A DNA stretch of 64,000 nucleotides from Streptomyces sp. TS71-3 (GTDB lineage: Bacteria; Actinomycetota; Actinomycetes; Streptomycetales; Streptomycetaceae). The position numbers and the translations under genes are program-made. The stretch is from the NCBI RefSeq assembly GCF_018327685.1, contig NZ_BNEL01000001.1, positions 3,162,001 to 3,226,000 of the forward strand, read 5' to 3'. Of the stretch, positions 1 through 64,000 are shown in pieces. The notes under the pieces were generated by a model, which searched no databases, was not told the origin of the DNA, and was given only the letters and a program-made list of their open reading frames with translations. Numbering within the stretch: position 1 is the first letter of the stretch; every line of letters begins with the position of its first letter.

Positions 1-96
1 GCCGGGGAGGCGGCCGGCGGCAAACCGGCCGGCGGGCCGGTGCCCGTGCTCGCGCCGGCCGGAATACGGGCTCACGGCAGCCGGTTGGAGCGGAAC

Positions 97-657
97 GTGC
101 AGGATCCTCAGGAGAGGCCCGGCGGTATTCACCCGCTGCTTGCCGGGCGCTTCAGCCCCTACCGGTTCGACCCGTCGGCGGTCGTCGACGACCATGCCCT
201 CGGGCTGCTGCTGGAAGCCGCGCGGTGGGCGCCGTCGGCGGGAAACTCCCAACCGTGGGGCTTCTTCACCGCCAGGCCCGGTGAGCCGGAGCACGACCGG
301 GTGCTCCCTCACCTTGCCGCGAGTTCGGCCCGCTGGGCGGCGGATGCGGGCCTGCTCGTCGTCACGCTGACGCGCCGGTACGTCGATGGCACGCAGCTGC
401 TCTACTCCGAGTTCGCGGACTACGACCTCGGCCAGGCCGTCGCCCACATGACCGTTCAGGCCGAGGCCATGGGACTGGCCGGGCACCAGTTCCGGGCCTT
501 CGACCTCGCAGGGCTCACCAAGGAGCTGGACCCGGACCCGGGCTGGGCGATCGTGTCCATGGTCGCGGTGGGCAGGGCGGCAGGCGGACCTCCCAAGGGC
601 CGTGACCGGCGCAGCGTCGCGCAGTTGCGCTCCGCTCCCTGGTCAGCGACGGAGTAG
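97..657 (+). CDS. Nitroreductase-family protein
   Basis: Predicted FMN-binding nitroreductase-fold protein of 186 residues. The stretch LLEAARWAPSAGNSQPWGFF near residue 45 is the family's N-terminal signature (R-x-A-P-S-A-x-N-x-Q-P-W), and the C-terminal GWAIVSMVAVGRAA matches the usual end of the fold. The substrate cannot be read from the sequence. I place the start at the GTG at 97, which has a GGAG about seven bases upstream; a longer in-frame reading from 40 adds 19 poorly conserved residues. No partner gene is visible on its left because the window begins there. On its right it converges with the TetR gene across a repeat-rich spacer. Confidence 0.8.
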   Translation: MQDPQERPGGIHPLLAGRFSPYRFDPSAVVDDHALGLLLEAARWAPSAGNSQPWGFFTARPGEPEHDRVLPHLAASSARWAADAGLLVVTLTRRYVDGTQLLYSEFADYDLGQAVAHMTVQAEAMGLAGHQFRAFDLAGLTKELDPDPGWAIVSMVAVGRAAGGPPKGRDRRSVAQLRSAPWSATE

Positions 658-723
658 CAGCCGAGTCGGGATCATCGAGCGGCCCGGCCGAGGTCCTTGA
701 TCCTGAGCATCGACGCGCGGAGG

Positions 724-788
724 CAGACCTCCAGACCTCCAGACCTCCAGACCCTGAGCCCGCTTCGAGCCCGCTTCGAGCCCGCTTC
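724..788. repeat. Two short tandem repeats in a convergent spacer
   Basis: Four copies of an 8-bp unit (cagacctc, the last one imperfect) run from 724 to 755 and are followed at once by three perfect copies of an 11-bp unit (gagcccgcttc) from 756 to 788. The array ends on the stop codon of the TetR gene, so it is noncoding for both neighbours. No stem-loop is evident. Confidence 0.85.
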
Positions 789-1422
789 AGGCGCGCGGCC
801 CGAGGAGTGCCACCGAGGCGCGCACCGCCGGCTCGGTGATGTCGCCGACGCGCCCGTCGTCCTCGACCGTTGTCGCGATCAGCTCGCGCAGCCCGCCGAG
901 GAGGATGATCACGACCTGCCGGGAGACCGGACCGGCGCCGGCGGCGTGCCACTCCTCGGTGTCGCACAGCGTCTGGATCATGGTGATGAAGGACTCCATC
1001 ATGTCGCGCTGCAACTCGCGCGCCGCGGCGCCGAGTGAGGGCACGTCACGGATCCAGCTGACGGTGATGGCGGGCGCGGACTCCGCGCTCCTGATCCAGG
1101 TCGCCACCGCCTGCCGCACCTGGACCTCCCAGGGCGAGGCCGGGTCGACGGCGGCGGAGATCTTGCCGACCATCTCCGCGTTCTTCTCGGTGAGCAGCGC
1201 GACGAAGCACGCCTCCCGGCTGGGGAAGTGCTCGTAGAACGTGCGCCGCGAGGTGCGCGCCTGGCGCACGATGTCGGCGATGGTGGTGTTGCGGTAGCCG
1301 TTCGCCGCGATCGAGTCGGCGAGGCCGTCGAGCAGCCGCCTGCGGAAGGTGTCCGCGTCGTCGGAGGTGGAGGCCGGCCCCCCGGCATGCCTGACGCGAC
1401 CCGCAATCATCACGCTGGTCAC
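787..1422 (-). CDS. TetR-family transcriptional regulator
   Basis: A 211-residue TetR repressor. The N-terminal helix-turn-helix reads IADIVRQARTSRRTFYEHF at about residues 46-64, followed by a typical all-helical ligand-binding domain. It starts with GTG (1422) and is transcribed divergently from the P450-hydrolase-SDR-flavoprotein operon. Two palindromes in the gap (1460-1499) are its probable operators, so it most likely represses that operon and perhaps itself, with induction by a pathway substrate. An internal ATG at 1410 is an alternative start. Confidence 0.9.
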   Translation of the reverse strand: MTSVMIAGRVRHAGGPASTSDDADTFRRRLLDGLADSIAANGYRNTTIADIVRQARTSRRTFYEHFPSREACFVALLTEKNAEMVGKISAAVDPASPWEVQVRQAVATWIRSAESAPAITVSWIRDVPSLGAAARELQRDMMESFITMIQTLCDTEEWHAAGAGPVSRQVVIILLGGLRELIATTVEDDGRVGDITEPAVRASVALLGPRA

Positions 1423-1459
1423 CTTATCTCCTTATTCGCACGTGCCCCTTGGGGCCGAT

Positions 1460-1499
1460 GGTACGCCGGCGTACCGTACGGCTGGTACGCTCGCGTACC
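1460..1499. promoter_or_regulatory. Tandem palindromic operators for the TetR protein
   Basis: GGTACGCCGGCGTACC at 1460-1475 is a perfect 16-bp palindrome. GGTACGCTCGCGTACC at 1484-1499 has the same seven-base arms with a changed centre. The centres are 24 bp apart. The pair lies between the TetR start at 1422 and the P450 start at 1522. A half-site-like GGTAC follows at 1510. Assignment to this TetR protein is inferred from position. Confidence 0.75.
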
Positions 1500-1521
1500 A
1501 CGCCGGGAAGGTACTGAACCG

Positions 1522-2868
1522 ATGACGACCGCCACACTTCCGCCGGGCCCGTCGGCCCCCCGTTTCGTCCAGGGCGCCTACACGTTGCTCGTCTCCCGGC
1601 GCGGTATGCGCCGGATGCGCGAGCGCTACGGAGACGCCTTCACCGTCAACCTGCCGATCTTCGGCCACGCCGTCGTCATCAGCGCCCCTGACGAGATCAG
1701 GCAGTTGTTCATGACCGGTGACGACGTCGCCTCCAACCTCGGGCGCAACCTGGGCCGGGTGCTGGGCCCCGGGTCGCTGTTCGCGCTCAGCGGCGAGGAG
1801 CACCGCAAGCAGCGCAAGCTGCTCATCCCTCCGTTCCACGGCCGCCGCCTCACGGCGTACGAGAGGATCGTCGAGGAGGAGGCGGAGCGCGAGATGGCGC
1901 GGTGGCCGCAGGACCGCGAGTTCCCGACGCTGCCGTCGACCATGCGCATCACGCTCAACATCATCCTGCGCGCGGTCTTCGGGGCCGAGGGCGCCGAGTT
2001 CGGCGAGCTGCGCGACCTGCTGCCGCGGATGGTCACCCTCGGATCGCGGATCGCCGTGGTGCCGCTGCCGACGGTCGCCTGGGGGAAGTGGACCCCGTGG
2101 GGCCGGTTCTGGAGCATGCGCCGCGAGTACGACGCGATCGTCGAACGGCTCATCACCCAGGCCGAGGGCGACCCGGGGCTCGACGAGCGCAACGACATCC
2201 TCGCGACGATGGTGCAGAGCCGGTACGACGACGGCTCGCGGATGAGCCACAGCGAGATCGCCGACGAGCTGCTCACCCTGCTCAGCGCCGGCCACGAGAC
2301 GACGGCGACCACGCTGGCCTGGGCGATCGAGCGGCTGCGCCGCCACCCCGCGGTCCTCAAGGAGCTGGCCGACGAGGTCGACGCGGGCGGCGGCGAGCTG
2401 CGGGAGGCGGCGATCCTCGAAGTGCAGCGCACCCGCCCCGTCGTCGACTTCGTGGGACGGCAGGTGAGGGCCGACAGCCTCACCCTCGGCCGGTGGACCG
2501 TGCCGAAGGGCCACGCCGTCCTGGTCAGCATCTCCCTGATCCACGACGACCCGGCGGTCTTCCCCGACGCCGGCGTCTTCGACCCGTCCCGGTTCCTCGG
2601 CACCAAGCCGGACCTCTACAAGTGGATACCGTTCGGTGGCGGGACCCGGCGCTGCCTCGGCGCCGCCTTCGCCACCATGGAGATGAGCGTCGTCCTGCGC
2701 ACCCTGCTGCGCGACTTCGAGCTGCTGCCCACGGACGAGCCCGACGAGCGCTGGCACTCCCGCGGCATCGCGTACGCCCCCGGCCGGGGCGGCCGTGCCC
2801 TGGTGCGCCGCCGCACCGTCCAGGCGCCGCACGCCGTGGCCTCCGCCGCCACCGGAGCCGGCTCGTGA
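1522..2868 (+). CDS. Cytochrome P450 monooxygenase
   Basis: A 448-residue P450. The oxygen-binding I-helix motif AGHETT lies near residue 256, the K-helix ExxR is E300-R303 (EVQR), and the haem loop FGGGTRRCLG places the thiolate at Cys378. I choose the ATG at 1522, preceded by GGGAAGG; an in-frame reading extends upstream to 1228 but crosses the operator region and the TetR gene. It is the first gene of a four-gene operon and its stop overlaps the next GTG start (GTGA). No ferredoxin or ferredoxin reductase gene is adjacent, so electron partners must come from elsewhere. The proline-rich start and long C-terminus resemble membrane-associated bacterial P450s acting on hydrophobic substrates. 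Confidence 0.93.
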   Translation: MTTATLPPGPSAPRFVQGAYTLLVSRRGMRRMRERYGDAFTVNLPIFGHAVVISAPDEIRQLFMTGDDVASNLGRNLGRVLGPGSLFALSGEEHRKQRKLLIPPFHGRRLTAYERIVEEEAEREMARWPQDREFPTLPSTMRITLNIILRAVFGAEGAEFGELRDLLPRMVTLGSRIAVVPLPTVAWGKWTPWGRFWSMRREYDAIVERLITQAEGDPGLDERNDILATMVQSRYDDGSRMSHSEIADELLTLLSAGHETTATTLAWAIERLRRHPAVLKELADEVDAGGGELREAAILEVQRTRPVVDFVGRQVRADSLTLGRWTVPKGHAVLVSISLIHDDPAVFPDAGVFDPSRFLGTKPDLYKWIPFGGGTRRCLGAAFATMEMSVVLRTLLRDFELLPTDEPDERWHSRGIAYAPGRGGRALVRRRTVQAPHAVASAATGAGS

Positions 2869-3809
2869 CCGGGACCGCGGCCGAGCGGGTGGCCGACGCG
2901 GGGCGCGGCATCTCGCTCGCCTACGAGGAGTTCGAGGCCGCCGGCCCCGGCGCCGCCGGCCCGGAGCCGGTCCTGCTCGTCGCGGGCCTGGGACAGCAAC
3001 TGCACAGCTGGCCCACGGCGTTCTGCGAGCGGCTGGCCGCCCGCGGCCACCGGGTGATCCGGTTCGACAACCGCGACGCCGGACGCTCGACCCACCTGGA
3101 CTTCCGGCCGCCCGGCCCGGCCGCGATCCTCACCCGCCGCTGGCACCCGCGCCAGTACGACCTCGGCGACCTCGCCGCCGACGCCGTGGGGCTGCTGGAC
3201 GCCCTCGGCCACGAGCGCGCCCACCTGGTGGGCGTCTCGATGGGCGGCATGATCGCGCAGACCGTGGCGGCACGGTGGCCGGAGCGGGCGGCCACCCTCA
3301 CGTCCGTCATGTCGACCACCGGGGCGCGCAGGATCGGCCGGCCGGCGCCGTCCACCTGGCGGCTGATGGCGGCCCGCCCGCCCAGGAACCGGGCGGAGGC
3401 GCTGGAGGGGGCCGTGCGGATGTTCCGGCACATCGGCTCGCACGGCTTCCCCTTCGACGAGGCGGGAGTGCGCGAAGCCGCCGGCCTCTCCTGGGACCGC
3501 GACCCCACCACCGGGGGGACCGGGCGCCAGCTCGCCGCGATCTTCCGCTCCGGCGACCGGACCGCGCAGGTGCGGACGATCACCGCGCCCACCCTCGTCA
3601 TCCACGGCGACCGCGACAGGATGGTCAACCCGACCGGCGGGGCCGCCACCGCGCGCGGCATACCCGGCGCCCGGCTCAAGACCGTCCCCGGCCTCGGCCA
3701 CGACCTGCCCGAGGGCGCGTGGCCGACCCTGCTCGACCTCGTCGCCGACCACATCGGAAGCGGGCACCCGACCCGGACAAGGAGCACCGATGCGCCGACC
3801 ACTCCCTAG
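2865..3809 (+). CDS. Alpha/beta-hydrolase
   Basis: A 314-residue alpha/beta-hydrolase. The nucleophile elbow G-V-S-M-G-G puts the serine at about residue 125, an acidic residue follows in HGDRDRMVNP, and the base is in GLGHDLPEG. The GTG start at 2865 overlaps the P450 stop, which indicates translational coupling, and the 3' end overlaps the next gene by 20 bp. Next to a Baeyer-Villiger-type flavoprotein, an esterase or lactonase that opens the ester product would make sense; that role is inferred from context. Confidence 0.87.
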   Translation: MTGTAAERVADAGRGISLAYEEFEAAGPGAAGPEPVLLVAGLGQQLHSWPTAFCERLAARGHRVIRFDNRDAGRSTHLDFRPPGPAAILTRRWHPRQYDLGDLAADAVGLLDALGHERAHLVGVSMGGMIAQTVAARWPERAATLTSVMSTTGARRIGRPAPSTWRLMAARPPRNRAEALEGAVRMFRHIGSHGFPFDEAGVREAAGLSWDRDPTTGGTGRQLAAIFRSGDRTAQVRTITAPTLVIHGDRDRMVNPTGGAATARGIPGARLKTVPGLGHDLPEGAWPTLLDLVADHIGSGHPTRTRSTDAPTTP

Positions 3810-4641
3810 CATCACCGGCCGCCCGGTGGTCATCACCGGTGCGGCGTCGGGCATCGGCCGGAGCCTCGCCCGGCGGCTCTCCCGGCTGGGCGCGCCCGTG
3901 GCGCTCGCCGACGTGGACGAGGCGGGACTGCACGAGACGGCGGCGCCGCTGACGGGACCGGTGCTCACCCGGGTCCTCGACGTGAGCGACGCGGCCGGCG
4001 TGCGGGACTTCGCGGGCGAGGTGCGGGGGTGGCTGACGCGGCCGCTGGCGGCGGTGTTCAACAACGCGGGCGTCGCGCTGGCCTCGACCGTCCTGAACGC
4101 GGTGCCCGAGGACGACGAGTGGCTGCACGGCATCAATTTCTGGGGAGTGGTCAACGGCACCCGGGCGTTCCTGCCGATCCTCGCCGAGCAGGACGCCGGC
4201 GTCATGGTGAACACCTCCAGTGTCTACGGGCTGCTCGGGGTGCCCTACCAGAGTGCCTACTGCGCCTCGAAGTTCGCCGTCCGCGGCTTCACCGACGCCC
4301 TGCGCCAGGAGCTGCGGGGCACCGGCGTCCGCGCCGTCACCGTGTACCCCGGCGGCATCACGACCAACATCGCCCGCAACGCCCGCTTCCGCGCCGACCC
4401 CGAAGGCCGCGGGCGGACCAAGGAGCAACTGGCCGCGGAGTTCGAGGCCGTGACCATGACCTCGCCCGACAAGGCCGCCGAGGTCATACACAGGGGCGTC
4501 GACGGCGGCAGGGCGCGGATCCTGATCGGCCCGGACGCCTACCTGTTCGACGCGCTCGCGAGGATCACCCCGACCCACTACCAGACCGTCATCACCTCGC
4601 TGCGCTCCAGGCTGGGCGGACGGCGGAAGGACGCCCGGTGA
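3790..4641 (+). CDS. Short-chain dehydrogenase/reductase
   Basis: A 283-residue classical SDR. The cofactor motif TGAASGIG is at residues 16-23, NNAG follows near residue 92, and the catalytic pair is Tyr157/Lys161 in YCASK, with a serine in the NTSSVYG strand. It sits between the hydrolase and the flavin monooxygenase and overlaps both. A probable role is to oxidise an alcohol made by the P450 to the ketone used by the flavoprotein; this is an inference from gene order. Confidence 0.9.
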   Translation: MRRPLPSITGRPVVITGAASGIGRSLARRLSRLGAPVALADVDEAGLHETAAPLTGPVLTRVLDVSDAAGVRDFAGEVRGWLTRPLAAVFNNAGVALASTVLNAVPEDDEWLHGINFWGVVNGTRAFLPILAEQDAGVMVNTSSVYGLLGVPYQSAYCASKFAVRGFTDALRQELRGTGVRAVTVYPGGITTNIARNARFRADPEGRGRTKEQLAAEFEAVTMTSPDKAAEVIHRGVDGGRARILIGPDAYLFDALARITPTHYQTVITSLRSRLGGRRKDAR

Positions 4642-6167
4642 CCGCCGCCGACGAGCACGCCGACGAGCACGCCGACGAGCACGCCGACGAGCACGCCGAC
4701 GAGCACGTCGACGAGCACGTCGACGTGCTGATCGTCGGAGCGGGCCTGTCCGGCGTCGGCGCCGCCCACCACATCCAGTCGGCCTTCCCCGGCCGCACCT
4801 ACACGATCCTGGAGGCCCGCGACACCATCGGCGGCACGTGGGACCTCTTCCGCTACCCGGGCGTGCGGTCGGACTCGGACATGCACACGCTCGGCTACCG
4901 GTTCCGCCCCTGGCGGCAGGCCAAGGCCATCGCGGACGGCCCGGCCATCCTGGACTACATCCGCGACACCGCCGCCGAGGCGGGCATCGACCGGTACGTG
5001 CGGTTCGGCCACCGGGTCACCCGCGCCGAGTGGTCCACGCGGGACGCCCGCTGGACGGTGGACGCCGTCCGCGACGGCCGGCCGCTGCGGCTGACCGGGC
5101 GCTTCCTGTACGTCTGCACCGGCTACTACCACTACGACGCCGGACACACGCCGGACTTCCCCGGCATCGAGCGGTTCGGCGGAACGGTCGTCCATCCCCA
5201 GCAGTGGCCCGCCGACCTCGACCACACCGGCAAGAAGGTGGTTGTGATCGGCAGCGGCGCGACCGCGGTGACGCTCGTGCCGGCCCTGGCCGAGAGCGCC
5301 GCGCACGTGACGATGCTCCAGCGCTCGCCCACCTACATCGCGTCACGCCCCGCCGAGGACCGGCTCGCCAACCGGCTCCGGGACCTGCTCGGCGCCCGCC
5401 GCTCGTACCCCGTCATCCGGTGGAAGAACGTCACGCTGGGCACGCTGCTCTACCGGCTCAGCCGGCGCCGTCCGGAGGTCGTGAAGTCGCTGCTGCGCAA
5501 GGCGGCGATCCGGCAACTGCCGCCCGGCTACGACGTGGGCACCCACTTCAGCCCCCGCTACCAGCCCTGGGACCAGCGGCTCTGCCTGGCGCCCGACGGC
5601 GACCTGTTCACCGCGATCCGCCATGGCAGCGCCTCGGTGGTCACCGACCGGATCGCGGAGTTCACCCCGACGGGACTGCTGCTTGAGTCCGGCACGGCGC
5701 TCGACGCGGACCTCGTCGTCACCGCCACCGGACTGCGGCTGCTGGCCCTGGGCGGCATGCGGCTCGCCGTCGACGGGCGCGAGGTGGCGCTGCCCGAGAC
5801 CATGACCTACAAGGGCATGATGCTGGAGGGCGTGCCCAACTTCGCCTTCACCGTCGGCTACACCAACGCCTCCTGGACCCTCAAGGCCGACCTCGTCGCC
5901 GAGCACGTCGTCCGCCTGCTCCGCCGTCTCGACGCCCGCGGCTACGACCAGTGCGTTCCGGCCAACGACGACGCCGGGGTGACCCTCCGGCCGCTGCTCG
6001 ACTTCGACTCCGGGTACGTGCTGCGCTCCGTCCATGAGTTCCCCAAGTCCGGCTCGCGCGCACCCTGGCGCCTCGGCATGAACTACGCCCAGGACCTGCT
6101 GACGCTGCGGTTCGGCCGCGTCGACGGCGGCGCGATGCGGTTCTCCCGACGCCCGGGACCCGTATAG
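4638..6167 (+). CDS. Baeyer-Villiger-type flavin monooxygenase
   Basis: A 509-residue FAD/NADPH monooxygenase. An N-terminal FAD Rossmann motif GAGLSG lies at about residues 33-38, the second (NADPH) Rossmann motif is GSGATA near residue 205, and F-G-G-T-V-V-H-P-Q-Q-W-P around residues 180-191 fits the Baeyer-Villiger fingerprint FxGxxxHxxxW. The GTG start overlaps the SDR stop. The first 27 or so residues are a low-complexity tail of six A/V-D-E-H tetrapeptides encoded by a 12-bp tandem repeat, absent from usual members of the family. Gene order TetR-P450-hydrolase-SDR-flavoprotein recalls mycobacterial mymA-type operons for modifying hydrophobic acids or ketones. Confidence 0.9.
   Translation: MTAADEHADEHADEHADEHADEHVDEHVDVLIVGAGLSGVGAAHHIQSAFPGRTYTILEARDTIGGTWDLFRYPGVRSDSDMHTLGYRFRPWRQAKAIADGPAILDYIRDTAAEAGIDRYVRFGHRVTRAEWSTRDARWTVDAVRDGRPLRLTGRFLYVCTGYYHYDAGHTPDFPGIERFGGTVVHPQQWPADLDHTGKKVVVIGSGATAVTLVPALAESAAHVTMLQRSPTYIASRPAEDRLANRLRDLLGARRSYPVIRWKNVTLGTLLYRLSRRRPEVVKSLLRKAAIRQLPPGYDVGTHFSPRYQPWDQRLCLAPDGDLFTAIRHGSASVVTDRIAEFTPTGLLLESGTALDADLVVTATGLRLLALGGMRLAVDGREVALPETMTYKGMMLEGVPNFAFTVGYTNASWTLKADLVAEHVVRLLRRLDARGYDQCVPANDDAGVTLRPLLDFDSGYVLRSVHEFPKSGSRAPWRLGMNYAQDLLTLRFGRVDGGAMRFSRRPGPV
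4647..4718 (+). repeat. In-frame 12-bp tandem repeat, six units
   Basis: Five perfect copies of gccgacgagcac and a sixth that begins gtc encode A-D-E-H tetrapeptides at the extreme N-terminus of the flavin monooxygenase. A unit divisible by three keeps the frame if copy number changes. Confidence 0.93.
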
Positions 6168-6283
6168 GGGCTCCGCCCCGGCCCACCCCAGGAGCGCGCG
6201 GGAAGGTAAGTGACAGACCCCTCGGCCTGTCCACCCCTGTCACGAGTCGCACACCCGGTGTGACGGTGACAGAGTGTAAAAAG

Positions 6284-6313
6284 GGGCCGCTCGGTTTTGG
6301 TTCCGAGCGGCCC
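6284..6313 (-). terminator. Rho-independent terminator
   Basis: An 11-bp perfect stem (gggccgctcgg / ccgagcggccc) with an eight-base loop lies 27 bp beyond the regulator gene that ends at 6340. Read on the minus strand it is followed by a run of five T, so it fits that gene; it may also stop transcripts from the plus-strand operon. Confidence 0.8.
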
Positions 6314-6339
6314 TATTCAACTCCGCCACTCGACCACCT

Positions 6340-7683
6340 TTAGTACGGAATCAAGTCGCTTGGAGTAACCGTCCGGGCGCGTTCGTAAAGCTCACCCGCC
6401 AGAGGGTTATTCAAGTGCGGTCGAATCACCCGGTACATTTCCGCAATGCGCTGATCGGCTCGCCCTGATTGAATTAGGGGGTAGTCATCGAGTGCAGAAT
6501 TCCAGGTGGTACAAGCCTCTTCCAGATGCCCCAAGCGCAGTTGACGCTCCGCGATAGTGGCACGGAACCTCATTCGAGCACGACGATATATGCCATCTCG
6601 AAGACTATCGGACTTCAATAGTGCATCGATAGAGCCCGCCACGTCTCCAAGTTCATATCGAACTTGGCTAACGTGATAATTCAAAGATGCCGGGTCATAG
6701 GACCCGAAGGCTTTACTGCGAGATTCCGCTTTATCCATGGCTATTTCGGCCTCACGGAGGTACATCAGAGCATTGCGACGGTCGCCAATTTGCGCACTTG
6801 AGTGCGCCTGTTGGCCCGCCAGAAATGCTCGCATACGGGGTCCTGCCTGCGGTGATGCTGCGGCAGCGGCGTCAGCTAGACGCATTGCATAAGGACCATG
6901 CCCCTGATCCACAGCTTGGACGCTCATTCCTCGCAGTGTTGTGCAATACGTCAAATGATCCTCTGACGCACCCGCGAGTTCTAGCGCTTTCAGGTAATAC
7001 TGCTGTGCCAGTCCATGGAAACCCTCATCCACGGCCATGTAGCCGGTCAAATAACACAGGTCAGACGCAGCGGACATCATCGCTTTGCGGACCGAATCCG
7101 AAGCGTCGGCCCGTAAATATGGCGCGACCGTATTAACGAGGAATGCAGCGGCCATGGGCCGCGCTTGACGTCCGCCGAATTGGTCGTCTAGCTCTGAGAT
7201 TCGCTCGGTCATGGCTATAACGGTGTCAACATCCTGCATCCCTATCCGTCGGATGCGGCCAGTTTGAACACCATCCATACGGCCGACTACGTCTTGCCAA
7301 TCGGGTACGGTCAACGCAACTGAAAAGAGAGTTGCGCCAACAACACTGCGTCGGGAGGGATCCATGTCTTGCGTTCCGAGATTAACCAGCCCCTCGACCG
7401 TGCCACTGGTTCCTTTCACCCCCTTGGCTTGGTCGGTAAAACCAGCCTCAGATTGCGTAATTGGCCTGCCGAGTTCTCGCGATAGAGCCTCAACAATCGC
7501 CGAACGAGCCTTGTCCCTGGGCCTGACCCCTGAAATCCACTGATGCGCCGATGGAGCGGCGTACCTCGCGGGGGCGCCGCGCTCCGTCGCGATCTTGTTG
7601 ACCTCCCGCGCGAAGCGTTCGAGCGTCCAGCCTGTCTCGCGGAACAGCCGTTCTAGTGACTCGTTGGGGTCGCGACTGGTCAC
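6340..7683 (-). CDS. HTH regulator with TPR-like C-terminus
   Basis: A 447-residue protein. The first 80 residues contain a helix-turn-helix-like segment (RLFRETGWTLERFAREVNK, then HQWISGVRPRDKARSAIVEA) resembling XRE-type DNA-binding domains. The rest is helical and TPR-like, with pairs such as AQQYYLKALELAG, LYLREAEIAM-like and LGHLEEACTTWNSALDDYP. Such proteins in Streptomyces are usually cytoplasmic regulators of small divergent gene sets. The GTG at 7683 is chosen because it precedes the conserved start of the HTH. Base composition is visibly less GC-rich than the flanks, and the five small genes facing it share this, so the whole block probably arrived together. Confidence 0.8.
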   Translation of the reverse strand: MTSRDPNESLERLFRETGWTLERFAREVNKIATERGAPARYAAPSAHQWISGVRPRDKARSAIVEALSRELGRPITQSEAGFTDQAKGVKGTSGTVEGLVNLGTQDMDPSRRSVVGATLFSVALTVPDWQDVVGRMDGVQTGRIRRIGMQDVDTVIAMTERISELDDQFGGRQARPMAAAFLVNTVAPYLRADASDSVRKAMMSAASDLCYLTGYMAVDEGFHGLAQQYYLKALELAGASEDHLTYCTTLRGMSVQAVDQGHGPYAMRLADAAAAASPQAGPRMRAFLAGQQAHSSAQIGDRRNALMYLREAEIAMDKAESRSKAFGSYDPASLNYHVSQVRYELGDVAGSIDALLKSDSLRDGIYRRARMRFRATIAERQLRLGHLEEACTTWNSALDDYPLIQSGRADQRIAEMYRVIRPHLNNPLAGELYERARTVTPSDLIPY

Positions 7684-8020
7684 CGTTCGCGCCTCCCTTG
7701 CTCCGAAACTTAACGGATTTAAAAACCCGTACCTTTCCAACGGTACCGCGCTCCTTGTCGCGTCGGTTGGCTGTACGTGCTCCGCTCGCGCAAGGCACCG
7801 AGTCTTGCTGGTTGGTGACGCCACGTCGGCCTCAGCCAGGTGGGCGGGGCTCCTGCTCCCTGGTCGTCCCTGGCCGCTCCAGCCTCCGGTCCGGACAGGC
7901 CGCGGAGCAGGGCTCAACAACTGCATGCCACGTCCGCCATGGAATGGCGGACCCCCGCGACCGCAACTTGGGAGGGAACGGCCCGGGGCGTGGCCGACGA
8001 CGACAAGGAGGTTCGTCGAC
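7684..8020. promoter_or_regulatory. Divergent control region of the small-gene cassette
   Basis: This 337-bp gap separates the HTH/TPR regulator from the small genes. It holds an A/T-rich patch at about 7707-7740, an inverted repeat GTACC-N8-GGTAC at 7729-7746, and a perfect nine-base hairpin gtccgccat/atggcggac at 7932-7952. Any of these could be the binding site of the facing regulator or a leader hairpin; I cannot tell which. Confidence 0.5.
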
Positions 8021-8404
8021 ATGGCAGACGCTACCCAAGCGTTGACGCCTGTGGCAGCGCCCAACCAACTGCACGTGACGGAGACACGGGCAGTGGTGCG
8101 GAGCTTGCTCAACCGGGGCCAACCCCCCACGGGGGCAGCGCTTTTGACCGCGCTTATGGATCTGAGGAACAAAATTCAGATTCTTACGCTCGGTGTACGG
8201 GAGCTGGGCGAAACCACGCGTTCAGAGGAGTTCCGAGCGGCCGGAGAGGCGATTGTCTTTCACGCCGAACGGCTCTTAAAGCATCCAGTGAACAGCACGG
8301 TTAGCGCTCAAGACACGTTGCGCGGCTGGTCGCGTCTGATTTTGCGGCTGGTTGGCGCCTACGAATTGTTGGGTGGTGGCGAGACATGCCCGCCCACCCG
8401 GTGA
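8021..8404 (+). CDS. DUF6415-like small protein
   Basis: A 127-residue, mostly helical soluble protein; it begins at an ATG with AAGGAG about ten bases upstream. The pattern (a short N-terminal strand, then helices with LLTALMDLRNKIQILTLGVREL and a C-terminal LRLVGAYELL) recalls Streptomyces proteins annotated as DUF6415 in natural-product regions, but I am not certain of this match. It is the first of five closely packed small genes facing the HTH/TPR regulator. Function unknown. Confidence 0.65.
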   Translation: MADATQALTPVAAPNQLHVTETRAVVRSLLNRGQPPTGAALLTALMDLRNKIQILTLGVRELGETTRSEEFRAAGEAIVFHAERLLKHPVNSTVSAQDTLRGWSRLILRLVGAYELLGGGETCPPTR

Positions 8405-8535
8405 AAGAACGGGTGTCCGTTCGCGCGCGTGTCCGCAGGGTTATCGGCGTAATTGCCTGGCCTCTCGTCATGACCGGTGTGTTCGTCGGTTTGGGCCTCA
8501 CGGCGTACGGGCTTGTGTCCGGAGCGTTCCGGTAG
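8386..8535 (+). CDS. Single-pass membrane peptide
   Basis: A 49-residue peptide from an ATG at 8386, with an internal GTG at 8401 that overlaps the preceding stop codon. Basic residues (KERVSVRARVRR) precede one hydrophobic helix (VIGVIAWPLVMTGVFVGLGL), which predicts a one-pass membrane protein with its N-terminus inside. It overlaps the gene before it by 19 bp and lies 9 bp before the next one, so it is probably translated in the same operon. Function unknown. Confidence 0.6.
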   Translation: MPAHPVKERVSVRARVRRVIGVIAWPLVMTGVFVGLGLTAYGLVSGAFR

Positions 8536-8544
8536 GGGGCAGGC

Positions 8545-8718
8545 GTGAGCGAAAGGCAGTGCTCCTGCAACAACGGCAACGTGTTTGTCCGGGTCCCAAC
8601 TCACGTGCAGGAGTGGAGCAACGTACGAAAGAAGACAGTGACGCGAACTGTCGATTCTCTGAGGGAAGCACAGTGCCCAACGTGTAAGGGCTCTGGCGTC
8701 CTTTCGGATGATGACTAG
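8545..8718 (+). CDS. Small zinc-ribbon-like protein
   Basis: A 57-residue protein starting at GTG 8545 with GGGGGCAGG just before it. It has two cysteine pairs: C-S-C near residue 6 and C-P-T-C-K-G-S-G near residue 47. The second pair has the CxxCxGxG form of DnaJ-type zinc ribbons. The spacer is charged and basic. It could be a metal-binding nucleic-acid or protein adaptor; no known family is recognised. Part of the small-gene cassette. Confidence 0.6.
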   Translation: MSERQCSCNNGNVFVRVPTHVQEWSNVRKKTVTRTVDSLREAQCPTCKGSGVLSDDD

Positions 8719-8742
8719 TCCAAACGGTGGCGAGGAAGGTTC

Positions 8743-8988
8743 ATGACTAGGCCGGAAATTATGGAGAATCCCCCTGCACGTAAGCGGGAAGTGGATGAAG
8801 TCGTCCAGAGACTCAGGGAAGTACTCGACAAAATCCGCATCGTCTTACCGTCGCTGGGCTCGGATCCGGTCGGAGAATCCTATGACCCGGCGGTCTACCT
8901 GGTGGAGCTGGGGCGCGTCAATGCCGGGACAGCGCGAAAGCTCGCGACCGTTCTGGAACAGGCGGTAAGGGAAGAGACCGACGAGTGA
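8743..8988 (+). CDS. Small hypothetical protein of the cassette
   Basis: An 81-residue acidic, helical protein beginning at an ATG after GAGGAAGG. Heptad-like spacing of V/L residues (VDEVVQRLREVLDKIRIVL) suggests a coiled coil or helical bundle. Its stop overlaps the next GTG start by GTGA, so the two are coupled. No family recognised. Confidence 0.7.
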   Translation: MTRPEIMENPPARKREVDEVVQRLREVLDKIRIVLPSLGSDPVGESYDPAVYLVELGRVNAGTARKLATVLEQAVREETDE

Positions 8989-9188
8989 AGCACGAGCAGA
9001 TAACGGAGTCGGTTAATTCGGACACCGTCAAGCAGGGGGATCTCCTGCTCTTTGGCATGCGCTTCCATGAAGTGGTAGACATGCGAAGCACGGCGAGATA
9101 CGGGAAACTCCTCTTCTTTAGAGTTGGGACAATGTTCCCTCTCCAGAGGGACGCCACATTACAGCGTCGCATCCCGGCGGAAAGTTGA
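8985..9188 (+). CDS. Small hypothetical protein of the cassette
   Basis: A 67-residue protein whose GTG start overlaps the stop of the gene before it. It is predicted to be mainly beta-strand (KQGDLLLFGMRFHEVVDM, KLLFFRVGTMFPL) and might form a small barrel. It is the last gene of the cassette; 160 bp later a broken transposase begins. No family recognised. Confidence 0.65.
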   Translation: MKHEQITESVNSDTVKQGDLLLFGMRFHEVVDMRSTARYGKLLFFRVGTMFPLQRDATLQRRIPAES

Positions 9189-9347
9189 GCCTCCCCGGCC
9201 CTCGCCGGATTCAGCCCGTGGGAGCGGGTGGCTAGATGGCCCGCCTCTGTACTTCCTCTTCCTGGGTCAACTGCGGGGGCATGCAGGGGCGGGCCTCTCT
9301 CGTTTTCGTAGCCGTGCCTGGGTGGGGAGTTGGGCGTTGTTCGGGTT

Positions 9348-9629
9348 GTGGGAGCTTCGCCGTGGGTCGTGTCTGGGGAGTTGTGGGAGGGGATAGAGCC
9401 GCCGTTGCCGAGGAGGGAGCGCGGGTTCCGGTATCCGGGCCGCAGGCCGTTGCCGGATCGGCGGGTGCTGTGCGGGATCCTGTACGTCCTGCATCACGGC
9501 ATCCAGTGGGAGCACCTATCCAAGGAGCTGGGCTTCGGCTCGGGTATGAGCTGCTGGCGGCGTCTTCGGGAGTGGAACGAGGCCGGGGTGCGGCAGCGTG
9601 TGCACGAGGCGTTGTTGGCTGAGCTTATA
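9348..9629 (+). pseudogene. IS5-family transposase, N-terminal remnant
   Basis: The reading ELWEGIEPPLP, then YPGRRPLPDRRVLCGILYVL, GIQWEHLSKELGFGSGMSCW and RRLREWNEAGV is the N-terminal DUF4096-type domain of Streptomyces IS5-family transposases. Homology stops near 9629 where a fold-back repeat begins; the DDE catalytic half is absent, so this is a dead fragment. It marks the right edge of the less GC-rich small-gene cassette. Confidence 0.8.
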
Positions 9630-9779
9630 GGGGCGCGGGGCTGTGTCGATATGCGGCTCCGCCGCACGGGCGCGAGCAACCACCCACCGGCCGGTGGTCC
9701 GGGGACGACAGAACCCGTCCCTTCGGAGGGTGGCGACCTGACGTCTCGTCGTGGTTGCTCGCGCTGGTCCCCGCGCCCC
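9630..9779. repeat. Fold-back intergenic repeat
   Basis: The block ggggcgcgggg at 9630-9640 plus gcgcgagcaaccac at 9670-9683 recurs in reverse complement as gtggttgctcgcgc at 9751-9764 plus ccccgcgcccc at 9769-9779. The arms are unequal, so the RNA would form a compound hairpin. Sequences of this kind are dispersed intergenic repeats in Streptomyces. The remaining gap up to 9951 contains no convincing gene. Confidence 0.7.
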
Positions 9780-9951
9780 TTCAGGGCGCTCTGCGCGCCC
9801 CCGTCATGCCACCGTTCACCGGCGTGAAAACAACGTGTCACCCAAGGAGAACCCATGGACACCTTGGACGCGAGATAGGTTACTTGTAACAACCAACGTT
9901 TTCTGTCCGTGCCGGCCACCCATGGCGGGCGCTGACGGAGGGAGTAACCGT

Positions 9952-11802
9952 ATGAGCAGGACAATCGCCGCAGCACCCCCGGGCAGCGGGCCGGGCGAGC
10001 ACTACAAGTGGATCGCACTGTCGAACACCACGCTCGGTGTGCTGATGGTGATGATCAACCAGTCGATCGTGCTGATCGCGCTGCCCGACATCTTCCGCGG
10101 GATCGACCTCGACCCGCTGGACCCGGCGAACACCAGCTACCTGCTGTGGATGCTGATGGGCTTCACGGTGGTCACCGCCGTGCTCGTCGTCACCTTCGGC
10201 AGACTCGGCGACATGTTCGGCCGGGTGCGCATGTACAACATGGGCTTCGCGGCCTTCACGATATGTTCCATAGCCCTGTCGCTGACCTACTTCGACGGCA
10301 GCGCGGGCGCCCTCTGGCTGATCGGCTGGCGCATCGCGCAGGGCATCGGCGGCGCGCTGCTGTTCGCCAACTCCACGGCGATCCTCACGGACGCGTTCCC
10401 GGCGCACCAGCGCGGCACGGCGCTCGGCATCAACTCCATCGCCGCCATCGCGGGCTCGTTCATCGGCCTCATCCTCGGCGGCGTGCTCGCCCCGGTGAGC
10501 TGGAAGCTGATCTTCCTGGTGTCGGTACCGTTCGGCGTCTTCGGCACCATCTGGGCGTACGTCAAGCTCCATGACACCGGAGTGCGCCGCAAGGCGAAGA
10601 TGGACTGGTGGGGCAACGTCACCTTCGCGGTGGGCCTGATCGCGGTGCTCGTCGGCATCACCTACGGCATCCAGCCCTACGGCGGCAGCACGATGGGCTG
10701 GACCAACCCGCTGGTGCTGATCGCCATGATCGGCGGCGTCGCGGTCCTCGGGATCTTCGCCTGGATCGAGCTGAAGGTGGACGAACCCCTCTTCAGACTC
10801 TCGCTGTTCAGGCTGCGGGCCTTCACCGCGGGCAACATCGCGAGCCTGATGATGGCGCTCGGCCGCGGTGGCCTCCAGTTCATGCTGATCATGTGGCTCC
10901 AGGGGATCTGGCTGCCGCTGCACGGCTACAGCTTCGAGAAGACCCCGCTGTGGGCCGGCATCTACATGATCCCGCTGACCATCGGCTTCCTGCTCTCCGC
11001 GCCGCTGTCCGGCTGGCTCTCCGACCGGTTCGGGGCGCGCGCGTTCACGGTCGGCGGCGCGATCCTCACCGGCGCCGGGTTCGTGGCGCTGATGGAGCTG
11101 CCGACGGACTTCGACTACTGGGTCTTCGCGCTGCTGATCCTCGTCAACGGCCTCGGTTCCGGCCTCTTCGCCTCACCGAACCGCGCCGAGATCATGAACG
11201 CGCTGCCCGCCGAGGCCCGGGGCGCGGGCGCCGGCATGGGCGCGACCTTCCAGAACTCCTCCGCGGTGCTGTCGATCGGCGTCTTCTTCAGCCTCATGAT
11301 CGCGGGCCTCTCGCACACCCTGCCGGGCGCCATGCACGACGGGCTCGTCCAGCAGGGCGTGTCGCAGAACGTGGCCCAGGGGATCTCCCAGCTGCCGCCC
11401 ATCGCGGTGCTGTTCGCGGCGTTCCTCGGCTACAACCCGTTCCAGCAGCTGCTGGGCGACAACCTGTCGAAGCTGCCGGGCGGCGGGGCGACCATCACCA
11501 GCAAGGAGTTCTTCCCCCACCTGATCTCCGGTCCCTTCCACTCCGGCCTGATCGTCGCCTTCTGGTTCGCGGTCGCGGCCTGCGCCGTCGCGGCCGTCGC
11601 GTCCCTGCTGACCGGAAAGATCGGCAGCAAGCACGAGGTGGCGGCGCCCGAGCCGCTCGGCGAGGAACTGGCCGCGGTCTCGGGACAGCTCGGCCTCGCC
11701 GAGAGCGAGCTCGTCGTCCCGGACCCGGCCACGCCAGCCCCGGGCACCGGAGCGGCGGCCGCCGTCGAGGGCGGCGCAGGCGAACCGGGCGGCCGTGGCT
11801 GA
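9952..11802 (+). CDS. DHA2-type 14-TM MFS drug exporter
   Basis: A 616-residue proton-driven efflux transporter. Fourteen hydrophobic segments fill residues 20-560, loop 2-3 carries G-R-L-G-D-M-F-G-R (motif A), and helix 5 carries the antiporter motif C region (AAIAGSFIGLILGGVLAP). The C-terminal 60 residues are hydrophilic and rich in A, E and P. The ATG at 9952 follows a strong GGAGGGAG. It stands alone, with a dispersed repeat upstream and a terminator just downstream, and no regulator adjacent. Substrate unknown. Confidence 0.92.
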   Translation: MSRTIAAAPPGSGPGEHYKWIALSNTTLGVLMVMINQSIVLIALPDIFRGIDLDPLDPANTSYLLWMLMGFTVVTAVLVVTFGRLGDMFGRVRMYNMGFAAFTICSIALSLTYFDGSAGALWLIGWRIAQGIGGALLFANSTAILTDAFPAHQRGTALGINSIAAIAGSFIGLILGGVLAPVSWKLIFLVSVPFGVFGTIWAYVKLHDTGVRRKAKMDWWGNVTFAVGLIAVLVGITYGIQPYGGSTMGWTNPLVLIAMIGGVAVLGIFAWIELKVDEPLFRLSLFRLRAFTAGNIASLMMALGRGGLQFMLIMWLQGIWLPLHGYSFEKTPLWAGIYMIPLTIGFLLSAPLSGWLSDRFGARAFTVGGAILTGAGFVALMELPTDFDYWVFALLILVNGLGSGLFASPNRAEIMNALPAEARGAGAGMGATFQNSSAVLSIGVFFSLMIAGLSHTLPGAMHDGLVQQGVSQNVAQGISQLPPIAVLFAAFLGYNPFQQLLGDNLSKLPGGGATITSKEFFPHLISGPFHSGLIVAFWFAVAACAVAAVASLLTGKIGSKHEVAAPEPLGEELAAVSGQLGLAESELVVPDPATPAPGTGAAAAVEGGAGEPGGRG

Positions 11803-11847
11803 CCCGGCCGCGGCCTTCCCGGCCGTGGCGGGCGGCAAGGGCTGACC

Positions 11848-11882
11848 GGGGGTGCGGCCCCTCGCGGAGGGACCGCACCCCG
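11848..11882. terminator. Bidirectional terminator hairpin
   Basis: ggggtgcgg and its complement ccgcacccc flank a smaller cctc/gagg stem. The hairpin lies between the ends of two convergent genes (11802 and 11888) and can serve both. Confidence 0.7.
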
Positions 11883-11887
11883 GAGCG

Positions 11888-14248
11888 TCAGCCGCGGGCC
11901 ATGGCGGGCGGGGCGGCGCCCACGCCCCAGCTCGTCGGCGTGGCGGACAGGCCTATCCTGATCGTGCCGGCCCGGAGCAGGTCCTCGTGCGAGAGCCAGC
12001 TCTGGTGCAGCTCGCCCTTGTGCGTGGCCACGGAGGACACGTACTGGAGCTTCGACGCGTCGGCGCCCGGCGCCTCGATGCGGATCGCCCGGCCGTGCTC
12101 GGGCCGGATCTCGACCTTCTCGAACATCGGCGCGCTCACCACGTAGGTGGCGGAGCCGGGCTGGGCCTCGAAGACGCCGGCCATGGCGAAGACGAGCAGC
12201 GACGAGGTGGCGCCGAGGTCGTCGTTGCCGGGCATGCCGTACACGCTGTCGGTGAAGAGCGTCCGCATCGCGCGCAGCACGGCCGAGGTCTTCCACGGCG
12301 CGTTCGTCCACGTGTACATCCACGGGGCGTGGAAGTCGGGCTCGTTGTTGGGGTTGAACGCGAAGTTGTTGTGGTAGTCGTACGCGCCGTGCACCCACGA
12401 GTCCGTGGCGGCCTTCGCCGGGTCCGTGAGCACGGTCGGCATGTCGAAGAACTTGTCGAGCCGCTGCTCGGCCTTGCCGGCGCCGCCCATGAGCCCGAAG
12501 AGCGTCGCCGGGTCCTGCTGGGCGAGCCACTGGTACTGCCACGCGGTGCCCTCGTGGAACGGGCTGGTCTGCGTGGGGTCGGGGTCGCCGGCGACGGTGC
12601 CGTCCGCGTTCCTCGCGACCGGGAAGCCGGAGAAGCCCTGCGACGAGACGGACGGGTCCCAGAGCTTGGTGAAGTTGTCGCAGCGCGAGCCGAGCGTCCG
12701 GGCCTTGTCCTGGTAGCCGAGAGAGCCGGCCATCGTGGACAGCGCGCAGTCGGCGAGGGCGTATTCCAGCGTGGCCGAGCCCGCCTGGCGGCTGTCGCCG
12801 TACGTGTAGCCGGGCAGGTTCTGGTAGCCCACGAAGCCGTTCTTCACGTACGTCGGGTTGCCGTCACGGCCGCGGAAGATCGACTGGTCGGCGGGGACCT
12901 CGTTGACGTTCTTCCACAGCGCGTCGAAGAGCCGGCGCGAGGTGCGGTCGTCGAGCAGGCCGCGGTTGTAGACGTCGACGATCCACGGGGTGATGGGGTC
13001 GCCGCTCATCACGTTCGTCTCGCTGTTGCCGAGCGCCCAGCGCGGCAGCCAGCCGCCGTCCTGGTAGATGTGCAGCACGGACTTGGCCATGTCGGCGGCC
13101 TTGTCCGGGTTGAGCAGGTCCACCAGCTGGTTCTGCGAGCGGTACGTGTCCCACAGCGAGAACATCTGGTAGTACGTCGAGTCCGCGCGGTGCACCTTGT
13201 CGTCGAAGCCGCGGTAGCGGTTGTCCACGTCCGACCCGATCGACGGGTGCAGCAGCGAGTGGTAGAGCGCGCTGTAGTACGTGCGCTGGTCGGCTGTGCT
13301 GCCGCCGGCCACCCGCATGCGGTTCAGCTCGTCCCGCCAGGAGTCGTGGGCGGCGGAGCGGGCCTTGTCGAACGACTTCGGCTGCTCGGCCCCGCGGTTC
13401 AGGCGCGCGCCGTCGATCGAGGTGTACGAGACGCCCACCGAGGCACCGACCTGGGCGCCCTTGGCCTGGTCGAACGTCACCCAGGCGCCGGCACGCTTGC
13501 TGCCCCGCGACGCATCGCGCTGGTTCGGGGTGAGGGTGCCGTCGGTCCAGGTGCCGAAGGACGAGAACGTCCGGTCGAACTTCGCGCTGAAGAAGATCCG
13601 GTAGCGCTCCTTGCCGGTCTCCCCGCAGAAGTTGCCCCCCTGGAGCCAGCCCTCGACGGTGTCGTTCCCGACCACGTGGACGTCGCCGGCGTAGGTGCTG
13701 CCGTTGCTCTCGCCGGTCTCGATGAGCACGTTCTCGGCGCCCGAGCCCGCGGGGTAGGTGTAGCGGTGCTGGCCGGTCCGCTCGGTGGCGGTGAGCTCGG
13801 CCTGGATGCCGTTGTCGAACTTCACGCCGTAGTAGCCCGGCGCCCGGGTCTCGTTGTCGTGGCTGAACTTCGCCCCGTACTGCGCCGGGTCGGACGACGT
13901 GACCGCGCCGGTGGTGGGCATGAAGCGGAAGTTGCCCATCGTCTGGCAGCCGACGCCCGAGAGGTGCGTGTGGCTGAAGCCGAGGATGGTGTCCTGCTTG
14001 TAGTCGTAGGAGGCGTACTGGTTCAGCTGCGTGTCGGGGCTCAGCTGCACCGTGCCGAACGGGACGGCGGCGCCCGGGAAGGTGGTCCCGTCGCCGTTGT
14101 TGCCGATCGACGTGTCGACCAGGCTGGTCGGGTCGGCCGCGAACTTCGGCCCCGGCCCGTTGGCGTTCGCGACGCCGGCGGTGGCGGAGGTTGCGGTCAC
14201 GGCGGTGGCGAGCAACAAGGCGGCGAACGCGCGTCTCAACGCTCTCAT
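11888..14248 (-). CDS. Secreted GH92 alpha-mannosidase
   Basis: A 786-residue glycoside hydrolase family 92 enzyme, probably a calcium-dependent exo-alpha-mannosidase acting outside the cell on mannan or mannoprotein. A signal peptide (MRALRRAFAALLLATAVTAT then ANA) opens the protein. Family motifs follow: FPGAAVPFGTVQLSPDT, GFSHTHLSGVG, SLWDTYRS, EGTAWQYQW (carrying the general-acid Glu of the family) and PGNDDLGATSS (the Asp pair of the general-base loop). NEPDFHAPWMYTW corresponds to the family's NEP motif. The ATG at 14248 is preceded by GAGAGG. A LacI-type operator lies just upstream, so it is probably induced by mannosides. Confidence 0.9.
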   Translation of the reverse strand: MRALRRAFAALLLATAVTATSATAGVANANGPGPKFAADPTSLVDTSIGNNGDGTTFPGAAVPFGTVQLSPDTQLNQYASYDYKQDTILGFSHTHLSGVGCQTMGNFRFMPTTGAVTSSDPAQYGAKFSHDNETRAPGYYGVKFDNGIQAELTATERTGQHRYTYPAGSGAENVLIETGESNGSTYAGDVHVVGNDTVEGWLQGGNFCGETGKERYRIFFSAKFDRTFSSFGTWTDGTLTPNQRDASRGSKRAGAWVTFDQAKGAQVGASVGVSYTSIDGARLNRGAEQPKSFDKARSAAHDSWRDELNRMRVAGGSTADQRTYYSALYHSLLHPSIGSDVDNRYRGFDDKVHRADSTYYQMFSLWDTYRSQNQLVDLLNPDKAADMAKSVLHIYQDGGWLPRWALGNSETNVMSGDPITPWIVDVYNRGLLDDRTSRRLFDALWKNVNEVPADQSIFRGRDGNPTYVKNGFVGYQNLPGYTYGDSRQAGSATLEYALADCALSTMAGSLGYQDKARTLGSRCDNFTKLWDPSVSSQGFSGFPVARNADGTVAGDPDPTQTSPFHEGTAWQYQWLAQQDPATLFGLMGGAGKAEQRLDKFFDMPTVLTDPAKAATDSWVHGAYDYHNNFAFNPNNEPDFHAPWMYTWTNAPWKTSAVLRAMRTLFTDSVYGMPGNDDLGATSSLLVFAMAGVFEAQPGSATYVVSAPMFEKVEIRPEHGRAIRIEAPGADASKLQYVSSVATHKGELHQSWLSHEDLLRAGTIRIGLSATPTSWGVGAAPPAMARG

Positions 14249-14264
14249 CGCGGTCCTCTCGTGC

Positions 14265-14276
14265 GACAACGTTGTC
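14265..14276. promoter_or_regulatory. LacI-family operator before the GH92 gene
   Basis: GACAACGTTGTC is a perfect 12-bp palindrome with the central CG typical of LacI-family operators, 17 bp upstream of the GH92 start. The cognate repressor is not in the window. Confidence 0.75.
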
Positions 14277-14425
14277 AAAATGGGCGCTTTCGATCCTTGC
14301 CCTTCGGGTGCGGTTCCGTCAATGCGTCGCCCGCGGCGGGCTTTTTGCCCGGTTCGGGTGGCGGGTGCGAAGTGCGCGAGGGCAAACGGGGCCGTGGGAG
14401 GTGGGGGTGAGCGGCGGTAAAACGG

Positions 14426-14461
14426 GGCCGGGGGCGAGCACGTGCGTGCTCGCCCCCGGCC
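14426..14461 (-). terminator. Strong rho-independent terminator
   Basis: A perfect 17-bp stem (14426-14442 with 14445-14461) with a two-base centre lies about 70 bp beyond the end of the large minus-strand gene. On the minus strand it is followed by CGTTTTACC. Confidence 0.85.
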
Positions 14462-14532
14462 AGGCCGCCGCGCCGCGGACCGGACCGCTCAGGAGCCGAT
14501 CCGGGGCGGCCGCGTGCCCGTGGTGGTCGCGA

Positions 14533-17500
14533 TCACTCCGACCCGGCCGGCAGGACCTCGATGGTCTTCGAGGCCGTGACCGGCGCGAGCGAGCTGTCGT
14601 CGGTGTAGGCGCGCATCGAGTCGTTCGCCACCGACACGGTCACCGAGCCGGGGCGCAGCGCGGTGAGCGTCCCGTTCGCCGGGTCGAGGATCGCGACCCT
14701 GCCCTGGTGGCGGGCCTGGTCGACGGCCTGCTTCCCGCTGCCGATCGCGAGCTTGGACGAGCCGCTCCAGTGGACCGACATCGGGTACCGCAGCGGGACC
14801 ACGCGGGTGCCCGTCGACACGCCCTCCGGCTGCACGATGCTGCCCGAGACCTGCGCGGACCTGCCGGCCTCGACCGAAGCCGGGGCGCTGAGCGTGACGG
14901 ACTGCGCGAAGGCGCGCACGTCGGCTTCGAGCCACTGCTCGTTCGCGCTCCGGTCCGCGTCGACGGACCAGTCGACCCACCCGGTGAAGCCGCCGCGGTC
15001 CGGCGTGCCGTACGGGTCCTTGCCCGACGACGGCAGCACCGTGTACGGAACGCCCTCAAGGCGGTGGACGTCGGCGATCTGGGCGTGGGATCCGACCATC
15101 GAGGCGCCCTTGCCCGTGGAGTCGCGGAAACCCGTGAGCATGTGCTCCACGAGCGCGGCCTCGTCGCGGTCGCCGAGCTGGCTGGACTTCGTCTCGGCCG
15201 GGTCGTCCACCGGGTGGTGGGCGAACACCATCACGTTGTGGACCGACTTGTCCTTCTGGGCGTCGGCGAGCGCCTTCTGGAGCATCGGGAGCTGGTCCCA
15301 CGCCGTCCCGCGCAGCGACCCCAGGGAGCTGGCGAGCAGGATGAACCGCGTGCCCTTGTGGTCGAACGTCCGGTAGGGCTGTCCGAACTCCTGGGTGAAG
15401 TTCGTCAGGTCTTCCTGGACGTTGTCGAGGCCGTACGACTCGTGGTTGCCCGGCACGTAGTAGCACGGGACCGAGCCGGACTTCGGGTCCGGCGTGCTGT
15501 TGGCCGGGGGCTCCTGGCCGACCGGTATGAGGTCGCACCCGGCGTCGGTGAGCACCTTGCGGGCCAGCGCGAGGTCCTGCGGCAGGCCGCGGTCGGTGAT
15601 GTCGCCGTTGAGGACGATCAGGTCAGGGTTCGTCTTGCGGATCCGCTGGATGGCGGCCGTCGCGACCTGGGTCAGCGCCGGGTTGTCGGCGGTGAACTGC
15701 ACGTCCGACAGCGTGGCGAACGTCCACGTGTCGTGGCCCTGGAGCAGCGAGCCGTCGTCGGAGACGAGCGGGTCGGGCCGGGGGGCGGCCTGGGCGGGCA
15801 GGTCGATCGACGTCGGGATGTCGGCCTCGACGCGGTCCAGGACGAACGTGCCCGCCTTCTGCTGCGCGACGCTCGTGTTGATGCCCTGGAAGCCCGAGAT
15901 CGCGATCGGGAACTTCGTGTTCGCCGGCAGCGTGAACGACGCGTTCTGCCAGTCGTCGCCCGCGGTCAGGCCGGTGCCGTAGACGCCGTTGCTCTTGCCG
16001 TCCGCGTCGACGTAGCTGATGTAGGTCAGGCCGTTCGGCACGCTGATGCTCGACTTGAGCCGCATCCGCAGGCGGAGCGGCTGGCCCGGCACCTGGATGC
16101 GCCCGGACGCCGACGCCGCCGTGATGCCCACGTTGCGCATCGCGTCGAAGTCGATCCGCAGGCCGTCGGGGTCCGCCGAGAACGTCGTGGCCGCGGTGCT
16201 GTTGTTGTGCCAGCGGGCGAGCACGTCGTCGTCGAAGTCGTAGACGGTCTTGGACTGCACGCCGACCGTGATCGGGAGCTGGACCGACTTCCCGCCGACC
16301 GAGACGTCAAGGATCGTGCCCGCGTCGGCCAGCGGGGTGATCTTCAGCTTGCCGTCCGCGGACGTGATGTCGACGACGCTGTGGTCGTAGTCGAGGGAGA
16401 GGTCCCCGGGGTCGAGCGGAGCCGTATAGCCCTGGGCATCGCGGCCGGTCACGCCGACGGTGAGGGCGTTGTCGGGCGTCGCGTCGGGGATCGACAGGCG
16501 CTGGGCCGACAGCTCCACGCTGTCGACGGCGCCGAGGACGGAGACCTTCTCCTGCGCCTTCTCGCGACCCGCGTGCGCGTCGACCGTGATCGTGCCGTGC
16601 GCCCTGGCCGGGGCCGCGAGCACCCCGCCCTCGACGGGTGCTCCGTGACCGGACCACCGCACGGACTCCGGGTCGACCGCCACCGGCGTCTCGTGGTCGT
16701 CGACGCCCTGAGCGACGAGGCGGCGGTGCAGTCCGGGGAAGACCTTCAGGCCGCCGTCGGCCGACGCCTCACCCGGCGCGGGCTTGACGAGGAGCTGGTC
16801 AAGACGGCCGTTGCCCTTCGAGACGAACACCCCGACGCCGTTCGGGTCGTTGCGCTCCTGGCCGTCGGACGGGACGTTGCGGACCGTCGCGGCGTCGTCG
16901 CCGAGGGCGCGGGCGACCATCGTGGTGGAGCCGCCGCCGTCGAGGTTGACCGCGGTCTGGACGCCCATCGCGGCGAGGTCGCGCGCCTCCTTGTCGATCC
17001 CGACGCCGCCCTTGCCGGTGCCGCCCGGGCCGTCCCAGGTGGCGAGGACGAGCGACTTGCCGCCGTTCTTGAAGCCGAGCGCGGTGCGCGGGGCGATCGA
17101 GGTGTCGAGGCCGCTGACGACCTTGCCGCCGGAGACGATGGTGCCGCCGTGGCCGAGCGCGAACTTCATCGTCTTCGCGGCGTTGTCGGCGAGGTCGTAG
17201 CCGAGCTTCACCGGGTCGCCGGGCTTGAGCGCGCGGAGCGCGGTCGCCGAGGCGCCGCGCCCGACGAGCACGAAGCTGTCGTCCGCGATCGTTCCCGAGC
17301 CCGCCGGACCGTTCGGCGTGACGGAGACGACCGAGCCGTTCTTGACCAGCACTTCGGCGATCTCGTCGTTGGACACGCCCGACAGGCCGCGGCCCCTGCT
17401 GTAGTCGCCCCACGCCGACGTGAACGCGATCAGGCCGTCCGCGGGGACCCCGCCGCCGTTCGCGGCGTTGAGCGACAGCACCTTGTGGTCCGCGCCCGCG

Positions 17501-18117
17501 AAGTTCGCGTTCGCGTCGACGGTGAGGTCCACGAGCTGGGCGATGCCGTCCTTGGTGACGCCCACGTGCTGGCGGCCGCCGATGTCGGCGGACTTGATCA
17601 GCTTGCCGTCCTGGACCTCGCCGCCGAGCGCCGCGTTGGAGTTGCCGATGTCGAAGAACTCGCCGTTGACGCCCGCGACGGCCCCGGCCTTGTTGGCGGC
17701 GGCGCTGAGCGGCCCGCCGGACGCGACGGGGCCGGAGGTCAGCAGGTCCGTGCCGACCGCGCGGTTGGACAGGTCGACGTTCAGGAACTGCGCGTCGTAC
17801 CAGCCCTTCTGGTCGAGCGCCTTCACGTGCTGGAGGCCGATCCCCGGGCCGATCTTCTCGGACGTGTTCGTCAGGGGGATCCCGCCGGTGACGGGCGCAC
17901 CGGCGGCCGGAGCACCGGTGACGGGCGCACCCGGGGCAGGGGCGCCGATGGCCGGCAGGCCGGTGACCGGGTCGATGTCGGCGGGAGCGACGACGACCGG
18001 CGCGACCGGGCCGCTGTCCGCGTACGCGACGGCGGGCGCGGCGGCCATTGCGGTCGCGGTGGCGAGCGCGACCAGCCACGGTCTCCTGCGGCGATGGTTC
18101 AGGACCGTCGATCTCAT
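14533..18117 (-). CDS. Secreted phosphodiester glycosidase/metallophosphoesterase
   Basis: A 1194-residue exported two-enzyme protein. A basic signal peptide (NHRRRRPWLVALATATAMAA) is followed by a short linker of repeated P-V-T-G-A-P units. Residues of about 90-430 form a NAGPA-type phosphodiester glycosidase domain with GAVAGVNGEFFDI and NLDGGGSTTMV; the DNA then encodes beta-rich Ig- or CBM-like segments. From about residue 800 comes a calcineurin-like phosphoesterase with D-V-Q, LNGDITDRG, PGNHESYG, FAHHPVDD and VGSHAQ metal ligands. Together they would cleave sugar-phosphodiesters and then phosphate. GAGG five bases before the ATG at 18117 supports this start; a GTG two codons upstream overlaps the SD. 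No Sec-independent twin-arginine motif is clear. Confidence 0.9.
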   Translation of the reverse strand: MRSTVLNHRRRRPWLVALATATAMAAAPAVAYADSGPVAPVVVAPADIDPVTGLPAIGAPAPGAPVTGAPAAGAPVTGGIPLTNTSEKIGPGIGLQHVKALDQKGWYDAQFLNVDLSNRAVGTDLLTSGPVASGGPLSAAANKAGAVAGVNGEFFDIGNSNAALGGEVQDGKLIKSADIGGRQHVGVTKDGIAQLVDLTVDANANFAGADHKVLSLNAANGGGVPADGLIAFTSAWGDYSRGRGLSGVSNDEIAEVLVKNGSVVSVTPNGPAGSGTIADDSFVLVGRGASATALRALKPGDPVKLGYDLADNAAKTMKFALGHGGTIVSGGKVVSGLDTSIAPRTALGFKNGGKSLVLATWDGPGGTGKGGVGIDKEARDLAAMGVQTAVNLDGGGSTTMVARALGDDAATVRNVPSDGQERNDPNGVGVFVSKGNGRLDQLLVKPAPGEASADGGLKVFPGLHRRLVAQGVDDHETPVAVDPESVRWSGHGAPVEGGVLAAPARAHGTITVDAHAGREKAQEKVSVLGAVDSVELSAQRLSIPDATPDNALTVGVTGRDAQGYTAPLDPGDLSLDYDHSVVDITSADGKLKITPLADAGTILDVSVGGKSVQLPITVGVQSKTVYDFDDDVLARWHNNSTAATTFSADPDGLRIDFDAMRNVGITAASASGRIQVPGQPLRLRMRLKSSISVPNGLTYISYVDADGKSNGVYGTGLTAGDDWQNASFTLPANTKFPIAISGFQGINTSVAQQKAGTFVLDRVEADIPTSIDLPAQAAPRPDPLVSDDGSLLQGHDTWTFATLSDVQFTADNPALTQVATAAIQRIRKTNPDLIVLNGDITDRGLPQDLALARKVLTDAGCDLIPVGQEPPANSTPDPKSGSVPCYYVPGNHESYGLDNVQEDLTNFTQEFGQPYRTFDHKGTRFILLASSLGSLRGTAWDQLPMLQKALADAQKDKSVHNVMVFAHHPVDDPAETKSSQLGDRDEAALVEHMLTGFRDSTGKGASMVGSHAQIADVHRLEGVPYTVLPSSGKDPYGTPDRGGFTGWVDWSVDADRSANEQWLEADVRAFAQSVTLSAPASVEAGRSAQVSGSIVQPEGVSTGTRVVPLRYPMSVHWSGSSKLAIGSGKQAVDQARHQGRVAILDPANGTLTALRPGSVTVSVANDSMRAYTDDSSLAPVTASKTIEVLPAGSE

Positions 18118-18358
18118 GGGCACCTCGGGTGGGAAGAGGAAGCGGGAGGAACTCCCCTACTGCGCCCATTTCGATCATGGACGCACACCCGATCACAAAG
18201 GCCCGCCAATACGCGCGAACGACGCCGCCACGAGCTTTCGGTGAACGCTGGATGTAAGTACGGCCTGTCCGTGTGGTGACCGCGGGCGGTGGCGCGTCCG
18301 CCGGCGAGCTGACGCCCTGTCGGTGCGGTCCCCGGGGGGCCGGCGGGCCGTGGGTCCG

Positions 18359-18427
18359 GGGTGGCTGTCGGCTACGGCGAAGGGCGGCTGTCAGCTATGG
18401 CGAGGGGTGGCTGTCGGCTACGGCGAG
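18359..18427. repeat. 23-bp tandem repeat, three units
   Basis: Three 23-bp units (gggtggctgtcggctacggc plus gaa/gag) run from 18359 to 18427, with a decayed fourth. They lie in the 461-bp space between the start of the large secreted enzyme and the end of the cupin gene. I see no gene in that space. Confidence 0.85.
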
Positions 18428-18516
18428 GGGTGGCCGCCATCTGCGGCGGTCTGCGACGAGGCGGCGGCCGATCCGCGCCCCGGCTTCTCCGCAATCAGCC
18501 GGAGGGCCGCAAGCAG

Positions 18517-18554
18517 CCGGAGGGCCGAACGGCGTCTGCCGTTCGGCCCTCCGG
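18517..18554. terminator. Long perfect hairpin after the cupin gene
   Basis: A perfect 17-bp stem with a four-base GTCT loop sits 25 bp beyond the stop of the minus-strand cupin gene. Half of the left arm (ccggagggccg) is duplicated just upstream. There is no T-run. Confidence 0.75.
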
Positions 18555-18578
18555 GTGTTCGTCCGTGCCGGTGGCGGG

Positions 18579-19025
18579 TCACACCCCCGGGCGCGGCGCC
18601 CGCAGGTGCCGGCGGCGGGCCAGTTCCTCGTCGTCGACCAGGGTGAGCATGGGCTGGCCCGGCGCGCACAACATGGTGACGACGAAGCGGCTCCGCGAGT
18701 CCGTCCGGTTGTTCCCGTCCTGGTAGTGGATGACGTCGCCGCCCGGCTCCCAGAACGTCTCCCCGGCCTTGATCACTCGTTCGGGCTCGCCCTCCAGCTC
18801 GAAGAGCATCTCCCCCTCCAGCATGTAGCCGAAGGCGGGCCCCGAGTGCCGGTGCGGAGGGGTCCCGGGGTCGCCGGGAGGGAACTCGATGATGACGGTC
18901 GTGGCTTCCACCCCCTCCGGCACGAACGGCGGATTCGCCGACTGCAGCACCGTCAGCGCGGTCTTCCACGCCTCCGAGCCCGGTCGGCTCTCGGCGCTGC
19001 CTGCCGTCGGCTCCTTGTTCGCCAT
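18579..19025 (-). CDS. Cupin-domain protein
   Basis: A 148-residue single-domain cupin. The metal motif reads PPHRHSGPAFGYMLEGEMLFEL (first His pair and Glu) and the second motif is near VIHYQDGNN. Such small cupins bind a metal and act as isomerases, dioxygenases or sensors; the substrate is not evident. GGAGG lies upstream of the ATG at 19025. It stands alone and ends in a long hairpin. Confidence 0.87.
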   Translation of the reverse strand: MANKEPTAGSAESRPGSEAWKTALTVLQSANPPFVPEGVEATTVIIEFPPGDPGTPPHRHSGPAFGYMLEGEMLFELEGEPERVIKAGETFWEPGGDVIHYQDGNNRTDSRSRFVVTMLCAPGQPMLTLVDDEELARRRHLRAPRPGV

Positions 19026-19245
19026 GGTGCGGCCTCCAGGGGTGCGCTGGGTGGCTCGGGGGAGCCGGTCGTTGTCATGGGTGGGGGCAGGCGATCGGTG
19101 TCGCCCCTCCAGACTGCGACGGTGCGGTACGCGGCGCATGTCGGCCCGAGCGCTCCCGGGCGTCCCGGGGACGGGCGGCACGCGCCCGTGCCGGGTCGAC
19201 CGTCTCCGGAACGGCGGTCCGCACTGCCCTATAAAGGGAGCTGGC

Positions 19246-19274
19246 ATCTAAGTAAGATTCAATCTACGTAAGAT
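19246..19274 (+). promoter_or_regulatory. Direct repeat before the ATPase pseudogene
   Basis: atctaagtaagat (19246-19258) and atctacgtaagat (19262-19274) are two 13-bp copies with a 16-bp period, each an imperfect palindrome of ATCT and AGAT. The A/T-rich repeat stands out from its surroundings and ends 41 bp before the ATPase start codon, so it may be that gene's control site. Confidence 0.5.
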
Positions 19275-19315
19275 CGAAACTGTGTTTGATGGGCTGTGCT
19301 GGAGGCGGAACAGGT

Positions 19316-20747
19316 ATGGAGTTCAAAGGCAGGGCTGGCGACCTCGCCTGCTGACCGGACAGCTGGGCCTGGTGACGGGGGGTGCGGGGGCCACTCGAGG
19401 TCAGGCCGTGATCATGACGGGGCGGCGCAGGGTGGGGAAGTCTCGGCTGGTTCAGGAGTTCTGTGACCGGTCCGGGGTTCCGTACGTGGTCTTCCAGGCG
19501 ACCAGGGGCCGCAATGCCGTAGCCGAGCGGGCGGACTTCGCTGCGGCGCTCGCGCAGTCTCCTCTGTCCGGGGCGGATCTGGTGGCTGGGCTGCAGGCCG
19601 CGGACTGGAACCAGGCGCTGCGTTCTCTGGCTGTGGCGGTCCCGGATGACGCCCCGAGTACCGCGGTGATCGACGAGGTGCCGTGGCTGGTGGAGCAGGA
19701 TGGGGAGTTCGAAGGGGCGTTGCAGACGGTCTGGGACCGCCACCTGTCCGCCAAGCCGGTTCTGCTGCTCCTGGTGGGCAGCGACATGTCGGTGATGGAG
19801 GCGTTGGGTCCTATGGCCGTCCGTTCTTCGGCCGGGCCGCGAAGATGACCGTACGGCCACTGCACCTGGCCGACGTGCGGGCCATGACCTCCCTGGACGC
19901 GGTGGACGCGGTGGACGCGCTGCTGATCACCGGGGGCTTCCCGGAGATCGTCCAGTCATGGCGGCCGGGGATGGGTCGCCTGGACTTCCTGCGTGAGGCC
20001 GTGGCGAACCCTCTTTCACCGCTGCTGGTGGCGGGTGAGCTGTCGTTGCTGGGGGAGTTTCCCGAGGCTTCGCATTCGCGGGCGGTGTTGGAGGCGGTCG
20101 GCAGCGGTGAGCGGACCTTCTCCACCATCGCCGCGAGGGCGGGCGGCGCGGGCGCGCTGCCCTCCGGGACCCTGTCCCCGCTCCTGCACACGCTGCATGC
20201 CAAGCGCATCGTGGCGACGGACATGCCGCTGTCCATCAAGAGCGACACCAAGAACAAGCGGTACCGGATCGCCGACTCCTACCTCCGGTTCTGGTTGACC
20301 TTCCTGCAACGCGGAGTCCCGCTGATCGAGCGTGGCCGCGGGGATCTCGCCCTGGAGCGCATCGAGCGGTCCTGGACCACCTGGCGAGGACGTGCGGTCG
20401 AGCCGGTCGTCCGCGAGTCGCTGCTGCGGCTGCTCCCCGATGGCGGATGGCCCCGGACGGAAGCGGTCGGCGGCTGGTGGAACCGGCGGAACAATCCCGA
20501 GATCGACCTGGTCGGAGTCGACCGGGAGCCGGTCGCGGGCGCGGTGCACTTCATCGGCTCGATCAAGTGGCCGGAGTCCCAGCCGTTCGGCCGGCGCGAG
20601 TACGACACCCTGGCCCGGGAGATGCTCGCGGTGCCCGGCGCCGAGGTGGACACCCCGCTCGTCGCCGTCTCCCGCTGCGGCGTCGAGGACGGGCTACCGC
20701 TTGCGGCGCACTGGGGCCCGGAAGACCTGGTCCGCGCGTGGCAGTAG
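19316..20747 (+). pseudogene. AAA ATPase with DUF234-like nuclease end, two frameshifts
   Basis: The complete gene would code for about 477 residues. It begins MEFKGRAGDLA at an ATG with GGAGG upstream, but the frame closes at once (TGA at about 19350) and the homologous reading continues in another frame with LLTGQLGLV, TGRRRVGKSRLVQEF (Walker A) and TAVIDEVPWL (Walker B). After LVGSDMSVMEALG, at about 19808, homology shifts again by -1 to SYGRPFFGRAAKM and runs to the end through TKNKRYRIADSYLRFWLTFL and the PD-(D/E)xK-like NPEIDLVGVD...GSIKW. Both shifts are in the same direction and equal a lost base. The intact family is an archaeal-type ATPase of unclear role. Confidence 0.8.
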
Positions 20748-20872
20748 CCGGGGGGCGTCAGGGCCGTGGGGGATACAGGCAGAAGGACTCCGCCCACCAG
20801 CGCCGCGCCCGCCTCCAGGCATCGGAGGCGGGCGCACCGTTCAGGCCTCGTTGGCGGAAGCCGGTGGCGTCG

Positions 20873-21409
20873 TCACTCGCAGCCGACGCCGTCACCGTCC
20901 CGGTCCAGGTGGGGGCCGTAACCGGGGTCGCCCCGGTGCACGGGGGCCGCCCCCGCGGCGCGGGCCGCGGAGCAGTTCGCGTAGTACACGCTCCCGCCCG
21001 ATCCGCCGCCGGAGGAGCCTCCCGAACTGTCGGAACCCGAAGCGTAGGACCCCGAGCCGGATGAGCCCGAACCACCAGAGCCGGACCCCGACCCGGATCC
21101 GGTCCCGGACCCCGACCCCGCCGGGCGGGCGGTCACCGTTGCCGTCGCCCGCACCGTCTCCGTGACCGTAGGCGTTGGCTCCGGCTTCGCGGACACCGTC
21201 GCCGTGGCGGTCGTGGTCACCGTCGGCGCCGGCTTCGCCTTCGCGTCGGTGCTGCTCTGCCCGTCCTGGCCGCTCGCGCCGGCGCCGATCCCGATGAAGA
21301 AGGCGAGGGCGATCGCGGGCAGAACGTATCTCTTTCGGGCCCACTTCGGGGCACGGCGGGGCTCGGGCAGGGGTTCGGGTAAGGGCTGCTGGCTGTATGG
21401 ATTCGACAT
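20873..21409 (-). CDS. Membrane-anchored excalibur-domain protein
   Basis: A 178-residue protein. A cytoplasmic proline-rich start (YSQQPLPEPLPEPRR) leads to one TM helix (YVLPAIALAFFIGIGAGASG), a Thr/Val/Pro-rich stalk, and a linker of Gly and Ser. The final 38 residues, with YYANCSAARAAGAAPVHRGD and LDRDGDGVGCE, are an excalibur domain, a small extracellular calcium-binding module with D-x-D-x-D-G and two cysteines. The start ATG has a run of six G upstream. It probably acts at the cell surface; no partner gene is apparent. Confidence 0.88.
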   Translation of the reverse strand: MSNPYSQQPLPEPLPEPRRAPKWARKRYVLPAIALAFFIGIGAGASGQDGQSSTDAKAKPAPTVTTTATATVSAKPEPTPTVTETVRATATVTARPAGSGSGTGSGSGSGSGGSGSSGSGSYASGSDSSGGSSGGGSGGSVYYANCSAARAAGAAPVHRGDPGYGPHLDRDGDGVGCE

Positions 21410-21651
21410 GGTCCCCCCACGTGTGATCGGAAGAAGTGGTGAGACTGTATCGGTTGTGAGGGAAATATGTGAATCGGATGCCAAGTCCCGACAGGGGTAA
21501 CTGAAGGGGCTGGTACAGCCGTTGGCCTACGCAGCCGTTCGTGCACCTGCTGGTGTTGCGGCCGGTGCAGGTTCGACGCGGGAGCACGCACCGGGCCGGC
21601 CGGATATGACTCCGGGTCAGCGGGCCGGCCGCCCCCACGCGCCGCCCCCGT

Positions 21652-22656
21652 TCACCCCGTCGCGTCGAGCGCCGCGCGCACGATGCCGTCCTCGTCCAGG
21701 CCGTGGTGGCGGTAGACGTCCTCCAGGGATCCCGACTGGCCGAAGCGGGTCACGCCCAGTGCGGTGGTGGGCACGCGGTTGATCGTGGCCAGGAACGAGA
21801 GCGTGTGCGGGTGGCCGTCCAGCACCGTGACCAGGGGCGTGGCACGGTGGGCGGGGAAGGCCTGGTCGAGGATCCAGGGCTCGGCCTCCTCGTGTCCCTG
21901 GCGGGCGCGCACCGCCCGGTAGAGGAGGTCGGGGCTGGTCACGCAGACGACGTCCGCGGGGACGCCGAGCTGCTCAAGCCGGGCGGCGGCCGCCAGCGCC
22001 TCGGGCACCACCGCGCCCATCGCGGCGATGGTCGCCTTCGGCTCCCGGGTGCGGCGCAGGGTGTAGGCGCCGGCGACCGCCTGGCGGCGCCGCCGCTCGC
22101 GGGCCGCCGGGTCCGACGGCACCTCGGCGAGGCCCTGGTCGACCGGGCGGGTGGACAGCCTCAGGTAGGCGGACGTGCCGTCCGGCCTCCCGAGCCGGCC
22201 GAGCGAGGCCAGCAGCGTCCACTCGGTGTCGATCGCGAACGCGGGCTCGTAGGTCACGCAGCCCGGCTGCTCCAGGCCGATGGACGGGGTCTTGATCGAC
22301 TGGTGCGCGCCGCCCTCGGGGGCCAGGGAGACTCCGGAGGGCGTGCCCACCAGGACCGACTGGCCGCCGGTGTAGATGCCGTAGGACCAGGGCTCCAGGG
22401 CACGTTCCACGAACGGGTCGTAGAGGACGCCGATCGGCAGCAGCGGCTCGCCCCACCGGCTCCAGGTGGCGCCGAGCTCGCCGAGCAGGCTCACCAGGTT
22501 GACCTCGGCGATGCCCGGCTCGATGTGCCGGCCCGTCGGCTTCTCGCGCCAGTGCAGGATGGTCTCGGCGTCGTCGGCGAACCAGTCGCGGCGTTCGCTC
22601 GACGACCACACGCCCGCCTTGTTCACCCAGCCGCCCAGGTTGGTGCTGGAGCTCAC
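21652..22656 (-). pseudogene. C-terminal half of transketolase-like/E1 enzyme
   Basis: This 334-codon frame matches only the pyrimidine-binding and C-terminal domains of homodimeric pyruvate dehydrogenase E1 or transketolase-like enzymes (STNLGGWVNKAGVW, GRHIEPGIAEVNLVSLLGEL, EGGAHQSIKTPSIGLEQPG, RFGQSGSLEDVYRHHGLDED). The N-terminal thiamine-diphosphate domain of about 450 residues is missing. In-frame SPDVS just before the GTG at 22656 also belongs to the family, so the present start is not the original one. The break is within about 30 bp upstream of it. Confidence 0.8.
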
Positions 22657-22765
22657 GTCGGGGCTGACGCGTCCGCGGTGGGGCTGTGGCGGACCCGTGG
22701 CGGGCAGGGCCGGTCGGCGTGTTGGGCCTCGGCGGCGCGGTGCCGGAGGGCCGCGCGGCGTTCGG

Positions 22766-23704
22766 TCAGGCCCGGCCGTCTCCGTCGGCGCGCGCCGCCG
22801 GCCGGGGCCCGGCGGGGGAGCCCAGCAGGGACGCCGGGAGGTATCCGGACCGGACGCCCGGCTCCCACCCGTGCACCTGGACGGCGAGGGCGGCCAGGGC
22901 GAGCGCCCCGACCGGGAGCAGGGTCCGGGGCGCGGGATCGGGGCCCACGCTCTCGCGGTGCTCCACGAGCCGGGCCACGAGAGCCTGCTCGAAGGCGTGC
23001 CGGTCGTCGTCGAGGAGGACCCGCAGGAGGCGCTGGTCCGGTGTCAGGGCGGCCTCCGCGTCCAGCCGGCGGGCGGCCTCCGCGCGCTGCTCCCCGTCCG
23101 GCTTGCGCAGGGGCGCGGTGGGCCGGTCACGGGGCAGATGCCCGCGTGACGGGGCCAGGTAGCCGCACAGTGCCTCCATCGCGGCGAGGTCCGCCGGGTC
23201 CGACACCGAGTTCTGCTTCGAGTCCGGCAGCCCGTCGCGGATCGCGGGCGCGTAGTCGTCGCGCAGCAGCAGGCCGACCCCCCGCCGCCACTCCCCGAGC
23301 ACGCCGCTGACCAGGCATACCGCAAACCCGTCGCACCACGTCCGGGCCGTGGGGGCCAGCTCGACGATGTCGCCGAAGGCGATGGACCTGCTGCTGAGGC
23401 TCTCGTCGATGAGGGGGAACGGGATCTCCTGGTCGCCCTTGGGGAAGCAGCCGAGGCTCAGCGTCCCCAGCGAGCACTCCGCCGCGGTCCGCAGTGCCGT
23501 GCGCGCCGACGGCCGGAGCGCCGGGTCCTGCGCGGCCCGGGCGGCGACGTGGTCGAGGAGGTCGTCGCGTATCTCGTCGAGCTTCTCGGGGGAGGCGTCG
23601 GCGTACCGCATCCAGTGCCACCCCCGATAGGTCCGGCCTGTGATGTCTTCGAGCGCCCGGGCCAGGTACCGCTCGCCGACCTCGTGGCATGTCACTTCCG
23701 GCAC
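22766..23704 (-). CDS. Imm49-like immunity protein, orphan
   Basis: A 312-residue soluble protein resembling the immunity protein 49 family of polymorphic-toxin systems: segments RTWCDGFAVCLVSGVLGEWR, ADLAAMEALCGYLA, LTPDQRLLRVLLDDDRHAFE and LPVGALALAALAVQVHGWE, and a C-terminal RSGYLPASLLG. Such proteins neutralise a secreted toxin of siblings. No toxin gene is next to it: one side is a truncated transketolase, the other a divergent flavoprotein. I choose the GTG at 23704, nine bases after GGGGGAAGG; the ATG at 23713 touches that SD and is less likely. Confidence 0.7.
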   Translation of the reverse strand: MPEVTCHEVGERYLARALEDITGRTYRGWHWMRYADASPEKLDEIRDDLLDHVAARAAQDPALRPSARTALRTAAECSLGTLSLGCFPKGDQEIPFPLIDESLSSRSIAFGDIVELAPTARTWCDGFAVCLVSGVLGEWRRGVGLLLRDDYAPAIRDGLPDSKQNSVSDPADLAAMEALCGYLAPSRGHLPRDRPTAPLRKPDGEQRAEAARRLDAEAALTPDQRLLRVLLDDDRHAFEQALVARLVEHRESVGPDPAPRTLLPVGALALAALAVQVHGWEPGVRSGYLPASLLGSPAGPRPAARADGDGRA

Positions 23705-23864
23705 GGATGGCATCCTTCCCCCGCTCCCGTCCTGGACGCGGCACGCTACCAGGGCGGGCTCGCCGGAAGCCGTGCCGCACCGGGCGATCCGGCCCGCGAG
23801 AACACGCCCCGGCCAGGCGCACACCCTCGGTGAATATCACACGACACGCAGTTACGATCTTCTC

Positions 23865-25259
23865 GTGGCAGACGAGAGCTATGACGTCATCGTGATCGGG
23901 ACCAGCCAGGGCGGCCGGTTCCTCCCCATCGACCTGGCGAAGGCGGGCAGGAAGGTGGCGCTCGTCGAGCGCGGCCACCTGGGCGGCGTCTGCGTGAACA
24001 TCGGCTGCACCCCCACCAAGACGATGGTCGCCAGCGCGCGTCTCGCCCACCTGGCGCGGCGCGGCGCCGAGTACGGCGTGCGGACCGGTGCGGTGTCGGT
24101 CGACCTCGCCGCCGTGCGGGAGCGCAAGCGGGCGATGGTCGCGGGCGCGCGGGAGAACTACGCGAGCCGCCTGACGCAGGACGGGCTCGACGTGATCGAG
24201 GGCGAGGCCCGTTTCACGGGGCCCAGAACCGTCGAGATCGCCCTGTCGGACGGCGGCACGCGGACGCTCGGCGCGTCGGTGATCGTCATCGACACGGGCA
24301 CCAGGCCGAGGCCGACGGTGATCGACGGCGCGCAGGACGTGCCCGTCCTGGACTCGACGTCGATCATGGAGCTGGAGGAGCTTCCCGAGCACCTGGTCGT
24401 CCTCGGCGGCGGCTACATCGGGCTGGAGTTCGGGCAGATGTTCCGCAGGTTCGGCAGCGAGGTCACGATCGTCCAGACCCGTCCGCGCCTGATGATGATC
24501 GAGGACGAGGACGCCTCGGAGGAGGTCGCCGCCATCCTGCGCGAGGACGGGATCACGGTCCTGACCTCGGCCACCCCGCAGCGGGTCGAGGCGGCGGGCG
24601 GCGGGCGCCTGCGGCTGACCGTGCGCACCCTGGACGGCGAGCGGCAGATCGAGGGCTCCCACCTGCTGTCGGCCATCGGCCGCGTCCCCAACACGGAGGC
24701 GCTCGACCCCGCGGCGGCCGGAATCCGGCTGAGCGACAGGGGCTTCATCGAGGTCGACGAGTACCTGGAGACCTCCGTGCCCGGTGTCTTCGCCATGGGG
24801 GACGTCAAGGGCGGCCCGGCCTTCACCCACCTCTCGTACGACGACTACCGGATCCTGCGCGCCAACCTGCTCGGCGGCGAGAAGGCGAGCACGCGGGACA
24901 GGATCGTCCCGTACACCGTGTTCATGGACCCGCAGTTCGGCCGTGTCGGCATGACGGAGCGGGAGGCAAGGGAGCAGAAGCGCAGAATCCGCGTCGCGAA
25001 GCTGCCGATGAACGCCGTGATCCGGGCCCTGGAGACCGGGGAGACGCGCGGCTACATGAAGGCCGTCGTCGACGCGGACACCCGGAAGATCCTCGGCGCC
25101 ACCGTGCTCTGCGCGGAGGGCGGCGAGATCATGACGATCATCCAGGTCGCCATGCTGGGCGAACTCCCGTACACCGCCATGGCGAACGCCGTCTTCACGC
25201 ACCCGTTGCTGGCGGAGGGCCTCAACAGCCTCTTCGAGATGTTCGACGAGGCGCCGTAG
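23865..25259 (+). CDS. FAD-dependent disulfide reductase (mercuric-reductase-like)
   Basis: A 464-residue class I pyridine nucleotide-disulfide oxidoreductase. The redox disulfide is in GGVCVNIGCTPTK near residue 45, the NAD(P) motif is GGGYIGLEFG near residue 180, FAMGDVKGG is the second FAD motif, and the C-terminal THPLLAEG supplies the catalytic His-Glu pair. The N-terminal dinucleotide fold reads GTSQGG, lacking the usual central glycine. Without the N-terminal metal domain or C-terminal Cys pair of true MerA, the substrate is unclear. It starts at GTG 23865, divergent from the Imm49-like gene. Confidence 0.88.
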   Translation: MADESYDVIVIGTSQGGRFLPIDLAKAGRKVALVERGHLGGVCVNIGCTPTKTMVASARLAHLARRGAEYGVRTGAVSVDLAAVRERKRAMVAGARENYASRLTQDGLDVIEGEARFTGPRTVEIALSDGGTRTLGASVIVIDTGTRPRPTVIDGAQDVPVLDSTSIMELEELPEHLVVLGGGYIGLEFGQMFRRFGSEVTIVQTRPRLMMIEDEDASEEVAAILREDGITVLTSATPQRVEAAGGGRLRLTVRTLDGERQIEGSHLLSAIGRVPNTEALDPAAAGIRLSDRGFIEVDEYLETSVPGVFAMGDVKGGPAFTHLSYDDYRILRANLLGGEKASTRDRIVPYTVFMDPQFGRVGMTEREAREQKRRIRVAKLPMNAVIRALETGETRGYMKAVVDADTRKILGATVLCAEGGEIMTIIQVAMLGELPYTAMANAVFTHPLLAEGLNSLFEMFDEAP

Positions 25260-25337
25260 GGGTGTGCGCGAGGTCTGTGCGCGAGGCCGGGGCAGCGGGC
25301 ACCCGCCGTGCCGGCGGCGTCTGCCGGGCCGAACGGG

Positions 25338-25910
25338 TCACGGACCATCGCCGCGGAGCAGAGTGGCGACCCGGGCTGCGAGGGCGCCGGCGTTCACCTG
25401 CTCGAAGTGGGTGGTGTCCACGTCCAGCACAGGCCCGGGCAGCTGCAGGGGTTCGTAGCGGCCGGCCAGAAGTTCCTCGCGGAACTCGTCGACGTTCTGG
25501 TCGTCGCCGTGGCCGGGGTGACGCTCGGGGGAGGAAGCGCGTGCGGTGAACCGCCTGAGGAGGGTGGGCCCGTGCGTGCGGCACTGGATCTGGACGGTGT
25601 CCGCGCCCGTTTCGGCGAGGAGTCGCAGGAAGTCGGACGTGGAGTGCGTCCGGCGGAAGTTGGATTCGGCCAGGCAGCTCGCTCCGGCCCCCAGGGTGTC
25701 GGAGAGCAGGGAGAACAGTACGGCGACGGATGCGGCACCGAGTTCCTTGGAACGCCGGCGGTCCGACCAACCCAGCGTGTCGAAAAGGGCCTCTTTGATG
25801 GCGTCGCGGCTGTACCAGGGCAGAGCCAGGCGGGTGGCGAGCTGCCGGGCCAGGTGGGTCTTTCCGGTCCCGGGCGGCCCGGAGACGATGACCAGTGTGG
25901 GAGCGGCCAC
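25338..25910 (-). CDS. P-loop kinase/AAA-type NTPase
   Basis: A 190-residue P-loop protein. Walker A is SGPPGTGKTHLAR at residues 9-21, WYSRDAIKEALFD resembles the acceptor-binding segment of zeta-toxin and chloramphenicol-phosphotransferase-like kinases, and CLAESNFRR resembles their Walker B/acceptor strand. The GTG at 25910 has GGAAGGAC nine bases upstream. It likely phosphorylates a small molecule; the substrate cannot be named. Divergent from ctaD. Confidence 0.78.
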   Translation of the reverse strand: MAAPTLVIVSGPPGTGKTHLARQLATRLALPWYSRDAIKEALFDTLGWSDRRRSKELGAASVAVLFSLLSDTLGAGASCLAESNFRRTHSTSDFLRLLAETGADTVQIQCRTHGPTLLRRFTARASSPERHPGHGDDQNVDEFREELLAGRYEPLQLPGPVLDVDTTHFEQVNAGALAARVATLLRGDGP

Positions 25911-26090
25911 GGCATGTCCTTCCGGGCGGTACGGCAACGGCGTCGGCGGGGGTAGAAACCGGCCCGGTCGCCGACGAACTCGCTGAACGCTATCTCTTTG
26001 CGGGGCATGAGCGGGTTCACCGCGCGGGTCGGAGCGAGGTCGTGTCCCGGCCCGTACATGGCCCCGCCCGCCACGGGTACCCGGCGGCGC

Positions 26091-27854
26091 ATGACCACAG
26101 GGACAGGGGCGGCTGACGCGCCGTCGGGCGGTGGGCGGCCTACGGGTGTGGGGGCGGGGAGGGCGCTGCTGAGGTGGGCGAACACCACCGACCACAAGGT
26201 GATCGGTGGCCTCTACATGGCGACCGCGTTCGGGTTCTTCCTGTTCGCCGGTGTGCTGGCGATGCTGATGCGTGCCGAACTCGCCAGGCCCGGCTTGCAG
26301 TTGGTGACGACTGACCAGTACGACCAGCTGTTCACGGTGCACGGCACCGTGATGATGCTGCTGTTCGCCACGCCGATGTTCGCCGGGTTCGCCAACGCGG
26401 TGATGCCGTTGCAGATCGGTGCCCCCGATGTCGCCTTCCCGCGCCTGAACGCCCTGTCGTACTGGATGTACCTGTTCGGCGGTCTGACGGTGGTCTCCGG
26501 CTTCCTCACGCCGGACGGCGCAGCGTCGTTCGGGTGGTTCGCCTACGCCCCGCTCAACGGCGCCGTGCACTCGCCCGGCGCGGGCGGCGACCTGTGGATC
26601 ATGGGCCTGGTCGTCACCGGTGTGAGCACCACCCTCGGCGCGGTCAACTTCATCACCACGATCCTGTGCCTGCGGGCGCCCGGGATGACCATGTTCCGGA
26701 TGCCCGTCTTCACCTGGAACGTGCTCTTCACTTCGGTCCTGGTCCTGCCGGCGTTCCCGGTGCTGACGGCGGCGCTGCTGGCGCTGGAGGCGGACCGGAA
26801 GTTCGGCGCGCACGTCTTCGACGCGGCGAACGGCGGGGCCGTGCTGTGGCAGCACCTCTTCTGGTTCTTCGGCCACCCGGAGGTGTACATCGTCGCGCTG
26901 CCGTTCTTCGGCATCGTCACCGAGATCATCCCGGTCTTCAGCAGGAGGCCGGTCTTCGGCTACGTCGGCATGGTCGGGGCGACGATCGCCATCACGATGC
27001 TGTCGGCCGTGGTGTGGGCGCACCACATGTTCGCCACCGGGGCCGTGCTGCTGCCGTTCTTCTCGCTGATGTCGTTCCTGATCGCGGTGCCGACCGGGGT
27101 GAAGTTCTTCAACTGGATCGGCACCATGTGGCACGGCTCGCTCTCCTTCGAGACGCCGATGCTGTGGGCCGTGGGGTTCATGGTGTCGTTCCTGCTGGGC
27201 GGCATGAGCGGGGTCCTGATCGCCTCCCCGCCGCTCGACCTGCACCTCACCGACTCGTACTTCATCGTCGCGCACCTGCACTACGTGCTCTTCGGCACCG
27301 TCGTCTTCGCGATGTTCGGCGGCTTCTACTTCTGGTGGCCCAAGTTCACCGGCAGGATGCTCGACGAACGGCTCGGGAAGGTCCACTTCTGGACGCTCTT
27401 CGCCGGCTTCCAGACCACGTTCCTCGTCCAGCACTGGCTCGGCGAGTCCGGCATGCCCCGCCGCTACGCCGACTACCTGCCCGCCGACGGCTTCACGGTG
27501 CTCAACACCGTCTCCTCCCTCGGCGCCGCGCTGCTCGGGCTCTCCACGCTGCCGTTCCTCTACAACGTCTGGCACACCGCCCGCCGCGGCGAGCGTGTGC
27601 GGGAGGACGACCCGTGGGGCTACGGGCGCGGCTTGGAGTGGGCGACGTCCTGCCCGCCGCCCCGGCACAACTTCACCGCCCTGCCTCCCGTCCGTTCCGA
27701 TTCCCCCGCCTTCGACCTGCACCACCCGGAGTTCCCCCGGCTGGGCACCGCGGGACGACGACGTGACGGACGGCCGGGGGCCGGCGCGGAACCGGCGGGG
27801 AGGTCGACCGGGCGGTCGACGGGAGGACCGACCGGAAAGGGGTCGTGGCTGTGA
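26091..27854 (+). CDS. ctaD: Cytochrome c oxidase subunit I
   Basis: A 587-residue haem-copper oxidase subunit with 12 TM helices. Metal ligands are visible: TVHGTVMML for low-spin haem a, [13 protein letters not shown] with the cross-linked His-Tyr and Cu[10 protein letters not shown] for the other two CuB histidines, and HLHYVLFG for haem a3/a. The proton channel residue Glu of the GHPE motif is present. No subunit II, III or assembly gene follows except a small subunit IV, so this is probably a second copy that borrows the main operon's subunits. The SD before the ATG at 26091 is weak, and an upstream ATG at 26058 is possible. Confidence 0.93.
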
Positions 27855-28246
27855 AGACCGAGGCCCTTCTCTTCGCCGGTGTCGCCGCCTTCTTCGCCGT
27901 CACCGGTACCGTCTACGGCTGGCTCTCCGCCGACCCGGCCGGCACCAGTGCCCTGGCCCTGGCCTTCCTGATGGCGGCGCTGGTCGCGTTCTTCCTGACC
28001 GTGCAGTACCGGCGCCGCGGGCTGCGGCCGCAGGACCGGGCGGACGCGGAGGTCGTGGACGGCGCCGGTCCGGTGGAGTTCTTCCCGCCGCACAGCCCCT
28101 GGCCGATCACCGCGGCCGCCGGCTTCACCGTCCTGTGCCTCGGTGTGGTCTTCGGGCTCTGGCTGTTCCTGCTGGGTCTGGGCCTGCTCAGCCACGGGGT
28201 GTTCGGGATGGTGTTCCAGTACGCGAACCGGTCGGAGTCCCGGTAG
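27851..28246 (+). CDS. ctaF: Cytochrome c oxidase subunit IV
   Basis: A 131-residue actinobacterial oxidase subunit with four TM helices ([38 protein letters not shown], two near the C-terminus) and the conserved [11 protein letters not shown] loop. The GTG at 27851 overlaps the ctaD stop (GTGA); a GTG two codons upstream is an alternative. With ctaD it forms a two-gene respiratory unit. Confidence 0.9.
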
Positions 28247-28320
28247 CGGTGCCGCCCGTGCGGTCCTCCGCGTAGCCGCCGCTCACCGACTGCCGTATCT
28301 CGCCGGTCTCCTCGCCCTCG

Positions 28321-28440
28321 GCTGAGGGCCAACTCGCCCAGCAGGAACGACCAGTGCTCCGGGAACGCCTTGCGCAGCAGGCCCCCGCCCTCCGACGCGG
28401 GCAGCCGTCTGTCCAGCGCGCTCACGATCCGGTCCGTCAC
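28321..28440 (-). pseudogene. qcrB (cytochrome b) N-terminal remnant
   Basis: On the minus strand, convergent with ctaF, VTDRIVSALDRRLPASEGG then LLRKAFPEHWSFLLGELAL matches the N-terminal lead-in of actinobacterial menaquinol-cytochrome c reductase cytochrome b. The homology ends at about 28321 exactly where the first TM helix should begin; all haem-binding helices are missing. The next 70 bp (GEIRQSVSGGYAEDRTG in frame-independent reading) may be a relic of the 3' end. The remaining space to Ku has no gene that I can support. Confidence 0.65.
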
Positions 28441-28781
28441 CCTGTGCCCGGGTGGCGGACCGGCGACCGCGGGCCTGCGGTCACCGTCCGCCCCGGGGCC
28501 CCTCGTATCCACCGCCCCACGGCCCACCCCGCCCCGGGATGAAGGACCGTCCGCGCCTGCCGCCTTCCAGGCGCGAGCCGCGGCCCGAGCCCGCCTCATA
28601 GGAGAGAACACCGCCCCCGGGTAACCCCGGCCCGCGTCCGGAAACCGAAGGTCACCGTCCACTCACATCCGTCCGCCGCGTCTTTCGGCCGGGGCGGACG
28701 GGGTACTCGCTGCGGTCTCCGTGAATGTGATCGGTGCGGCACGGGAGCGCCGCGGAGAACGTGAGGTGGTGGAAGAGAGCA

Positions 28782-29807
28782 ATGCCACGTCCGGTGTGGA
28801 GCGGCACGCTGACCTTCGGTCTGGTGTCGCTGCCCGTCAGTCTCTACTCGGCCACCGACCGTCACACGATCCGCTTCCACCAGCTCCAGCGCGGCACGTC
28901 GGACCGGGTGCGCAACCGCCGGGTCAACGAGCGGACCGGCAAGGAGGTCGCCCTCGACGACATCGTCAAGGGCTTCGACGCGGGCGGCGAGTACGTGGTC
29001 GTCGAACCCGAGGAGCTCGACGACATCGCTCCGGGCCGTTCCCAGGCGCTGGACGTCAGCGGCTTCGTCGACCTGTCGGACATCGATCCCGTCTACTTCG
29101 ACAGGACCTACTACCTGGGCCCCAGGGGCGAGGGCGAGACGAAGGCGTACGCCCTGCTCGTGAAGGCGCTGGCACGGTCCGGGAAAGTGGCCGTCGGGAC
29201 GTTCGTGATGCGCAGCCGCGAGTACCTGGTGGCCGTGCAGGCGCAGGGGGACACCCTGACCCTGCACACGCTGCACTGGGCCGACGAGGTCCGCGACCCG
29301 CGGCGGACCGTGGAGGACGGGGACGGCCGTCCCCGGGTCCAGGAGCGCGAGCTGAAGACGGCCGAGCAACTGATCGAGAGCCTCAGCATGGACTGGGACC
29401 CCGGCGAGTTCCGGGACACCTACGAGGAGCGGGTCGCGCGACTCGTCGAGGCCAAGCAGAAGGGCGAGTCCGTCGAGAAGGCCGAGTCCCCGGCGGACCC
29501 GACCAACGTCGTCAACCTGATGGACGCCCTTCAGGCCAGCGTCGACGAGGCGAAGGGCGGCCGCCGCGGCGGCGGTCGCACCCCGGGCGGAAGGGCCGGC
29601 ACCCGAAAGGCCGCCGGCCGGCGCAGCACGGAGCGGCGCGAGGACGCCGGGAAGCGGCCAGGCACCCGCGAGGAACTCCAGGCCCTGACCAAGGACCAGC
29701 TCTCCAAGCGCGCCTCCGACGCGGGAGTGTCCGGCCGCTCCTCGATGAACCGCGCCGAGCTCATCGAGGCCCTGAGCGGCGGCGGGGGCCGGCGGACCGC
29801 GTCCTGA
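28782..29807 (+). CDS. ku: Ku DNA end-binding protein
   Basis: A 341-residue bacterial Ku, which forms a ring on double-strand ends and recruits LigD for non-homologous end joining. The core (SGTLTFGLVSLPVSLYSAT, YYLGPRGEGETKAYALL, ELKTAEQLIESLSMDWDP) spans residues 1-255. The tail has a basic stretch (GGRRGGGRTPGGRAGTRKAAG), then a SAP/Rho-N-like helical module with LTKDQLSKRASDAGVSGRSS. No ligD is adjacent in the window. The same end module recurs in the protein encoded 160 bp downstream. Confidence 0.95.
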   Translation: MPRPVWSGTLTFGLVSLPVSLYSATDRHTIRFHQLQRGTSDRVRNRRVNERTGKEVALDDIVKGFDAGGEYVVVEPEELDDIAPGRSQALDVSGFVDLSDIDPVYFDRTYYLGPRGEGETKAYALLVKALARSGKVAVGTFVMRSREYLVAVQAQGDTLTLHTLHWADEVRDPRRTVEDGDGRPRVQERELKTAEQLIESLSMDWDPGEFRDTYEERVARLVEAKQKGESVEKAESPADPTNVVNLMDALQASVDEAKGGRRGGGRTPGGRAGTRKAAGRRSTERREDAGKRPGTREELQALTKDQLSKRASDAGVSGRSSMNRAELIEALSGGGGRRTAS

Positions 29808-29967
29808 GCGGGCCGCTCCCACCGGGGAGTCACCAACCGCGCCGCCCCGGGGCCCGCAAGCCGGCGCGTCAGGGCGGCTCAGCGGGGCACCCGGCATTCG
29901 AAGGACCTCTTCCCACGGGCGTCGGACCGCAGACGCCGTGGGTGTGGACACGAAGGAGGAGTGACCC

Positions 29968-30291
29968 ATGCCGGCCGGATCTGACAAGAAGCGGGAACGG
30001 CAGTACGAGCGCATCAAGGAGGGTGCCGAGAAGCGCGGGACGAGCACGGCCCGGGCCAAGGAGATCGCCGCCCGCACCGTGAACAAGCAGCGCGCCCGCA
30101 GCGGCGAGGCCCGCCGGGCGAGCCGCACCTCCACGCGCGACATGTCGGCCTACGAGCGAGGCGGCCGGCGCTCCCACGAGGGTCCCCAGGGCCCGACCAA
30201 GGCCCAGCTCTACAACGAGGCCAAGCAGCGCAACATCAAGGGCCGCTCCAGCATGACGAAGCCCGAGTTGCAGCGCGCCCTGGGCCGCTGA
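29968..30291 (+). CDS. Small basic protein with Rho-N/SAP-like module
   Basis: A 107-residue strongly charged protein often annotated in Streptomyces as a plasmid stabilisation protein. The first 60 residues are basic and predicted helical; the last 35 (TKAQLYNEAKQRNIKGRSSM, then ELQRALG) match the C-terminal module of the Ku protein next door, including the shared K-Q-L...GRSSM...EL..AL pattern. GGAGGAG is well placed before the ATG. Likely DNA-binding; a link to Ku is inferred. Confidence 0.85.
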   Translation: MPAGSDKKRERQYERIKEGAEKRGTSTARAKEIAARTVNKQRARSGEARRASRTSTRDMSAYERGGRRSHEGPQGPTKAQLYNEAKQRNIKGRSSMTKPELQRALGR

Positions 30292-30326
30292 ACCCGTCCG
30301 GGAGCTCGGACCGCGCACCCGCGGGT

Positions 30327-30355
30327 GCTGCTCGCCGCTCCCGGCGGTGAGCAGC
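30327..30355 (+). terminator. Rho-independent terminator
   Basis: gctgctc at 30327-30333 pairs with gagcagc at 30349-30355, extended inward through G-T wobbles. It is followed by CCCGTTTCGTTTT and lies 36 bp after the small basic-protein gene. Confidence 0.75.
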
Positions 30356-30431
30356 CCCGTTTCGTTTTGTGTACTGCCGCGGCCCAACTCGTTCGTTCGA
30401 CGTGCCGCTACGCGTAGGGGATGAGGGCAGC

Positions 30432-30866
30432 GTGACAGTAGACGGAACCGTCCGTCGGCTGTCTCACCAGAAAACGGACCCCTCACTTATGCAAGAGGAC
30501 GACTGCCAGCGTGTGATCGCGGCCCTCCAGCAGGAGGTCGCCCAGATGAAGGAGGCCCTCGTCTCGCACGCTGTCGTCGACCAGGCGATCGGCGTCGTGG
30601 TGACCTTCGGCGGCGTGCGGCCGCAGACCGGATGGGACGTCCTCAAGGAGGTCTCCCAGCACACCAACACCAAGCTGCGCGAGGTGGCGGAGTACCTCGT
30701 GCGGTGGCCGCACTGCCTGTGGCTTCCCCCGGACATCCGCCACACCCTGGACGCCGCGCTGGTGCGCAGGGACGCGCTCCTCGTCCTGCCGGCACAGGCG
30801 TCCTCGCAGCCGCCGTCCCGGACAGCCTCCCCGGCGGCCTTCCAGGAGCCCGAGTGCTGCGCATGA
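30432..30866 (+). CDS. ANTAR-domain RNA-binding regulator
   Basis: A 144-residue protein whose centre (ALVSHAVVDQAIGVVVTFGG, then VRPQTGWDVLKEVSQHTNTK, LREVAEYLV) is an ANTAR domain, which binds paired hairpins in mRNA leaders to cause antitermination. A short helix rich in Q and E precedes it; there is no GAF sensor domain. The GTG at 30432 is chosen; a longer reading from 30369 or a start at the ATG at 30489 is possible. The C-terminal 35 residues are low-complexity A, P and S. Confidence 0.85.
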   Translation: MTVDGTVRRLSHQKTDPSLMQEDDCQRVIAALQQEVAQMKEALVSHAVVDQAIGVVVTFGGVRPQTGWDVLKEVSQHTNTKLREVAEYLVRWPHCLWLPPDIRHTLDAALVRRDALLVLPAQASSQPPSRTASPAAFQEPECCA

Positions 30867-30967
30867 GCCGGGGGCGGCCGGGGTGTTCGTTCCGTGGACG
30901 GCGGTGGCGCCCCTTCCCCCGGCGCCGTCGAAGCCCGCGCGCGATCGGGCCCCTTCGCCTCGCCCGC

Positions 30968-31921
30968 TCAGCCGTGCAGCGTGCCGGACGGGCTGGTGCC
31001 GTACGCGGCCCGGTAGAGCGCGGCGAACCTGCCCGGGTGGGAGAAGCCCCAGCGCGCCGCGACGACCGCCACGGTGGTGTCCGCCGCATCGGCGGCATGC
31101 AGCGCCCGGTGGGCCTGCGCGAGGCGCACCCGGCGCAGGTAGGTGAGCGGGGTGGTGTCGAGGTGGCGGCGGAAGGCGTACTGGAGCGCGCGGATGGTGA
31201 CATGCGCCGCCGCGGCGATCTCGGCGACGGTGAGGGGCTGGTCGGGGTGGTCGTCGATGTAGGCGACGGCCCGCCTCAGGGTGGCGGAGTGGGCGTCCGA
31301 GCGGTCCTGGGCGGTGGGGTCGGTACGCGCGGTGTTGGGGAAGGCCGCCAGGACGCTCGCCGCCAGCAGCTGGGTGCTGGTGGAGACGAGCAGCGGTTCG
31401 TCCACGGTCATCGGGTTGGCCAGGACGTTGTCGCGCAGGTAGCCGATGGTGTTCTTCAGGTGGCGGGCGGCGGCCGGCGAGTGCGGCCGGTGCCCCGTCA
31501 GCCGTACCGGCTCCGAGAGTGGCTCGCCGCCGGCGGCGGCCACCTCGTTCAGCAGCTGCGGGTCCAGCATCGTGATGTTGTAGCGGGCGGCGCAGATGCG
31601 TCCCGTGTACGGCTGGTCGGGCGGTGCGAGCATCACGACGTCACCGCTGCCGAAGTCGTCCCGTACGTCCCCGAAGGCGTGGTCCTGGATGGTGCCCTCG
31701 TGCACCATGCACAGGCAGATCCTCCCGAGGGGCGTCACCGAGTAGCTCATCTCGAAGTCCAGATCGAGCTCGTCGATGCTGACGGACGGCACCGCGTCGC
31801 GGCGGATCCGGGCCCGGCCCGTCCCGGGGCTGCCGCTTCCGATGTGCATCCGCGCGTAGGCGCGGCTGAGGAAGTCCTCCGTCATCCCCAGGTCGTGGCT
31901 GTCGAACACCATCGAGTTCAT
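30968..31921 (-). CDS. AraC-family transcriptional regulator
   Basis: A 317-residue regulator. The C-terminal 100 residues hold two helix-turn-helix motifs (LTVAEIAAAAHVTIRALQYA and VAVVAARWGFSHPGRFAALY), with the family's typical end (YGTSPSGTL). The N-terminal 200 residues resemble the AraC-ligand-binding domain of the type in catabolic-operon activators (SYSVTPLGRICLCMVHEG). GGTGGAG precedes the ATG at 31921. It is divergent from the BtuF-like gene. Confidence 0.9.
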   Translation of the reverse strand: MNSMVFDSHDLGMTEDFLSRAYARMHIGSGSPGTGRARIRRDAVPSVSIDELDLDFEMSYSVTPLGRICLCMVHEGTIQDHAFGDVRDDFGSGDVVMLAPPDQPYTGRICAARYNITMLDPQLLNEVAAAGGEPLSEPVRLTGHRPHSPAAARHLKNTIGYLRDNVLANPMTVDEPLLVSTSTQLLAASVLAAFPNTARTDPTAQDRSDAHSATLRRAVAYIDDHPDQPLTVAEIAAAAHVTIRALQYAFRRHLDTTPLTYLRRVRLAQAHRALHAADAADTTVAVVAARWGFSHPGRFAALYRAAYGTSPSGTLHG

Positions 31922-32095
31922 GGAGTCTCCACCTGGCCGAATTCCACGGTCCCCTTCCCGCGCCCTCCGCTGCCACGGCCATCGGGGCAGGGTGCGGGGC
32001 GGATACCGGCGACGCACCTTCTTCCGGGACTGCTACCCCCGCCCGCCTCGTGGATGCCTGCCCGCCGGGGCGGCTCCTGCGCTTACGGTGGAGGG

Positions 32096-33010
32096 GTGCG
32101 GATCGTCTCCCTTCTTCCCTCGGCAACGGAGATCCTCTTCGCGGTCGGCGCCGGTGACGACGTCGTCGGCGTCACGTTCGAGTGCGACCACCCACCCGAG
32201 GCCCGGACCCGGCGCATCGTGTCCACCAGCACGCTGCCCGAGGGCGTCCGGACCTCGCCCGCCGAGATCGACCGGCTGGTCAGCGCGCGGATGGCCGCCG
32301 GCGAGGACCTCTACCACCTGGACCGCGGCGCGCTGGCCGGGCTCGACGCCGATCTCGTCGTCACCCAGGACCTGTGCGCGGTCTGCGCGGTCGACGTCGG
32401 CACGGTCCACGACGCGCTGGAGTACCTCGCCTGCCACGCGGACGTGCTGACCGTCGACCCGCAGACGCTCCCCGAGGTGCTCACCTCCCTCGTCACGATC
32501 GGCGCCGCCGCCGGCGCCGGCTCCCGCGAGCGGGCCGGCCGGCTGGTCGCCGAGCTGTCGGCGCGGCTCGACGCCGTCCGGGCCGCGGTCGTGCGGGGTC
32601 CGCGGGTGCCTGCGGTCCCGGCGCTGGTGCTGGAGTGGACCGACCCGCCGTTCGCGCCGGGCCACTGGGTGCCGGACATGGTCGAGGCGGCCGGCGGGCG
32701 CTGCGTCCTCGGCCGGTCCGGGGAACGGTCGTTCCGCACGAGCTGGGAGGACCTCGCCGCCGGGCCCGCCGCCGAGGCGGAGGTGGTGGTGTGCGCGCCG
32801 TGCGGCTTCGGCCTCGACGAGTCGGCCCGGCTGGCCGCCGAGATCGCGGACCGGGTGCCCGCGGGGGTTCCGCTGTGGGCGGTGGACGCGAACGCCTCGT
32901 TCGCCCGGCCCGGTCCCCGCCTGGTCGACGGAGTCGAGGCGCTGGCCGGCATCCTGCATCCCGGTGCCGTGGGCGCGCCGGCTCCCTCGTTGGCGCGCCG
33001 GATTCGCTGA
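32096..33010 (+). CDS. BtuF-like periplasmic-binding-fold protein
   Basis: A 304-residue class III solute-binding fold related to cobalamin-binding BtuF (RIVSLLPSATEILFAVGAGD at the start, VTQDLCAVCAVD in the centre). There is no signal peptide or lipobox, so it should remain in the cytoplasm, unlike true transporters; no permease or ATPase gene is adjacent. The GTG at 32096 is preceded by GGTGGAGG. Annotated elsewhere as cobalamin-binding protein, but the ligand is unproven. Confidence 0.8.
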   Translation: MRIVSLLPSATEILFAVGAGDDVVGVTFECDHPPEARTRRIVSTSTLPEGVRTSPAEIDRLVSARMAAGEDLYHLDRGALAGLDADLVVTQDLCAVCAVDVGTVHDALEYLACHADVLTVDPQTLPEVLTSLVTIGAAAGAGSRERAGRLVAELSARLDAVRAAVVRGPRVPAVPALVLEWTDPPFAPGHWVPDMVEAAGGRCVLGRSGERSFRTSWEDLAAGPAAEAEVVVCAPCGFGLDESARLAAEIADRVPAGVPLWAVDANASFARPGPRLVDGVEALAGILHPGAVGAPAPSLARRIR

Positions 33011-33038
33011 CTCCGGGGGCCGGGGGAGCCCGGGGCCG

Positions 33039-33923
33039 TCACCAGCGCAGGGTGATGCCGGACTCCTCCTCCAGGAGGGCTACGGGGAGGAGTTCGCCGT
33101 CCACGGGCCCATAGCGCTCCAGGGCCCGCCGGTGAAGTCTCAGGACGGCGTCCGTGATCTCGTGCGGCGTCCCGAGGAGCGACGCCGCGTCGGCCACGGC
33201 GGCCAGCTGGTCGTGGATGCGGTGGAGCGGGTACGAGCGGAGATAGTCGCCCTCGAAGAGGGCTTCGAGGTCGTGCCGTATGAAGTCGCTGGCCGCGGCG
33301 CTCCCCGCAAGAGCGTCCCGCAGCACGGCCGGATCGATGCCGACCCGGCGGCCGAGCAGGAGCGCCTCCGCGGTCGCGGCGGCCTGGCCGAACCACAGGG
33401 CGTTGACCAGGAGCTTGGTGGTGTAGCCGGCATCGTGCCCCCCGACGTGCGCGATGCGGTCGGCGGGGGCGAGCGCCTCCAGCAGCGGGCGGCACCGCGC
33501 CACGACCTCGGGGTCTCCGCCGACGAACAGCCGGAGCCGGGCCTCCCGCGCATCGTCCGGGCCTCCCCCGAGAGGGGCTTCGAGCACCTCGACGCCGTGC
33601 GCGCGGGCGCGATCCCTGATCGGACCGGCTGCGACGGCGGTGTTGCTGGTCATGTCGATCCAGACGGCATCCGGAGCGAGCGCCTCGAACACCGCGTCGT
33701 CCAGTGCCGCCGCCACCTCGGCCGGCCCCGGTAGTACGGTGACCAACGCCTCCGCGCCGGCGGCGGCGGACGTGGCCGACACCTCCGGGGACGCCCCGGC
33801 GTCGAGCGCCACGCGCGACAGCTCCGGCCTGACGTCGAAGGCCGACACACGGTGTCCCGCCCTCACGAGGTTGGCGCACACGGGGGCACCCATGCGCCCC
33901 AGACCCAGAAGTCCGATTCTCAC
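33039..33923 (-). CDS. Beta-hydroxyacid dehydrogenase-like NAD(P) oxidoreductase
   Basis: A 294-residue 3-hydroxyisobutyrate dehydrogenase-family protein. The cofactor motif GLLGLGRMGAPVCANLVRAG is at residues 3-22, the substrate loop reads APLGGGPDDAREARL (usual form D-A-P-V-S-G-G), and the catalytic Lys lies in GYTTKLLVNALWFG. The GTG at 33923 begins right before the Rossmann strand. It lies on the same strand 190 bp downstream of the long acyl-CoA operon and might be its distal gene, but the gap makes this uncertain. Confidence 0.87.
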   Translation of the reverse strand: MRIGLLGLGRMGAPVCANLVRAGHRVSAFDVRPELSRVALDAGASPEVSATSAAAGAEALVTVLPGPAEVAAALDDAVFEALAPDAVWIDMTSNTAVAAGPIRDRARAHGVEVLEAPLGGGPDDAREARLRLFVGGDPEVVARCRPLLEALAPADRIAHVGGHDAGYTTKLLVNALWFGQAAATAEALLLGRRVGIDPAVLRDALAGSAAASDFIRHDLEALFEGDYLRSYPLHRIHDQLAAVADAASLLGTPHEITDAVLRLHRRALERYGPVDGELLPVALLEEESGITLRW

Positions 33924-34110
33924 GTCGCCGGAGCTTAGACCCTGCCCTGTGCGTCCCGCGCGGTGAGGCGGATGCCGTGCGGCCGTATGCCGGCGGGTTC
34001 CGGCGAAGGCCGGGCGGGCGGTGAGTGGCTGAGGCCCGGTGTCCTGCTGTTGCCACTGCCGCCGCCACCGCTGTCGCTCCCGCCACCGCTGTCCACCGCT
34101 GTCGCTCCCG

Positions 34111-34725
34111 CTACCGCTGCCCGCGCGGAAGCGGCATCTCCAGCCCGCCGCCCCGCGCCCCCGTCTCCTGCGAGCCGGGCGCCGAGCCGGCACCCGGCCC
34201 GGGGCCCGGCTCGGGGCCCGGCGCCGGTCCCGACCCGGGCTCCGGCTCGGCCTCGCGCACCAGCCGGTTGGAGAGCGCCAGGAGCGCCATGGCGACCGCG
34301 ATCCCCGGCTCACCGAGCACGGCGGCGTAGCGCCGCAGCATCGCGTTCTCCTCGGCGAGGTCGGTGGCCGGCAGGCGTGCCGCCCGCCGCTCGCGCTGCC
34401 GTTGCCGTGCCAGGCGTGCGCGCCGCAGGAGCTGTGCGATCAGCTGCTCGTCCAGCACCACCAGCGGGTCGGCGCCGTCGGCGGGTTGGCGGACGCCCGC
34501 TGCCAGCCGGGGACTCGCCGCCAGGGGACTCGATGCCGCCGGGGGACCAGCCGCCGGGGGATCCGCCGCCGGGGGACCAGCCACCGCGGGACCCGCCGCT
34601 GGGGGGCCAGCCACCGGGAGACCAGCCACCGGGGGGCCCGCCGCCAGGGCACCCGCGGCCGCCAGGGAACCCGCCGCCGGGGGACCCGAGGCCGTCACCG
34701 TTCCCTCGCCGTTCGCGTCAGCCAT
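34111..34725 (-). CDS. Repeat-rich protein ending the acyl-CoA operon
   Basis: A 204-residue protein whose start codon overlaps the end of the flavoprotein gene by 8 bp, so it belongs to the operon. The N-terminal 65 residues are pentapeptide-like A-G-P-P-A repeats from a 15-bp array. The middle is a charged helix (LDEQLIAQLLRRARLARQRQ, then LAEENAMLRRYAAVLGEPG) followed by a hydrophobic ALLALSNRLV, and the end is again G-P-rich. No family recognised. The helical core might bind a partner enzyme. Confidence 0.65.
   Translation of the reverse strand: MADANGEGTVTASGPPAAGSLAAAGALAAGPPVAGLPVAGPPAAGPAVAGPPAADPPAAGPPAASSPLAASPRLAAGVRQPADGADPLVVLDEQLIAQLLRRARLARQRQRERRAARLPATDLAEENAMLRRYAAVLGEPGIAVAMALLALSNRLVREAEPEPGSGPAPGPEPGPGPGAGSAPGSQETGARGGGLEMPLPRGQR
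34536..34688. repeat. In-frame 15-bp tandem repeat, ten units
   Basis: Units of the form ccgccgggggaccag, nine of 15 bp and one of 18 bp, encode the A/G/P-rich N-terminus of the last gene in the operon. Units differ at a few positions. Confidence 0.88.
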
Positions 34726-36823
34726 GGCGGTCCACCGTCCGGCGAGCGGCCGTGCGCGCCACGATGCGGTGGGCGGCGCGCAGGCCCTCGGCGGTGGCCC
34801 GCACCGCGTTCAGGCGCTCGGTGCCCCGGGCGCCGCCCGCCACCTCGTACGGCACGCCGGCGGTCCGCAGCACCCCGGGCACGGGCTCGGGCCGCTGGCC
34901 GGTCGCCAGGACCACGCTGTCCGCGGCCACCAGCAGCGGTTCGCCGTCCGCGTTCTTGACCAGAACGCCTTCGTCCGTGATCTCCTCGTACGTGACGCCG
35001 GTCAGCATCCGCACCCCGGCCGCCTTGAGCCGGCCCATGACCACCCAGCGGGTGCTCGGGCCGATGCCGTCACCGATCCGCCCGGTGCGCCGCATCAGCG
35101 TCACCTCGCGCCGGGGGCCGCCGAGCGCGCCCCCGTCCCGGCCGGCCACCGTCCCCGCCCGGCGCGGCGCCTGCCCCGCCAGTCCGTACGCCGCGAGGAA
35201 CTCCTCGGGCGCCGGTTCGCACGCGGCCCCCGAGTGGCAAGTGACGAGCAGGTGCGCGAGGTCCACGGCGATCCCGCCGCCGCCCACGACCGCCACGCGC
35301 TGCCCCAGCGCGCCCGGATCGGCGAACGCCCGCGTGTAGTCGCGCACATGGGGCAGGCCGGCGCCGGGCAGTTCCGGGAGCGCCGGGCGCACACCGGTGG
35401 CCACCACCACACCGTCGCACGCCCGCAGCGCTGCCAGGTCCCCGGGACCGACCCGGTGCCCCAGGTGCAGCCGGGCACCGAGCGCGGCCAGCTCGCGCAC
35501 CCGCTGCCGCACCGACTGGGCGAAGTCCGCCTTGCCCGGCACCAGCGCCGCCAGCCGGAACTGCCCGCCCGGCTCCGCCTCCGCCTCGTACACATCGACC
35601 GCGTGGCCGAGCCGGGCGAGGGTGCGCGCGGCCTCAAGGCCCGCGACGCCGGCGCCGACCACCGTGTACCCGCCGGGGTGCCCGGACCGCCGCAGCGGGA
35701 AGTCCGCCTCGTGGCCGGCCCGCGGGTTGACCAGGCAGGAGACGCGTTCCGTGCCGAAGGAGCGGTCGATGCACGCCTCGTTGCAGGCGATGCACACGTC
35801 CACCGCCTCGGCGCGCCCCGCCCGCGACTTCGCCACGATCCGGGGATCCGCGAGGAAGGGCCTCGCCATCGCCACGAAGTCGGCGCCGCCGCGCGCCAGC
35901 ACCTCCTCCGCCTGCGCGATCCGGGTGAAGCGGTTGGAGGCGATCACCGGCACGTGCCCGTGGCCCGCCGCCCGCAGCGCCCGCTTGACGTCCTCCGCGA
36001 CGCCCGCCCAGGCCCCGGCCGGCACTTCCGCCTGCACGGTGGGCACCCGCGACTCGTGCCATCCGACGCCGATGGCCAGCGCGTCCACGCCGGCCGCGGC
36101 GAGCGCCACGGCCAGCGCGGCCCTGTCCCCGGCGGGCGTGCCGTCCTCGACGAGGTCGGCGCCCGACATCCGGAAGAGCACCGGGAAGCCGGCCCCGGCC
36201 GCCGCGCGCACCGCGCGCGCCACCTCGATCGGGAACCGGAGGCGCCGCCGCGCGTCACCGCCCCAGCCGTCCGTGCGGCGGTTGGTGCACGGCGCCGTGA
36301 ACTGGTTGATCAGGTAGCCCTCGGAGCCCATCACCTCGACCGCGTCGAAGCCGAGTTCGCGGGCGGCCTCGGCACCCCGCGCGAAGTCGCCGGCCGTCCG
36401 CGCCACCTCCGCGCCGGTCAGCTCGCGCGGCGTGGCCCGGGAGAACGGGCTGTACACCGGCGACGGCGCCAGGGGCACCCCGCCGCCCGGCCCGCCCGGC
36501 AGCGCGTACCGGCCCGCGTGGAACAGCTGGAGCGCGATCCGGCCCCCCGCGTCGTGCACCGCCCGTGCCGCGCGGCGCAGGGCGGCCCGGTGCCCGGGGT
36601 CGCCGACCACGCCGTACCCGGGGCCGCCGGCCCCGGCGGCCGAGACCGCCGTGCCGCCGGTCACGACGAGCGCGGCGCCGGCCGCGCGCTCCGCGTAGAA
36701 CGCGGCGAGCGCGGCGCCGCCGTCGTCCAGCGCCTCCAGGTTGAGGTGCATGGCGCCCATCACGATGCGGTGCGGCAGGGCCAGGCCGCCGATCGCGCCG
36801 GGCCGGAAGACGTGGTCGTACAC
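34718..36823 (-). CDS. 2,4-dienoyl-CoA-reductase-like iron-sulfur flavoprotein
   Basis: A 701-residue FadH-type enzyme: an Old-Yellow-Enzyme FMN barrel (residues 1-350), the cluster-binding cysteines in CIACNEACIDRSFGTERVSC, and an FAD/NAD half with GAGVAGLEAA and GGGGIAVDLAH. It should use NADPH to reduce a conjugated ring or dienoyl-CoA. It starts at GTG 36823, 34 bp after the SDR gene, with GGAGAG as SD. In the cyclohexanecarboxyl-CoA pathway an enzyme of this class (AnsM-like) is part of the gene set; that role here is inferred. Confidence 0.9.
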   Translation of the reverse strand: MYDHVFRPGAIGGLALPHRIVMGAMHLNLEALDDGGAALAAFYAERAAGAALVVTGGTAVSAAGAGGPGYGVVGDPGHRAALRRAARAVHDAGGRIALQLFHAGRYALPGGPGGGVPLAPSPVYSPFSRATPRELTGAEVARTAGDFARGAEAARELGFDAVEVMGSEGYLINQFTAPCTNRRTDGWGGDARRRLRFPIEVARAVRAAAGAGFPVLFRMSGADLVEDGTPAGDRAALAVALAAAGVDALAIGVGWHESRVPTVQAEVPAGAWAGVAEDVKRALRAAGHGHVPVIASNRFTRIAQAEEVLARGGADFVAMARPFLADPRIVAKSRAGRAEAVDVCIACNEACIDRSFGTERVSCLVNPRAGHEADFPLRRSGHPGGYTVVGAGVAGLEAARTLARLGHAVDVYEAEAEPGGQFRLAALVPGKADFAQSVRQRVRELAALGARLHLGHRVGPGDLAALRACDGVVVATGVRPALPELPGAGLPHVRDYTRAFADPGALGQRVAVVGGGGIAVDLAHLLVTCHSGAACEPAPEEFLAAYGLAGQAPRRAGTVAGRDGGALGGPRREVTLMRRTGRIGDGIGPSTRWVVMGRLKAAGVRMLTGVTYEEITDEGVLVKNADGEPLLVAADSVVLATGQRPEPVPGVLRTAGVPYEVAGGARGTERLNAVRATAEGLRAAHRIVARTAARRTVDRHG

Positions 36824-36857
36824 GAAGGCTCTCCAGTCGGCTGCTCGTCGGCGGGCG

Positions 36858-37844
36858 TCAGCCGGACCTGGTGGGGCGCGGCGGCAGGTGCAGCGCGGGG
36901 CCGGCGTCCGCGAAGAACGGGGGCGCGACCACGCTCAGGCCGCCGTCGACCACCAGCGTCTGCCCCGTGATGTAGCCGGCGCCCTCGCCCAGCAGGAAGT
37001 GGATGGTGGCGGCGACCTCGTCCACCGTGCCCGTGCGCCGGGCCGGGATCCGGTCCAGGACGCCCCGCATCGGCGGCATCCCCTCCACGCCGTAGAAGTA
37101 CTCCAGCGAGTCGGAGCCGATCAGGCCGCCGTTGACGGCGTTGACGTTGATGCCGTACGGCGCGAACTCCACGGCCATGTACCGCACCCAGGACTCGATG
37201 GCGGCCTTCATCCCGCCCAGCGCCGCGTAGGTCGGGTACGCGCGCACCGACCCGTACGAGGACAGCGCGACGATCCGCCCGCCGTCGTCCATCAGCTTCA
37301 CGGCCTCCTGGGCGCCCAGCACGAACGGCCGCAGGTTCATCGCGTACGACCGGTCCAGGTGGTGCGGCTTCAGGTCGGCGATGTTCTTGAAGGCGCTGGC
37401 CGCGGCGTTGGACACGAAGTGGTCCAGCCGCCCGCAGCGCCCGGCCACCTCGTCGAACAGGTCCCTGATGCCCTCGGTGGTCTCCACGTCGGCCCGCACC
37501 GCGAAGCCCCGGCCGCCGGCCTCCTCCACGCCCGCGACGGTCTTGGCGGCCAGGTCGGCGTTCCGCTTGTAGTTGACGACGACGGTGCCGCCGTCGCGGG
37601 CGAGGGTCAGCGCGAGCGCGCGGCCGATGCCCCGCGAGGCCCCGGTGATCAGCGAGACCCGCTCCCGGGGGTCACGCGGGGCCCGGTCGGCCTTCTGGCG
37701 TGCGCTCGCCTGCGTGATGCTCTCCTGCGGAACGCTCTCCTGCGTGATGCAGTCCCGAGGGGCGCTCGCCTGCGCGACGGACTCGCGCGGAACTGCCTCC
37801 CGAACGACGCTCTCCTGCGGAACGCTCTCCTGCGCGACGCTCAT
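36858..37844 (-). CDS. SDR enoyl reductase, candidate 1-cyclohexenylcarbonyl-CoA reductase (ChcA-like)
   Basis: A 328-residue SDR. Residues 1-50 are an odd low-complexity tail (repeats of Q-E-S-V-P and Q-A-S-A); the enzyme proper starts with ERVSLITGASRGIGRALA. The catalytic region is SSYGSVRAYPTYAALGGMKA, in which Tyr and Lys keep a FabL-like spacing, and it ends with GYITGQTLVVDGGLSVV. This sequence class holds enoyl-thioester reductases. The start overlaps the acyl-CoA dehydrogenase stop (ATGA). In a cyclohexanecarboxyl-CoA operon it would reduce the ring double bonds, as ChcA does. Confidence 0.85.
   Translation of the reverse strand: MSVAQESVPQESVVREAVPRESVAQASAPRDCITQESVPQESITQASARQKADRAPRDPRERVSLITGASRGIGRALALTLARDGGTVVVNYKRNADLAAKTVAGVEEAGGRGFAVRADVETTEGIRDLFDEVAGRCGRLDHFVSNAAASAFKNIADLKPHHLDRSYAMNLRPFVLGAQEAVKLMDDGGRIVALSSYGSVRAYPTYAALGGMKAAIESWVRYMAVEFAPYGINVNAVNGGLIGSDSLEYFYGVEGMPPMRGVLDRIPARRTGTVDEVAATIHFLLGEGAGYITGQTLVVDGGLSVVAPPFFADAGPALHLPPRPTRSG
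37703..37838. repeat. In-frame repeat at the SDR N-terminus
   Basis: Degenerate copies of gctctcctgcggaac and gctctcctgcgtgatgc-like blocks encode the Q-E-S-V-P/Q-A-S tail of the SDR. The periodicity is 12-15 bp with drift, and every unit is a multiple of three. Confidence 0.75.
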
Positions 37845-39007
37845 CGGACGCCCTCCCGCACCGTGCCGCCGTCGCGCCGCATGAGCTCGCGGAAGACGAC
37901 CGCCTTCTGCACCTCGTTGGTGCCCTCCTCGAAGCGCTGCGCCCGCGCGTCGCGGTACACCCGCTCCATCGGCTGCGACTTCCAGTAGCCGAGGCCGCCG
38001 TGGACCTGGAGCGCCCTGTCGGTGACGTCGGTCAGCATCGTCACCGCGTGCATCTTCGCCATCGAGGACTGCATCGCCGCGTCGTCGGCGCCCTCCTCGA
38101 AACGGCGGGCGGCGTGCAGGACGAGCCGGCGGGCGGCCTCGATGTCGGCCTCGTTCTCGGCCAGCATGAACTGGATGGCCTGCCGCTGGGTCAGCGCCTT
38201 GCCGAACGTCACCCGGCGCGCCGCATAGGCGAGGGCGAGCTGCTGGGCGCGCGCCGCGAGCCCCACGCAGCTCATGGCGACCGAGATGCGCGACGGCGTG
38301 AGGAACCCGCCGAGGAAGACGTCCAGGCCCTCGCCCTCCGCCCCGAGCCGGTGCGCCACCGGGACCGGCGTCCGGTCGAAGGCCAGCGACGCGTGGTCGG
38401 TACCGGTGACCCCCATCGTCCGGGAGGTCTCCCGGGCGGTGACGCCCGGGGCGTCGCGGGGCACCAGCAGCGCGACGGTGCCCTCCTTGCCGGTGGTGCC
38501 GTCGACGCGGGCCGCCAGCAGGTAGTAGTCGCAGCGCACCCCGAAGGTGATCAGGTGCTTGCGGCCCGACAGGTAGTAGGTGCCACCCCGGCGCTCCACC
38601 GAGGTGGTGATGTCCGCGCCGGTGCCGTTGCCCGGCTCCGTCAGGGCGAACGCGATCCTGATCTCGCCGGTGACCGACGGGACGACGAACAGCTTGCGCT
38701 GCTCCTCGGTGGCGTGCCCGTCCATGGCCCGCCAGATCCCGTTGACCACGTGCACGATCATCCGCACCGAGCCGTGCGAGCGGGAGAACAGCTCCATCAG
38801 CTCCATCCAGCGGCCGAAGCCGAGGCCGTGGCCCCCGTAGGCCACGGGCGCCGGGATCCGCAGGAAGCCGAGGCCGCGCAGCTCGCTCCAGAGCTCCTCG
38901 GGCACCTCCCCGGTCTCCTCGATGCGCTCCGCCCAGCGCTCGCCGGGCCCCTCCACCCAGGCCGCGACCCGCTCGCGGAGCCGGTGGAACTGCCGATCGT
39001 CCGTCAT
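37841..39007 (-). CDS. Acyl-CoA dehydrogenase
   Basis: A 388-residue FAD acyl-CoA dehydrogenase with the three usual parts: N-terminal helices (PAPVAYGGHGLGFGRWMELM), a central barrel with FALTEPGNGTGADITTSV, and C-terminal helices with QVHGGLGYWKSQPMERVYRD and FEEGTNEVQKAVV. AGGGAG precedes the ATG at 39007. It lies between the EPSPS/ligase fusion and the SDR in one operon. Enzymes of this class (AnsJ-like) desaturate the ring CoA-ester in the cyclohexanecarboxylate route; inferred here. The 134-bp gap upstream has imperfect repeats of gctcgtcctacc and no gene. Confidence 0.9.
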   Translation of the reverse strand: MTDDRQFHRLRERVAAWVEGPGERWAERIEETGEVPEELWSELRGLGFLRIPAPVAYGGHGLGFGRWMELMELFSRSHGSVRMIVHVVNGIWRAMDGHATEEQRKLFVVPSVTGEIRIAFALTEPGNGTGADITTSVERRGGTYYLSGRKHLITFGVRCDYYLLAARVDGTTGKEGTVALLVPRDAPGVTARETSRTMGVTGTDHASLAFDRTPVPVAHRLGAEGEGLDVFLGGFLTPSRISVAMSCVGLAARAQQLALAYAARRVTFGKALTQRQAIQFMLAENEADIEAARRLVLHAARRFEEGADDAAMQSSMAKMHAVTMLTDVTDRALQVHGGLGYWKSQPMERVYRDARAQRFEEGTNEVQKAVVFRELMRRDGGTVREGVR

Positions 39008-39141
39008 CTGCTCCCTCTGCCTTCCGTCTTCCCTTGTCCGGGGGCGGGCCGCCGCACCGGCGGGCCACCGCTACCGGCCCACCACGACGGCTCCCGCCAC
39101 CGGCGCTCGTCCTACCAGCGCTCGTCCTACTGGCCGTCGTC

Positions 39142-42100
39142 CTACCGACCCGCCGTGTCCTGCGCGCGGAAGCCGGCCGCCCACCTGCGCAGCTCGAACT
39201 TGAGCACCTTGCCGGCGGGGTTGCGCGGCAGCGCCTCGACGAGTTCCAGCCGCTCGGGCCAGTACGGCTTGGCCACCCGGTGGGCGTCCAGCAGGCGCTG
39301 CACGTCGGCCAGGACCGGCCGCGCGCCGGCCGCCGGGACCACGAACGCGCAGGCGCGCTCGCCGAGCCGTTCGTCGGGCATGGCCACCACCGCGACGTCC
39401 GCCACGTCCGGGTGGGCGAACAGCAGCTGCTCGATCTCGCCGACCGGCACCTTCTCGCCGCCCCGGTTGATCACGTCCTTGACGCGCCCGGTGATCCGCA
39501 GGCAGCCGGCGGCGTCGATGGCCGCGAGGTCGCCGGTGCGGTACCAGCCGTCCGCGGTGAACGCCTCCGCCGTCAGGTCGGGGCGGCCGAGGTAGCCGTC
39601 CGTCGTGGTGGGGGAGCGCAGCTCGAAGTTGCCCTCCAGGCCGGCCGGCAGCACCTGCCCGGCGTCGTCGGTGATCCGCAGATCGACGCCGTCCAGGGCC
39701 CGTCCGTCGGAGCCCCAGCGCTGTTCGGGCTCGTCCCCGGGGGCGGCCAGCGTGGCGAGGCAGGTCTCCGTCGTGCCGAAGGCCCCGCACACCGCGGCGC
39801 CCAGCACGCTGCTCGCGTGCTCGGCGAGGCTGCGCGGCACGGTGGCGCCGGTGGCCACGAAGATCCGCAGGGCGTCCGGCGCGTGACCGGTCTCCTCGAC
39901 CACCTTCACCAGGTCCGCCAGGAAGGGGGCGGCGGCCTGCACGAACGTCACGCCATGGTCGTCCAGCGCGCGCAGCGCCCGCTTGGCGTCGTAGTCGGCC
40001 TGCACGACCTGCGGCACGCCCAGCACCGCCGCCAGCACCATGCCGTACAGGAAGCCGGTCTGGTGCGCGAGCGGGGAGGGCACCCAGACCACGTCGTCCG
40101 CGCCGAGGCCGAGGTGGGCGATCCCCATCGCCGCCGCCCGGACCAGGTTGGCCGTCGGGTGGGTGACGCCCTTGGGCTCCCCTGTGGTGCCGGAGGTGAA
40201 GAGCAGCTGGGCGGTCGTCTCCGGCGTCGGCGTGAACGCGTCGAGCGCCGCGCGGTCGATGGTGACACGTGCCAGCTCCGCGCCGAGGTCGGCCACGGCC
40301 GGGCTACCTACGAGGCGGTCCACCGCGGAGTCGCCCCCGAGTCCGTCCGCCGCCGGGCCGCCCCCGAGTCCGTCCACCGCGGGGTCGCCCTCAAGGCCGT
40401 CCGCCGCCGGGGCCCCGCCGCGGGAGGCCGGGAGCCGGGCGGCGTCGCCGTCGGCGCCGAGCACCAGCAGGTGCGCGAGGCCGCCGCGGTCCTGGGCCGC
40501 CAGCGCGAGGACCTCCTCGGCGGGCCGCCGGGTGCGGTAGGCGTCCGCGACGACCAGCACCCGCGCGCCCGAGCGCCGCAGCACGAAGCCGAGCTCGCGT
40601 TCCCGGAAGAACGGCATCACCGGGCAGCACACCGCCCCGATGCGCCAGCAGGCCATCGAGAGCACCACGAACTCCACCCGGTTCGGAAGCTGGTAGGCCA
40701 CGCTCTCACCCGGCCGCACGCCGAGCCCGAGGAGCAGGGCCGCCGCGCGGTCGACGCGTTCCGCCAGCTGGGCCCAGGTCACCACCTCGTCGTGGTCGGA
40801 GCGGACGTCGACCACGGCGGTGCCGTCCGGCCGCGCCTGAGCCCGGCGCCGCAGCCACTCGGGCAGCGTGACCGAGGCGGCCCGCTCCGGCGCGAGCGCC
40901 TCCCCTTCCTGCGCGAGCGCCTCCCGTTCCGGACGCCGTCCGGCCGGTACCGCCACCCGGGAGAGGGGACCGCGGCCGGCCTGAACCGACATCGGCAGGC
41001 CGAGGGTGTTCATCGTCTCCAGGAACGTCGGGTAGGAGATCCGGTAGGCGCCCGGATACGTCAGCGTGGAGTGGCCGCGGGCCCGCGAGGCCGCCACCGC
41101 CAGGGCCATCAGGACGCGGTGGTCGTTGTAGGAGGACAGCCGCGCGCCGGTCAGCGTCTCGACGCCGCGCACCCGAAGCTGCTCGCCCGTCATCTCCAGG
41201 CTGCCGCCCATGGCGCGGAGCTGGAGCATCGCCCCGGCCCGGTCGGACTCCTTCAGCCGGGTGTGGGCGATGTTGCGGAACACCGACTCGCCCTCGGCGA
41301 AGGCACCGAGCGCCGAGAGCACCGGGAGCATGTCCGGTACGTCGCGGCAGTCGACGTCCACGGCCCGCAGCGCCGGCGCGTCCTGCACGATCCGCAGCCC
41401 GCCCGCGTCCGGATCCGGCTCCATGGGAACGCCCATGTCGCGGGCGATGTCGAGGAAGTGGAACTCCGGGTGGTCCGCCGGCCCGCCCGCCAGGCTCGTG
41501 ATGCCCCTGAGCAGCACGTCGCAGGGGTGCAGGGCGGCCGCCGCGACGGCGAAGGCCGCGGAGCCGATGTCCGGCGGCAGCGTCAGCTCGGCGGGCCGGG
41601 CCTGCTGGCCCCCCTCGACGTCGAAGCGCCGCCAGTCCGGGGAGACCGCCACCTCAAGCCCGAACCGCCGCATCATCGCGACCGTCAGCTCCAGGTAGGT
41701 GCGCTCGTTGAGCTCGCCCTCCACCTCGACGGTGGTCGGGCCTGCGGCGAACGGCGCGAGCAGCAGCAGCCCCGAGATCCACTGCGACAGCGTGCCGGGG
41801 ATGGCCACCTTCCCGCCGGTGGGCCGGTGGGCCGCCACCCGGACCGGCGGGCAGTCGTCGGCGGACTCCAGCCGGACCCCCATCTGTTCCAAGGCGCGCA
41901 GCAGCGGGCCGACCGGTCGGCGCTTGAAGTACTTCTGCCCGCTCACCACGACGGGCCGCTCGGACAGGGCGGCAAGCCCGATCATGAAGTAGAGGGTGGT
42001 GCCCGAGCTGCCCGCCGACACCGAGCCCCGGCGCGGCCGGTAGCGGCCGCCGAGCCCGTCCACCACGAAGGTGTGGCCCTCGCGGGCGATCCCCACCCCG

Positions 42101-42279
42101 AGGCCCCGCAGCACCTGCACGGTGTACTCGACATGCCGGGCGTCGGACAGCCCGTGCACGCGGCTGACACCGCCGGCGAGCGAGGCCAGGATCAGGGCGC
42201 GGTGCGCGTGGTACTTGGAGTTGGGGACGAGGACCTCACCGCTGAGCCGGTGCCGGGTCCCTGGAACGAGAAGGTGCAT
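39142..42279 (-). CDS. EPSP-synthase-like/acyl-CoA ligase fusion
   Basis: A 1045-residue natural fusion. Residues 1-430 form an EPSP-synthase fold: NSKYHAHRAL (Lys22 and Arg27 as in E. coli numbering, but Ser23 is Tyr), GSSGTTL, LSQWISG, RDVPDM, RLKESDR (Lys343/Glu344) and SYNDHR. The active-site lysine near the C-terminus of true EPSPS is replaced (YRISYPTF). After a linker, residues 475-1045 form an ATP-dependent acyl-CoA ligase with TSGTTGEPKG at about 694, GAFGTTET, WYRTGDL and the A10 Lys1024 (NPAGK). It heads the operon. The pairing fits dehydration of a shikimate-derived ring followed by CoA activation. A 27-bp repeat lengthens the ligase's N-terminal lobe. Confidence 0.92.
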   Translation of the reverse strand: MHLLVPGTRHRLSGEVLVPNSKYHAHRALILASLAGGVSRVHGLSDARHVEYTVQVLRGLGVGIAREGHTFVVDGLGGRYRPRRGSVSAGSSGTTLYFMIGLAALSERPVVVSGQKYFKRRPVGPLLRALEQMGVRLESADDCPPVRVAAHRPTGGKVAIPGTLSQWISGLLLLAPFAAGPTTVEVEGELNERTYLELTVAMMRRFGLEVAVSPDWRRFDVEGGQQARPAELTLPPDIGSAAFAVAAAALHPCDVLLRGITSLAGGPADHPEFHFLDIARDMGVPMEPDPDAGGLRIVQDAPALRAVDVDCRDVPDMLPVLSALGAFAEGESVFRNIAHTRLKESDRAGAMLQLRAMGGSLEMTGEQLRVRGVETLTGARLSSYNDHRVLMALAVAASRARGHSTLTYPGAYRISYPTFLETMNTLGLPMSVQAGRGPLSRVAVPAGRRPEREALAQEGEALAPERAASVTLPEWLRRRAQARPDGTAVVDVRSDHDEVVTWAQLAERVDRAAALLLGLGVRPGESVAYQLPNRVEFVVLSMACWRIGAVCCPVMPFFRERELGFVLRRSGARVLVVADAYRTRRPAEEVLALAAQDRGGLAHLLVLGADGDAARLPASRGGAPAADGLEGDPAVDGLGGGPAADGLGGDSAVDRLVGSPAVADLGAELARVTIDRAALDAFTPTPETTAQLLFTSGTTGEPKGVTHPTANLVRAAAMGIAHLGLGADDVVWVPSPLAHQTGFLYGMVLAAVLGVPQVVQADYDAKRALRALDDHGVTFVQAAAPFLADLVKVVEETGHAPDALRIFVATGATVPRSLAEHASSVLGAAVCGAFGTTETCLATLAAPGDEPEQRWGSDGRALDGVDLRITDDAGQVLPAGLEGNFELRSPTTTDGYLGRPDLTAEAFTADGWYRTGDLAAIDAAGCLRITGRVKDVINRGGEKVPVGEIEQLLFAHPDVADVAVVAMPDERLGERACAFVVPAAGARPVLADVQRLLDAHRVAKPYWPERLELVEALPRNPAGKVLKFELRRWAAGFRAQDTAGR
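40307..40414. repeat. In-frame 27-bp tandem repeat, four units
   Basis: Four 27-bp units (40307-40333, 40334-40360, 40361-40387, 40388-40414) encode G-D-P-A-V-D-G-L-G-type nonapeptides inside the ligase half of the fusion protein, in a surface loop before the ATP-binding motif. Confidence 0.88.
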
Positions 42280-42679
42280 GATCGCTCATCGCTTCCTGGA
42301 GGCGGACGGGGGGGCCGCGGCGCGATCCTGATCCGGGGATCCCGTGCCGTACCGCGGCGTGGCTGCTCAGTGGCCTCGGTCTTCCGAGCCACTCGGCCGT
42401 GCCCGACGGGCCGGCCCTACCTGAGGCCCGCGGCCCCCCCACCGGCGTCAGGTCGTCGAGGTCGTCCAGCGGACGGACGGTCAGTGAAGGAACACCGCGG
42501 CACCCCGGCCCACGCGGCGGAGCGCCCCGGGAGGACGGCGTGGCCGGCCTCCCGGACAGTGGTGGAGAGCGGGCCCTCAGCGCCGGCGGCGAGCGCCGGG
42601 CGCCCCGGGGCGGCGCGAGGATGTCGTGCTCACCCGGCCGGACACGGCGTCCGGGCCGATGCCCCGGACCCCGGGAGCG

Positions 42680-42847
42680 TCAGATCCCCGAACGCGTGCC
42701 CAGGACGTGCGGGCGCGACGGCGGCTCCAGGCTGATCCACGGCAGGCGCGCGCCCGCTCGGCGGATCACCGTGCCGTCGCATATGGCCACGCCGTCGGTG
42801 ATCCGCTCGCGCTGCGTGTCCTCAGTGCCCTCAGTGCCCTCAACCAC
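42680..42847 (-). CDS. 55-residue unknown peptide
   Basis: A short frame from a GTG at 42847, with GAGGAG eight bases upstream. The sequence (VEGTEGTEDTQRERITDG, then VAICDGTVIRRAGARLPWIS) has varied amino acids and G/C third positions typical of a real Streptomyces gene. The start has a 9-bp ggcactgag repeat. It lies 400 bp before the fusion gene on the same strand. No family recognised; a leader peptide, small regulator or RiPP-like precursor are all possible. Confidence 0.5.
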   Translation of the reverse strand: MVEGTEGTEDTQRERITDGVAICDGTVIRRAGARLPWISLEPPSRPHVLGTRSGI

Positions 42848-43060
42848 GACCCGACTCCTCGACCGTCCCCACATGCCTGGCCGCGCCCGGGCGTGCGGAA
42901 AGCGAGCAGGGCGCTGCTACGGACTCCGGGCGGCCTTCCCGGGACACGGCAGTGATTTCTCTGCCGACCCTACTCGACGCGGAGCGGAAATCTGATGATC
43001 GTCGGCGGGGGAATTCCCTGGCCGGAATGCGGCCGGGGGAGACCGGCCGCGGACTGCTCG

Positions 43061-43140
43061 GCGGCGAACCGGTCCATGCGGGCGGCGACCGTTCCGTGCG
43101 GCTGGCGAACGGTCCATGCAGGTGGCGAACGGTCGATGCG
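43061..43140. repeat. 20-bp tandem repeat, four units
   Basis: Four 20-bp units related to ggtggcgaacggtccatgcg (43061-43080, 43081-43100, 43101-43120, 43121-43140) are followed by a partial fifth. The period of about two helical turns would display each unit on the same DNA face. Not inside a supported gene. Confidence 0.85.
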
Positions 43141-43519
43141 GTGGCGACAGCGGAAAGCCCGAAGTCCGAAGGTGCTCCGGAGACCGTCCCCTGATGGGCC
43201 GTACGCGCGGCTGCGGAGGTTCGCGGAATGGCCGTCACCGAATTGCGGGAATACGGATCCGGTCGCGCCCCCGCCCTTACCCGAATCACACGAGAACGAC
43301 GAGCCGGACCCCGGGAAGCCCGGATGGGGAAGCCATTCCAGCCGGCCGGCCGGCCGGCGAGGCGGGGGAACAGCCGCGGAACCCGTTGTCCGACGTGACG
43401 AATCGCCCTGCCAGACAATCTCCGGGCCGCACATACTCGTTGTCCACCGCCCGAGGGGGAGAACGGGTGCCGCGCGAGACGGGGCGCGTGGCACCCTCCC
43501 CCGTTCGACGAGGAGCGCC

Positions 43520-43639
43520 ATGATCAACGCGCGCCATCTCTGTGTCTTCCTCTTCATCACCGCGCTCGTCCTGGCGGCGGTCCACCTCCAGGCGATGGGC
43601 TCGTCCACCGTCGACCTCGTCTCCCGCCGGGGTCCCTGA
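43520..43639 (+). CDS. 39-residue membrane peptide
   Basis: MINARHLCVFLFITALVLAA is a short basic start plus a hydrophobic helix, followed by an 18-residue polar tail. AGGAG is nine bases upstream of the ATG at 43520. It could be a one-pass membrane or secreted peptide. No family recognised. Confidence 0.5.
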   Translation: MINARHLCVFLFITALVLAAVHLQAMGSSTVDLVSRRGP

Positions 43640-43779
43640 CCGGCTCCCGGTGCCGCCCGCTGGATCATGCGCTGGAAAACGGCGCTGAACGCTTTCGATA
43701 TCACCTTCGACGGCCGCCTGTCAGCGGCCCGCCAGTAACCAACCAACCCCAGTCACACCGCTCGTTTGACAGACCCGTT

Positions 43780-43987
43780 CCAGGTCCGCCTTCTGATCAC
43801 GCGAGGACACGCGGGCGTACAGGCCCAGACCACCGACCGCCTCCGGTGCGGTGTTCGCCTCGACGTTCACCAGAATCGTGCGCGGCCCGACCCGCTGAGC
43901 CGGCACCGGCAACGTCCCCTCACGGAACCAGCGATACGCGGTATGTGGGTGCACACCCTGCGACTTCGCCTATTCCTTGAGGTTCAT
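43780..43987 (-). pseudogene. IS607-family resolvase/TnpA remnant
   Basis: GVHPHTAYRWFREGTLPVPA, then GPRTILVNV and LGLYARVSSRDQKADLER is the MerR-type DNA-binding part plus the catalytic-serine start (YARVSS) of IS607 serine transposases. The natural start MNLKE is followed by a TAG at 43972-43970 where the family has Trp, and homology ends at about 43780 soon after the serine. It is dead twice over. No tnpB is present. Confidence 0.8.
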
Positions 43988-44026
43988 GCAGTGGTCGCAA
44001 CAGCCACTCAAGGGCTCTCATACACA

Positions 44027-45013
44027 CTAGACGAGTAAGTCCTAAGTTCTGGGGTGCCGATCGGGCATGAAGAGAGGGTGTTCAAGATCATGTTGTGACG
44101 CAAGACCTGAACACCCTCTTGACTGCACTGTACGTGAAGATCGACGACGAGCTGGGAGGGTCCCGATGGAGGGGCAGACCGCCCGTGCTGACCGACTCCG
44201 AACTGGTCTGTGTCGCGGTCGCCCAGGCGATGCTTGGCTTCACCTCCGAGGCTCACTGGCTGCGCTATGCCCGCAAGCACCTGCGGGATCTGTTTCCGTA
44301 CCTGCCGCAGCAGTCGGGCTACAACAAGCGGCTGCGGGCCGCGCTCGGGCTGGTCAAACGGGTCATCCGGATGCTCGCCACATCGAGCGACTTCTGGCTC
44401 GACGACTGCTGGATCGTGGACTCCACCCCGGTGCCCTGCGGTATGTCCCGGCCCACGGTGAAGCGCTCGGACCTGGCCGGATGGGCGGGCTACGGCTACT
44501 GCGCCAGCCACTCGCGCTTCTACTGGGGGCTGAAGCTGTACCTGGTGTGCACACCGGCGGGCATGCCGATCCTGTGGGCGCTGGCCGACCCGAAGATCGG
44601 CGAGCGAGAGGTGCTGGCCGCGATGCTCGAAGTCGACGCCGGCGTGGCTGCCGAGCACGACGGCATCCTCCTGATCTGCGACAAGGGCTTCGCGGGCCGG
44701 GACTTCGAAACACTGCTGGGCGAGTACGGCATCACGATGCTGCGGCCGTCCCGCAAGGATGAGAAGCGCCGCTATGGCGAGCCGATGCTCAAGAAGGTCC
44801 GGCAGCTGATCGAGTCGGTCAACGACACCCTCAAGGGCCAGCTCGACCTGGAAGACCACGGCGGCCGCTCCTTCCAAGGGGTCGCTGTCCGCGTCGCTCA
44901 ACGTGTCCTCGCGATGGCCGCCGCCATCTGGCACAACAACGCAACCAACGCACCGATCACCCGGTCACTGATCGCCTACGACCACTGACCGGAGATCGCA
45001 CTTACTCGTCTAG
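44027..45013 (+). mobile_element. IS982-family insertion sequence
   Basis: A 987-bp element bounded by perfect inverted repeats CTAGACGAGTAAGT (44027-44040) and ACTTACTCGTCTAG (45000-45013). It contains one intact transposase gene. The outer CTAG may be a four-base target duplication, in which case the element is 44031-45009 with 10-bp ends. Its right end abuts a beheaded FAD monooxygenase gene. Confidence 0.85.
44095..44988 (+). CDS. IS982-family transposase
   Basis: A 297-residue DDE transposase, full length for its family. WIVDSTPVPCG carries the first Asp, LLICDKGFAGRDFE the second, and IESVNDTLKGQLDLE the Glu region. GYGYCASHSRFYWGLKLYLV is the conserved RNase-H-like core. Starts at GTG 44095. 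No frameshift or stop is visible, so the element may be active. Confidence 0.93.
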   Translation: MTQDLNTLLTALYVKIDDELGGSRWRGRPPVLTDSELVCVAVAQAMLGFTSEAHWLRYARKHLRDLFPYLPQQSGYNKRLRAALGLVKRVIRMLATSSDFWLDDCWIVDSTPVPCGMSRPTVKRSDLAGWAGYGYCASHSRFYWGLKLYLVCTPAGMPILWALADPKIGEREVLAAMLEVDAGVAAEHDGILLICDKGFAGRDFETLLGEYGITMLRPSRKDEKRRYGEPMLKKVRQLIESVNDTLKGQLDLEDHGGRSFQGVAVRVAQRVLAMAAAIWHNNATNAPITRSLIAYDH

Positions 45014-45015
45014 AA

Positions 45016-45408
45016 GTGACTCAATCCCAAGCAGTCCAGAACCCCGTCTACGGGCACGGAATGGCGGTCGCGGCGGTGCAGGCCCAGGCGGTCGCCGGGC
45101 GGATCGCGGGGCGCGGGCCGGCCGAGATCGCGGCCCGCGCACGGGAGTTGCAGAAGGCGGTCGCGGCGTGCTCGGGGGGTGCCTGGACGATCGCCACCGG
45201 AGAGGACCGCCGGTATCCGGGCACGGACGGGCCGGAGCCGGGCCGGATCGGCCGGATGCAGCAGGCCCACATGGCCCGCGTGCTGGCCGCGGCCAACACC
45301 GACCCGGTGGTGTCCGAGGCGTTCTTCGCGGTGCTGTCGCTCAACCGCCGTCCCGAGAGCCTGTTGACGCCCCGGGTCGCCTTGCGCGCGGGGCGGCGCC
45401 GGACGTGA
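45016..45408 (+). pseudogene. C-terminal fragment of an FAD-dependent monooxygenase
   Basis: QNPVYGHGMAVAAVQAQAVA followed by WTIATGEDRRYPGTDGPEPG and LTPRVALRAG matches only the last 120 residues of Streptomyces FAD-dependent oxidoreductases of the squalene-epoxidase-like kind. The N-terminal FAD Rossmann domain and the rest are missing, replaced by the IS982 element. The start GTG at 45016 comes from the junction. The other half is not on the left of the IS, so DNA was also deleted. Confidence 0.8.
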
Positions 45409-45613
45409 CGCATATGGTCCTGTCCGCCGCCGGAGCGGTCGGCCACGATGGGCTGACGTCGCCGGATCCCGGTGGCGGGTCGTGCCGGGCTTCATCGGCT
45501 TGGTGGCGTGGCAGACGAAGGGGGCTCCGCAGCGGCCGTCCGGTCACCGCGAGCGTGACGGACGTGACGGACGTGTTGGGCCCTGCCTGTGTGACCGGAG
45601 GGAACGTGGTCTC

Positions 45614-46138
45614 GTGTTAGAGACGGGTGTCGTGGCGGCCGTGGTGGCGTGGCTGTGCCGCCGGGCCGTCCTGTCGGCCGGCCGGACGCTGGCCGCCTCG
45701 CTGTCCGTGCCCGAGGACGCCGAAGGGGTCGTGGACGCCGCCGCCGACGCGGTGGCACGGAGCCTGGCCGGGGACACCGCCTACGAGCAGTTGCAGCGGG
45801 AGGCGGGCGACCCGGAGCGCGAGGAGCCGTCGGAGCTGACACGACGGAGGGTCGCGCTGGCCGTGGAGGACGCCGTCGGTGCCGATCCCGAACTCGCCGC
45901 CGTCATCGACGCCGCGTACACCCGATGGCGCGCGGCCCGGGGCGCCGGCTCGGTCACCGCCACCGAGGGCGGGGTGGCCGCCGGGGGAGACGTCTCGGTC
46001 ACCGCGAGCGGCGCCGGCGCGATCGCGGTGGGCGGCAGCGCCAGCGGTCCCGTCACCAGCAACGCCCCCGCTGCGCCCGCGGAGCCCGGGGGCGGTGCCA
46101 CCGGCACCCCTCCCGCACCGGGCCCGCAGCCGAGCTGA
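45614..46138 (+). CDS. Small partner protein of the NACHT-like NTPase
   Basis: A 174-residue protein. The first 22 residues are hydrophobic (VVAAVVAWLCRRAVLSAG) and may insert into the membrane; the middle is acidic and helical (EDAEGVVDAAADAVARSLAG, RRRVALAVEDAVGADPEL); the end is a G/A/S-rich strand-like segment with GAIAVGGSASGPVTSN. That last motif recurs as SVAVGGDFHQQ at the start of the downstream NTPase, which suggests a shared interaction element. The GTG at 45614 has GGAGGG upstream at a long spacing. No known family. Confidence 0.7.
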   Translation: MLETGVVAAVVAWLCRRAVLSAGRTLAASLSVPEDAEGVVDAAADAVARSLAGDTAYEQLQREAGDPEREEPSELTRRRVALAVEDAVGADPELAAVIDAAYTRWRAARGAGSVTATEGGVAAGGDVSVTASGAGAIAVGGSASGPVTSNAPAAPAEPGGGATGTPPAPGPQPS

Positions 46139-46197
46139 GCGGTCACCCGGGCGGCACGTCCAGCTCGCCCCGCGCCGAGGCCAGCGGCTCGGCGTCG

Positions 46198-48459
46198 GTG
46201 GCCGTCGGTGGCGACTTCCACCAGCAGACCCACCACTACTACTACCCGCCGGCAGCACCGGGCCCCGCCCCGACCGGCCTGCCCGGAGCCGGGACCGGCG
46301 AGGGCGCCGTGCGCTCCGGCACCGGCGGTGGGGCGGGACCCCGCGGCGCGGACGCGATGCCGCTGGACGTGGGCGACACGCTGGCCGGACGGGTCCACGA
46401 GCAGTGGAACGAGGCCGCGCTCCAGCGCAAGCTGCTCCAGGAGATCCCCATCCGGTGGACCCGCACCCTGCGCCCGGTCGCCGGTGAGACGGTGGTACCC
46501 GCGGACCCCGGCCGTCCGCGCCTCGTCCGGGCGGTTCCGGGCGCCACGGCACCCGGGGACCCCGCGGCGCACGAGGGCGGGATCCCCGAGCTCTTCTCCG
46601 TCTACAGCCGGGTCGCCTCCGGACGGGTCGTCGTGCTCGGCGCACCGGGCAGCGGCAAGTCCGACGCGGCGCTGCTGACCGTGCTGCGCGCCCTGGAGCA
46701 CCGCAATGCGCTGCGCGACGGGACCGCCCGTGCCCAGTGCCCCGTCCCCGTGCTGCTGAGCATCGTGGGATGGGACGGCCAGGGCCTCACCGACTGGCTC
46801 GCCGCCTGCCTCGACGACGACTACCGGCTCGGCCGGAGGCAGGCGGAGGAGCTGATCGAAGCCGGCTGGATCTCGCTGTTCCTCGACAGCTTCGACGAGA
46901 TGGCGGACGATCTGCGCGCGGCGGCGCTCCGCGAGATCGACCGCGCCGCCTACCGCGCGGTGATCTTCTCGCGGCCCGACGAGTTCGAGGCGGCGGTCGC
47001 CGACGGGCACCTCGTGGGCGCCGTCGCCCTGGAGCTGTCACCGGTGCCGGCGGACGCGGCCATCGACTTCCTGCGGACCCTGCCCCCGCTCGCTCCCCTG
47101 CAACGGCTGATCGGCCACCTCCGGAACGAGCCGGACAGCACGGTCTCCCAGGCGCTCACCACGCCGCTGACCCTCACCCTCGTACGCGACGCCTTCCCGC
47201 GGCGGCACATCGCCGACCTGGACGACATGCTCGCGCGGCGCTTCGCGTCCCGGCACGACGTCGAGAGGTACCTGCTCGGCCGGCTGGTGACGATCCGCTA
47301 CCAGCAGCCGGCCTCCAGCACCTCCACCGCCTCCACCGCCTACGAGCCGGCGCAGGCGGTGCGCTGGCTCGGGTACGTGGCCGGCCGGATGAACAGGCAG
47401 GAGAGCTACGAGGAGGACGGCAGCCGGGTCGACGTCAGGACGTACAGCCTCGACTGGCGGCGGCTGCACTACTGGGCCTCGCCCTGGCCCCGCATCGCGA
47501 TGACCGCGCTCCTCGGCGTGCTCGTCGCCGTGCCGGGCTGCGCGCTGGACTTCGGCCTCGGCCACGACTCGCTGCTGTGGGTGGAGGGTGTCCGGGGCGG
47601 GGCGCTGGTCGGGGGAGTCCTGGGCTTCCTGTTCGGGATCGCGGCGGGCACCATCGCGGAGCTCCGCGACCCGGTGCCGCGCTGGCGCAAGCGGCTGAAC
47701 ATCGGGAGGGGCCCGCGCCGGCGGCGCCTGCATCCGGCGGCCGGCGCGCTGGTCGCGCTGCCGGCGGTGTTCAACTCCGCCCCGCACTCCGCCGCGAGCT
47801 GGGCCATCGCGATCGTCAACGGCGTGACGACCGGGAGCCTGACGTCCTTCGCCGCGGCCCGCCTCTCCGCGGCACCGGGGTGGACCGGCTGGTCGCGGTG
47901 GAGGGGGCTGGGCTCCTGGCCGGTGCTGGCCGCCGCCGGACTGGGGGCGCTGGGCACGGGCCTGACCCAGCAGGACCGGTGGGGGCCGGTCGTCGCGGCC
48001 TGCATGGCGGTCTACACCGTCTCGATCGTGGTGGCGGCGCGGCCCGCCTCCCTCGTGGACCCGGTGACCGACCCCTACACCTCGTGGCGGCAGGACCGCA
48101 GGTACGCGGTGGTGTCGGGCGTGATCTTCGGCGCCTGCGTCGCGCTGGCCGTCGGCCTGGACAACCTGCGGCGCGGCGCGGAGGCCGGCGTCGGGTGGGG
48201 CACGCTCCCCTTCGTCGTCCTGGGCGCGGGCCTGCCGCTGACCTTCGCCGGCATGCTCACGGTCTCCGACTCCTCGCGGACCATCATGCTCTTCATCCAG
48301 CTGCGGCTGCGCCGGGAGTTCCCCCTGTCCGGCATGCGCTTCCTCAAGGACGCCTACGACCACCGCGTCTTCCGGGCGGAGGGTTCCCGCTACCAGTTCC
48401 GCCACGCCCTGCTCCAGGACGAGCTGGCCCGGGACCGGGACGGCGCGGAGCTCCCGTGA
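46198..48459 (+). CDS. NACHT-like STAND NTPase with multi-TM C-terminus
   Basis: About 753 residues. A short SVAVGGDFHQQTHHYYYPP start and a G/P-rich linker lead to a NACHT-type NTPase: Walker A GAPGSGKS (Lys about 154), Walker B ISLFLDSFDEM near residue 226 and a sensor RAVIFSRPDEF. A helical part follows, and from about residue 430 to 690 there are six or more TM helices (ALLGVLVAVPGCALDFGLG and others), ending in YQFRHALLQDELAR, as in other NACHT proteins. STAND ATPases of this design sense a signal and oligomerise; a TM effector would damage the membrane. The start is uncertain: GTG 46198 or an ATG at 46357 fits better than anything upstream. Confidence 0.8.
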   Translation: MAVGGDFHQQTHHYYYPPAAPGPAPTGLPGAGTGEGAVRSGTGGGAGPRGADAMPLDVGDTLAGRVHEQWNEAALQRKLLQEIPIRWTRTLRPVAGETVVPADPGRPRLVRAVPGATAPGDPAAHEGGIPELFSVYSRVASGRVVVLGAPGSGKSDAALLTVLRALEHRNALRDGTARAQCPVPVLLSIVGWDGQGLTDWLAACLDDDYRLGRRQAEELIEAGWISLFLDSFDEMADDLRAAALREIDRAAYRAVIFSRPDEFEAAVADGHLVGAVALELSPVPADAAIDFLRTLPPLAPLQRLIGHLRNEPDSTVSQALTTPLTLTLVRDAFPRRHIADLDDMLARRFASRHDVERYLLGRLVTIRYQQPASSTSTASTAYEPAQAVRWLGYVAGRMNRQESYEEDGSRVDVRTYSLDWRRLHYWASPWPRIAMTALLGVLVAVPGCALDFGLGHDSLLWVEGVRGGALVGGVLGFLFGIAAGTIAELRDPVPRWRKRLNIGRGPRRRRLHPAAGALVALPAVFNSAPHSAASWAIAIVNGVTTGSLTSFAAARLSAAPGWTGWSRWRGLGSWPVLAAAGLGALGTGLTQQDRWGPVVAACMAVYTVSIVVAARPASLVDPVTDPYTSWRQDRRYAVVSGVIFGACVALAVGLDNLRRGAEAGVGWGTLPFVVLGAGLPLTFAGMLTVSDSSRTIMLFIQLRLRREFPLSGMRFLKDAYDHRVFRAEGSRYQFRHALLQDELARDRDGAELP

Positions 48460-48483
48460 GGAAGGACACCCGCACCTCCATGT

Positions 48484-48493
48484 ACTAACCAGT
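48484..48493. promoter_or_regulatory. ACT-N4-AGT dyad before the CGNR gene
   Basis: ACTAACCAGT has dyad symmetry in its outer three bases and lies 55 bp before the CGNR regulator start. The identical ten bases, in reverse orientation, stand in front of the hydrolase operon at 50168-50177. Probable binding site of the CGNR protein. Confidence 0.6.
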
Positions 48494-48547
48494 ATGGTGA
48501 GGTATGGTGGTTTGGTTCAGGGTGTGTCGCGTGAGGGAGGAAGCGAG

Positions 48548-49090
48548 GTGCGGATCATGGAGGTGTTCGGCTCGGTCCACGAGGACTTCCTCGTGGATCT
48601 GCTCAACATGACCCCGGTGCTGGACGGGTCGCCGGTGGACCGCCTCGCCGACGACGACGGCGCCCGGGAGTGGCTGAGAGAGCACGGATCGGGTGCGTCC
48701 GGTGCCGATCTGCGCGAGTTGCGCCACGTCAGGGACGTCTTGCAGGGCGTGGTGCGGGGGCAGGAGGACCCCTCCTCGCTCCAGGGCTTCCTTGCCGGGG
48801 CGGCGTTCGTGCCCGTCGTCGCGGACGCCGGAGTGGAGTGGCGCCTGAAGGCCTCCGCCAAGCGGGAGGCGGCCGTCACGGCGGTGCTGGTCTGGGCGCA
48901 CATACAGAGGACGAAGCCGGGGCGCCTGAGGGCGTGTGCGAACCCGGAGTGCCGGCGGTTCCTCCTCGACCGGAGCAAGCCCAACAGCGCACGGTGGTGC
49001 TCGATGGCCGTCTGCGGCAACAGGATGAAGGCGCGCAGGCACTACGCCCGCACCAAGGGGGCGGCGACCGCGGCGGACGTCACCGGGTAG
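48548..49090 (+). CDS. CGNR zinc-finger transcriptional regulator
   Basis: A 180-residue regulator. The N-terminal 120 residues are an ABATE-type stress-sensing domain (VDLLNMTPVLDGSPVDRLAD, HVRDVLQGVVRG), and the C-terminal zinc finger is CANPECRRFLLDRSKPNSAR then CSMAVCGNRMKARRHYAR, giving the CGNR name. I start at the GTG at 48548 after GGGAGGAAG; the ATG at 48557 is an alternative. It is probably autoregulatory and controls the genes downstream through the shared dyad. Confidence 0.9.
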   Translation: MRIMEVFGSVHEDFLVDLLNMTPVLDGSPVDRLADDDGAREWLREHGSGASGADLRELRHVRDVLQGVVRGQEDPSSLQGFLAGAAFVPVVADAGVEWRLKASAKREAAVTAVLVWAHIQRTKPGRLRACANPECRRFLLDRSKPNSARWCSMAVCGNRMKARRHYARTKGAATAADVTG

Positions 49091-49257
49091 GGGAGCCCGC
49101 GCTGGGAAACCGGTGCCGGGGGAGTCCGCGCCGGGAGAGTCCGTGCCGGTCAAATCCCCGCCGCGGGAATCCGCACCGGAAGGCTCGCCAGGATGCCAGA
49201 GGTGCCGGCCCGATCCCGGGACGGCACCTTGCGGACTGCGCGACGACCGCCGCCCCG

Positions 49258-49974
49258 TCACACGATCGGCTCTCCGCCGTCGATCCGGAGGCTCGTACCG
49301 GTCACGAATCCGTTGGTCATCGCGAAGATGACGGCCTCGGCGATGTCGTCGACCGTACCGATGCGCCGCACGGGGTTGCCCGCCTGCCGATCGGCGAACA
49401 GCTTCGCCTTCCTCTCCTCCCCGAGCGCGTCGTACGCGCCCGTGTCGACGGTCCCCGGCGAGATCGCGTTCACCCGCACGGGAGCCATCTCCACGGCCAG
49501 TGCCTTGGCGACGACGTCCGCGGCGGCGTTCGTCGCGGCGACGGCGAGCATTCCGGGCACCGGCTTGACGGCCGTCGAGCCCGAGAAGAGCGTCAGCGAC
49601 CCGCCGTCGCGGATGCGGCCCTTGAAGTACTTGGCGAGGAGGATGGGGCCGGTCACCTTCGTGGCGAACGACGTCTGGACGGTGGCCTGTTCGAGATCCT
49701 CGACCAGGCCGCGAGCGCGCGCCGACGTCGTCGACACGACGTGGTCGACCTCTCCGACCCGTTCGGCGAGGGCCGCGATGGAGCCCTCGTCCGCGAAGTC
49801 GACCGTCTCCGCGGTGATGCCGGCGTCGTCGTAGGCGGCCTGGAGGCTCTGCCTGTCGCGTCCCGCGACGATGACGCGCGCTCCCGCGTCGCGCGCGGCG
49901 AGGGTGATGGCGCGTGCGATACCGCTTCCGCGCCCGACGACGAGTACCGACGCGTTCTGAAGCCGCGCTGCCAT
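49258..49974 (-). CDS. SDR lacking the usual Tyr-x3-Lys
   Basis: A 238-residue SDR with an NAD(P)-binding start VLVVGRGSGIARAITLA and a typical end (GFVTGTSLRIDGG). Where classical members read Y-x-x-x-K, this has PGMLAVAATNAAADVVAKAL with no Tyr or Lys at the aligned sites. The asparagine for the family's NAG motif is also altered (VSTTSAR). It may use other residues or bind a nucleotide for non-catalytic use. AAGGAG precedes the ATG. It faces the hydrolase operon across a 252-bp gap. Confidence 0.85.
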   Translation of the reverse strand: MAARLQNASVLVVGRGSGIARAITLAARDAGARVIVAGRDRQSLQAAYDDAGITAETVDFADEGSIAALAERVGEVDHVVSTTSARARGLVEDLEQATVQTSFATKVTGPILLAKYFKGRIRDGGSLTLFSGSTAVKPVPGMLAVAATNAAADVVAKALAVEMAPVRVNAISPGTVDTGAYDALGEERKAKLFADRQAGNPVRRIGTVDDIAEAVIFAMTNGFVTGTSLRIDGGEPIV

Positions 49975-50167
49975 GGGGAACTCCTTCTGATCCGTAGATC
50001 ACGACCCGAGTGCGTCCGGACGAGGACCGCATCTAACCCGTAAACGACCTTTTGATAGTTACAGTCAAACAGGATGAAGATAACCCGTCAAGTTTCTCGA
50101 TGGGGTTAGGTGTGAGTGGCGCGCCCCCCTCTCGAAGCCTCGTCGGATAACCGTCAATGCGGGCTTG

Positions 50168-50177
50168 ACTGGTTAGT
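50168..50177. promoter_or_regulatory. ACT-N4-AGT dyad before the hydrolase operon
   Basis: ACTGGTTAGT, flanked to form GACTGGTTAGTC, is the reverse complement of the dyad at 48484-48493 and lies 50 bp before the hydrolase start. Other TAACC blocks at 50034, 50086 and 50194 are in the same gap between the divergent SDR and hydrolase genes. Confidence 0.6.
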
Positions 50178-50226
50178 CGACGCTCTGGTTTGATCTAACC
50201 ACCGAAACAGATTTGAGGGGTTAATC

Positions 50227-51099
50227 ATGGCGACGACTGTCCACCACCGGTACGAGACCGTGCAGGGCCGGCAGCTCTTCTACCGGGAGGCGGGGAACGC
50301 GGACGCGCCCACCATCGTGCTGCTGCACGGCTTCCCGACCAGCTCGTTCATGTTCCGGGGCCTCATCCCGATCCTGGCGGAGCGGTACCACGTGATCGCT
50401 CCCGACCACCTCGGCTTCGGCCTGTCCGACGCGCCGGGCGCCGACGAGTTCGACTACACCTTCGACGCGCTGACCGGCCTGACCAAGGGCCTGCTCGACC
50501 GGCTCGGCGTCACCCGCTACGCCCTCTACGTCCAGGACTACGGCGCCCCCATCGGCTGGCGCCTGGCGGTCGACGACCCGGACGCCGTCACCGCCGTCAT
50601 CACCCAGAACGGCAACGGCTACGACGACGGCTTCGTCGAGGACTTCTGGAAGACCGTCTGGGCCTACCAGCGCGAGGGGACCGCGGAGACGGAGCAGGCC
50701 ATCCGCGGCGCGCTCAGCCTCGACGCCATCAAGTGGCAGTACGTGACGGGTGTCGCGGACGAGAGCGCCGTCAGCCCCGACACCTGGCACCACGACCACC
50801 AGCTCGTCTCGCGGCCGGGCAACGACCTGGTCCAGCTCGCGCTGTTCCGCGACTACGCCACGAACCCGCCGCTGTACCCGAGCCTGCACGCCTACCTCCG
50901 CGAGCAGAGGCCGCCGCTGCTCGCCGTGTGGGGCAAGAACGACCTCATCTTCGGGCCCGCCGGAGCCGAGGCCTTTGCCCGGGACCTCCCGGACGCCGAG
51001 ATCCACCTTCTGGACGGCGGGCACTTCCTCCTGGAGAGCGCGCTCGACGAGACCGCCGCGCTGATCGTCGACTTCCTCGACAGGAACCTCAAGGCCTGA
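50227..51099 (+). CDS. Alpha/beta-hydrolase, haloalkane-dehalogenase-like
   Basis: A 290-residue hydrolase with an aspartate nucleophile in Y-V-Q-D-Y-G (about residue 101), an HGFP oxyanion loop, WGKNDLIFG for the acid and GGHFLLES for the catalytic His. The Asp nucleophile groups it with haloalkane dehalogenases and epoxide hydrolases, but the two halide-binding residues cannot be assigned with certainty. GAGGGG precedes the ATG. Candidate target of the CGNR regulator. Confidence 0.88.
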   Translation: MATTVHHRYETVQGRQLFYREAGNADAPTIVLLHGFPTSSFMFRGLIPILAERYHVIAPDHLGFGLSDAPGADEFDYTFDALTGLTKGLLDRLGVTRYALYVQDYGAPIGWRLAVDDPDAVTAVITQNGNGYDDGFVEDFWKTVWAYQREGTAETEQAIRGALSLDAIKWQYVTGVADESAVSPDTWHHDHQLVSRPGNDLVQLALFRDYATNPPLYPSLHAYLREQRPPLLAVWGKNDLIFGPAGAEAFARDLPDAEIHLLDGGHFLLESALDETAALIVDFLDRNLKA

Positions 51100-51120
51100 A
51101 CCGGAAGATCCGAACATCCA

Positions 51121-51233
51121 GTCAGTACGACACAGCACGACACAGCACCCCACGCGCGACACAGCACGACCAGCACCGCTCGACACGACACCGCGCGACT
51201 CGGCACCGCAGGGCACCGCACGACACGGCCGGC
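51121..51233. repeat. Degenerate gacacagcac repeat between two hydrolase genes
   Basis: Copies of cgacacagca and related cgacacgaca/gcaccgc blocks of about 10-12 bp run through the 180-bp gap. They are noncoding; the last part of the gap has the GAAGGA SD of the next gene. Confidence 0.65.
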
Positions 51234-51279
51234 CGCCCGCCCGGGGCGGCCGGCCCCTCTCGGACACGGAAGGACGATC

Positions 51280-51993
51280 ATGAACGGCGAAACGGCGGCA
51301 GAGGGCAGGACGCCCGTGGTCCTGGCCCATGGGGCGTGGGCCGACGGATCGAGCTGGAGCGAGGTCATCCGGCGGCTGCGCGCGCGGGGCGTCGACGCGT
51401 ACGCCGCACCGCTGCCCCTCACCTCCCTCGGCGACGACGTGGCCGCCGTCGAGCGGCTGGCGCAGCGGGCCGGGAGCCCGGCGCTGCTGGTGGGGCACGC
51501 CTACGCGGGAGCCGTCATCGGTTCCGTGCCGGCCGAGCGGGTGAGCGGCCTGGTGTACGTGGCGGCGCTGGCCCCCGACGAGGGCGAGACCGTCGCGGAC
51601 GTCTTCTACCGGGAGGCACCCCACGCGAAGGCGCCGGAACTCGCCCCGGACCCCGACGGATACGTCTGGTTGCCGGACGCCGCGTTCCCCGACGCGTTCG
51701 CGCAGAACGCCTCCGGCGAGGACCAGGACGTGCTGAGAGCCGTCCAGAGGCCCATCGCCATCGGAAGCATCACCACCCCCGTGGGAAGGCCGGCGTGGCG
51801 TGACCGCCCGAGCTGGTACCTGCTCGCGGAGGAGGACCGCATGATCCCGGCGGCGACCCAGCGCTTCATGGCGGAGCGGATGAACGCGACCGTACGGCCG
51901 GCGCCCACCGACCACACCCCCCTGGTCACCGCGCCCGACCTGGTGACCGGCCTGATCCTCGAAGCCCTGGAGGGCACGCGGAAGAACCGGTAG
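51280..51993 (+). CDS. Alpha/beta-hydrolase with altered nucleophile elbow
   Basis: A 237-residue alpha/beta-hydrolase (VVLAHGAWADGSSWSEVI start). The elbow that is usually G-H-S-Y-G-G reads G-H-A-Y-A-G (codons GGG CAC GCC TAC GCG GGA), so the catalytic serine is alanine. The late acid and histidine (LAEEDRMIP, PTDHTPLVTAP) are kept. It may be non-hydrolytic or belong to a subgroup using another mechanism. Second gene of the putative CGNR-controlled operon. Confidence 0.87.
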   Translation: MNGETAAEGRTPVVLAHGAWADGSSWSEVIRRLRARGVDAYAAPLPLTSLGDDVAAVERLAQRAGSPALLVGHAYAGAVIGSVPAERVSGLVYVAALAPDEGETVADVFYREAPHAKAPELAPDPDGYVWLPDAAFPDAFAQNASGEDQDVLRAVQRPIAIGSITTPVGRPAWRDRPSWYLLAEEDRMIPAATQRFMAERMNATVRPAPTDHTPLVTAPDLVTGLILEALEGTRKNR

Positions 51994-52103
51994 GCGCGCA
52001 CCCGGCACCGCGGGCCCGGACCAATGAGCGTGCACCGCGCACCCTGGGTCGGGCAGGTAGGCGCGCCCCCCGAACCCTGGGCCGGGCCGGAGGAAGGGCA
52101 CCC

Positions 52104-53336
52104 GTGCCGCCCGGGGACAATCTCGGCATGGAACATCGGACACCCCAAGGCGGGCCGGAGAACCCCGACACGAGAGCCGAGCTGATCGCCGATCCCCACG
52201 GGGTCTACGCACGGCTGCGCGAGGCCGCCCCCGTCCACCGGATCGCGGGCACGGACGGGCGGCCCGCCTGGCTGGTCACCCGCTACCAGGACGTCCGCCA
52301 GGCACTCGCCGACCCCCTGCTCTCCCTGGACAAGGCGAACGCCCGCGCGGGCAACTACCAGGGGCTAGCCCTGCCGCCCGCGCTGGACGCGAACCTCCTC
52401 AACATGGACCCGCCGGACCACACCCGCATCCGCCGCCTGGTGTCGCAGGCGTTCACGCCGCGCCGGGTCGAGGGCCTGCGCGAGCCGATCCGGCGGACCG
52501 CCGACGCGCTGCTGGACGCCATCGCCCCCCAGGGCAGGGCGGACCTGATCGCGGCGTACGCGGCACCCCTGCCGATCAGCGTCATCTGCGATCTGCTCGG
52601 CGTCCCCGCCCACATCCGCGGGGACTTCCGCGCCTGGACCGACGCCATCATCGCGCCGGACCCGGCACGACCCCGTGCGGCGAAGGAAGCGGTCGGCAGC
52701 ATTCTCGCGTTCTACACGGAGCTGATCGCGGACAAGCGCGAGAGCCCGGCCGACGACCTGCTGTCCGCCCTGGTCACCGCACACGACGAGGGGGACACGC
52801 TCAGCGGGGACGAGCTGGTGTCCCTCGCGTTCCTGATCCTCTTCGCCGCCTACGAGAACACCGTCCACCTCATCGGCAACGCCGTGCTGGCAGTCCTGGA
52901 GCACCCCGACCAGCTCGCCGCGCTCCGGGCGGAACCGCGGCTGCTGGAGGGCGCCGTGGAGGAGTTCGCCCGCTACGACGGCCCTGCCCCGGTCGCCATC
53001 CGCCGCTTCGCCAAGCAGGACGTCACCATCGGCGGTGTCACCATCCCCGCCGGGGAGACGGTCCTGCTGTCGCTGGCCTCGGCCAACCGCGACCCGGGCC
53101 GCTTCCCCGACCCCGAACGGCTCGACGTCACCCGCGACGCCTCCGGCCACCTCGCCCTCGGCCACGGCATCCACTACTGCGTCGGCGCCCCGCTGGCCCG
53201 GATGGAGACGGAGATCGCCCTCGGCGCGCTGCTGGACCGCTTTCCGCGGCTCTCGCTCGACGCACCCGAGACCGGACTCCGCCGGCGCCCGACGATGCGC
53301 TCCCGCGGCCTGCTCGCACTCCCCGTGCGCTTCTGA
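52104..53336 (+). CDS. Cytochrome P450, CYP107-like
   Basis: A 410-residue soluble P450. The I-helix is FAAYENTVHLIGN, so the usual acid-Thr pair is E-N-T; the ExxR is in VEEFARY; the haem loop is LGHGIHYCVGAPLAR, with Cys about residue 357. The GTG at 52104 follows GGAGGAAGGG by five bases and is preferred to the ATG at 52128. It lies 110 bp after the hydrolase gene. No ferredoxin gene is adjacent. Confidence 0.92.
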   Translation: MPPGDNLGMEHRTPQGGPENPDTRAELIADPHGVYARLREAAPVHRIAGTDGRPAWLVTRYQDVRQALADPLLSLDKANARAGNYQGLALPPALDANLLNMDPPDHTRIRRLVSQAFTPRRVEGLREPIRRTADALLDAIAPQGRADLIAAYAAPLPISVICDLLGVPAHIRGDFRAWTDAIIAPDPARPRAAKEAVGSILAFYTELIADKRESPADDLLSALVTAHDEGDTLSGDELVSLAFLILFAAYENTVHLIGNAVLAVLEHPDQLAALRAEPRLLEGAVEEFARYDGPAPVAIRRFAKQDVTIGGVTIPAGETVLLSLASANRDPGRFPDPERLDVTRDASGHLALGHGIHYCVGAPLARMETEIALGALLDRFPRLSLDAPETGLRRRPTMRSRGLLALPVRF

Positions 53337-53339
53337 CCG

Positions 53340-53374
53340 GGCAGGGGAGGACCCGACCGGGGTCCTCCCCTGCC
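53340..53374 (+). terminator. Perfect terminator hairpin after the P450
   Basis: ggcaggggaggacc (53340-53353) pairs with ggtcctcccctgcc (53361-53374) across a seven-base loop, 3 bp after the P450 stop codon. Confidence 0.85.
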
Positions 53375-53496
53375 GGGCCGGTAGGTCCGGCCGGGCGGTC
53401 CGGCCGGGCGGGTCAGGTCCGCGGGGCGGGTCTGCGGGGCGGGCTCGCAGCGGACGAACCGAGCGGCCGCGCCCGCTCTCGACACGTCCGCCCGCC

Positions 53497-54390
53497 TCAC
53501 CCCGCGGGCTTCCGCTCCAGCGCCGCCCGCCCGGCGTCGTAGCTGACGAGCGCCGCGCCGACCGCCGCCGCGACGGTCACCTCGAAGACCTCCTCCTCCG
53601 AGTGGCCGGCGGCGGTGAGCCGGTCCACGTCGGCGCCGGTGATCCGGTACGAGTCGCCGCGGACCGCCGCGGCGTAGGACTGCCACGGTTCGGGAAGCGG
53701 GTCGCCGGCCGCGGCGGCGGCGCGCAGGGCCGGGTCGGTGGCGGCGGGCGCCTCCAGCACGGCGTGGCGCAGGTCGGCCACGACGTCACCGCGGGCGGCC
53801 GGGGGACCGCCGGCGAGCAGGAAGGACGGGAAGCGGTAGCCGAACCGGTGCAGCGCGCGGGTGCCGCTGTGCAACTGCCCCTCGCGGAGGACGAAGCCGA
53901 ACGCGTTGGCCAGGCGGTTCACGATGTTCCACACCAGGGTGACGCGCAGCGCGTCCCGCAGTGCCTGCTCGGGCAGGCCGGCGACCAGGGCCGTGGCCTC
54001 GGCGGTGTCCGCACGGTCCGGGGCCCGGCCGGCCAGGTCCAGGAACTCCAGGGCGGCGCGCAGCTCGGGCCGGGCAGAGGCCGGATCGTCCGGGTCGATC
54101 TCGCCGTGGCCCGCGATGCGGGTGAGCTCGGTGTGCGAGTCGATGCAGAACGGGCACCGGTGCAGCCGTGCCGTGCACATCGCGAGGTACTCGCGCTCTC
54201 CCGCGGTCCAGTAGGACGGCCCGCGCATCGCCCCGGCGGTGAGGTCCAGCAGCGGACGGGTGAGGAAACCGGGCCGGTACAGCAGCATCTTCACGATGTC
54301 CGGGCTCTCCACGCGCGACGTCGCGGAGGTCAGTGCCATGAACACCCTGGCGCGGCGACGGTGGCCGTGGTCGAGGATGGACAGTCTCAT
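53497..54390 (-). CDS. AhpD-like carboxymuconolactone decarboxylase-family protein
   Basis: A 297-residue all-helical protein. CTARLHRCPFCIDSHTEL contains the CxxC and the nearby His of AhpD peroxidases. It is longer than AhpD (about 175), with a second helical half (GDSYRITGADVDRLTAAGHS, EEEVFEVTVAAAVGAAL) that recalls a repeat of the fold without its cysteines. The ATG overlaps the stop of a broken sigma-factor gene (ATGA), as expected when an AhpD-type gene follows its ECF sigma factor. Confidence 0.85.
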   Translation of the reverse strand: MRLSILDHGHRRRARVFMALTSATSRVESPDIVKMLLYRPGFLTRPLLDLTAGAMRGPSYWTAGEREYLAMCTARLHRCPFCIDSHTELTRIAGHGEIDPDDPASARPELRAALEFLDLAGRAPDRADTAEATALVAGLPEQALRDALRVTLVWNIVNRLANAFGFVLREGQLHSGTRALHRFGYRFPSFLLAGGPPAARGDVVADLRHAVLEAPAATDPALRAAAAAGDPLPEPWQSYAAAVRGDSYRITGADVDRLTAAGHSEEEVFEVTVAAAVGAALVSYDAGRAALERKPAG

Positions 54391-54570
54391 CGGGGCTCCG
54401 TCACGTCGAGGTCGTGGAGCCGGCCGGCGAGGAAGCGCCGGTCGGCGGGGTTGGCGGCCAGTTCGTGGGCGCGCCGGTACGCCGACGCGGCCTCCGCGGT
54501 GCGGCCGAGGCGGCGCAGCAGGTCCGCGCGGGTGGCGTGCAGGAGGTGGTAGCGGTCGAGCCCGTCGATG
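54387..54570 (-). pseudogene. ECF sigma factor, C-terminal remnant
   Basis: LDRYHLLHATRADLLRRLGR then AAEA-like AYRRAHELAANPADRRFLAG is the TPR-like C-terminus of the long ECF sigma factors with a DUF6596 domain. The sigma2 and sigma4 DNA-binding parts are missing. Upstream the frame runs into a 9-bp tandem repeat and the start of no known protein. The stop overlaps the AhpD-like start. Confidence 0.7.
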
Positions 54571-54610
54571 ACCGTATCTCGACACCCCGGCCCCACGATC
54601 CTCCCCGGAT

Positions 54611-54664
54611 CCGGGGAATCCGGGGAATCCAGGGGCTCCAAGGGATGCAGGGGATCCAGGGGAT
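54611..54664. repeat. 9-bp tandem repeat, six units
   Basis: Six 9-bp units (ccggggaat, ccggggaat, ccaggggct, ccaagggat, gcaggggat, ccaggggat) lie at the point where sigma-factor homology ends, between it and the large phosphatase gene. Confidence 0.88.
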
Positions 54665-54713
54665 CGAACGGAGCCACCGCCACAGGCCGTGAACCGGCTA
54701 CCGGCCGTAACCG

Positions 54714-57173
54714 CTACAGCCCGAAGAGGGGCCCTTCGGCGCCCGCGGGCTCGTTCTCGGGGATCTCCAGGGGCTGCTCGGTCCAGATGGTCTTGCCCTG
54801 GGTGGCGTAGCGGGCGCCCCAGCGGGTGGTGCACTGGGCGACGATGAAGAGTCCCCGGCCGCCCTCGTCGGTGCCGCCGGCGCGCATCAGGCGCGGCTGG
54901 GTGTTGCTGGGGTCGCTGACCTCGCAGATGAGGACCTCGTCGCGCAGCAGCCGGACCCTGATCGGGCCCCAGGCGTAGCGGACGGCGTTGGTGACCAGCT
55001 CGCTGACGACGAGTTCCGCGGTGAAGGCGAGCTCCGGCAGGCCCCAGTCCCGGAGCTGGCGGGAGGCCGCCACCCTGGCCTCGCCCACCGAGGCGGCCTC
55101 CGCGGGGAACTCCCAGGCGGCCACGGAGGCGGGGTCGACGGCGTTGATCCTGGCCAGCAGGACGGCGATGTCGTCGCGGGGTTCGGTGCGGTCGGCGGCC
55201 TCCAGCAACTCGTCACCGATCTCTTCGAGCGAGCGCCCCTCGCGGTACAGCTCCGCCAGCCGCTGCTTGACCCGGTGCACTCCGTCTCCGTTGGCGTAGG
55301 GGTCGAGTTCGAGGAGTCCGTCGGTGAAGAGGGCGAGGATGCCGCCGGGTTCGAGGGTGAGGGTGGTGGATTCGTAGGGCATGCCGCCGACGCCGAGGGG
55401 TGGTCCTGGTGGGACGTCGAGTTGTTCGGTGGTGCCGTCGGGTCGTACGAACAGGGGTGCGGGTTGTCCTGCGCTGGCGAAGGTGCATTGGCGGGTGGTG
55501 GGGTCGTAGACGGCGTAGAGGCAGGTGGCGCCGCTGGTGTCGCTGCGGTTGGTGGGTGTTTCGGCGGCGAGTCGTTGGACGAGGTCTTCCATGTGGCCGA
55601 GGACTTCGGCGGGGTCGAGTTCGAGGATGGCGAAGTTCTGTACGGAGGTGCGCAGGCGGCCCATGCCGGCGGCGGCGGGCAGGCCGTGGCCGACGACGTC
55701 GCCGACGACGAAGGCGACGCGCAGCGAGGGCAGCTCGATGACGTCGAACCAGTCCCCGCCGACCCCGGCCGCGGCGCCCGGCGGGCCCGCCCCCCGCCCG
55801 CCGCCGGCCGGGACATAGGCCCCCACGGAGTACGCGGCGGTCACGTCGGTGACCGCACGCGGCAGCAGCCGCTCCTGGAGGCCGAGCGCGGTCCTGTGCT
55901 CGTAGGCGTACCGGCGGGCGTTGTCGATGCCGAGGGCCGCCCGCGAGCTGATCTCGCCGAAGAGCTGGAGCTCGTCGTCCTCGAAGGCGGGGGAGCGGGA
56001 GGTCCGCCACCCGGTGACGCTGCCGAGCATCATCCCGCGCGCGAACAGCGGCGACACCACGAGCGAGTGCGCGTCGTCGGGCACCAGCAGCCGGACCAGC
56101 TCCTCGTCCTCCTCCAGCGACTCGATGACGTCCTGCCTGGTCATGACGATGGGATGGCCTGCCTGGATCTCCTGCAGCGCGCGGCTGTCCGGCAGCGGGG
56201 GATACACGTCGTCGACAGCGAGCATGTCCTCGGGCCATGTGTCGTGGGCCGCGACGGCGGCGCGGAGCAGGGGGGTGTCCCCGCTGACGTAGGGGGTGAG
56301 CTGGTCGCCGGTGAGCACGGACCGGGTGAGGTCCACGGTCACCACGTCGGAGACCTCGTGGACGACGTCCGCGAGCGCCTGCGCCGCGCGGCGGACGTCG
56401 AGGGAGAAGCCGATCCGGCTCGCGGCGCTGTGCAGCAGCTCCCGCTGCTGGCGGATGCGCTCCTGCTGGGTGACGTCCTCCACGACCACGGCGACCCCCG
56501 ACGGCTCGCCCCCCGCCTTCTCCAGGCGGAACGCGGACACCGAGACCGTCCGGTCCTGCGGCGGCGTCTGCCGGGAGCGCCACAGGTGCTGCCGCGAGAT
56601 CACCGGTACGCCGGTCCGCAGCACCTCCGAGAGCAGCGCCTCCGCCTCGGCGGAGTCGCGGGCCCACACCACGTTCTCGAAACGGTCGCCGCGCGCCATG
56701 GTGGGGAGGCCGAACATCTCGAAGGTGATGTTGGTGCGTTCCAGCCGCAGGTCCGTGTCGCGCAGGGCGATGCCGATCCGGTCCTGGTCGAGCAGCGCCC
56801 GCAGCAGCGCGATCCCCTGCCCCCACTCGACGGCCAGGTCCGCCGGCACGAAGTGGATCAGCGAGGCGCCCGCCGGTTCGGTCAACCGCTCGGCGTGGAA
56901 CGTCACCTCCAGGTCCGTTCCGTCCGCGTGCCGCAGCCGGGTGTGGCCCTCCCCCGGGCCGGGCAGCCGCTCGGCCTCGCCCGGGCCCCACTGCGCGCCG
57001 GCCGCGAGGAGCTCGCTCAGGGGCCGGCCCGAGACGGCACCGGCGGGCCGGCCCAGCAGCCGCGCGGCCTCGTCGGACCATCCCGTGATCACCCCCGCGC
57101 CGTCGACGAGGACCGTCGCGAGCCCGGAGAGGCAGAATCCCTGGTCGTCCGGCGGTCCGACGGACACGTCCAT
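54714..57173 (-). CDS. PAS-GAF-PP2C (SpoIIE)-HATPase signalling protein
   Basis: An 819-residue cytoplasmic protein: two PAS-like regions (TVLVDGAGVITGWSDEAARL; DTDLRLERTNITFEMFGL), a GAF domain, a SpoIIE-type phosphatase (VGGDWFDVIEL, VGDVVGHGLPAA, LALFTDGLLE, DDIAVLLA supply metal Asp residues) and a C-terminal anti-sigma-like ATPase (ELVVSELVTNAVRYA, DEGGRGLFIVAQ). It would sense a ligand and set the phosphorylation of an anti-anti-sigma protein. CAGGAG precedes the ATG. Part of the phosphatase domain (55285-55650) has A-ending codons unlike the rest of the gene. Confidence 0.93.
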   Translation of the reverse strand: MDVSVGPPDDQGFCLSGLATVLVDGAGVITGWSDEAARLLGRPAGAVSGRPLSELLAAGAQWGPGEAERLPGPGEGHTRLRHADGTDLEVTFHAERLTEPAGASLIHFVPADLAVEWGQGIALLRALLDQDRIGIALRDTDLRLERTNITFEMFGLPTMARGDRFENVVWARDSAEAEALLSEVLRTGVPVISRQHLWRSRQTPPQDRTVSVSAFRLEKAGGEPSGVAVVVEDVTQQERIRQQRELLHSAASRIGFSLDVRRAAQALADVVHEVSDVVTVDLTRSVLTGDQLTPYVSGDTPLLRAAVAAHDTWPEDMLAVDDVYPPLPDSRALQEIQAGHPIVMTRQDVIESLEEDEELVRLLVPDDAHSLVVSPLFARGMMLGSVTGWRTSRSPAFEDDELQLFGEISSRAALGIDNARRYAYEHRTALGLQERLLPRAVTDVTAAYSVGAYVPAGGGRGAGPPGAAAGVGGDWFDVIELPSLRVAFVVGDVVGHGLPAAAGMGRLRTSVQNFAILELDPAEVLGHMEDLVQRLAAETPTNRSDTSGATCLYAVYDPTTRQCTFASAGQPAPLFVRPDGTTEQLDVPPGPPLGVGGMPYESTTLTLEPGGILALFTDGLLELDPYANGDGVHRVKQRLAELYREGRSLEEIGDELLEAADRTEPRDDIAVLLARINAVDPASVAAWEFPAEAASVGEARVAASRQLRDWGLPELAFTAELVVSELVTNAVRYAWGPIRVRLLRDEVLICEVSDPSNTQPRLMRAGGTDEGGRGLFIVAQCTTRWGARYATQGKTIWTEQPLEIPENEPAGAEGPLFGL

Positions 57174-57539
57174 CGTCAGCTCCTGACGGGGGACAGAACG
57201 GAACAATCTCGTTCATTGTAGTGGTGATGTATATCGCGGCCGTGCGGCGAGCGTCCGCCGTGGCGCCGTCGGGCACGGCTTCACTGTCGGTGAGCCTCCG
57301 GGTCCCTCCGGTCACCATCCGGGGAAGAGCGCCGGCACGGGCGGACCATGCGATCCCCGCCGCCCGCCGGGGATGGCCGGTCACGAGTTGTGAGCGTCGT
57401 GGGCGCCGGTTACCACCGATTTCCGGTGGGTCATCCCGAACCGCAACAGCGCGGAACGGAGTTCCTGGAACGGTACGGAACGGGAGAAGGCGGTGCCGTG
57501 CCGCATCCTCCCCGCGCTCACCGCAACAGAGGAACGGCC
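57174..57539. promoter_or_regulatory. Divergent control region
   Basis: 366 bp between the phosphatase and SDR starts. ACAAT-N7-ATTGT at 57203-57219 is the only clear inverted repeat, next to an A/T-rich patch (57220-57235) that could hold the promoter of the phosphatase gene. I see no gene in the rest. Confidence 0.45.
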
Positions 57540-58355
57540 ATGGCCGACAGCGACGCGTCGACATCACGGGTGTGGTTCGTGACGGGGACGTCCTCGGGCA
57601 TGGGACGTGCCGTCGCCCGCGCGGCCCTCGCCCGTGGCGACCGCGTGGTGGCCACCGCCAGGGACACGTCCGCGCTGGACGAGCTGGCCGGCGGGTCCCC
57701 CGGCAGGGTGCTCCCCGTGGAACTCGACGTCCGCGACGAAGCGGCGGCCATGCGGGCGGCACGGAGAGCGGTGGAGGCGTTCGGCCGGATCGACGTGGTC
57801 TTCAACAACGCGGGATACGCGCTGGTGGGATCGGTGGAGGGCACGACCGACGCGCAGGCCAGGGCCATGTCCGACACGGGGTTCTTCGGCGTGCTGAACG
57901 TCCTGCGCGCGGTGCTCCCGGTGATGCGGCGGCAGCGTTCGGGGCACGTGCTGAACATGTCGTCCATCTTCGGGCACATGTCCTTTCCGGCGACCGGACT
58001 GCTCTCCGCCGTCAAGCAGGCGGTGTGCGGCTGCACCCAGGCCATGGCGGCCGAACTCGCCCCGCTCGGGATCGGTTTCACGCTGGTCGAACCCGGCGGT
58101 CTCAGGACCGGCTTCCTCCCCAACTGGGTCGAGGCCGAGCACGCCATCGACGACTACGAGCAGAGCGTGGGCCCCGCCCTCGAACTCCTGAGGAACCTGC
58201 CACCGGAGGCGGTGCAGGAGGTGGACGAGGTGGCCGCGGCCATCCTGGACGCGGTCGACGCGGAGCGGCCTCCCTTCCACCTCGTCCTGGGGGAGTGGGC
58301 CGACGGCATCATCCGCGAGGAGCTGCACAGCAGGCTGGGCGACCTGGCGCGGTGA
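57540..58355 (+). CDS. SDR with leucine in place of the catalytic tyrosine
   Basis: A 271-residue SDR. Cofactor motif TGTSSGMG is near residue 16, NNAG near 90 and the serine in NMSSIFG. The Y-S-A-x-K of the family reads L-S-A-V-K (codons CTC TCC GCC GTC AAG), so Lys is kept but Tyr is not. The rest looks intact, including EPGGLRTGF. Reduced or altered activity is likely. Starts at ATG 57540 after GAGGAAC. Confidence 0.88.
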   Translation: MADSDASTSRVWFVTGTSSGMGRAVARAALARGDRVVATARDTSALDELAGGSPGRVLPVELDVRDEAAAMRAARRAVEAFGRIDVVFNNAGYALVGSVEGTTDAQARAMSDTGFFGVLNVLRAVLPVMRRQRSGHVLNMSSIFGHMSFPATGLLSAVKQAVCGCTQAMAAELAPLGIGFTLVEPGGLRTGFLPNWVEAEHAIDDYEQSVGPALELLRNLPPEAVQEVDEVAAAILDAVDAERPPFHLVLGEWADGIIREELHSRLGDLAR

Positions 58356-58389
58356 CCCGTGCGGAGCCGTGGGGCCCCGTGGGGACCGG

Positions 58390-59178
58390 TCAGCCGGCCA
58401 GGAGTGCGGCGAGCTCGGCAGGGCGGCCCAGGTGGGGGAAGTGGCCGCCGCCGGGCAGGGTGATGACGGAGACGTCGGGCAGGAGCCCCTCCAGCCACCG
58501 CCGGTACCCGGGCGGCACCTCCTCGCCCGCCACGTGGTGGTACGCGACCCCGTTCTCCCGGATGGCCCGCATGTTGCCGGCCCGTTCCTCGGCGAGCTCG
58601 TCCGCCGAGGTGTCCAGGAGCTCGCTCCAGTAACCGAGGAGCAGGTCCTGCCGGGGCCTCATCGTCGTCCGGATCAGATCCTGGGCGGCGGGCGGCAGCA
58701 GTTCGGTCCGCATGCCGGAGAACAGGCGGTTCCACACCTCCTCCCAGGCCGTGCCGCGCAGGTCGCCCTCGGCCTGCCGCAGCAGCTGCGCGAAGGGGCC
58801 GGCCAGCAGCGGCTGGTCGATGTTGACGACACCGGCGGCCGGGTAGGCGCCGGCGTAGGCCGTGGCCAGGGCGCCGCCGAGCGAGTGCCCCACCACGACC
58901 GGCGGGGCCAGCCCCGCCTCGCTCACCGCCCCGTGGACGACCGCGGCGACGTCGGGGAGGCGGTAGGAGTCCCGCCGCGGCGAGTTGCCGTGCCCAGGCA
59001 GGTCGAAGGAGACGACCTGCCGTTCCGGGGCGAGGACCGCGAGGTTCTCCAGCACCGGATCCCACTGCCGGCGGTCGAAGGACAGGCCGTGCAGGAGGAC
59101 CAGCGGGGGACCGTCACCTGGTGCGCCGTAGAGGTCGGCGGCGAGACCGCCGAAGAAGCCGCGTTCCGAGACTCGCAT
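58390..59178 (-). CDS. Alpha/beta-hydrolase
   Basis: A 262-residue hydrolase with an HGLSFD oxyanion loop, a G-H-S-L-G-G nucleophile elbow near residue 96 and GGGHFPHLG for the catalytic His. The ATG at 59178 has GGGGGAC upstream. It converges with the SDR gene and diverges from the aldo-keto reductase. Substrate unknown. Confidence 0.88.
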   Translation of the reverse strand: MRVSERGFFGGLAADLYGAPGDGPPLVLLHGLSFDRRQWDPVLENLAVLAPERQVVSFDLPGHGNSPRRDSYRLPDVAAVVHGAVSEAGLAPPVVVGHSLGGALATAYAGAYPAAGVVNIDQPLLAGPFAQLLRQAEGDLRGTAWEEVWNRLFSGMRTELLPPAAQDLIRTTMRPRQDLLLGYWSELLDTSADELAEERAGNMRAIRENGVAYHHVAGEEVPPGYRRWLEGLLPDVSVITLPGGGHFPHLGRPAELAALLAG

Positions 59179-59345
59179 GTGCGTCCCCCAGGGTGCTGGG
59201 TGCCTACCGGGAGGCACGCGTTCGAGGGTGCGGGCCGCCCGTGGCGCGGGTCACGCCCGCCCGCCGCCATTGGATCATGTTTTACGCGCCCGTCCCTGGT
59301 GACCCCGGAAGGACGACTCCGCGACCGTCACGATGGGAGAGGCTC

Positions 59346-60359
59346 ATGCGCCTGCGCACGCTCCTTCCGGGGCACCTCGGCTTCGGATCCGCCCCCTTGG
59401 GAAACATGTACCGGGACATTCCCGAGGACGAGGCGTACGCGACCATGGCCGCGGCCTGGGACCACGGGGTCCGCTACTTCGACACCGCCCCCTTCTACGG
59501 CGCCGGTCTCGCGGAGATGCGGGCCGGCGCGTTCCTGTCGCGGCAGCCCAGGGACTCCTTCGTGCTGTCGACCAAGGTGGGCCGCGTCGTCCTCGACGAG
59601 ACGGAGACGCCCGCCGAGCGCGATCTCGGCGAGAAGGGCGGGATCTTCGAACACGGCCGGCCCAACAAGATGGTCACCGAATACACCGCGGACGCCACGG
59701 AGAAGTCGCTCGAGGACAGCCTCGAACGGCTCGGCGTCGACCGCCTCGACATCGTCACCGTCCACGACATCGCGCAGGACTTCCACGGTGACGCATGGCT
59801 GCACGTGTTCGACACGGCCCGCACCGGCGCCTTCCGGGTGCTGTCCCGGCTCCGCGACGAGGGCGTCATCAAGGCATGGGGCATCGGCACCAACCGCACC
59901 GAGCCGATCGAGCTGACCCTCGCGCTCGACGAGCCGCGGCCCGACGGGTTCCTGCTGGCCGGCCGCTACACGCTGCTCGACCACGCCCACGCCCTCCAGC
60001 GCCTGCTGCCGATGGCCGAGAAGCAGGGGGTGGAGATGATCGTCGGCGGGCCGTACAACTCGGGCGTGCTCGCCGGCGGATCGCACTTCGAGTACCAGAA
60101 GGCGCCGGACGAGATCGTGGAGCGCGTCCACCGCATCGGCGACATCGCCGCGCGCCACGGCATCTCCGTCAAGGCGGCGGCCCTGCAGTTCTCCCTGGCC
60201 CATCCGGTCAGCACGGCCGCCATCCCCGGCGCGACCCGGCCGAGCCGCATCCCCGAGGACCAGGCGGCCGTCCGCGAGGAGATCCCGGCCGCGTTCTGGG
60301 CCGAGATGCGCGAGGCCAACCTGATCAGCCCCCACGCACCGCTGCCGGGCGGCGCCTGA
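59346..60359 (+). CDS. Aldo-keto reductase
   Basis: A 337-residue NADP-dependent reductase. The catalytic tetrad is seen in RYFDTAPFYG (Asp and Tyr), STKVGR (Lys) and VTVHD (His). SLERLGVDRLDIVTVHDI is the family signature. It resembles the D-threo-aldose/L-fucose dehydrogenase group. GGGAGAGG precedes the ATG. An SRPBCC gene follows by 50 bp and may be co-transcribed. Confidence 0.92.
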   Translation: MRLRTLLPGHLGFGSAPLGNMYRDIPEDEAYATMAAAWDHGVRYFDTAPFYGAGLAEMRAGAFLSRQPRDSFVLSTKVGRVVLDETETPAERDLGEKGGIFEHGRPNKMVTEYTADATEKSLEDSLERLGVDRLDIVTVHDIAQDFHGDAWLHVFDTARTGAFRVLSRLRDEGVIKAWGIGTNRTEPIELTLALDEPRPDGFLLAGRYTLLDHAHALQRLLPMAEKQGVEMIVGGPYNSGVLAGGSHFEYQKAPDEIVERVHRIGDIAARHGISVKAAALQFSLAHPVSTAAIPGATRPSRIPEDQAAVREEIPAAFWAEMREANLISPHAPLPGGA

Positions 60360-60409
60360 GCGCCGCGGACACCCCCGTACCCGCCTCACGTACCCCCGAG
60401 GAGAGCGCG

Positions 60410-60829
60410 ATGGCATCGACATCGGTGAGCCGCGTCGTCCAGGCCTCGCCCGAGCGGGTGTGGCAGCTCGTCGGCGGCTTCCACGCCCTGCCCGACTGGC
60501 TCCCCTACATCCCGCAGAGCACCCCGCGCGAGGGCGGCCGGGTGCGCCGCCTGCGCAACAGCGACGGCGGGACCATCGTCGAGCGCATGGTGGAGTTCAA
60601 CGACCAGGAGCGCCACTACTCCTACGCCATCGTCGAGGCACCCTTCCCCGTCAGCGGCTATCTGGCGACGCTGCGCGTGTACGCCGTGCGCGGTGAGGAG
60701 GGGGCGGCCGAGGTGGTGTGGAGCGGCCGGTTCACCCCGGAGGGCGCGAGCGAGGCCGAGGTCGTCGACCTCTTCACCGGCATCTTCTCCGACGGGCTCG
60801 ACGCCCTGGACGAGGCGGTGGCGCGATAG
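60410..60829 (+). CDS. SRPBCC-fold (polyketide cyclase/START-like) protein
   Basis: A 139-residue helix-grip protein (VSRVVQASPERVWQLVGGFH, DWLPYIPQST, WSGRFTPEG) that should bind a hydrophobic ligand in a cavity. GAGGAGAG is eight bases before the ATG. Close behind the aldo-keto reductase, it may work on the same compound; inferred from position. Confidence 0.88.
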   Translation: MASTSVSRVVQASPERVWQLVGGFHALPDWLPYIPQSTPREGGRVRRLRNSDGGTIVERMVEFNDQERHYSYAIVEAPFPVSGYLATLRVYAVRGEEGAAEVVWSGRFTPEGASEAEVVDLFTGIFSDGLDALDEAVAR

Positions 60830-60890
60830 CGGCGGTCGCGGACGCCGCTCGCGCTGGTTTGCGGGCTCCCCGGCCGGGCAGCCGCGCCGC

Positions 60891-61067
60891 ATGGGATTCT
60901 TCCAGAAGCTGAAGCGGAAGCGGGCCGAACAGGTCGAGCAGCGGCGTGCGGACGCCATAGCCAAGGCGATGGCCCGGGGAGCCACCCCCGAGGAGGCGCG
61001 CAAGGCCGGGGAGCGGGCGGCGCGGGGCAACACCAACGCCGCCATCACCGGCGCGATCAACAGCTGA
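60891..61067 (+). CDS. Small basic hypothetical protein
   Basis: A 58-residue lysine/arginine- and alanine-rich protein (MGFFQKLKRKRAEQVEQRR), predicted to be one or two helices. The start ATG at 60891 has no good SD. It lies 61 bp after the SRPBCC gene. No family recognised, although the amino-acid mix is that of a real soluble peptide. Confidence 0.6.
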   Translation: MGFFQKLKRKRAEQVEQRRADAIAKAMARGATPEEARKAGERAARGNTNAAITGAINS

Positions 61068-61239
61068 CGGCTGCGGGGCCGGCCGGCGGGTCGGCCGGGG
61101 GGACGGACCCGAGGGGCGGTCTCGTCGTGGCTGCTCGCTCCCGCACTGCCTTGAAGGTGTGGGACGTGCCCCCCACGTCCACTCCGCGTCCTTTCATACG
61201 GGGCGCGCCGTACGGGGCTTCCCTAGGGAGCCGCTACAC

Positions 61240-61270
61240 GAGGGCGCGCCTCGACCAGGGGCGCGCCCTC
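61240..61270. terminator. Convergent terminator hairpin
   Basis: gagggcgcgcc (61240-61250) and ggcgcgccctc (61260-61270) form an 11-bp perfect stem with a nine-base loop, between the ends of the small basic gene (+) and the reductase (-). Confidence 0.75.
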
Positions 61271-61327
61271 CCCTGACCGCCGCCACCCCGGTGACCGCGG
61301 ACGGCTGCGGGCAGCCGTGGCCGTGTC

Positions 61328-62356
61328 CTAGCGCGACACGGCGCCGTGCGCGAGAAGGCTCCTCGCGCAGTCGAGCACGGTCTCGCGCGCGGGCCGGGGC
61401 CGCCAGCCCAGGACCCGCTGGGCCTTCTCGGTGCTGTGGCGGTTGCGGCGGCCGAGCGACGGGGTGATCTCGCGCAGCGAGGGATCGCGGAACCGCGCCG
61501 CGAGGCGCACCACGACGTCCGGGATCTGCCGGGTGGCCACGCGCGCCCCGTCGGAACCGAGCTCCGCGCGCAGCAGCCGGGCCATGTCCCGCATCCACAT
61601 CAGCTCGCCCGTGGCCAGGAAGCGCTCGCCGGCGGCCTCGGGTGCCGTCATGGCCCGCAGGTGGGCGTCGACGACGTCGCGCACGTCCACGACTTCGAGG
61701 CCGATGCGCGGCACGCCGGGCATGGCGCCGGAGAGCATGCGCCCGACGATGCCCACGGAGCCGATGGTGTCCACCGACAGGATCGGGCCGAACACGGCGC
61801 CGGGCAGCACCGTCGCCAGTTCGACCGCGCCGGGCCGCTCGCGCACGAAGTCCCACGCCGCCAGCTCGGCCAGCGTCTTCGAGCGGCGATAGGGGATGAG
61901 CGCCGGATCCTCCGGGTCGGTCCACAGCTCCTCGCCGGTCACGCCCTCACTCGCGTACGACGACGGGCTGGCCGCGTTCGCCGCCGAGGTCAGCACGGCC
62001 CGCTTCACCCCGGCGGCGGTGGCCGCGCGCAGCACGCGCAGGGCGCCGTCACGGGCCGGCGCGATCAACGTGTCGGGGTCGTCCCCGCCGGCGCCGCCGA
62101 GCGGGGAGGCCACGTGCAGGACGCGGTCGACGCCCTCCATGGCCGCGTCCCAGCCGTCGTCGGACGTCAGGTCCGCGACGGCGAAGCCGAGCCTGCCGGC
62201 CGGATCGACGGCGGTGGACACGGCCTCGGTGACCGCCCGCTCCTTCTGGGGCGTGCGCACGGTCGTGCGCACCTCATAGCCGCGCCGCAGGAGCTCGACG
62301 ATGCACCAGCCCGCGATGTAGCCGGTGCCACCGGTGACCAGAACCCTCTCGGACAT
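61328..62356 (-). CDS. NAD-dependent epimerase/dihydroflavonol-reductase-like protein
   Basis: A 342-residue extended SDR. Cofactor motif TGGTGYIAGWC is at residues 8-18, HVASPLG near 80, and the catalytic centre reads SAANAASPSS then IPYRRSKTLAELAAWDF with Tyr-x3-Lys. Members reduce ketones or aldehydes, often with TetR control. The start lies 35 bp from paired palindromes shared with the divergent TetR gene. Confidence 0.9.
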   Translation of the reverse strand: MSERVLVTGGTGYIAGWCIVELLRRGYEVRTTVRTPQKERAVTEAVSTAVDPAGRLGFAVADLTSDDGWDAAMEGVDRVLHVASPLGGAGGDDPDTLIAPARDGALRVLRAATAAGVKRAVLTSAANAASPSSYASEGVTGEELWTDPEDPALIPYRRSKTLAELAAWDFVRERPGAVELATVLPGAVFGPILSVDTIGSVGIVGRMLSGAMPGVPRIGLEVVDVRDVVDAHLRAMTAPEAAGERFLATGELMWMRDMARLLRAELGSDGARVATRQIPDVVVRLAARFRDPSLREITPSLGRRNRHSTEKAQRVLGWRPRPARETVLDCARSLLAHGAVSR

Positions 62357-62390
62357 GGCTGTCCTCCACGTATCGGGGTGTGCGAGAATA

Positions 62391-62440
62391 ACCGGAAGCC
62401 CTTCCGGTACGCCTCCGAACGTACCGGAGACCCTTCCGCT
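62391..62440. promoter_or_regulatory. TetR operators between reductase and regulator
   Basis: ACCGGAAG-CC-CTTCCGGT (62391-62408) is a perfect palindrome with 8-bp arms. A second, decayed copy (ACCGGAGA-CC-CTTCCGCT) is at 62423-62440, and GGTACG...CGTACC (62406-62425) links them. Centres are 32 bp apart. The facing TetR protein is the probable ligand. Confidence 0.72.
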
Positions 62441-62508
62441 TCGCAACAGCCCTCCTGGCGGCCCCCTGGACTGCCTCCCGACAGCCCTCTGGAACGGACC
62501 ACACCCCC

Positions 62509-63111
62509 GTGACCTCTCCACAGCAGGAACCGGCCCCCCGCAGGGCGAGGGCGCCGAAGCCGAAGCGATCCGACGCGCGCGACAACCGGGAGCGGATCCT
62601 CGCCACCGCGGCGACGGAGTTCGCCGGCTCACCAGAGGTCTCCATGACCGCGCTCGCCAAGCGCGCGGGCGTCGGCGTGGGCACGCTCTACCGGCACTTC
62701 CCCACCCGGGACGCGCTCGTCGTCGCGGTCTACAACCAGGAGATCCAGAAGCTCATCGCCCTCGCGCACGCCCTGGCCGCGGAACATCCGCCGCTCGTCG
62801 CCCTGTGCCGCTGGTTCGAGGAGGTCGCGTCCTACGGCCGGCTCAAGTACGGGGTGGCCGAGATCATCCACGCCGCCACCAACGGCGGCCTGGACGACGA
62901 GAACTACGAGCCCTTCCTGGGCGCCATCGCCGTCCTGCTGGACGCGGGCACGGCCGAGGGGGCGCTGAAGCCGGGCATCGACCCCGAGGACGTGCTCCTC
63001 CAGCTCAGCGTGCTGTGGCGGATCCCGCCGGGAAGCGGTGCCGAGGAGCGCGCGGCACGCATCCTCGACCTGGTCGTGGACGGCCTCAGGGCCCGGCCGG
63101 CGGGGGAATAG
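62509..63111 (+). CDS. TetR-family regulator
   Basis: A 200-residue TetR repressor. The HTH reads MTALAKRAGVGVGTLYRHFP near residue 50. It has a basic start (RRARAPKPKRSDARDNRERI). The GTG at 62509 is taken as start. It probably represses the divergent NAD-dependent reductase through the palindromes in the gap. 315 bp of GC-rich DNA separates it from the next gene. Confidence 0.9.
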   Translation: MTSPQQEPAPRRARAPKPKRSDARDNRERILATAATEFAGSPEVSMTALAKRAGVGVGTLYRHFPTRDALVVAVYNQEIQKLIALAHALAAEHPPLVALCRWFEEVASYGRLKYGVAEIIHAATNGGLDDENYEPFLGAIAVLLDAGTAEGALKPGIDPEDVLLQLSVLWRIPPGSGAEERAARILDLVVDGLRARPAGE

Positions 63112-63426
63112 GGGGCTGCCGGCCGGCCGGGCTGCCTTCCGGCGTGGCTGCCTGCCGACTCCCCGTGGGCCGGCCGGTCGCGGGGCGCGCGACCGGTGGG
63201 GCGGTGGGAGCGGCCTGCCGGCCCGGTGGCCGGCCCGATGGCCTGGTGACGCGTGGCCGCCGGCTCATCGGGCCGGGCCCGGTTCAGGGTCGTCCTCGAC
63301 GCGACGGCCGCCTGGATGGCGGGCGCCGCCGCGAGCCGCGCGCCCTCTTGCCGACGGGTGCTCGGGTGCGGGCTCGGTTCGGATGGGCTCGGCTCTCCCT
63401 GCGGCGAGCCGGTGCCTCCGGCCGGA
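63112..63426. other. GC-rich gap without a gene
   Basis: 315 bp between the TetR and MarR genes is rich in ggccgg blocks capable of several imperfect stems, which may end transcription from both sides. No frame has coding character. Confidence 0.6.
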
Positions 63427-63867
63427 TCACCGCACCCCGCTGATCCTCCGCAGCATCTCCAGGAACTGCTCCCGCTCGGCTGCCGACAGCGGGGCCAGGA
63501 GTTCGTCGTTGGCCCGTTTCCCCGCCGTCGTGCACTCCTCAAGGCGCCGCTCGCCGTCAGGGGTGAGGCTCACCGCGTTCTTGCGGCGGTCGGCCGGGTC
63601 GGGGCGCCGCACGACGAGGCCCGCCGCCTGAAGGTCGTTGAGGACGCCGACCATGTCCTTCGGATCGAGCGAGACCGTCCTGCCCAGTTCGGCCTGGGCG
63701 AGTGGGCCGAGGTCCGCGACGGCCGCGAGGACGACGTGATGCCACATCTTCATGTCGTGTCGCGCGAGTGCCTCCGCGACCAGGCCGCGTCCACGGGCCG
63801 CCGCCCGGCCGAGGAGCCAGCTCGGGAGGGCGCGGATGCGGCTGGGCGCCGGGGGGTTCTCCGCCAT
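63427..63867 (-). CDS. MarR-family regulator
   Basis: A 146-residue winged-helix repressor. The recognition helix region is LAQAELGRTVSLDPKDMVGV, followed by the wing RRPDPADRRKNAVSLTPDG, a classic MarR signature. It binds its own divergent control region with long inverted repeats. Starts at the ATG at 63867 (63879 is an alternative); no SD is evident. The divergent target gene lies beyond the right edge. Confidence 0.9.
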   Translation of the reverse strand: MAENPPAPSRIRALPSWLLGRAAARGRGLVAEALARHDMKMWHHVVLAAVADLGPLAQAELGRTVSLDPKDMVGVLNDLQAAGLVVRRPDPADRRKNAVSLTPDGERRLEECTTAGKRANDELLAPLSAAEREQFLEMLRRISGVR

Positions 63868-63889
63868 GCGCGGCAGCATAGCGAGAAAA

Positions 63890-63941
63890 CGTTGGACTTC
63901 CCAACGACCTTCTCTGTACCCTGGGGTCGCGAGGTCGTTGG
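63890..63941. promoter_or_regulatory. MarR operator array
   Basis: CGTTGG-N5-CCAACG is at 63890-63906. CCAACGACCT (63901-63910) and AGGTCGTTGG (63932-63941) form a 10-bp perfect inverted repeat around a 21-bp centre that could contain a divergent promoter. Together they give three overlapping half-sites with CCAACG core. Confidence 0.75.
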
Positions 63942-64000
63942 GATCACCAATGAATCCTGAATGTGGCGGATCCTGAGAGTGCCGGGAGGCTGTGGCGCAT

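Follow-up and report, generated by a model that had tools for sequence, protein, structure and literature searches.

Genes for the formation of cyclohexanecarboxyl-CoA (CHC-CoA) are found in the ansatrienin cluster (ansJKLM plus chcA) and in the asukamycin cluster, both of which contain the pathway classes seen in the operon described here; judging by their names, we take ansJ and ansK to be separate genes, whereas the corresponding activities in Streptomyces sp. TS71-3 reside on one polypeptide. The most similar described system is the CHC-CoA cassette of phoslactomycin and lactomycin, namely, plmJK, plmL, chcA and plmM, where the phoslactomycin genes of Streptomyces sp. HK803 and their pnP and lmP counterparts show the same four classes in the same order (PMC5852498). 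A cyclohexyl fatty acid has also been reported in Curtobacterium pusillum (PMC3426160).

We analyzed a window of 64,000 nucleotides from Streptomyces sp. TS71-3 (contig NZ_BNEL01000001.1, positions 3,162,001 to 3,226,000). Profile searches revealed a minus-strand operon consisting of an EPSPS-ligase fusion (P0001), an acyl-CoA dehydrogenase (ACAD), an enoyl-reductase-type SDR, an OYE/Fe-S flavoprotein and a chorismate-mutase-like ORF (Table 1). All domains that the first-pass annotation had named in this operon were recovered in their places, far above chance. The last ORF falls within the same interval and had been left unnamed. A 3-hydroxyisobutyrate dehydrogenase-like (HIBDH-like) ORF follows downstream on the same strand, and its membership of the operon is uncertain. 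In comparison with the phoslactomycin cassette, the TS71-3 locus differs in having no PKS in the window, in the chorismate-mutase paralogue and HIBDH-like ORF downstream, and in the extra repetitive stretches carried by the SDR and the fusion (in P0001 at about aa 620-660). The start-stop overlaps described earlier hold at one junction, where the ACAD and SDR genes share a clear ATGA, provided that the SDR starts at that ATG, but gaps of 134 nt and 34 nt separate the fusion from the ACAD and the SDR from the flavoprotein, respectively; the flavoprotein stop overlaps the annotated start of the chorismate-mutase-like ORF by 8 nt. The N-terminus of the SDR is repetitive and longer than in its relatives, and its start is uncertain. 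A transposase-like ORF is located at 44095-44988.

Table 1. Features of the putative CHC-CoA operon and the adjoining ORF in Streptomyces sp. TS71-3 (positions within the window)
Feature	Position	Strand	Evidence or remark
P0001, EPSPS-like domain and acyl-CoA ligase fusion, PlmJK-type first enzyme	39142..42279	-	Pfam, NCBIfam
ACAD, acyl-CoA dehydrogenase fold, PlmL position	37841..39007	-	Acyl-CoA_dh_1 5.5e-40
SDR, ChcA position	about 36858..37844	-	adh_short_C2 5.6e-56; enoyl-reductase signature Y-X6-K
Flavoprotein, PlmM position	34718..36823	-	Oxidored_FMN 6.4e-63, Pyr_redox_2 1.5e-27
P0006, chorismate-mutase (AroQ-type) paralogue	34111..34725	-	domain aa ~85-165; start uncertain
3-hydroxyisobutyrate / 2-hydroxy-3-oxopropionate reductase-like ORF (HIBDH-like)	33039..34313	-	domain from aa ~132

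P0001 contains an EPSPS-like domain (EPSP_synthase 9e-80, aa 9-423) followed by a ligase (aa 476-1024; AMP-binding 5.9e-72 at aa 476-897, AMP-binding_C 7.7e-15), confirming that the first two activities belong to one polypeptide. This architecture is not, however, the special feature that the first-pass annotation took it to be, since the homologues found are themselves fused and the name plmJK already implies a fusion. The three domains occur together in all 120 matches listed by a length-limited homologue search (P0001 included), and in the best 80 loci, out of 388 from named genomes, a single frame runs across both parts. These 80 loci range from Streptomyces to Candidatus Eremiobacterota and Curtobacterium; the latter, where omega-cyclohexyl fatty acid biosynthesis is a related system, has the fusion at two loci in two genomes, and Alicyclobacillus, the other genus with such biosynthesis, is absent from these best 80. 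A plasmid search returned no match at 1e-100. The fused protein of Streptomyces platensis is 69% identical to P0001; a published phoslactomycin host is a strain of this species, and the match is at the species level. It is plausible that the fusion channels an unstable dehydrated shikimate product to its CoA ester.

In 71 named loci the DNA extends for 7.2 kb or more past the fusion start, and 51 of these have all four genes in order on one strand; in the other 20 a later gene was not located at its expected position, and the earliest such gap is the SDR in 12 loci, the flavoprotein in 6 and the ACAD in 2. The EGT motif with the catalytic glutamate is retained by the TS71-3 enzyme and by 73 of the 74 ACADs scored, and Y-X6-K is present in 62/62 SDRs. 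The flavoprotein, which resembles OYE/2,4-dienoyl-CoA reductases with FMN and FAD, has a four-cysteine pattern (CX2CX3CX11C) that recurs in 64/64 flavoproteins. The closest solved relative of the SDR is FabL (3oic, E-value 1.6e-49), which makes it an enoyl-reductase-type, ChcA-like enzyme. Among the NCBIfam families listed, the EPSPS domain (aroA) is alone in passing a curated cut-off: with 450 bits the ligase stays below the 792.3 set for cyclohexanecarboxylate-CoA ligase, and with 183 the ACAD stays below the 650 set for cyclohexane-1-carbonyl-CoA dehydrogenase.

From the domains, gene order, motifs and homology to known cassettes, we infer the reactions, substrate and end product as follows. 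The remodelled EPSPS domain would remove the 3-hydroxyl of shikimate rather than act on shikimate-3-phosphate, the fused ligase would form the CoA ester, and the ACAD-fold enzyme, the SDR and the OYE-type flavoprotein would perform the reductions and dehydrations leading to CHC-CoA. The four-gene set very likely converts shikimate into a building block with a cyclohexane ring. This route had been proposed earlier, and the enzyme classes and order of the plm cassette, as well as a separate AroA encoded elsewhere in the genome, lend it support. In some lineages (loci L030 and L055) the cassette has DAHP-synthase-like genes nearby, recognized by sequence reading rather than by profile, which fits a feed from the shikimate pathway. 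On these grounds we regard the locus as a plmJK-plmL-chcA-plmM-type operon for CHC-CoA, with its consumer elsewhere in the genome, at a probability of roughly 0.8.

The absence of a PKS from the window, as first proposed, was borne out by whole-genome searches, which list no ketosynthase or acyltransferase domain within C1:3162001-3226000. The 18 acyltransferase places in the genome all lie inside the strain's own loci that were compared with the phoslactomycin-type loading acyltransferase, and the best match to the latter (48%) is inside an extension module. Other candidate consumers were also rejected: a KSQ loading module (DTAQSSS) opens the PKS cluster on C3 (1.729-1.762 Mb), an NRPS condensation-adenylation module stands at the start of the first large ORF in the 1.41-Mb cluster on C1, and a type II-like KAS region at 2.90 Mb on C1, scanned in part, shows no link to the cassette. 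Five KASIII C-terminal matches occur genome-wide; two are FabH-like, and none is near the window. A consumer within the cluster is not strictly required, as modular PKS genes flank only 2 of the best 80 of 388 loci, according to a rough grouping of neighbours in which weak KS matches were counted as FabF-like and one locus (L040) may be a PKS end. Modular PKS genes do adjoin the cassette of Streptomyces kronopolitis (L049), which groups with the S. platensis protein (P0057). The simplest guess is that the CHC-CoA made by TS71-3 is consumed by KASIII-initiated fatty-acid synthesis.

Alternatively, the operon might be a silent remnant, that is, a transferred CHC cassette whose consumer genes have been lost. 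At 1e-100 the fusion occurs in only 2 of 61 sampled genomes (TS71-3 itself and one other among the 37 of the genus), the FabF-like and second ligase genes that follow the cassette in another genome (G010) have no counterpart in the window, where no ketosynthase match was found, and both the transposase-like ORF and the repetitive insert in P0001 would agree with such a history. However, the four cassette ORFs are full-length with intact motifs, and codon-position bias is strong in the fusion, the ACAD and the flavoprotein (the SDR has no value because its open frame extends across the ACAD gene and the script did not pick it). We consider this explanation unlikely.

Slightly less likely still is that the product is a ring acid that is hydroxylated or only partly reduced, such as cyclohexene-carbonyl-CoA, rather than fully saturated CHC-CoA, or that the operon contributes to a reducing type II polyketide route together with the chorismate-mutase paralogue at its end. 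The paralogue, P0006, scores below the cut-off of the curated NCBIfam chorismate mutase model (5.1e-7, 29.5 vs 73 bits), and its predicted structure, which is of low confidence (mean pLDDT 64.3), shows three long helices. A three-row profile (A2) matches solved chorismate mutase chains (best 6.6e-7), and a trimmed P0006 query, used because the full-length search found its own locus only, is 59% identical to a protein of Kitasatospora aureofaciens that is annotated as chorismate mutase. In Kitasatospora mediocidica (L054) the fusion also has a chorismate mutase gene in its vicinity, at a distance of 5.4 kb, and in genome G213, whose chorismate mutase is the best match outside TS71-3 among 199 genomes, the distance is 15 kb; in both, the mutase gene overlaps a MaoC/HadB-like dehydratase gene, and in G213 KAS-, KASIII- and ACP-like genes, recognized from BLAST matches and sequence reading rather than by profile, lie between or beside the two. 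On the other hand, chorismate mutases are common, with matches at 1e-8 in 193 of the 199 genomes of the genus, and only G213 has the fusion among 15 genomes picked from the higher-scoring matches (not strictly the top 15). Moreover, the window has no ketosynthase match, and the cassette enzymes retain intact motifs. We retain the CHC-CoA reading, in which the EPSPS domain provides the most informative new point.

The EPSPS domain shares with AroA its fold, many catalytic residues and passage of the NCBIfam aroA model (304.8 vs 287.25 bits), but differs in being fused to a CoA ligase. We take E. coli Ser23, Arg100, Ser169, Ser197 and Lys411 to be the AroA ligands of shikimate-3-phosphate and PEP, with Ser197 presumably holding the 3-phosphate. 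All five are replaced in P0001 (Ser23 and Arg100 by Tyr, Ser197 by Glu192, Lys411 by Ile414, and Ser169 not kept) and in 117-120 of the 120 fused proteins. Ser23, Arg100 and Ser197, identical in E. coli and in the strain's own AroA, are replaced in 119 (one row has a gap in the Ser23 column), 120 and 120 of the 120 fused proteins listed, respectively, with glutamate at Ser197 throughout; Lys411 is lost in all 120 and is isoleucine in 117. At the same time, Arg124, Asp313, Glu341 and Arg386 (E. coli numbering) are retained. The alignment of the own AroA is split at Ser169, Asp313 and Lys411, where the comparison is with E. coli and three solved AroA alignments. Not every change is diagnostic, since the own AroA also departs from E. 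coli at Asn336 and Lys340 (to His) and at Tyr200 (to His). Although these shared departures, the aroA score and the frequent database label 3-phosphoshikimate 1-carboxyvinyltransferase could suggest an ordinary second AroA accompanied by beta-oxidation genes, this is very improbable given the separate AroA, the lost ligands, the enoyl-reductase type of the SDR and a gene set equal to the published CHC cassette. Of the first-pass alternative that the domain is a primary AroA or MurA, only the passage of the aroA cut-off was found; it is not the primary AroA. Another EPSPS-family gene, at C3:1590497, was rejected as a second cassette, being MurA-like with an N-terminal HipB-type domain.

The residue pattern is consistent with a dehydratase acting on shikimate itself, rather than a synthase that joins shikimate-3-phosphate to PEP. 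Glu192 could act as the acid that protonates the 3-hydroxyl as it leaves unphosphorylated shikimate, and the loss of Lys411 would weaken the PEP site. We tentatively propose, at somewhat less than even odds, that an EPSPS fold has become a shikimate dehydratase, a transferase turned lyase that feeds the fused CoA ligase, and that cyclohexyl lipids would be predicted for Candidatus Eremiobacterota, a phylum with the same cassette. In the open-licence literature searched, we found no account of the mechanism behind the EPSPS-like step; the altered active site suggests a way in which this first reaction may proceed. For the operon itself, the gain is one further strain with a known precursor pathway. 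This is useful because CHC-CoA cassettes serve engineering: an S. avermitilis bkd mutant given such a cassette was reported to yield doramectin without CHC feeding (PMC4581413). Of wider value, the family-wide change at five EPSPS-domain positions opens the pathway's first step to direct testing, and the distribution of the cassette, which reaches from Streptomyces through Curtobacterium to Eremiobacterota, suggests which organisms would be expected to make cyclohexyl lipids or cyclohexyl-primed polyketides. In Candidatus Eremiobacterota, a ketosynthase-like match lies near the cassette in 11 of 12 loci.

The minus-strand run from 42279 to 34111 was translated and then scanned for domains, and all the enzyme classes named in the first-pass annotation were present on this strand. 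The EPSPS/acyl-CoA ligase fusion (P0001), the acyl-CoA dehydrogenase (ACAD) and the flavoprotein are ORFs picked by codon-position G+C, the last ORF of the run scoring lower; the SDR was missed by this measure because its open frame extends across the ACAD gene. The start-stop overlaps claimed in that annotation stood at two junctions, namely, ATGA at ACAD/SDR and 8 nt at flavoprotein/last ORF, the latter provided that the annotated start of the last ORF is correct, but not at the other two, where gaps of 134 nt (fusion-ACAD) and 34 nt (SDR-flavoprotein) occur. The SDR contains Y-X6-K, as do 62/62 scored relatives, and among solved structures it is closest to the enoyl-ACP reductase FabL (3oic, E 1.6e-49); the flavoprotein has a four-cysteine pattern (64/64 relatives), and the ACAD keeps an EGT motif (73/74 relatives). 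Among the curated families listed, no cut-off was reached by the operon proteins except aroA by the EPSPS part, so names assigned automatically tell little or mislead. The ligase part of P0001 carries a glycine/alanine-rich repetitive insert at about aa 620-660, where the alignment with the homologue in G010, a genome of the same genus, breaks. Transposase-like and Imm49 immunity-protein-like ORFs were also seen in the window.

Coordinates of the operon genes and of other features discussed (window positions unless a contig or locus is named)
Feature	Position	Strand	Remark
P0001, 1045 aa	39142-42279	-	EPSP_synthase domain aa 9-423; complete acyl-CoA ligase aa 476-1024
ACAD	37841-39007	-	after fusion; domain scan
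SDR	about 36858-37844	-	after ACAD; domain scan
Two-part flavoprotein, OYE/2,4-dienoyl-CoA reductase type	34718-36823	-	after SDR; domain scan
Chorismate-mutase-like ORF P0006	34111-34725	-	last in run
Transposase-like ORF	44095-44988		upstream of operon
Imm49 immunity-protein-like ORF	22766-23824		
AroA, other EPSPS-family gene of host	C1:1714309		E. coli AroA match 3.1e-56
MurA-type gene, host	C1:2490224		weakly like E. coli AroA
MurA-like gene with HipB-type N-terminal domain, host	C3:1590497; L114:8455-10098		adjoins aconitase gene
Second class II DAHP synthase match, host	L134-L136 (C3:3417616-3418747)		across two open frames
CM-like gene overlapping MaoC/HadB-like gene	L168:2491-3215; L054:3817-4568		cassette in neighbourhood

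For phoslactomycin/lactomycin, PMC5852498 gives the gene order plmJK, plmL, ChcA, plmM, annotated as AMP-dependent synthetase and ligase, CoA dehydrogenase, cyclohexenylcarbonyl-CoA reductase and NADH:FMN oxidoreductase, respectively, and mentions genes for making the starter, cyclohexanecarboxyl-CoA (CHC-CoA). The window operon shares this order. Judged by homology and gene order, the assignment of the operon to a shikimate-to-CHC-CoA-type pathway, as originally proposed, is well supported.

The fusion itself, which had been taken as a special feature, did not prove to be one. In a homologue search restricted to 0.55-1.75x the query length, where unfused relatives could not show up, 757 of 7991 scored candidates passed 1e-20, and all 120 homologues listed (P0001 counted) contain EPSPS, AMP-binding and AMP-binding_C domains. 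When named genomes were scanned, 388 relatives were confirmed, and a single stop-free frame runs from EPSPS start to ligase end in 80/80 of the best 80 kept, although split relatives may sit among the other 308. These 80 span Streptomyces, Kitasatospora, Actinoplanes, Paractinoplanes, Micromonospora, Lentzea, Streptosporangium, Microlunatus, Arthrobacter and kin, Sinomonas, Cellulomonas, Microbacterium, Homoserinimonas, Curtobacterium, unclassified Actinomycetota and Candidatus Eremiobacterota. Fusion is therefore the usual form among relatives visible to such searches. Of 61 genomes sampled, 37 of them from the genus (host counted), only two carry it at E 1e-100, namely the host, with a genome of 9.79 Mb in which the window spans C1:3162001-3226000, and G010. 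Of more interest are the altered EPSPS active site, a change that runs through the whole family, and the distribution of the cassette.

We aligned the 120 fused proteins to E. coli AroA (sequence identical to 1g6s), taking the ligand roles of the compared positions, in the 3-phosphate and PEP sites, as presumed. Lys22 and Arg27 are each kept in 119/120 (a gap in one row), and Gly96, Arg124, Ser170, Gln171, Tyr200, Asp313, Lys340, Glu341, Arg344 and Arg386 in 120/120. On the other hand, Ser23 is replaced by Tyr (119/120, one gap), Asn94 by Ser (117/120), Arg100 by Tyr (119/120, one Ala), Ser197 by Glu (120/120; Glu192 in P0001) and Lys411 by Ile (117/120, with Phe, Thr and Leu once each; Ile414 in P0001), while Ser169 is aligned to a gap throughout. 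Ser23, Arg100, Ser169, Ser197 and Lys411 are all present in three solved AroA sequences, and the host AroA retains Ser23, Asn94, Arg100 and Ser197. Changes at substrate positions do occur in true AroA too, since the host enzyme departs from E. coli at Tyr200, Lys340 and Asn336, the last being His in the fused proteins as well. For Lys411, a passage in PMC8983318 deals with the helix of this residue rather than with its role. From the alignment we infer that the fused EPSPS would place an acid in the 3-phosphate site and have a weakened PEP site, a pattern that fits a predicted shikimate dehydration rather than enolpyruvyl transfer. Two MurA-type or MurA-like genes also occur in the host, where class II DAHP synthase is matched a second time.

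The cassette was surveyed by tblastn in 81 loci (the best 80 of 388, plus L110), with matches to EPSPS in 81/81, ligase in 81/81, ACAD in 77/81, flavoprotein in 66/81 and SDR in 63/81. All four genes occur in order in 51 of the 71 loci having at least 7.2 kb of DNA past the fusion start; in the incomplete ones the first missing gene is SDR (12), flavoprotein (6) or ACAD (2). The SDR, at the ChcA position, was not found in place in L059, L063, L064, L066, L067, L069, L071, L077, L085, L087, L090 and L096; these cassettes belong to Arthrobacter, Cellulomonas and two Actinomycetes MAGs, and another reductase may therefore do that step. Twelve loci of Candidatus Eremiobacterota (L055-L058, L060, L061, L075, L081-L083, L091, L092) hold the cassette, complete and in order wherever a contig end does not cut the locus. 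A ketosynthase-like match lies nearby in 11/12 of them and a DAHP-synthase-like gene in L055, which suggests that these bacteria may make cyclohexyl lipids.

A tree built from 82 fused proteins puts P0001 in a 20-member set (SH-aLRT 100), its branch being long and the placement of such rows unsure. The set also holds the fused S. platensis homologue P0057, the phoslactomycin-type L049 of S. kronopolitis, two loci from Paractinoplanes and Actinoplanes (L040, L045), and Streptomyces loci that either have or lack a FabF-like neighbour. Roughly grouped by neighbours, 2 loci have a modular PKS, 34 a FabF-like or other ketosynthase match and 44 none. The window falls with no single context, so the product is not readable from the tree.

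The absence of a PKS from the window was confirmed, as none of the 28 ketosynthase and 18 acyltransferase places in the host genome lies within it. As for a distant consumer of CHC-CoA, the modular PKS on C3 was rejected on its KSQ loading module, and the cluster at C1 1.41 Mb because an NRPS module opens its first large ORF. When the host loci were compared with the loading AT that the L049 genome encodes in its phoslactomycin-type PKS, the 14 best matches listed were at 29-48%. Priming of fatty acids is possible, since the host has two FabH-like KASIII genes.

For P0006, the single relative listed is a Kitasatospora aureofaciens chorismate mutase (CM; 59%), and Pfam CM_2 finds three places in the host genome, P0006 not being included. 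CM matches occur in 193/199 genomes of the genus; when 15 chosen among the higher-scoring ones were checked for the fusion, only G213, the best CM match outside the host, carried it. P0006-like proteins lie 15 kb from the fusion in G213 and 5.4 kb in L054 (K. mediocidica), which is suggestive of a putative CM paralogue linked to the CHC-CoA cassette. In both cases the CM-like gene overlaps a MaoC/HadB-like dehydratase gene.
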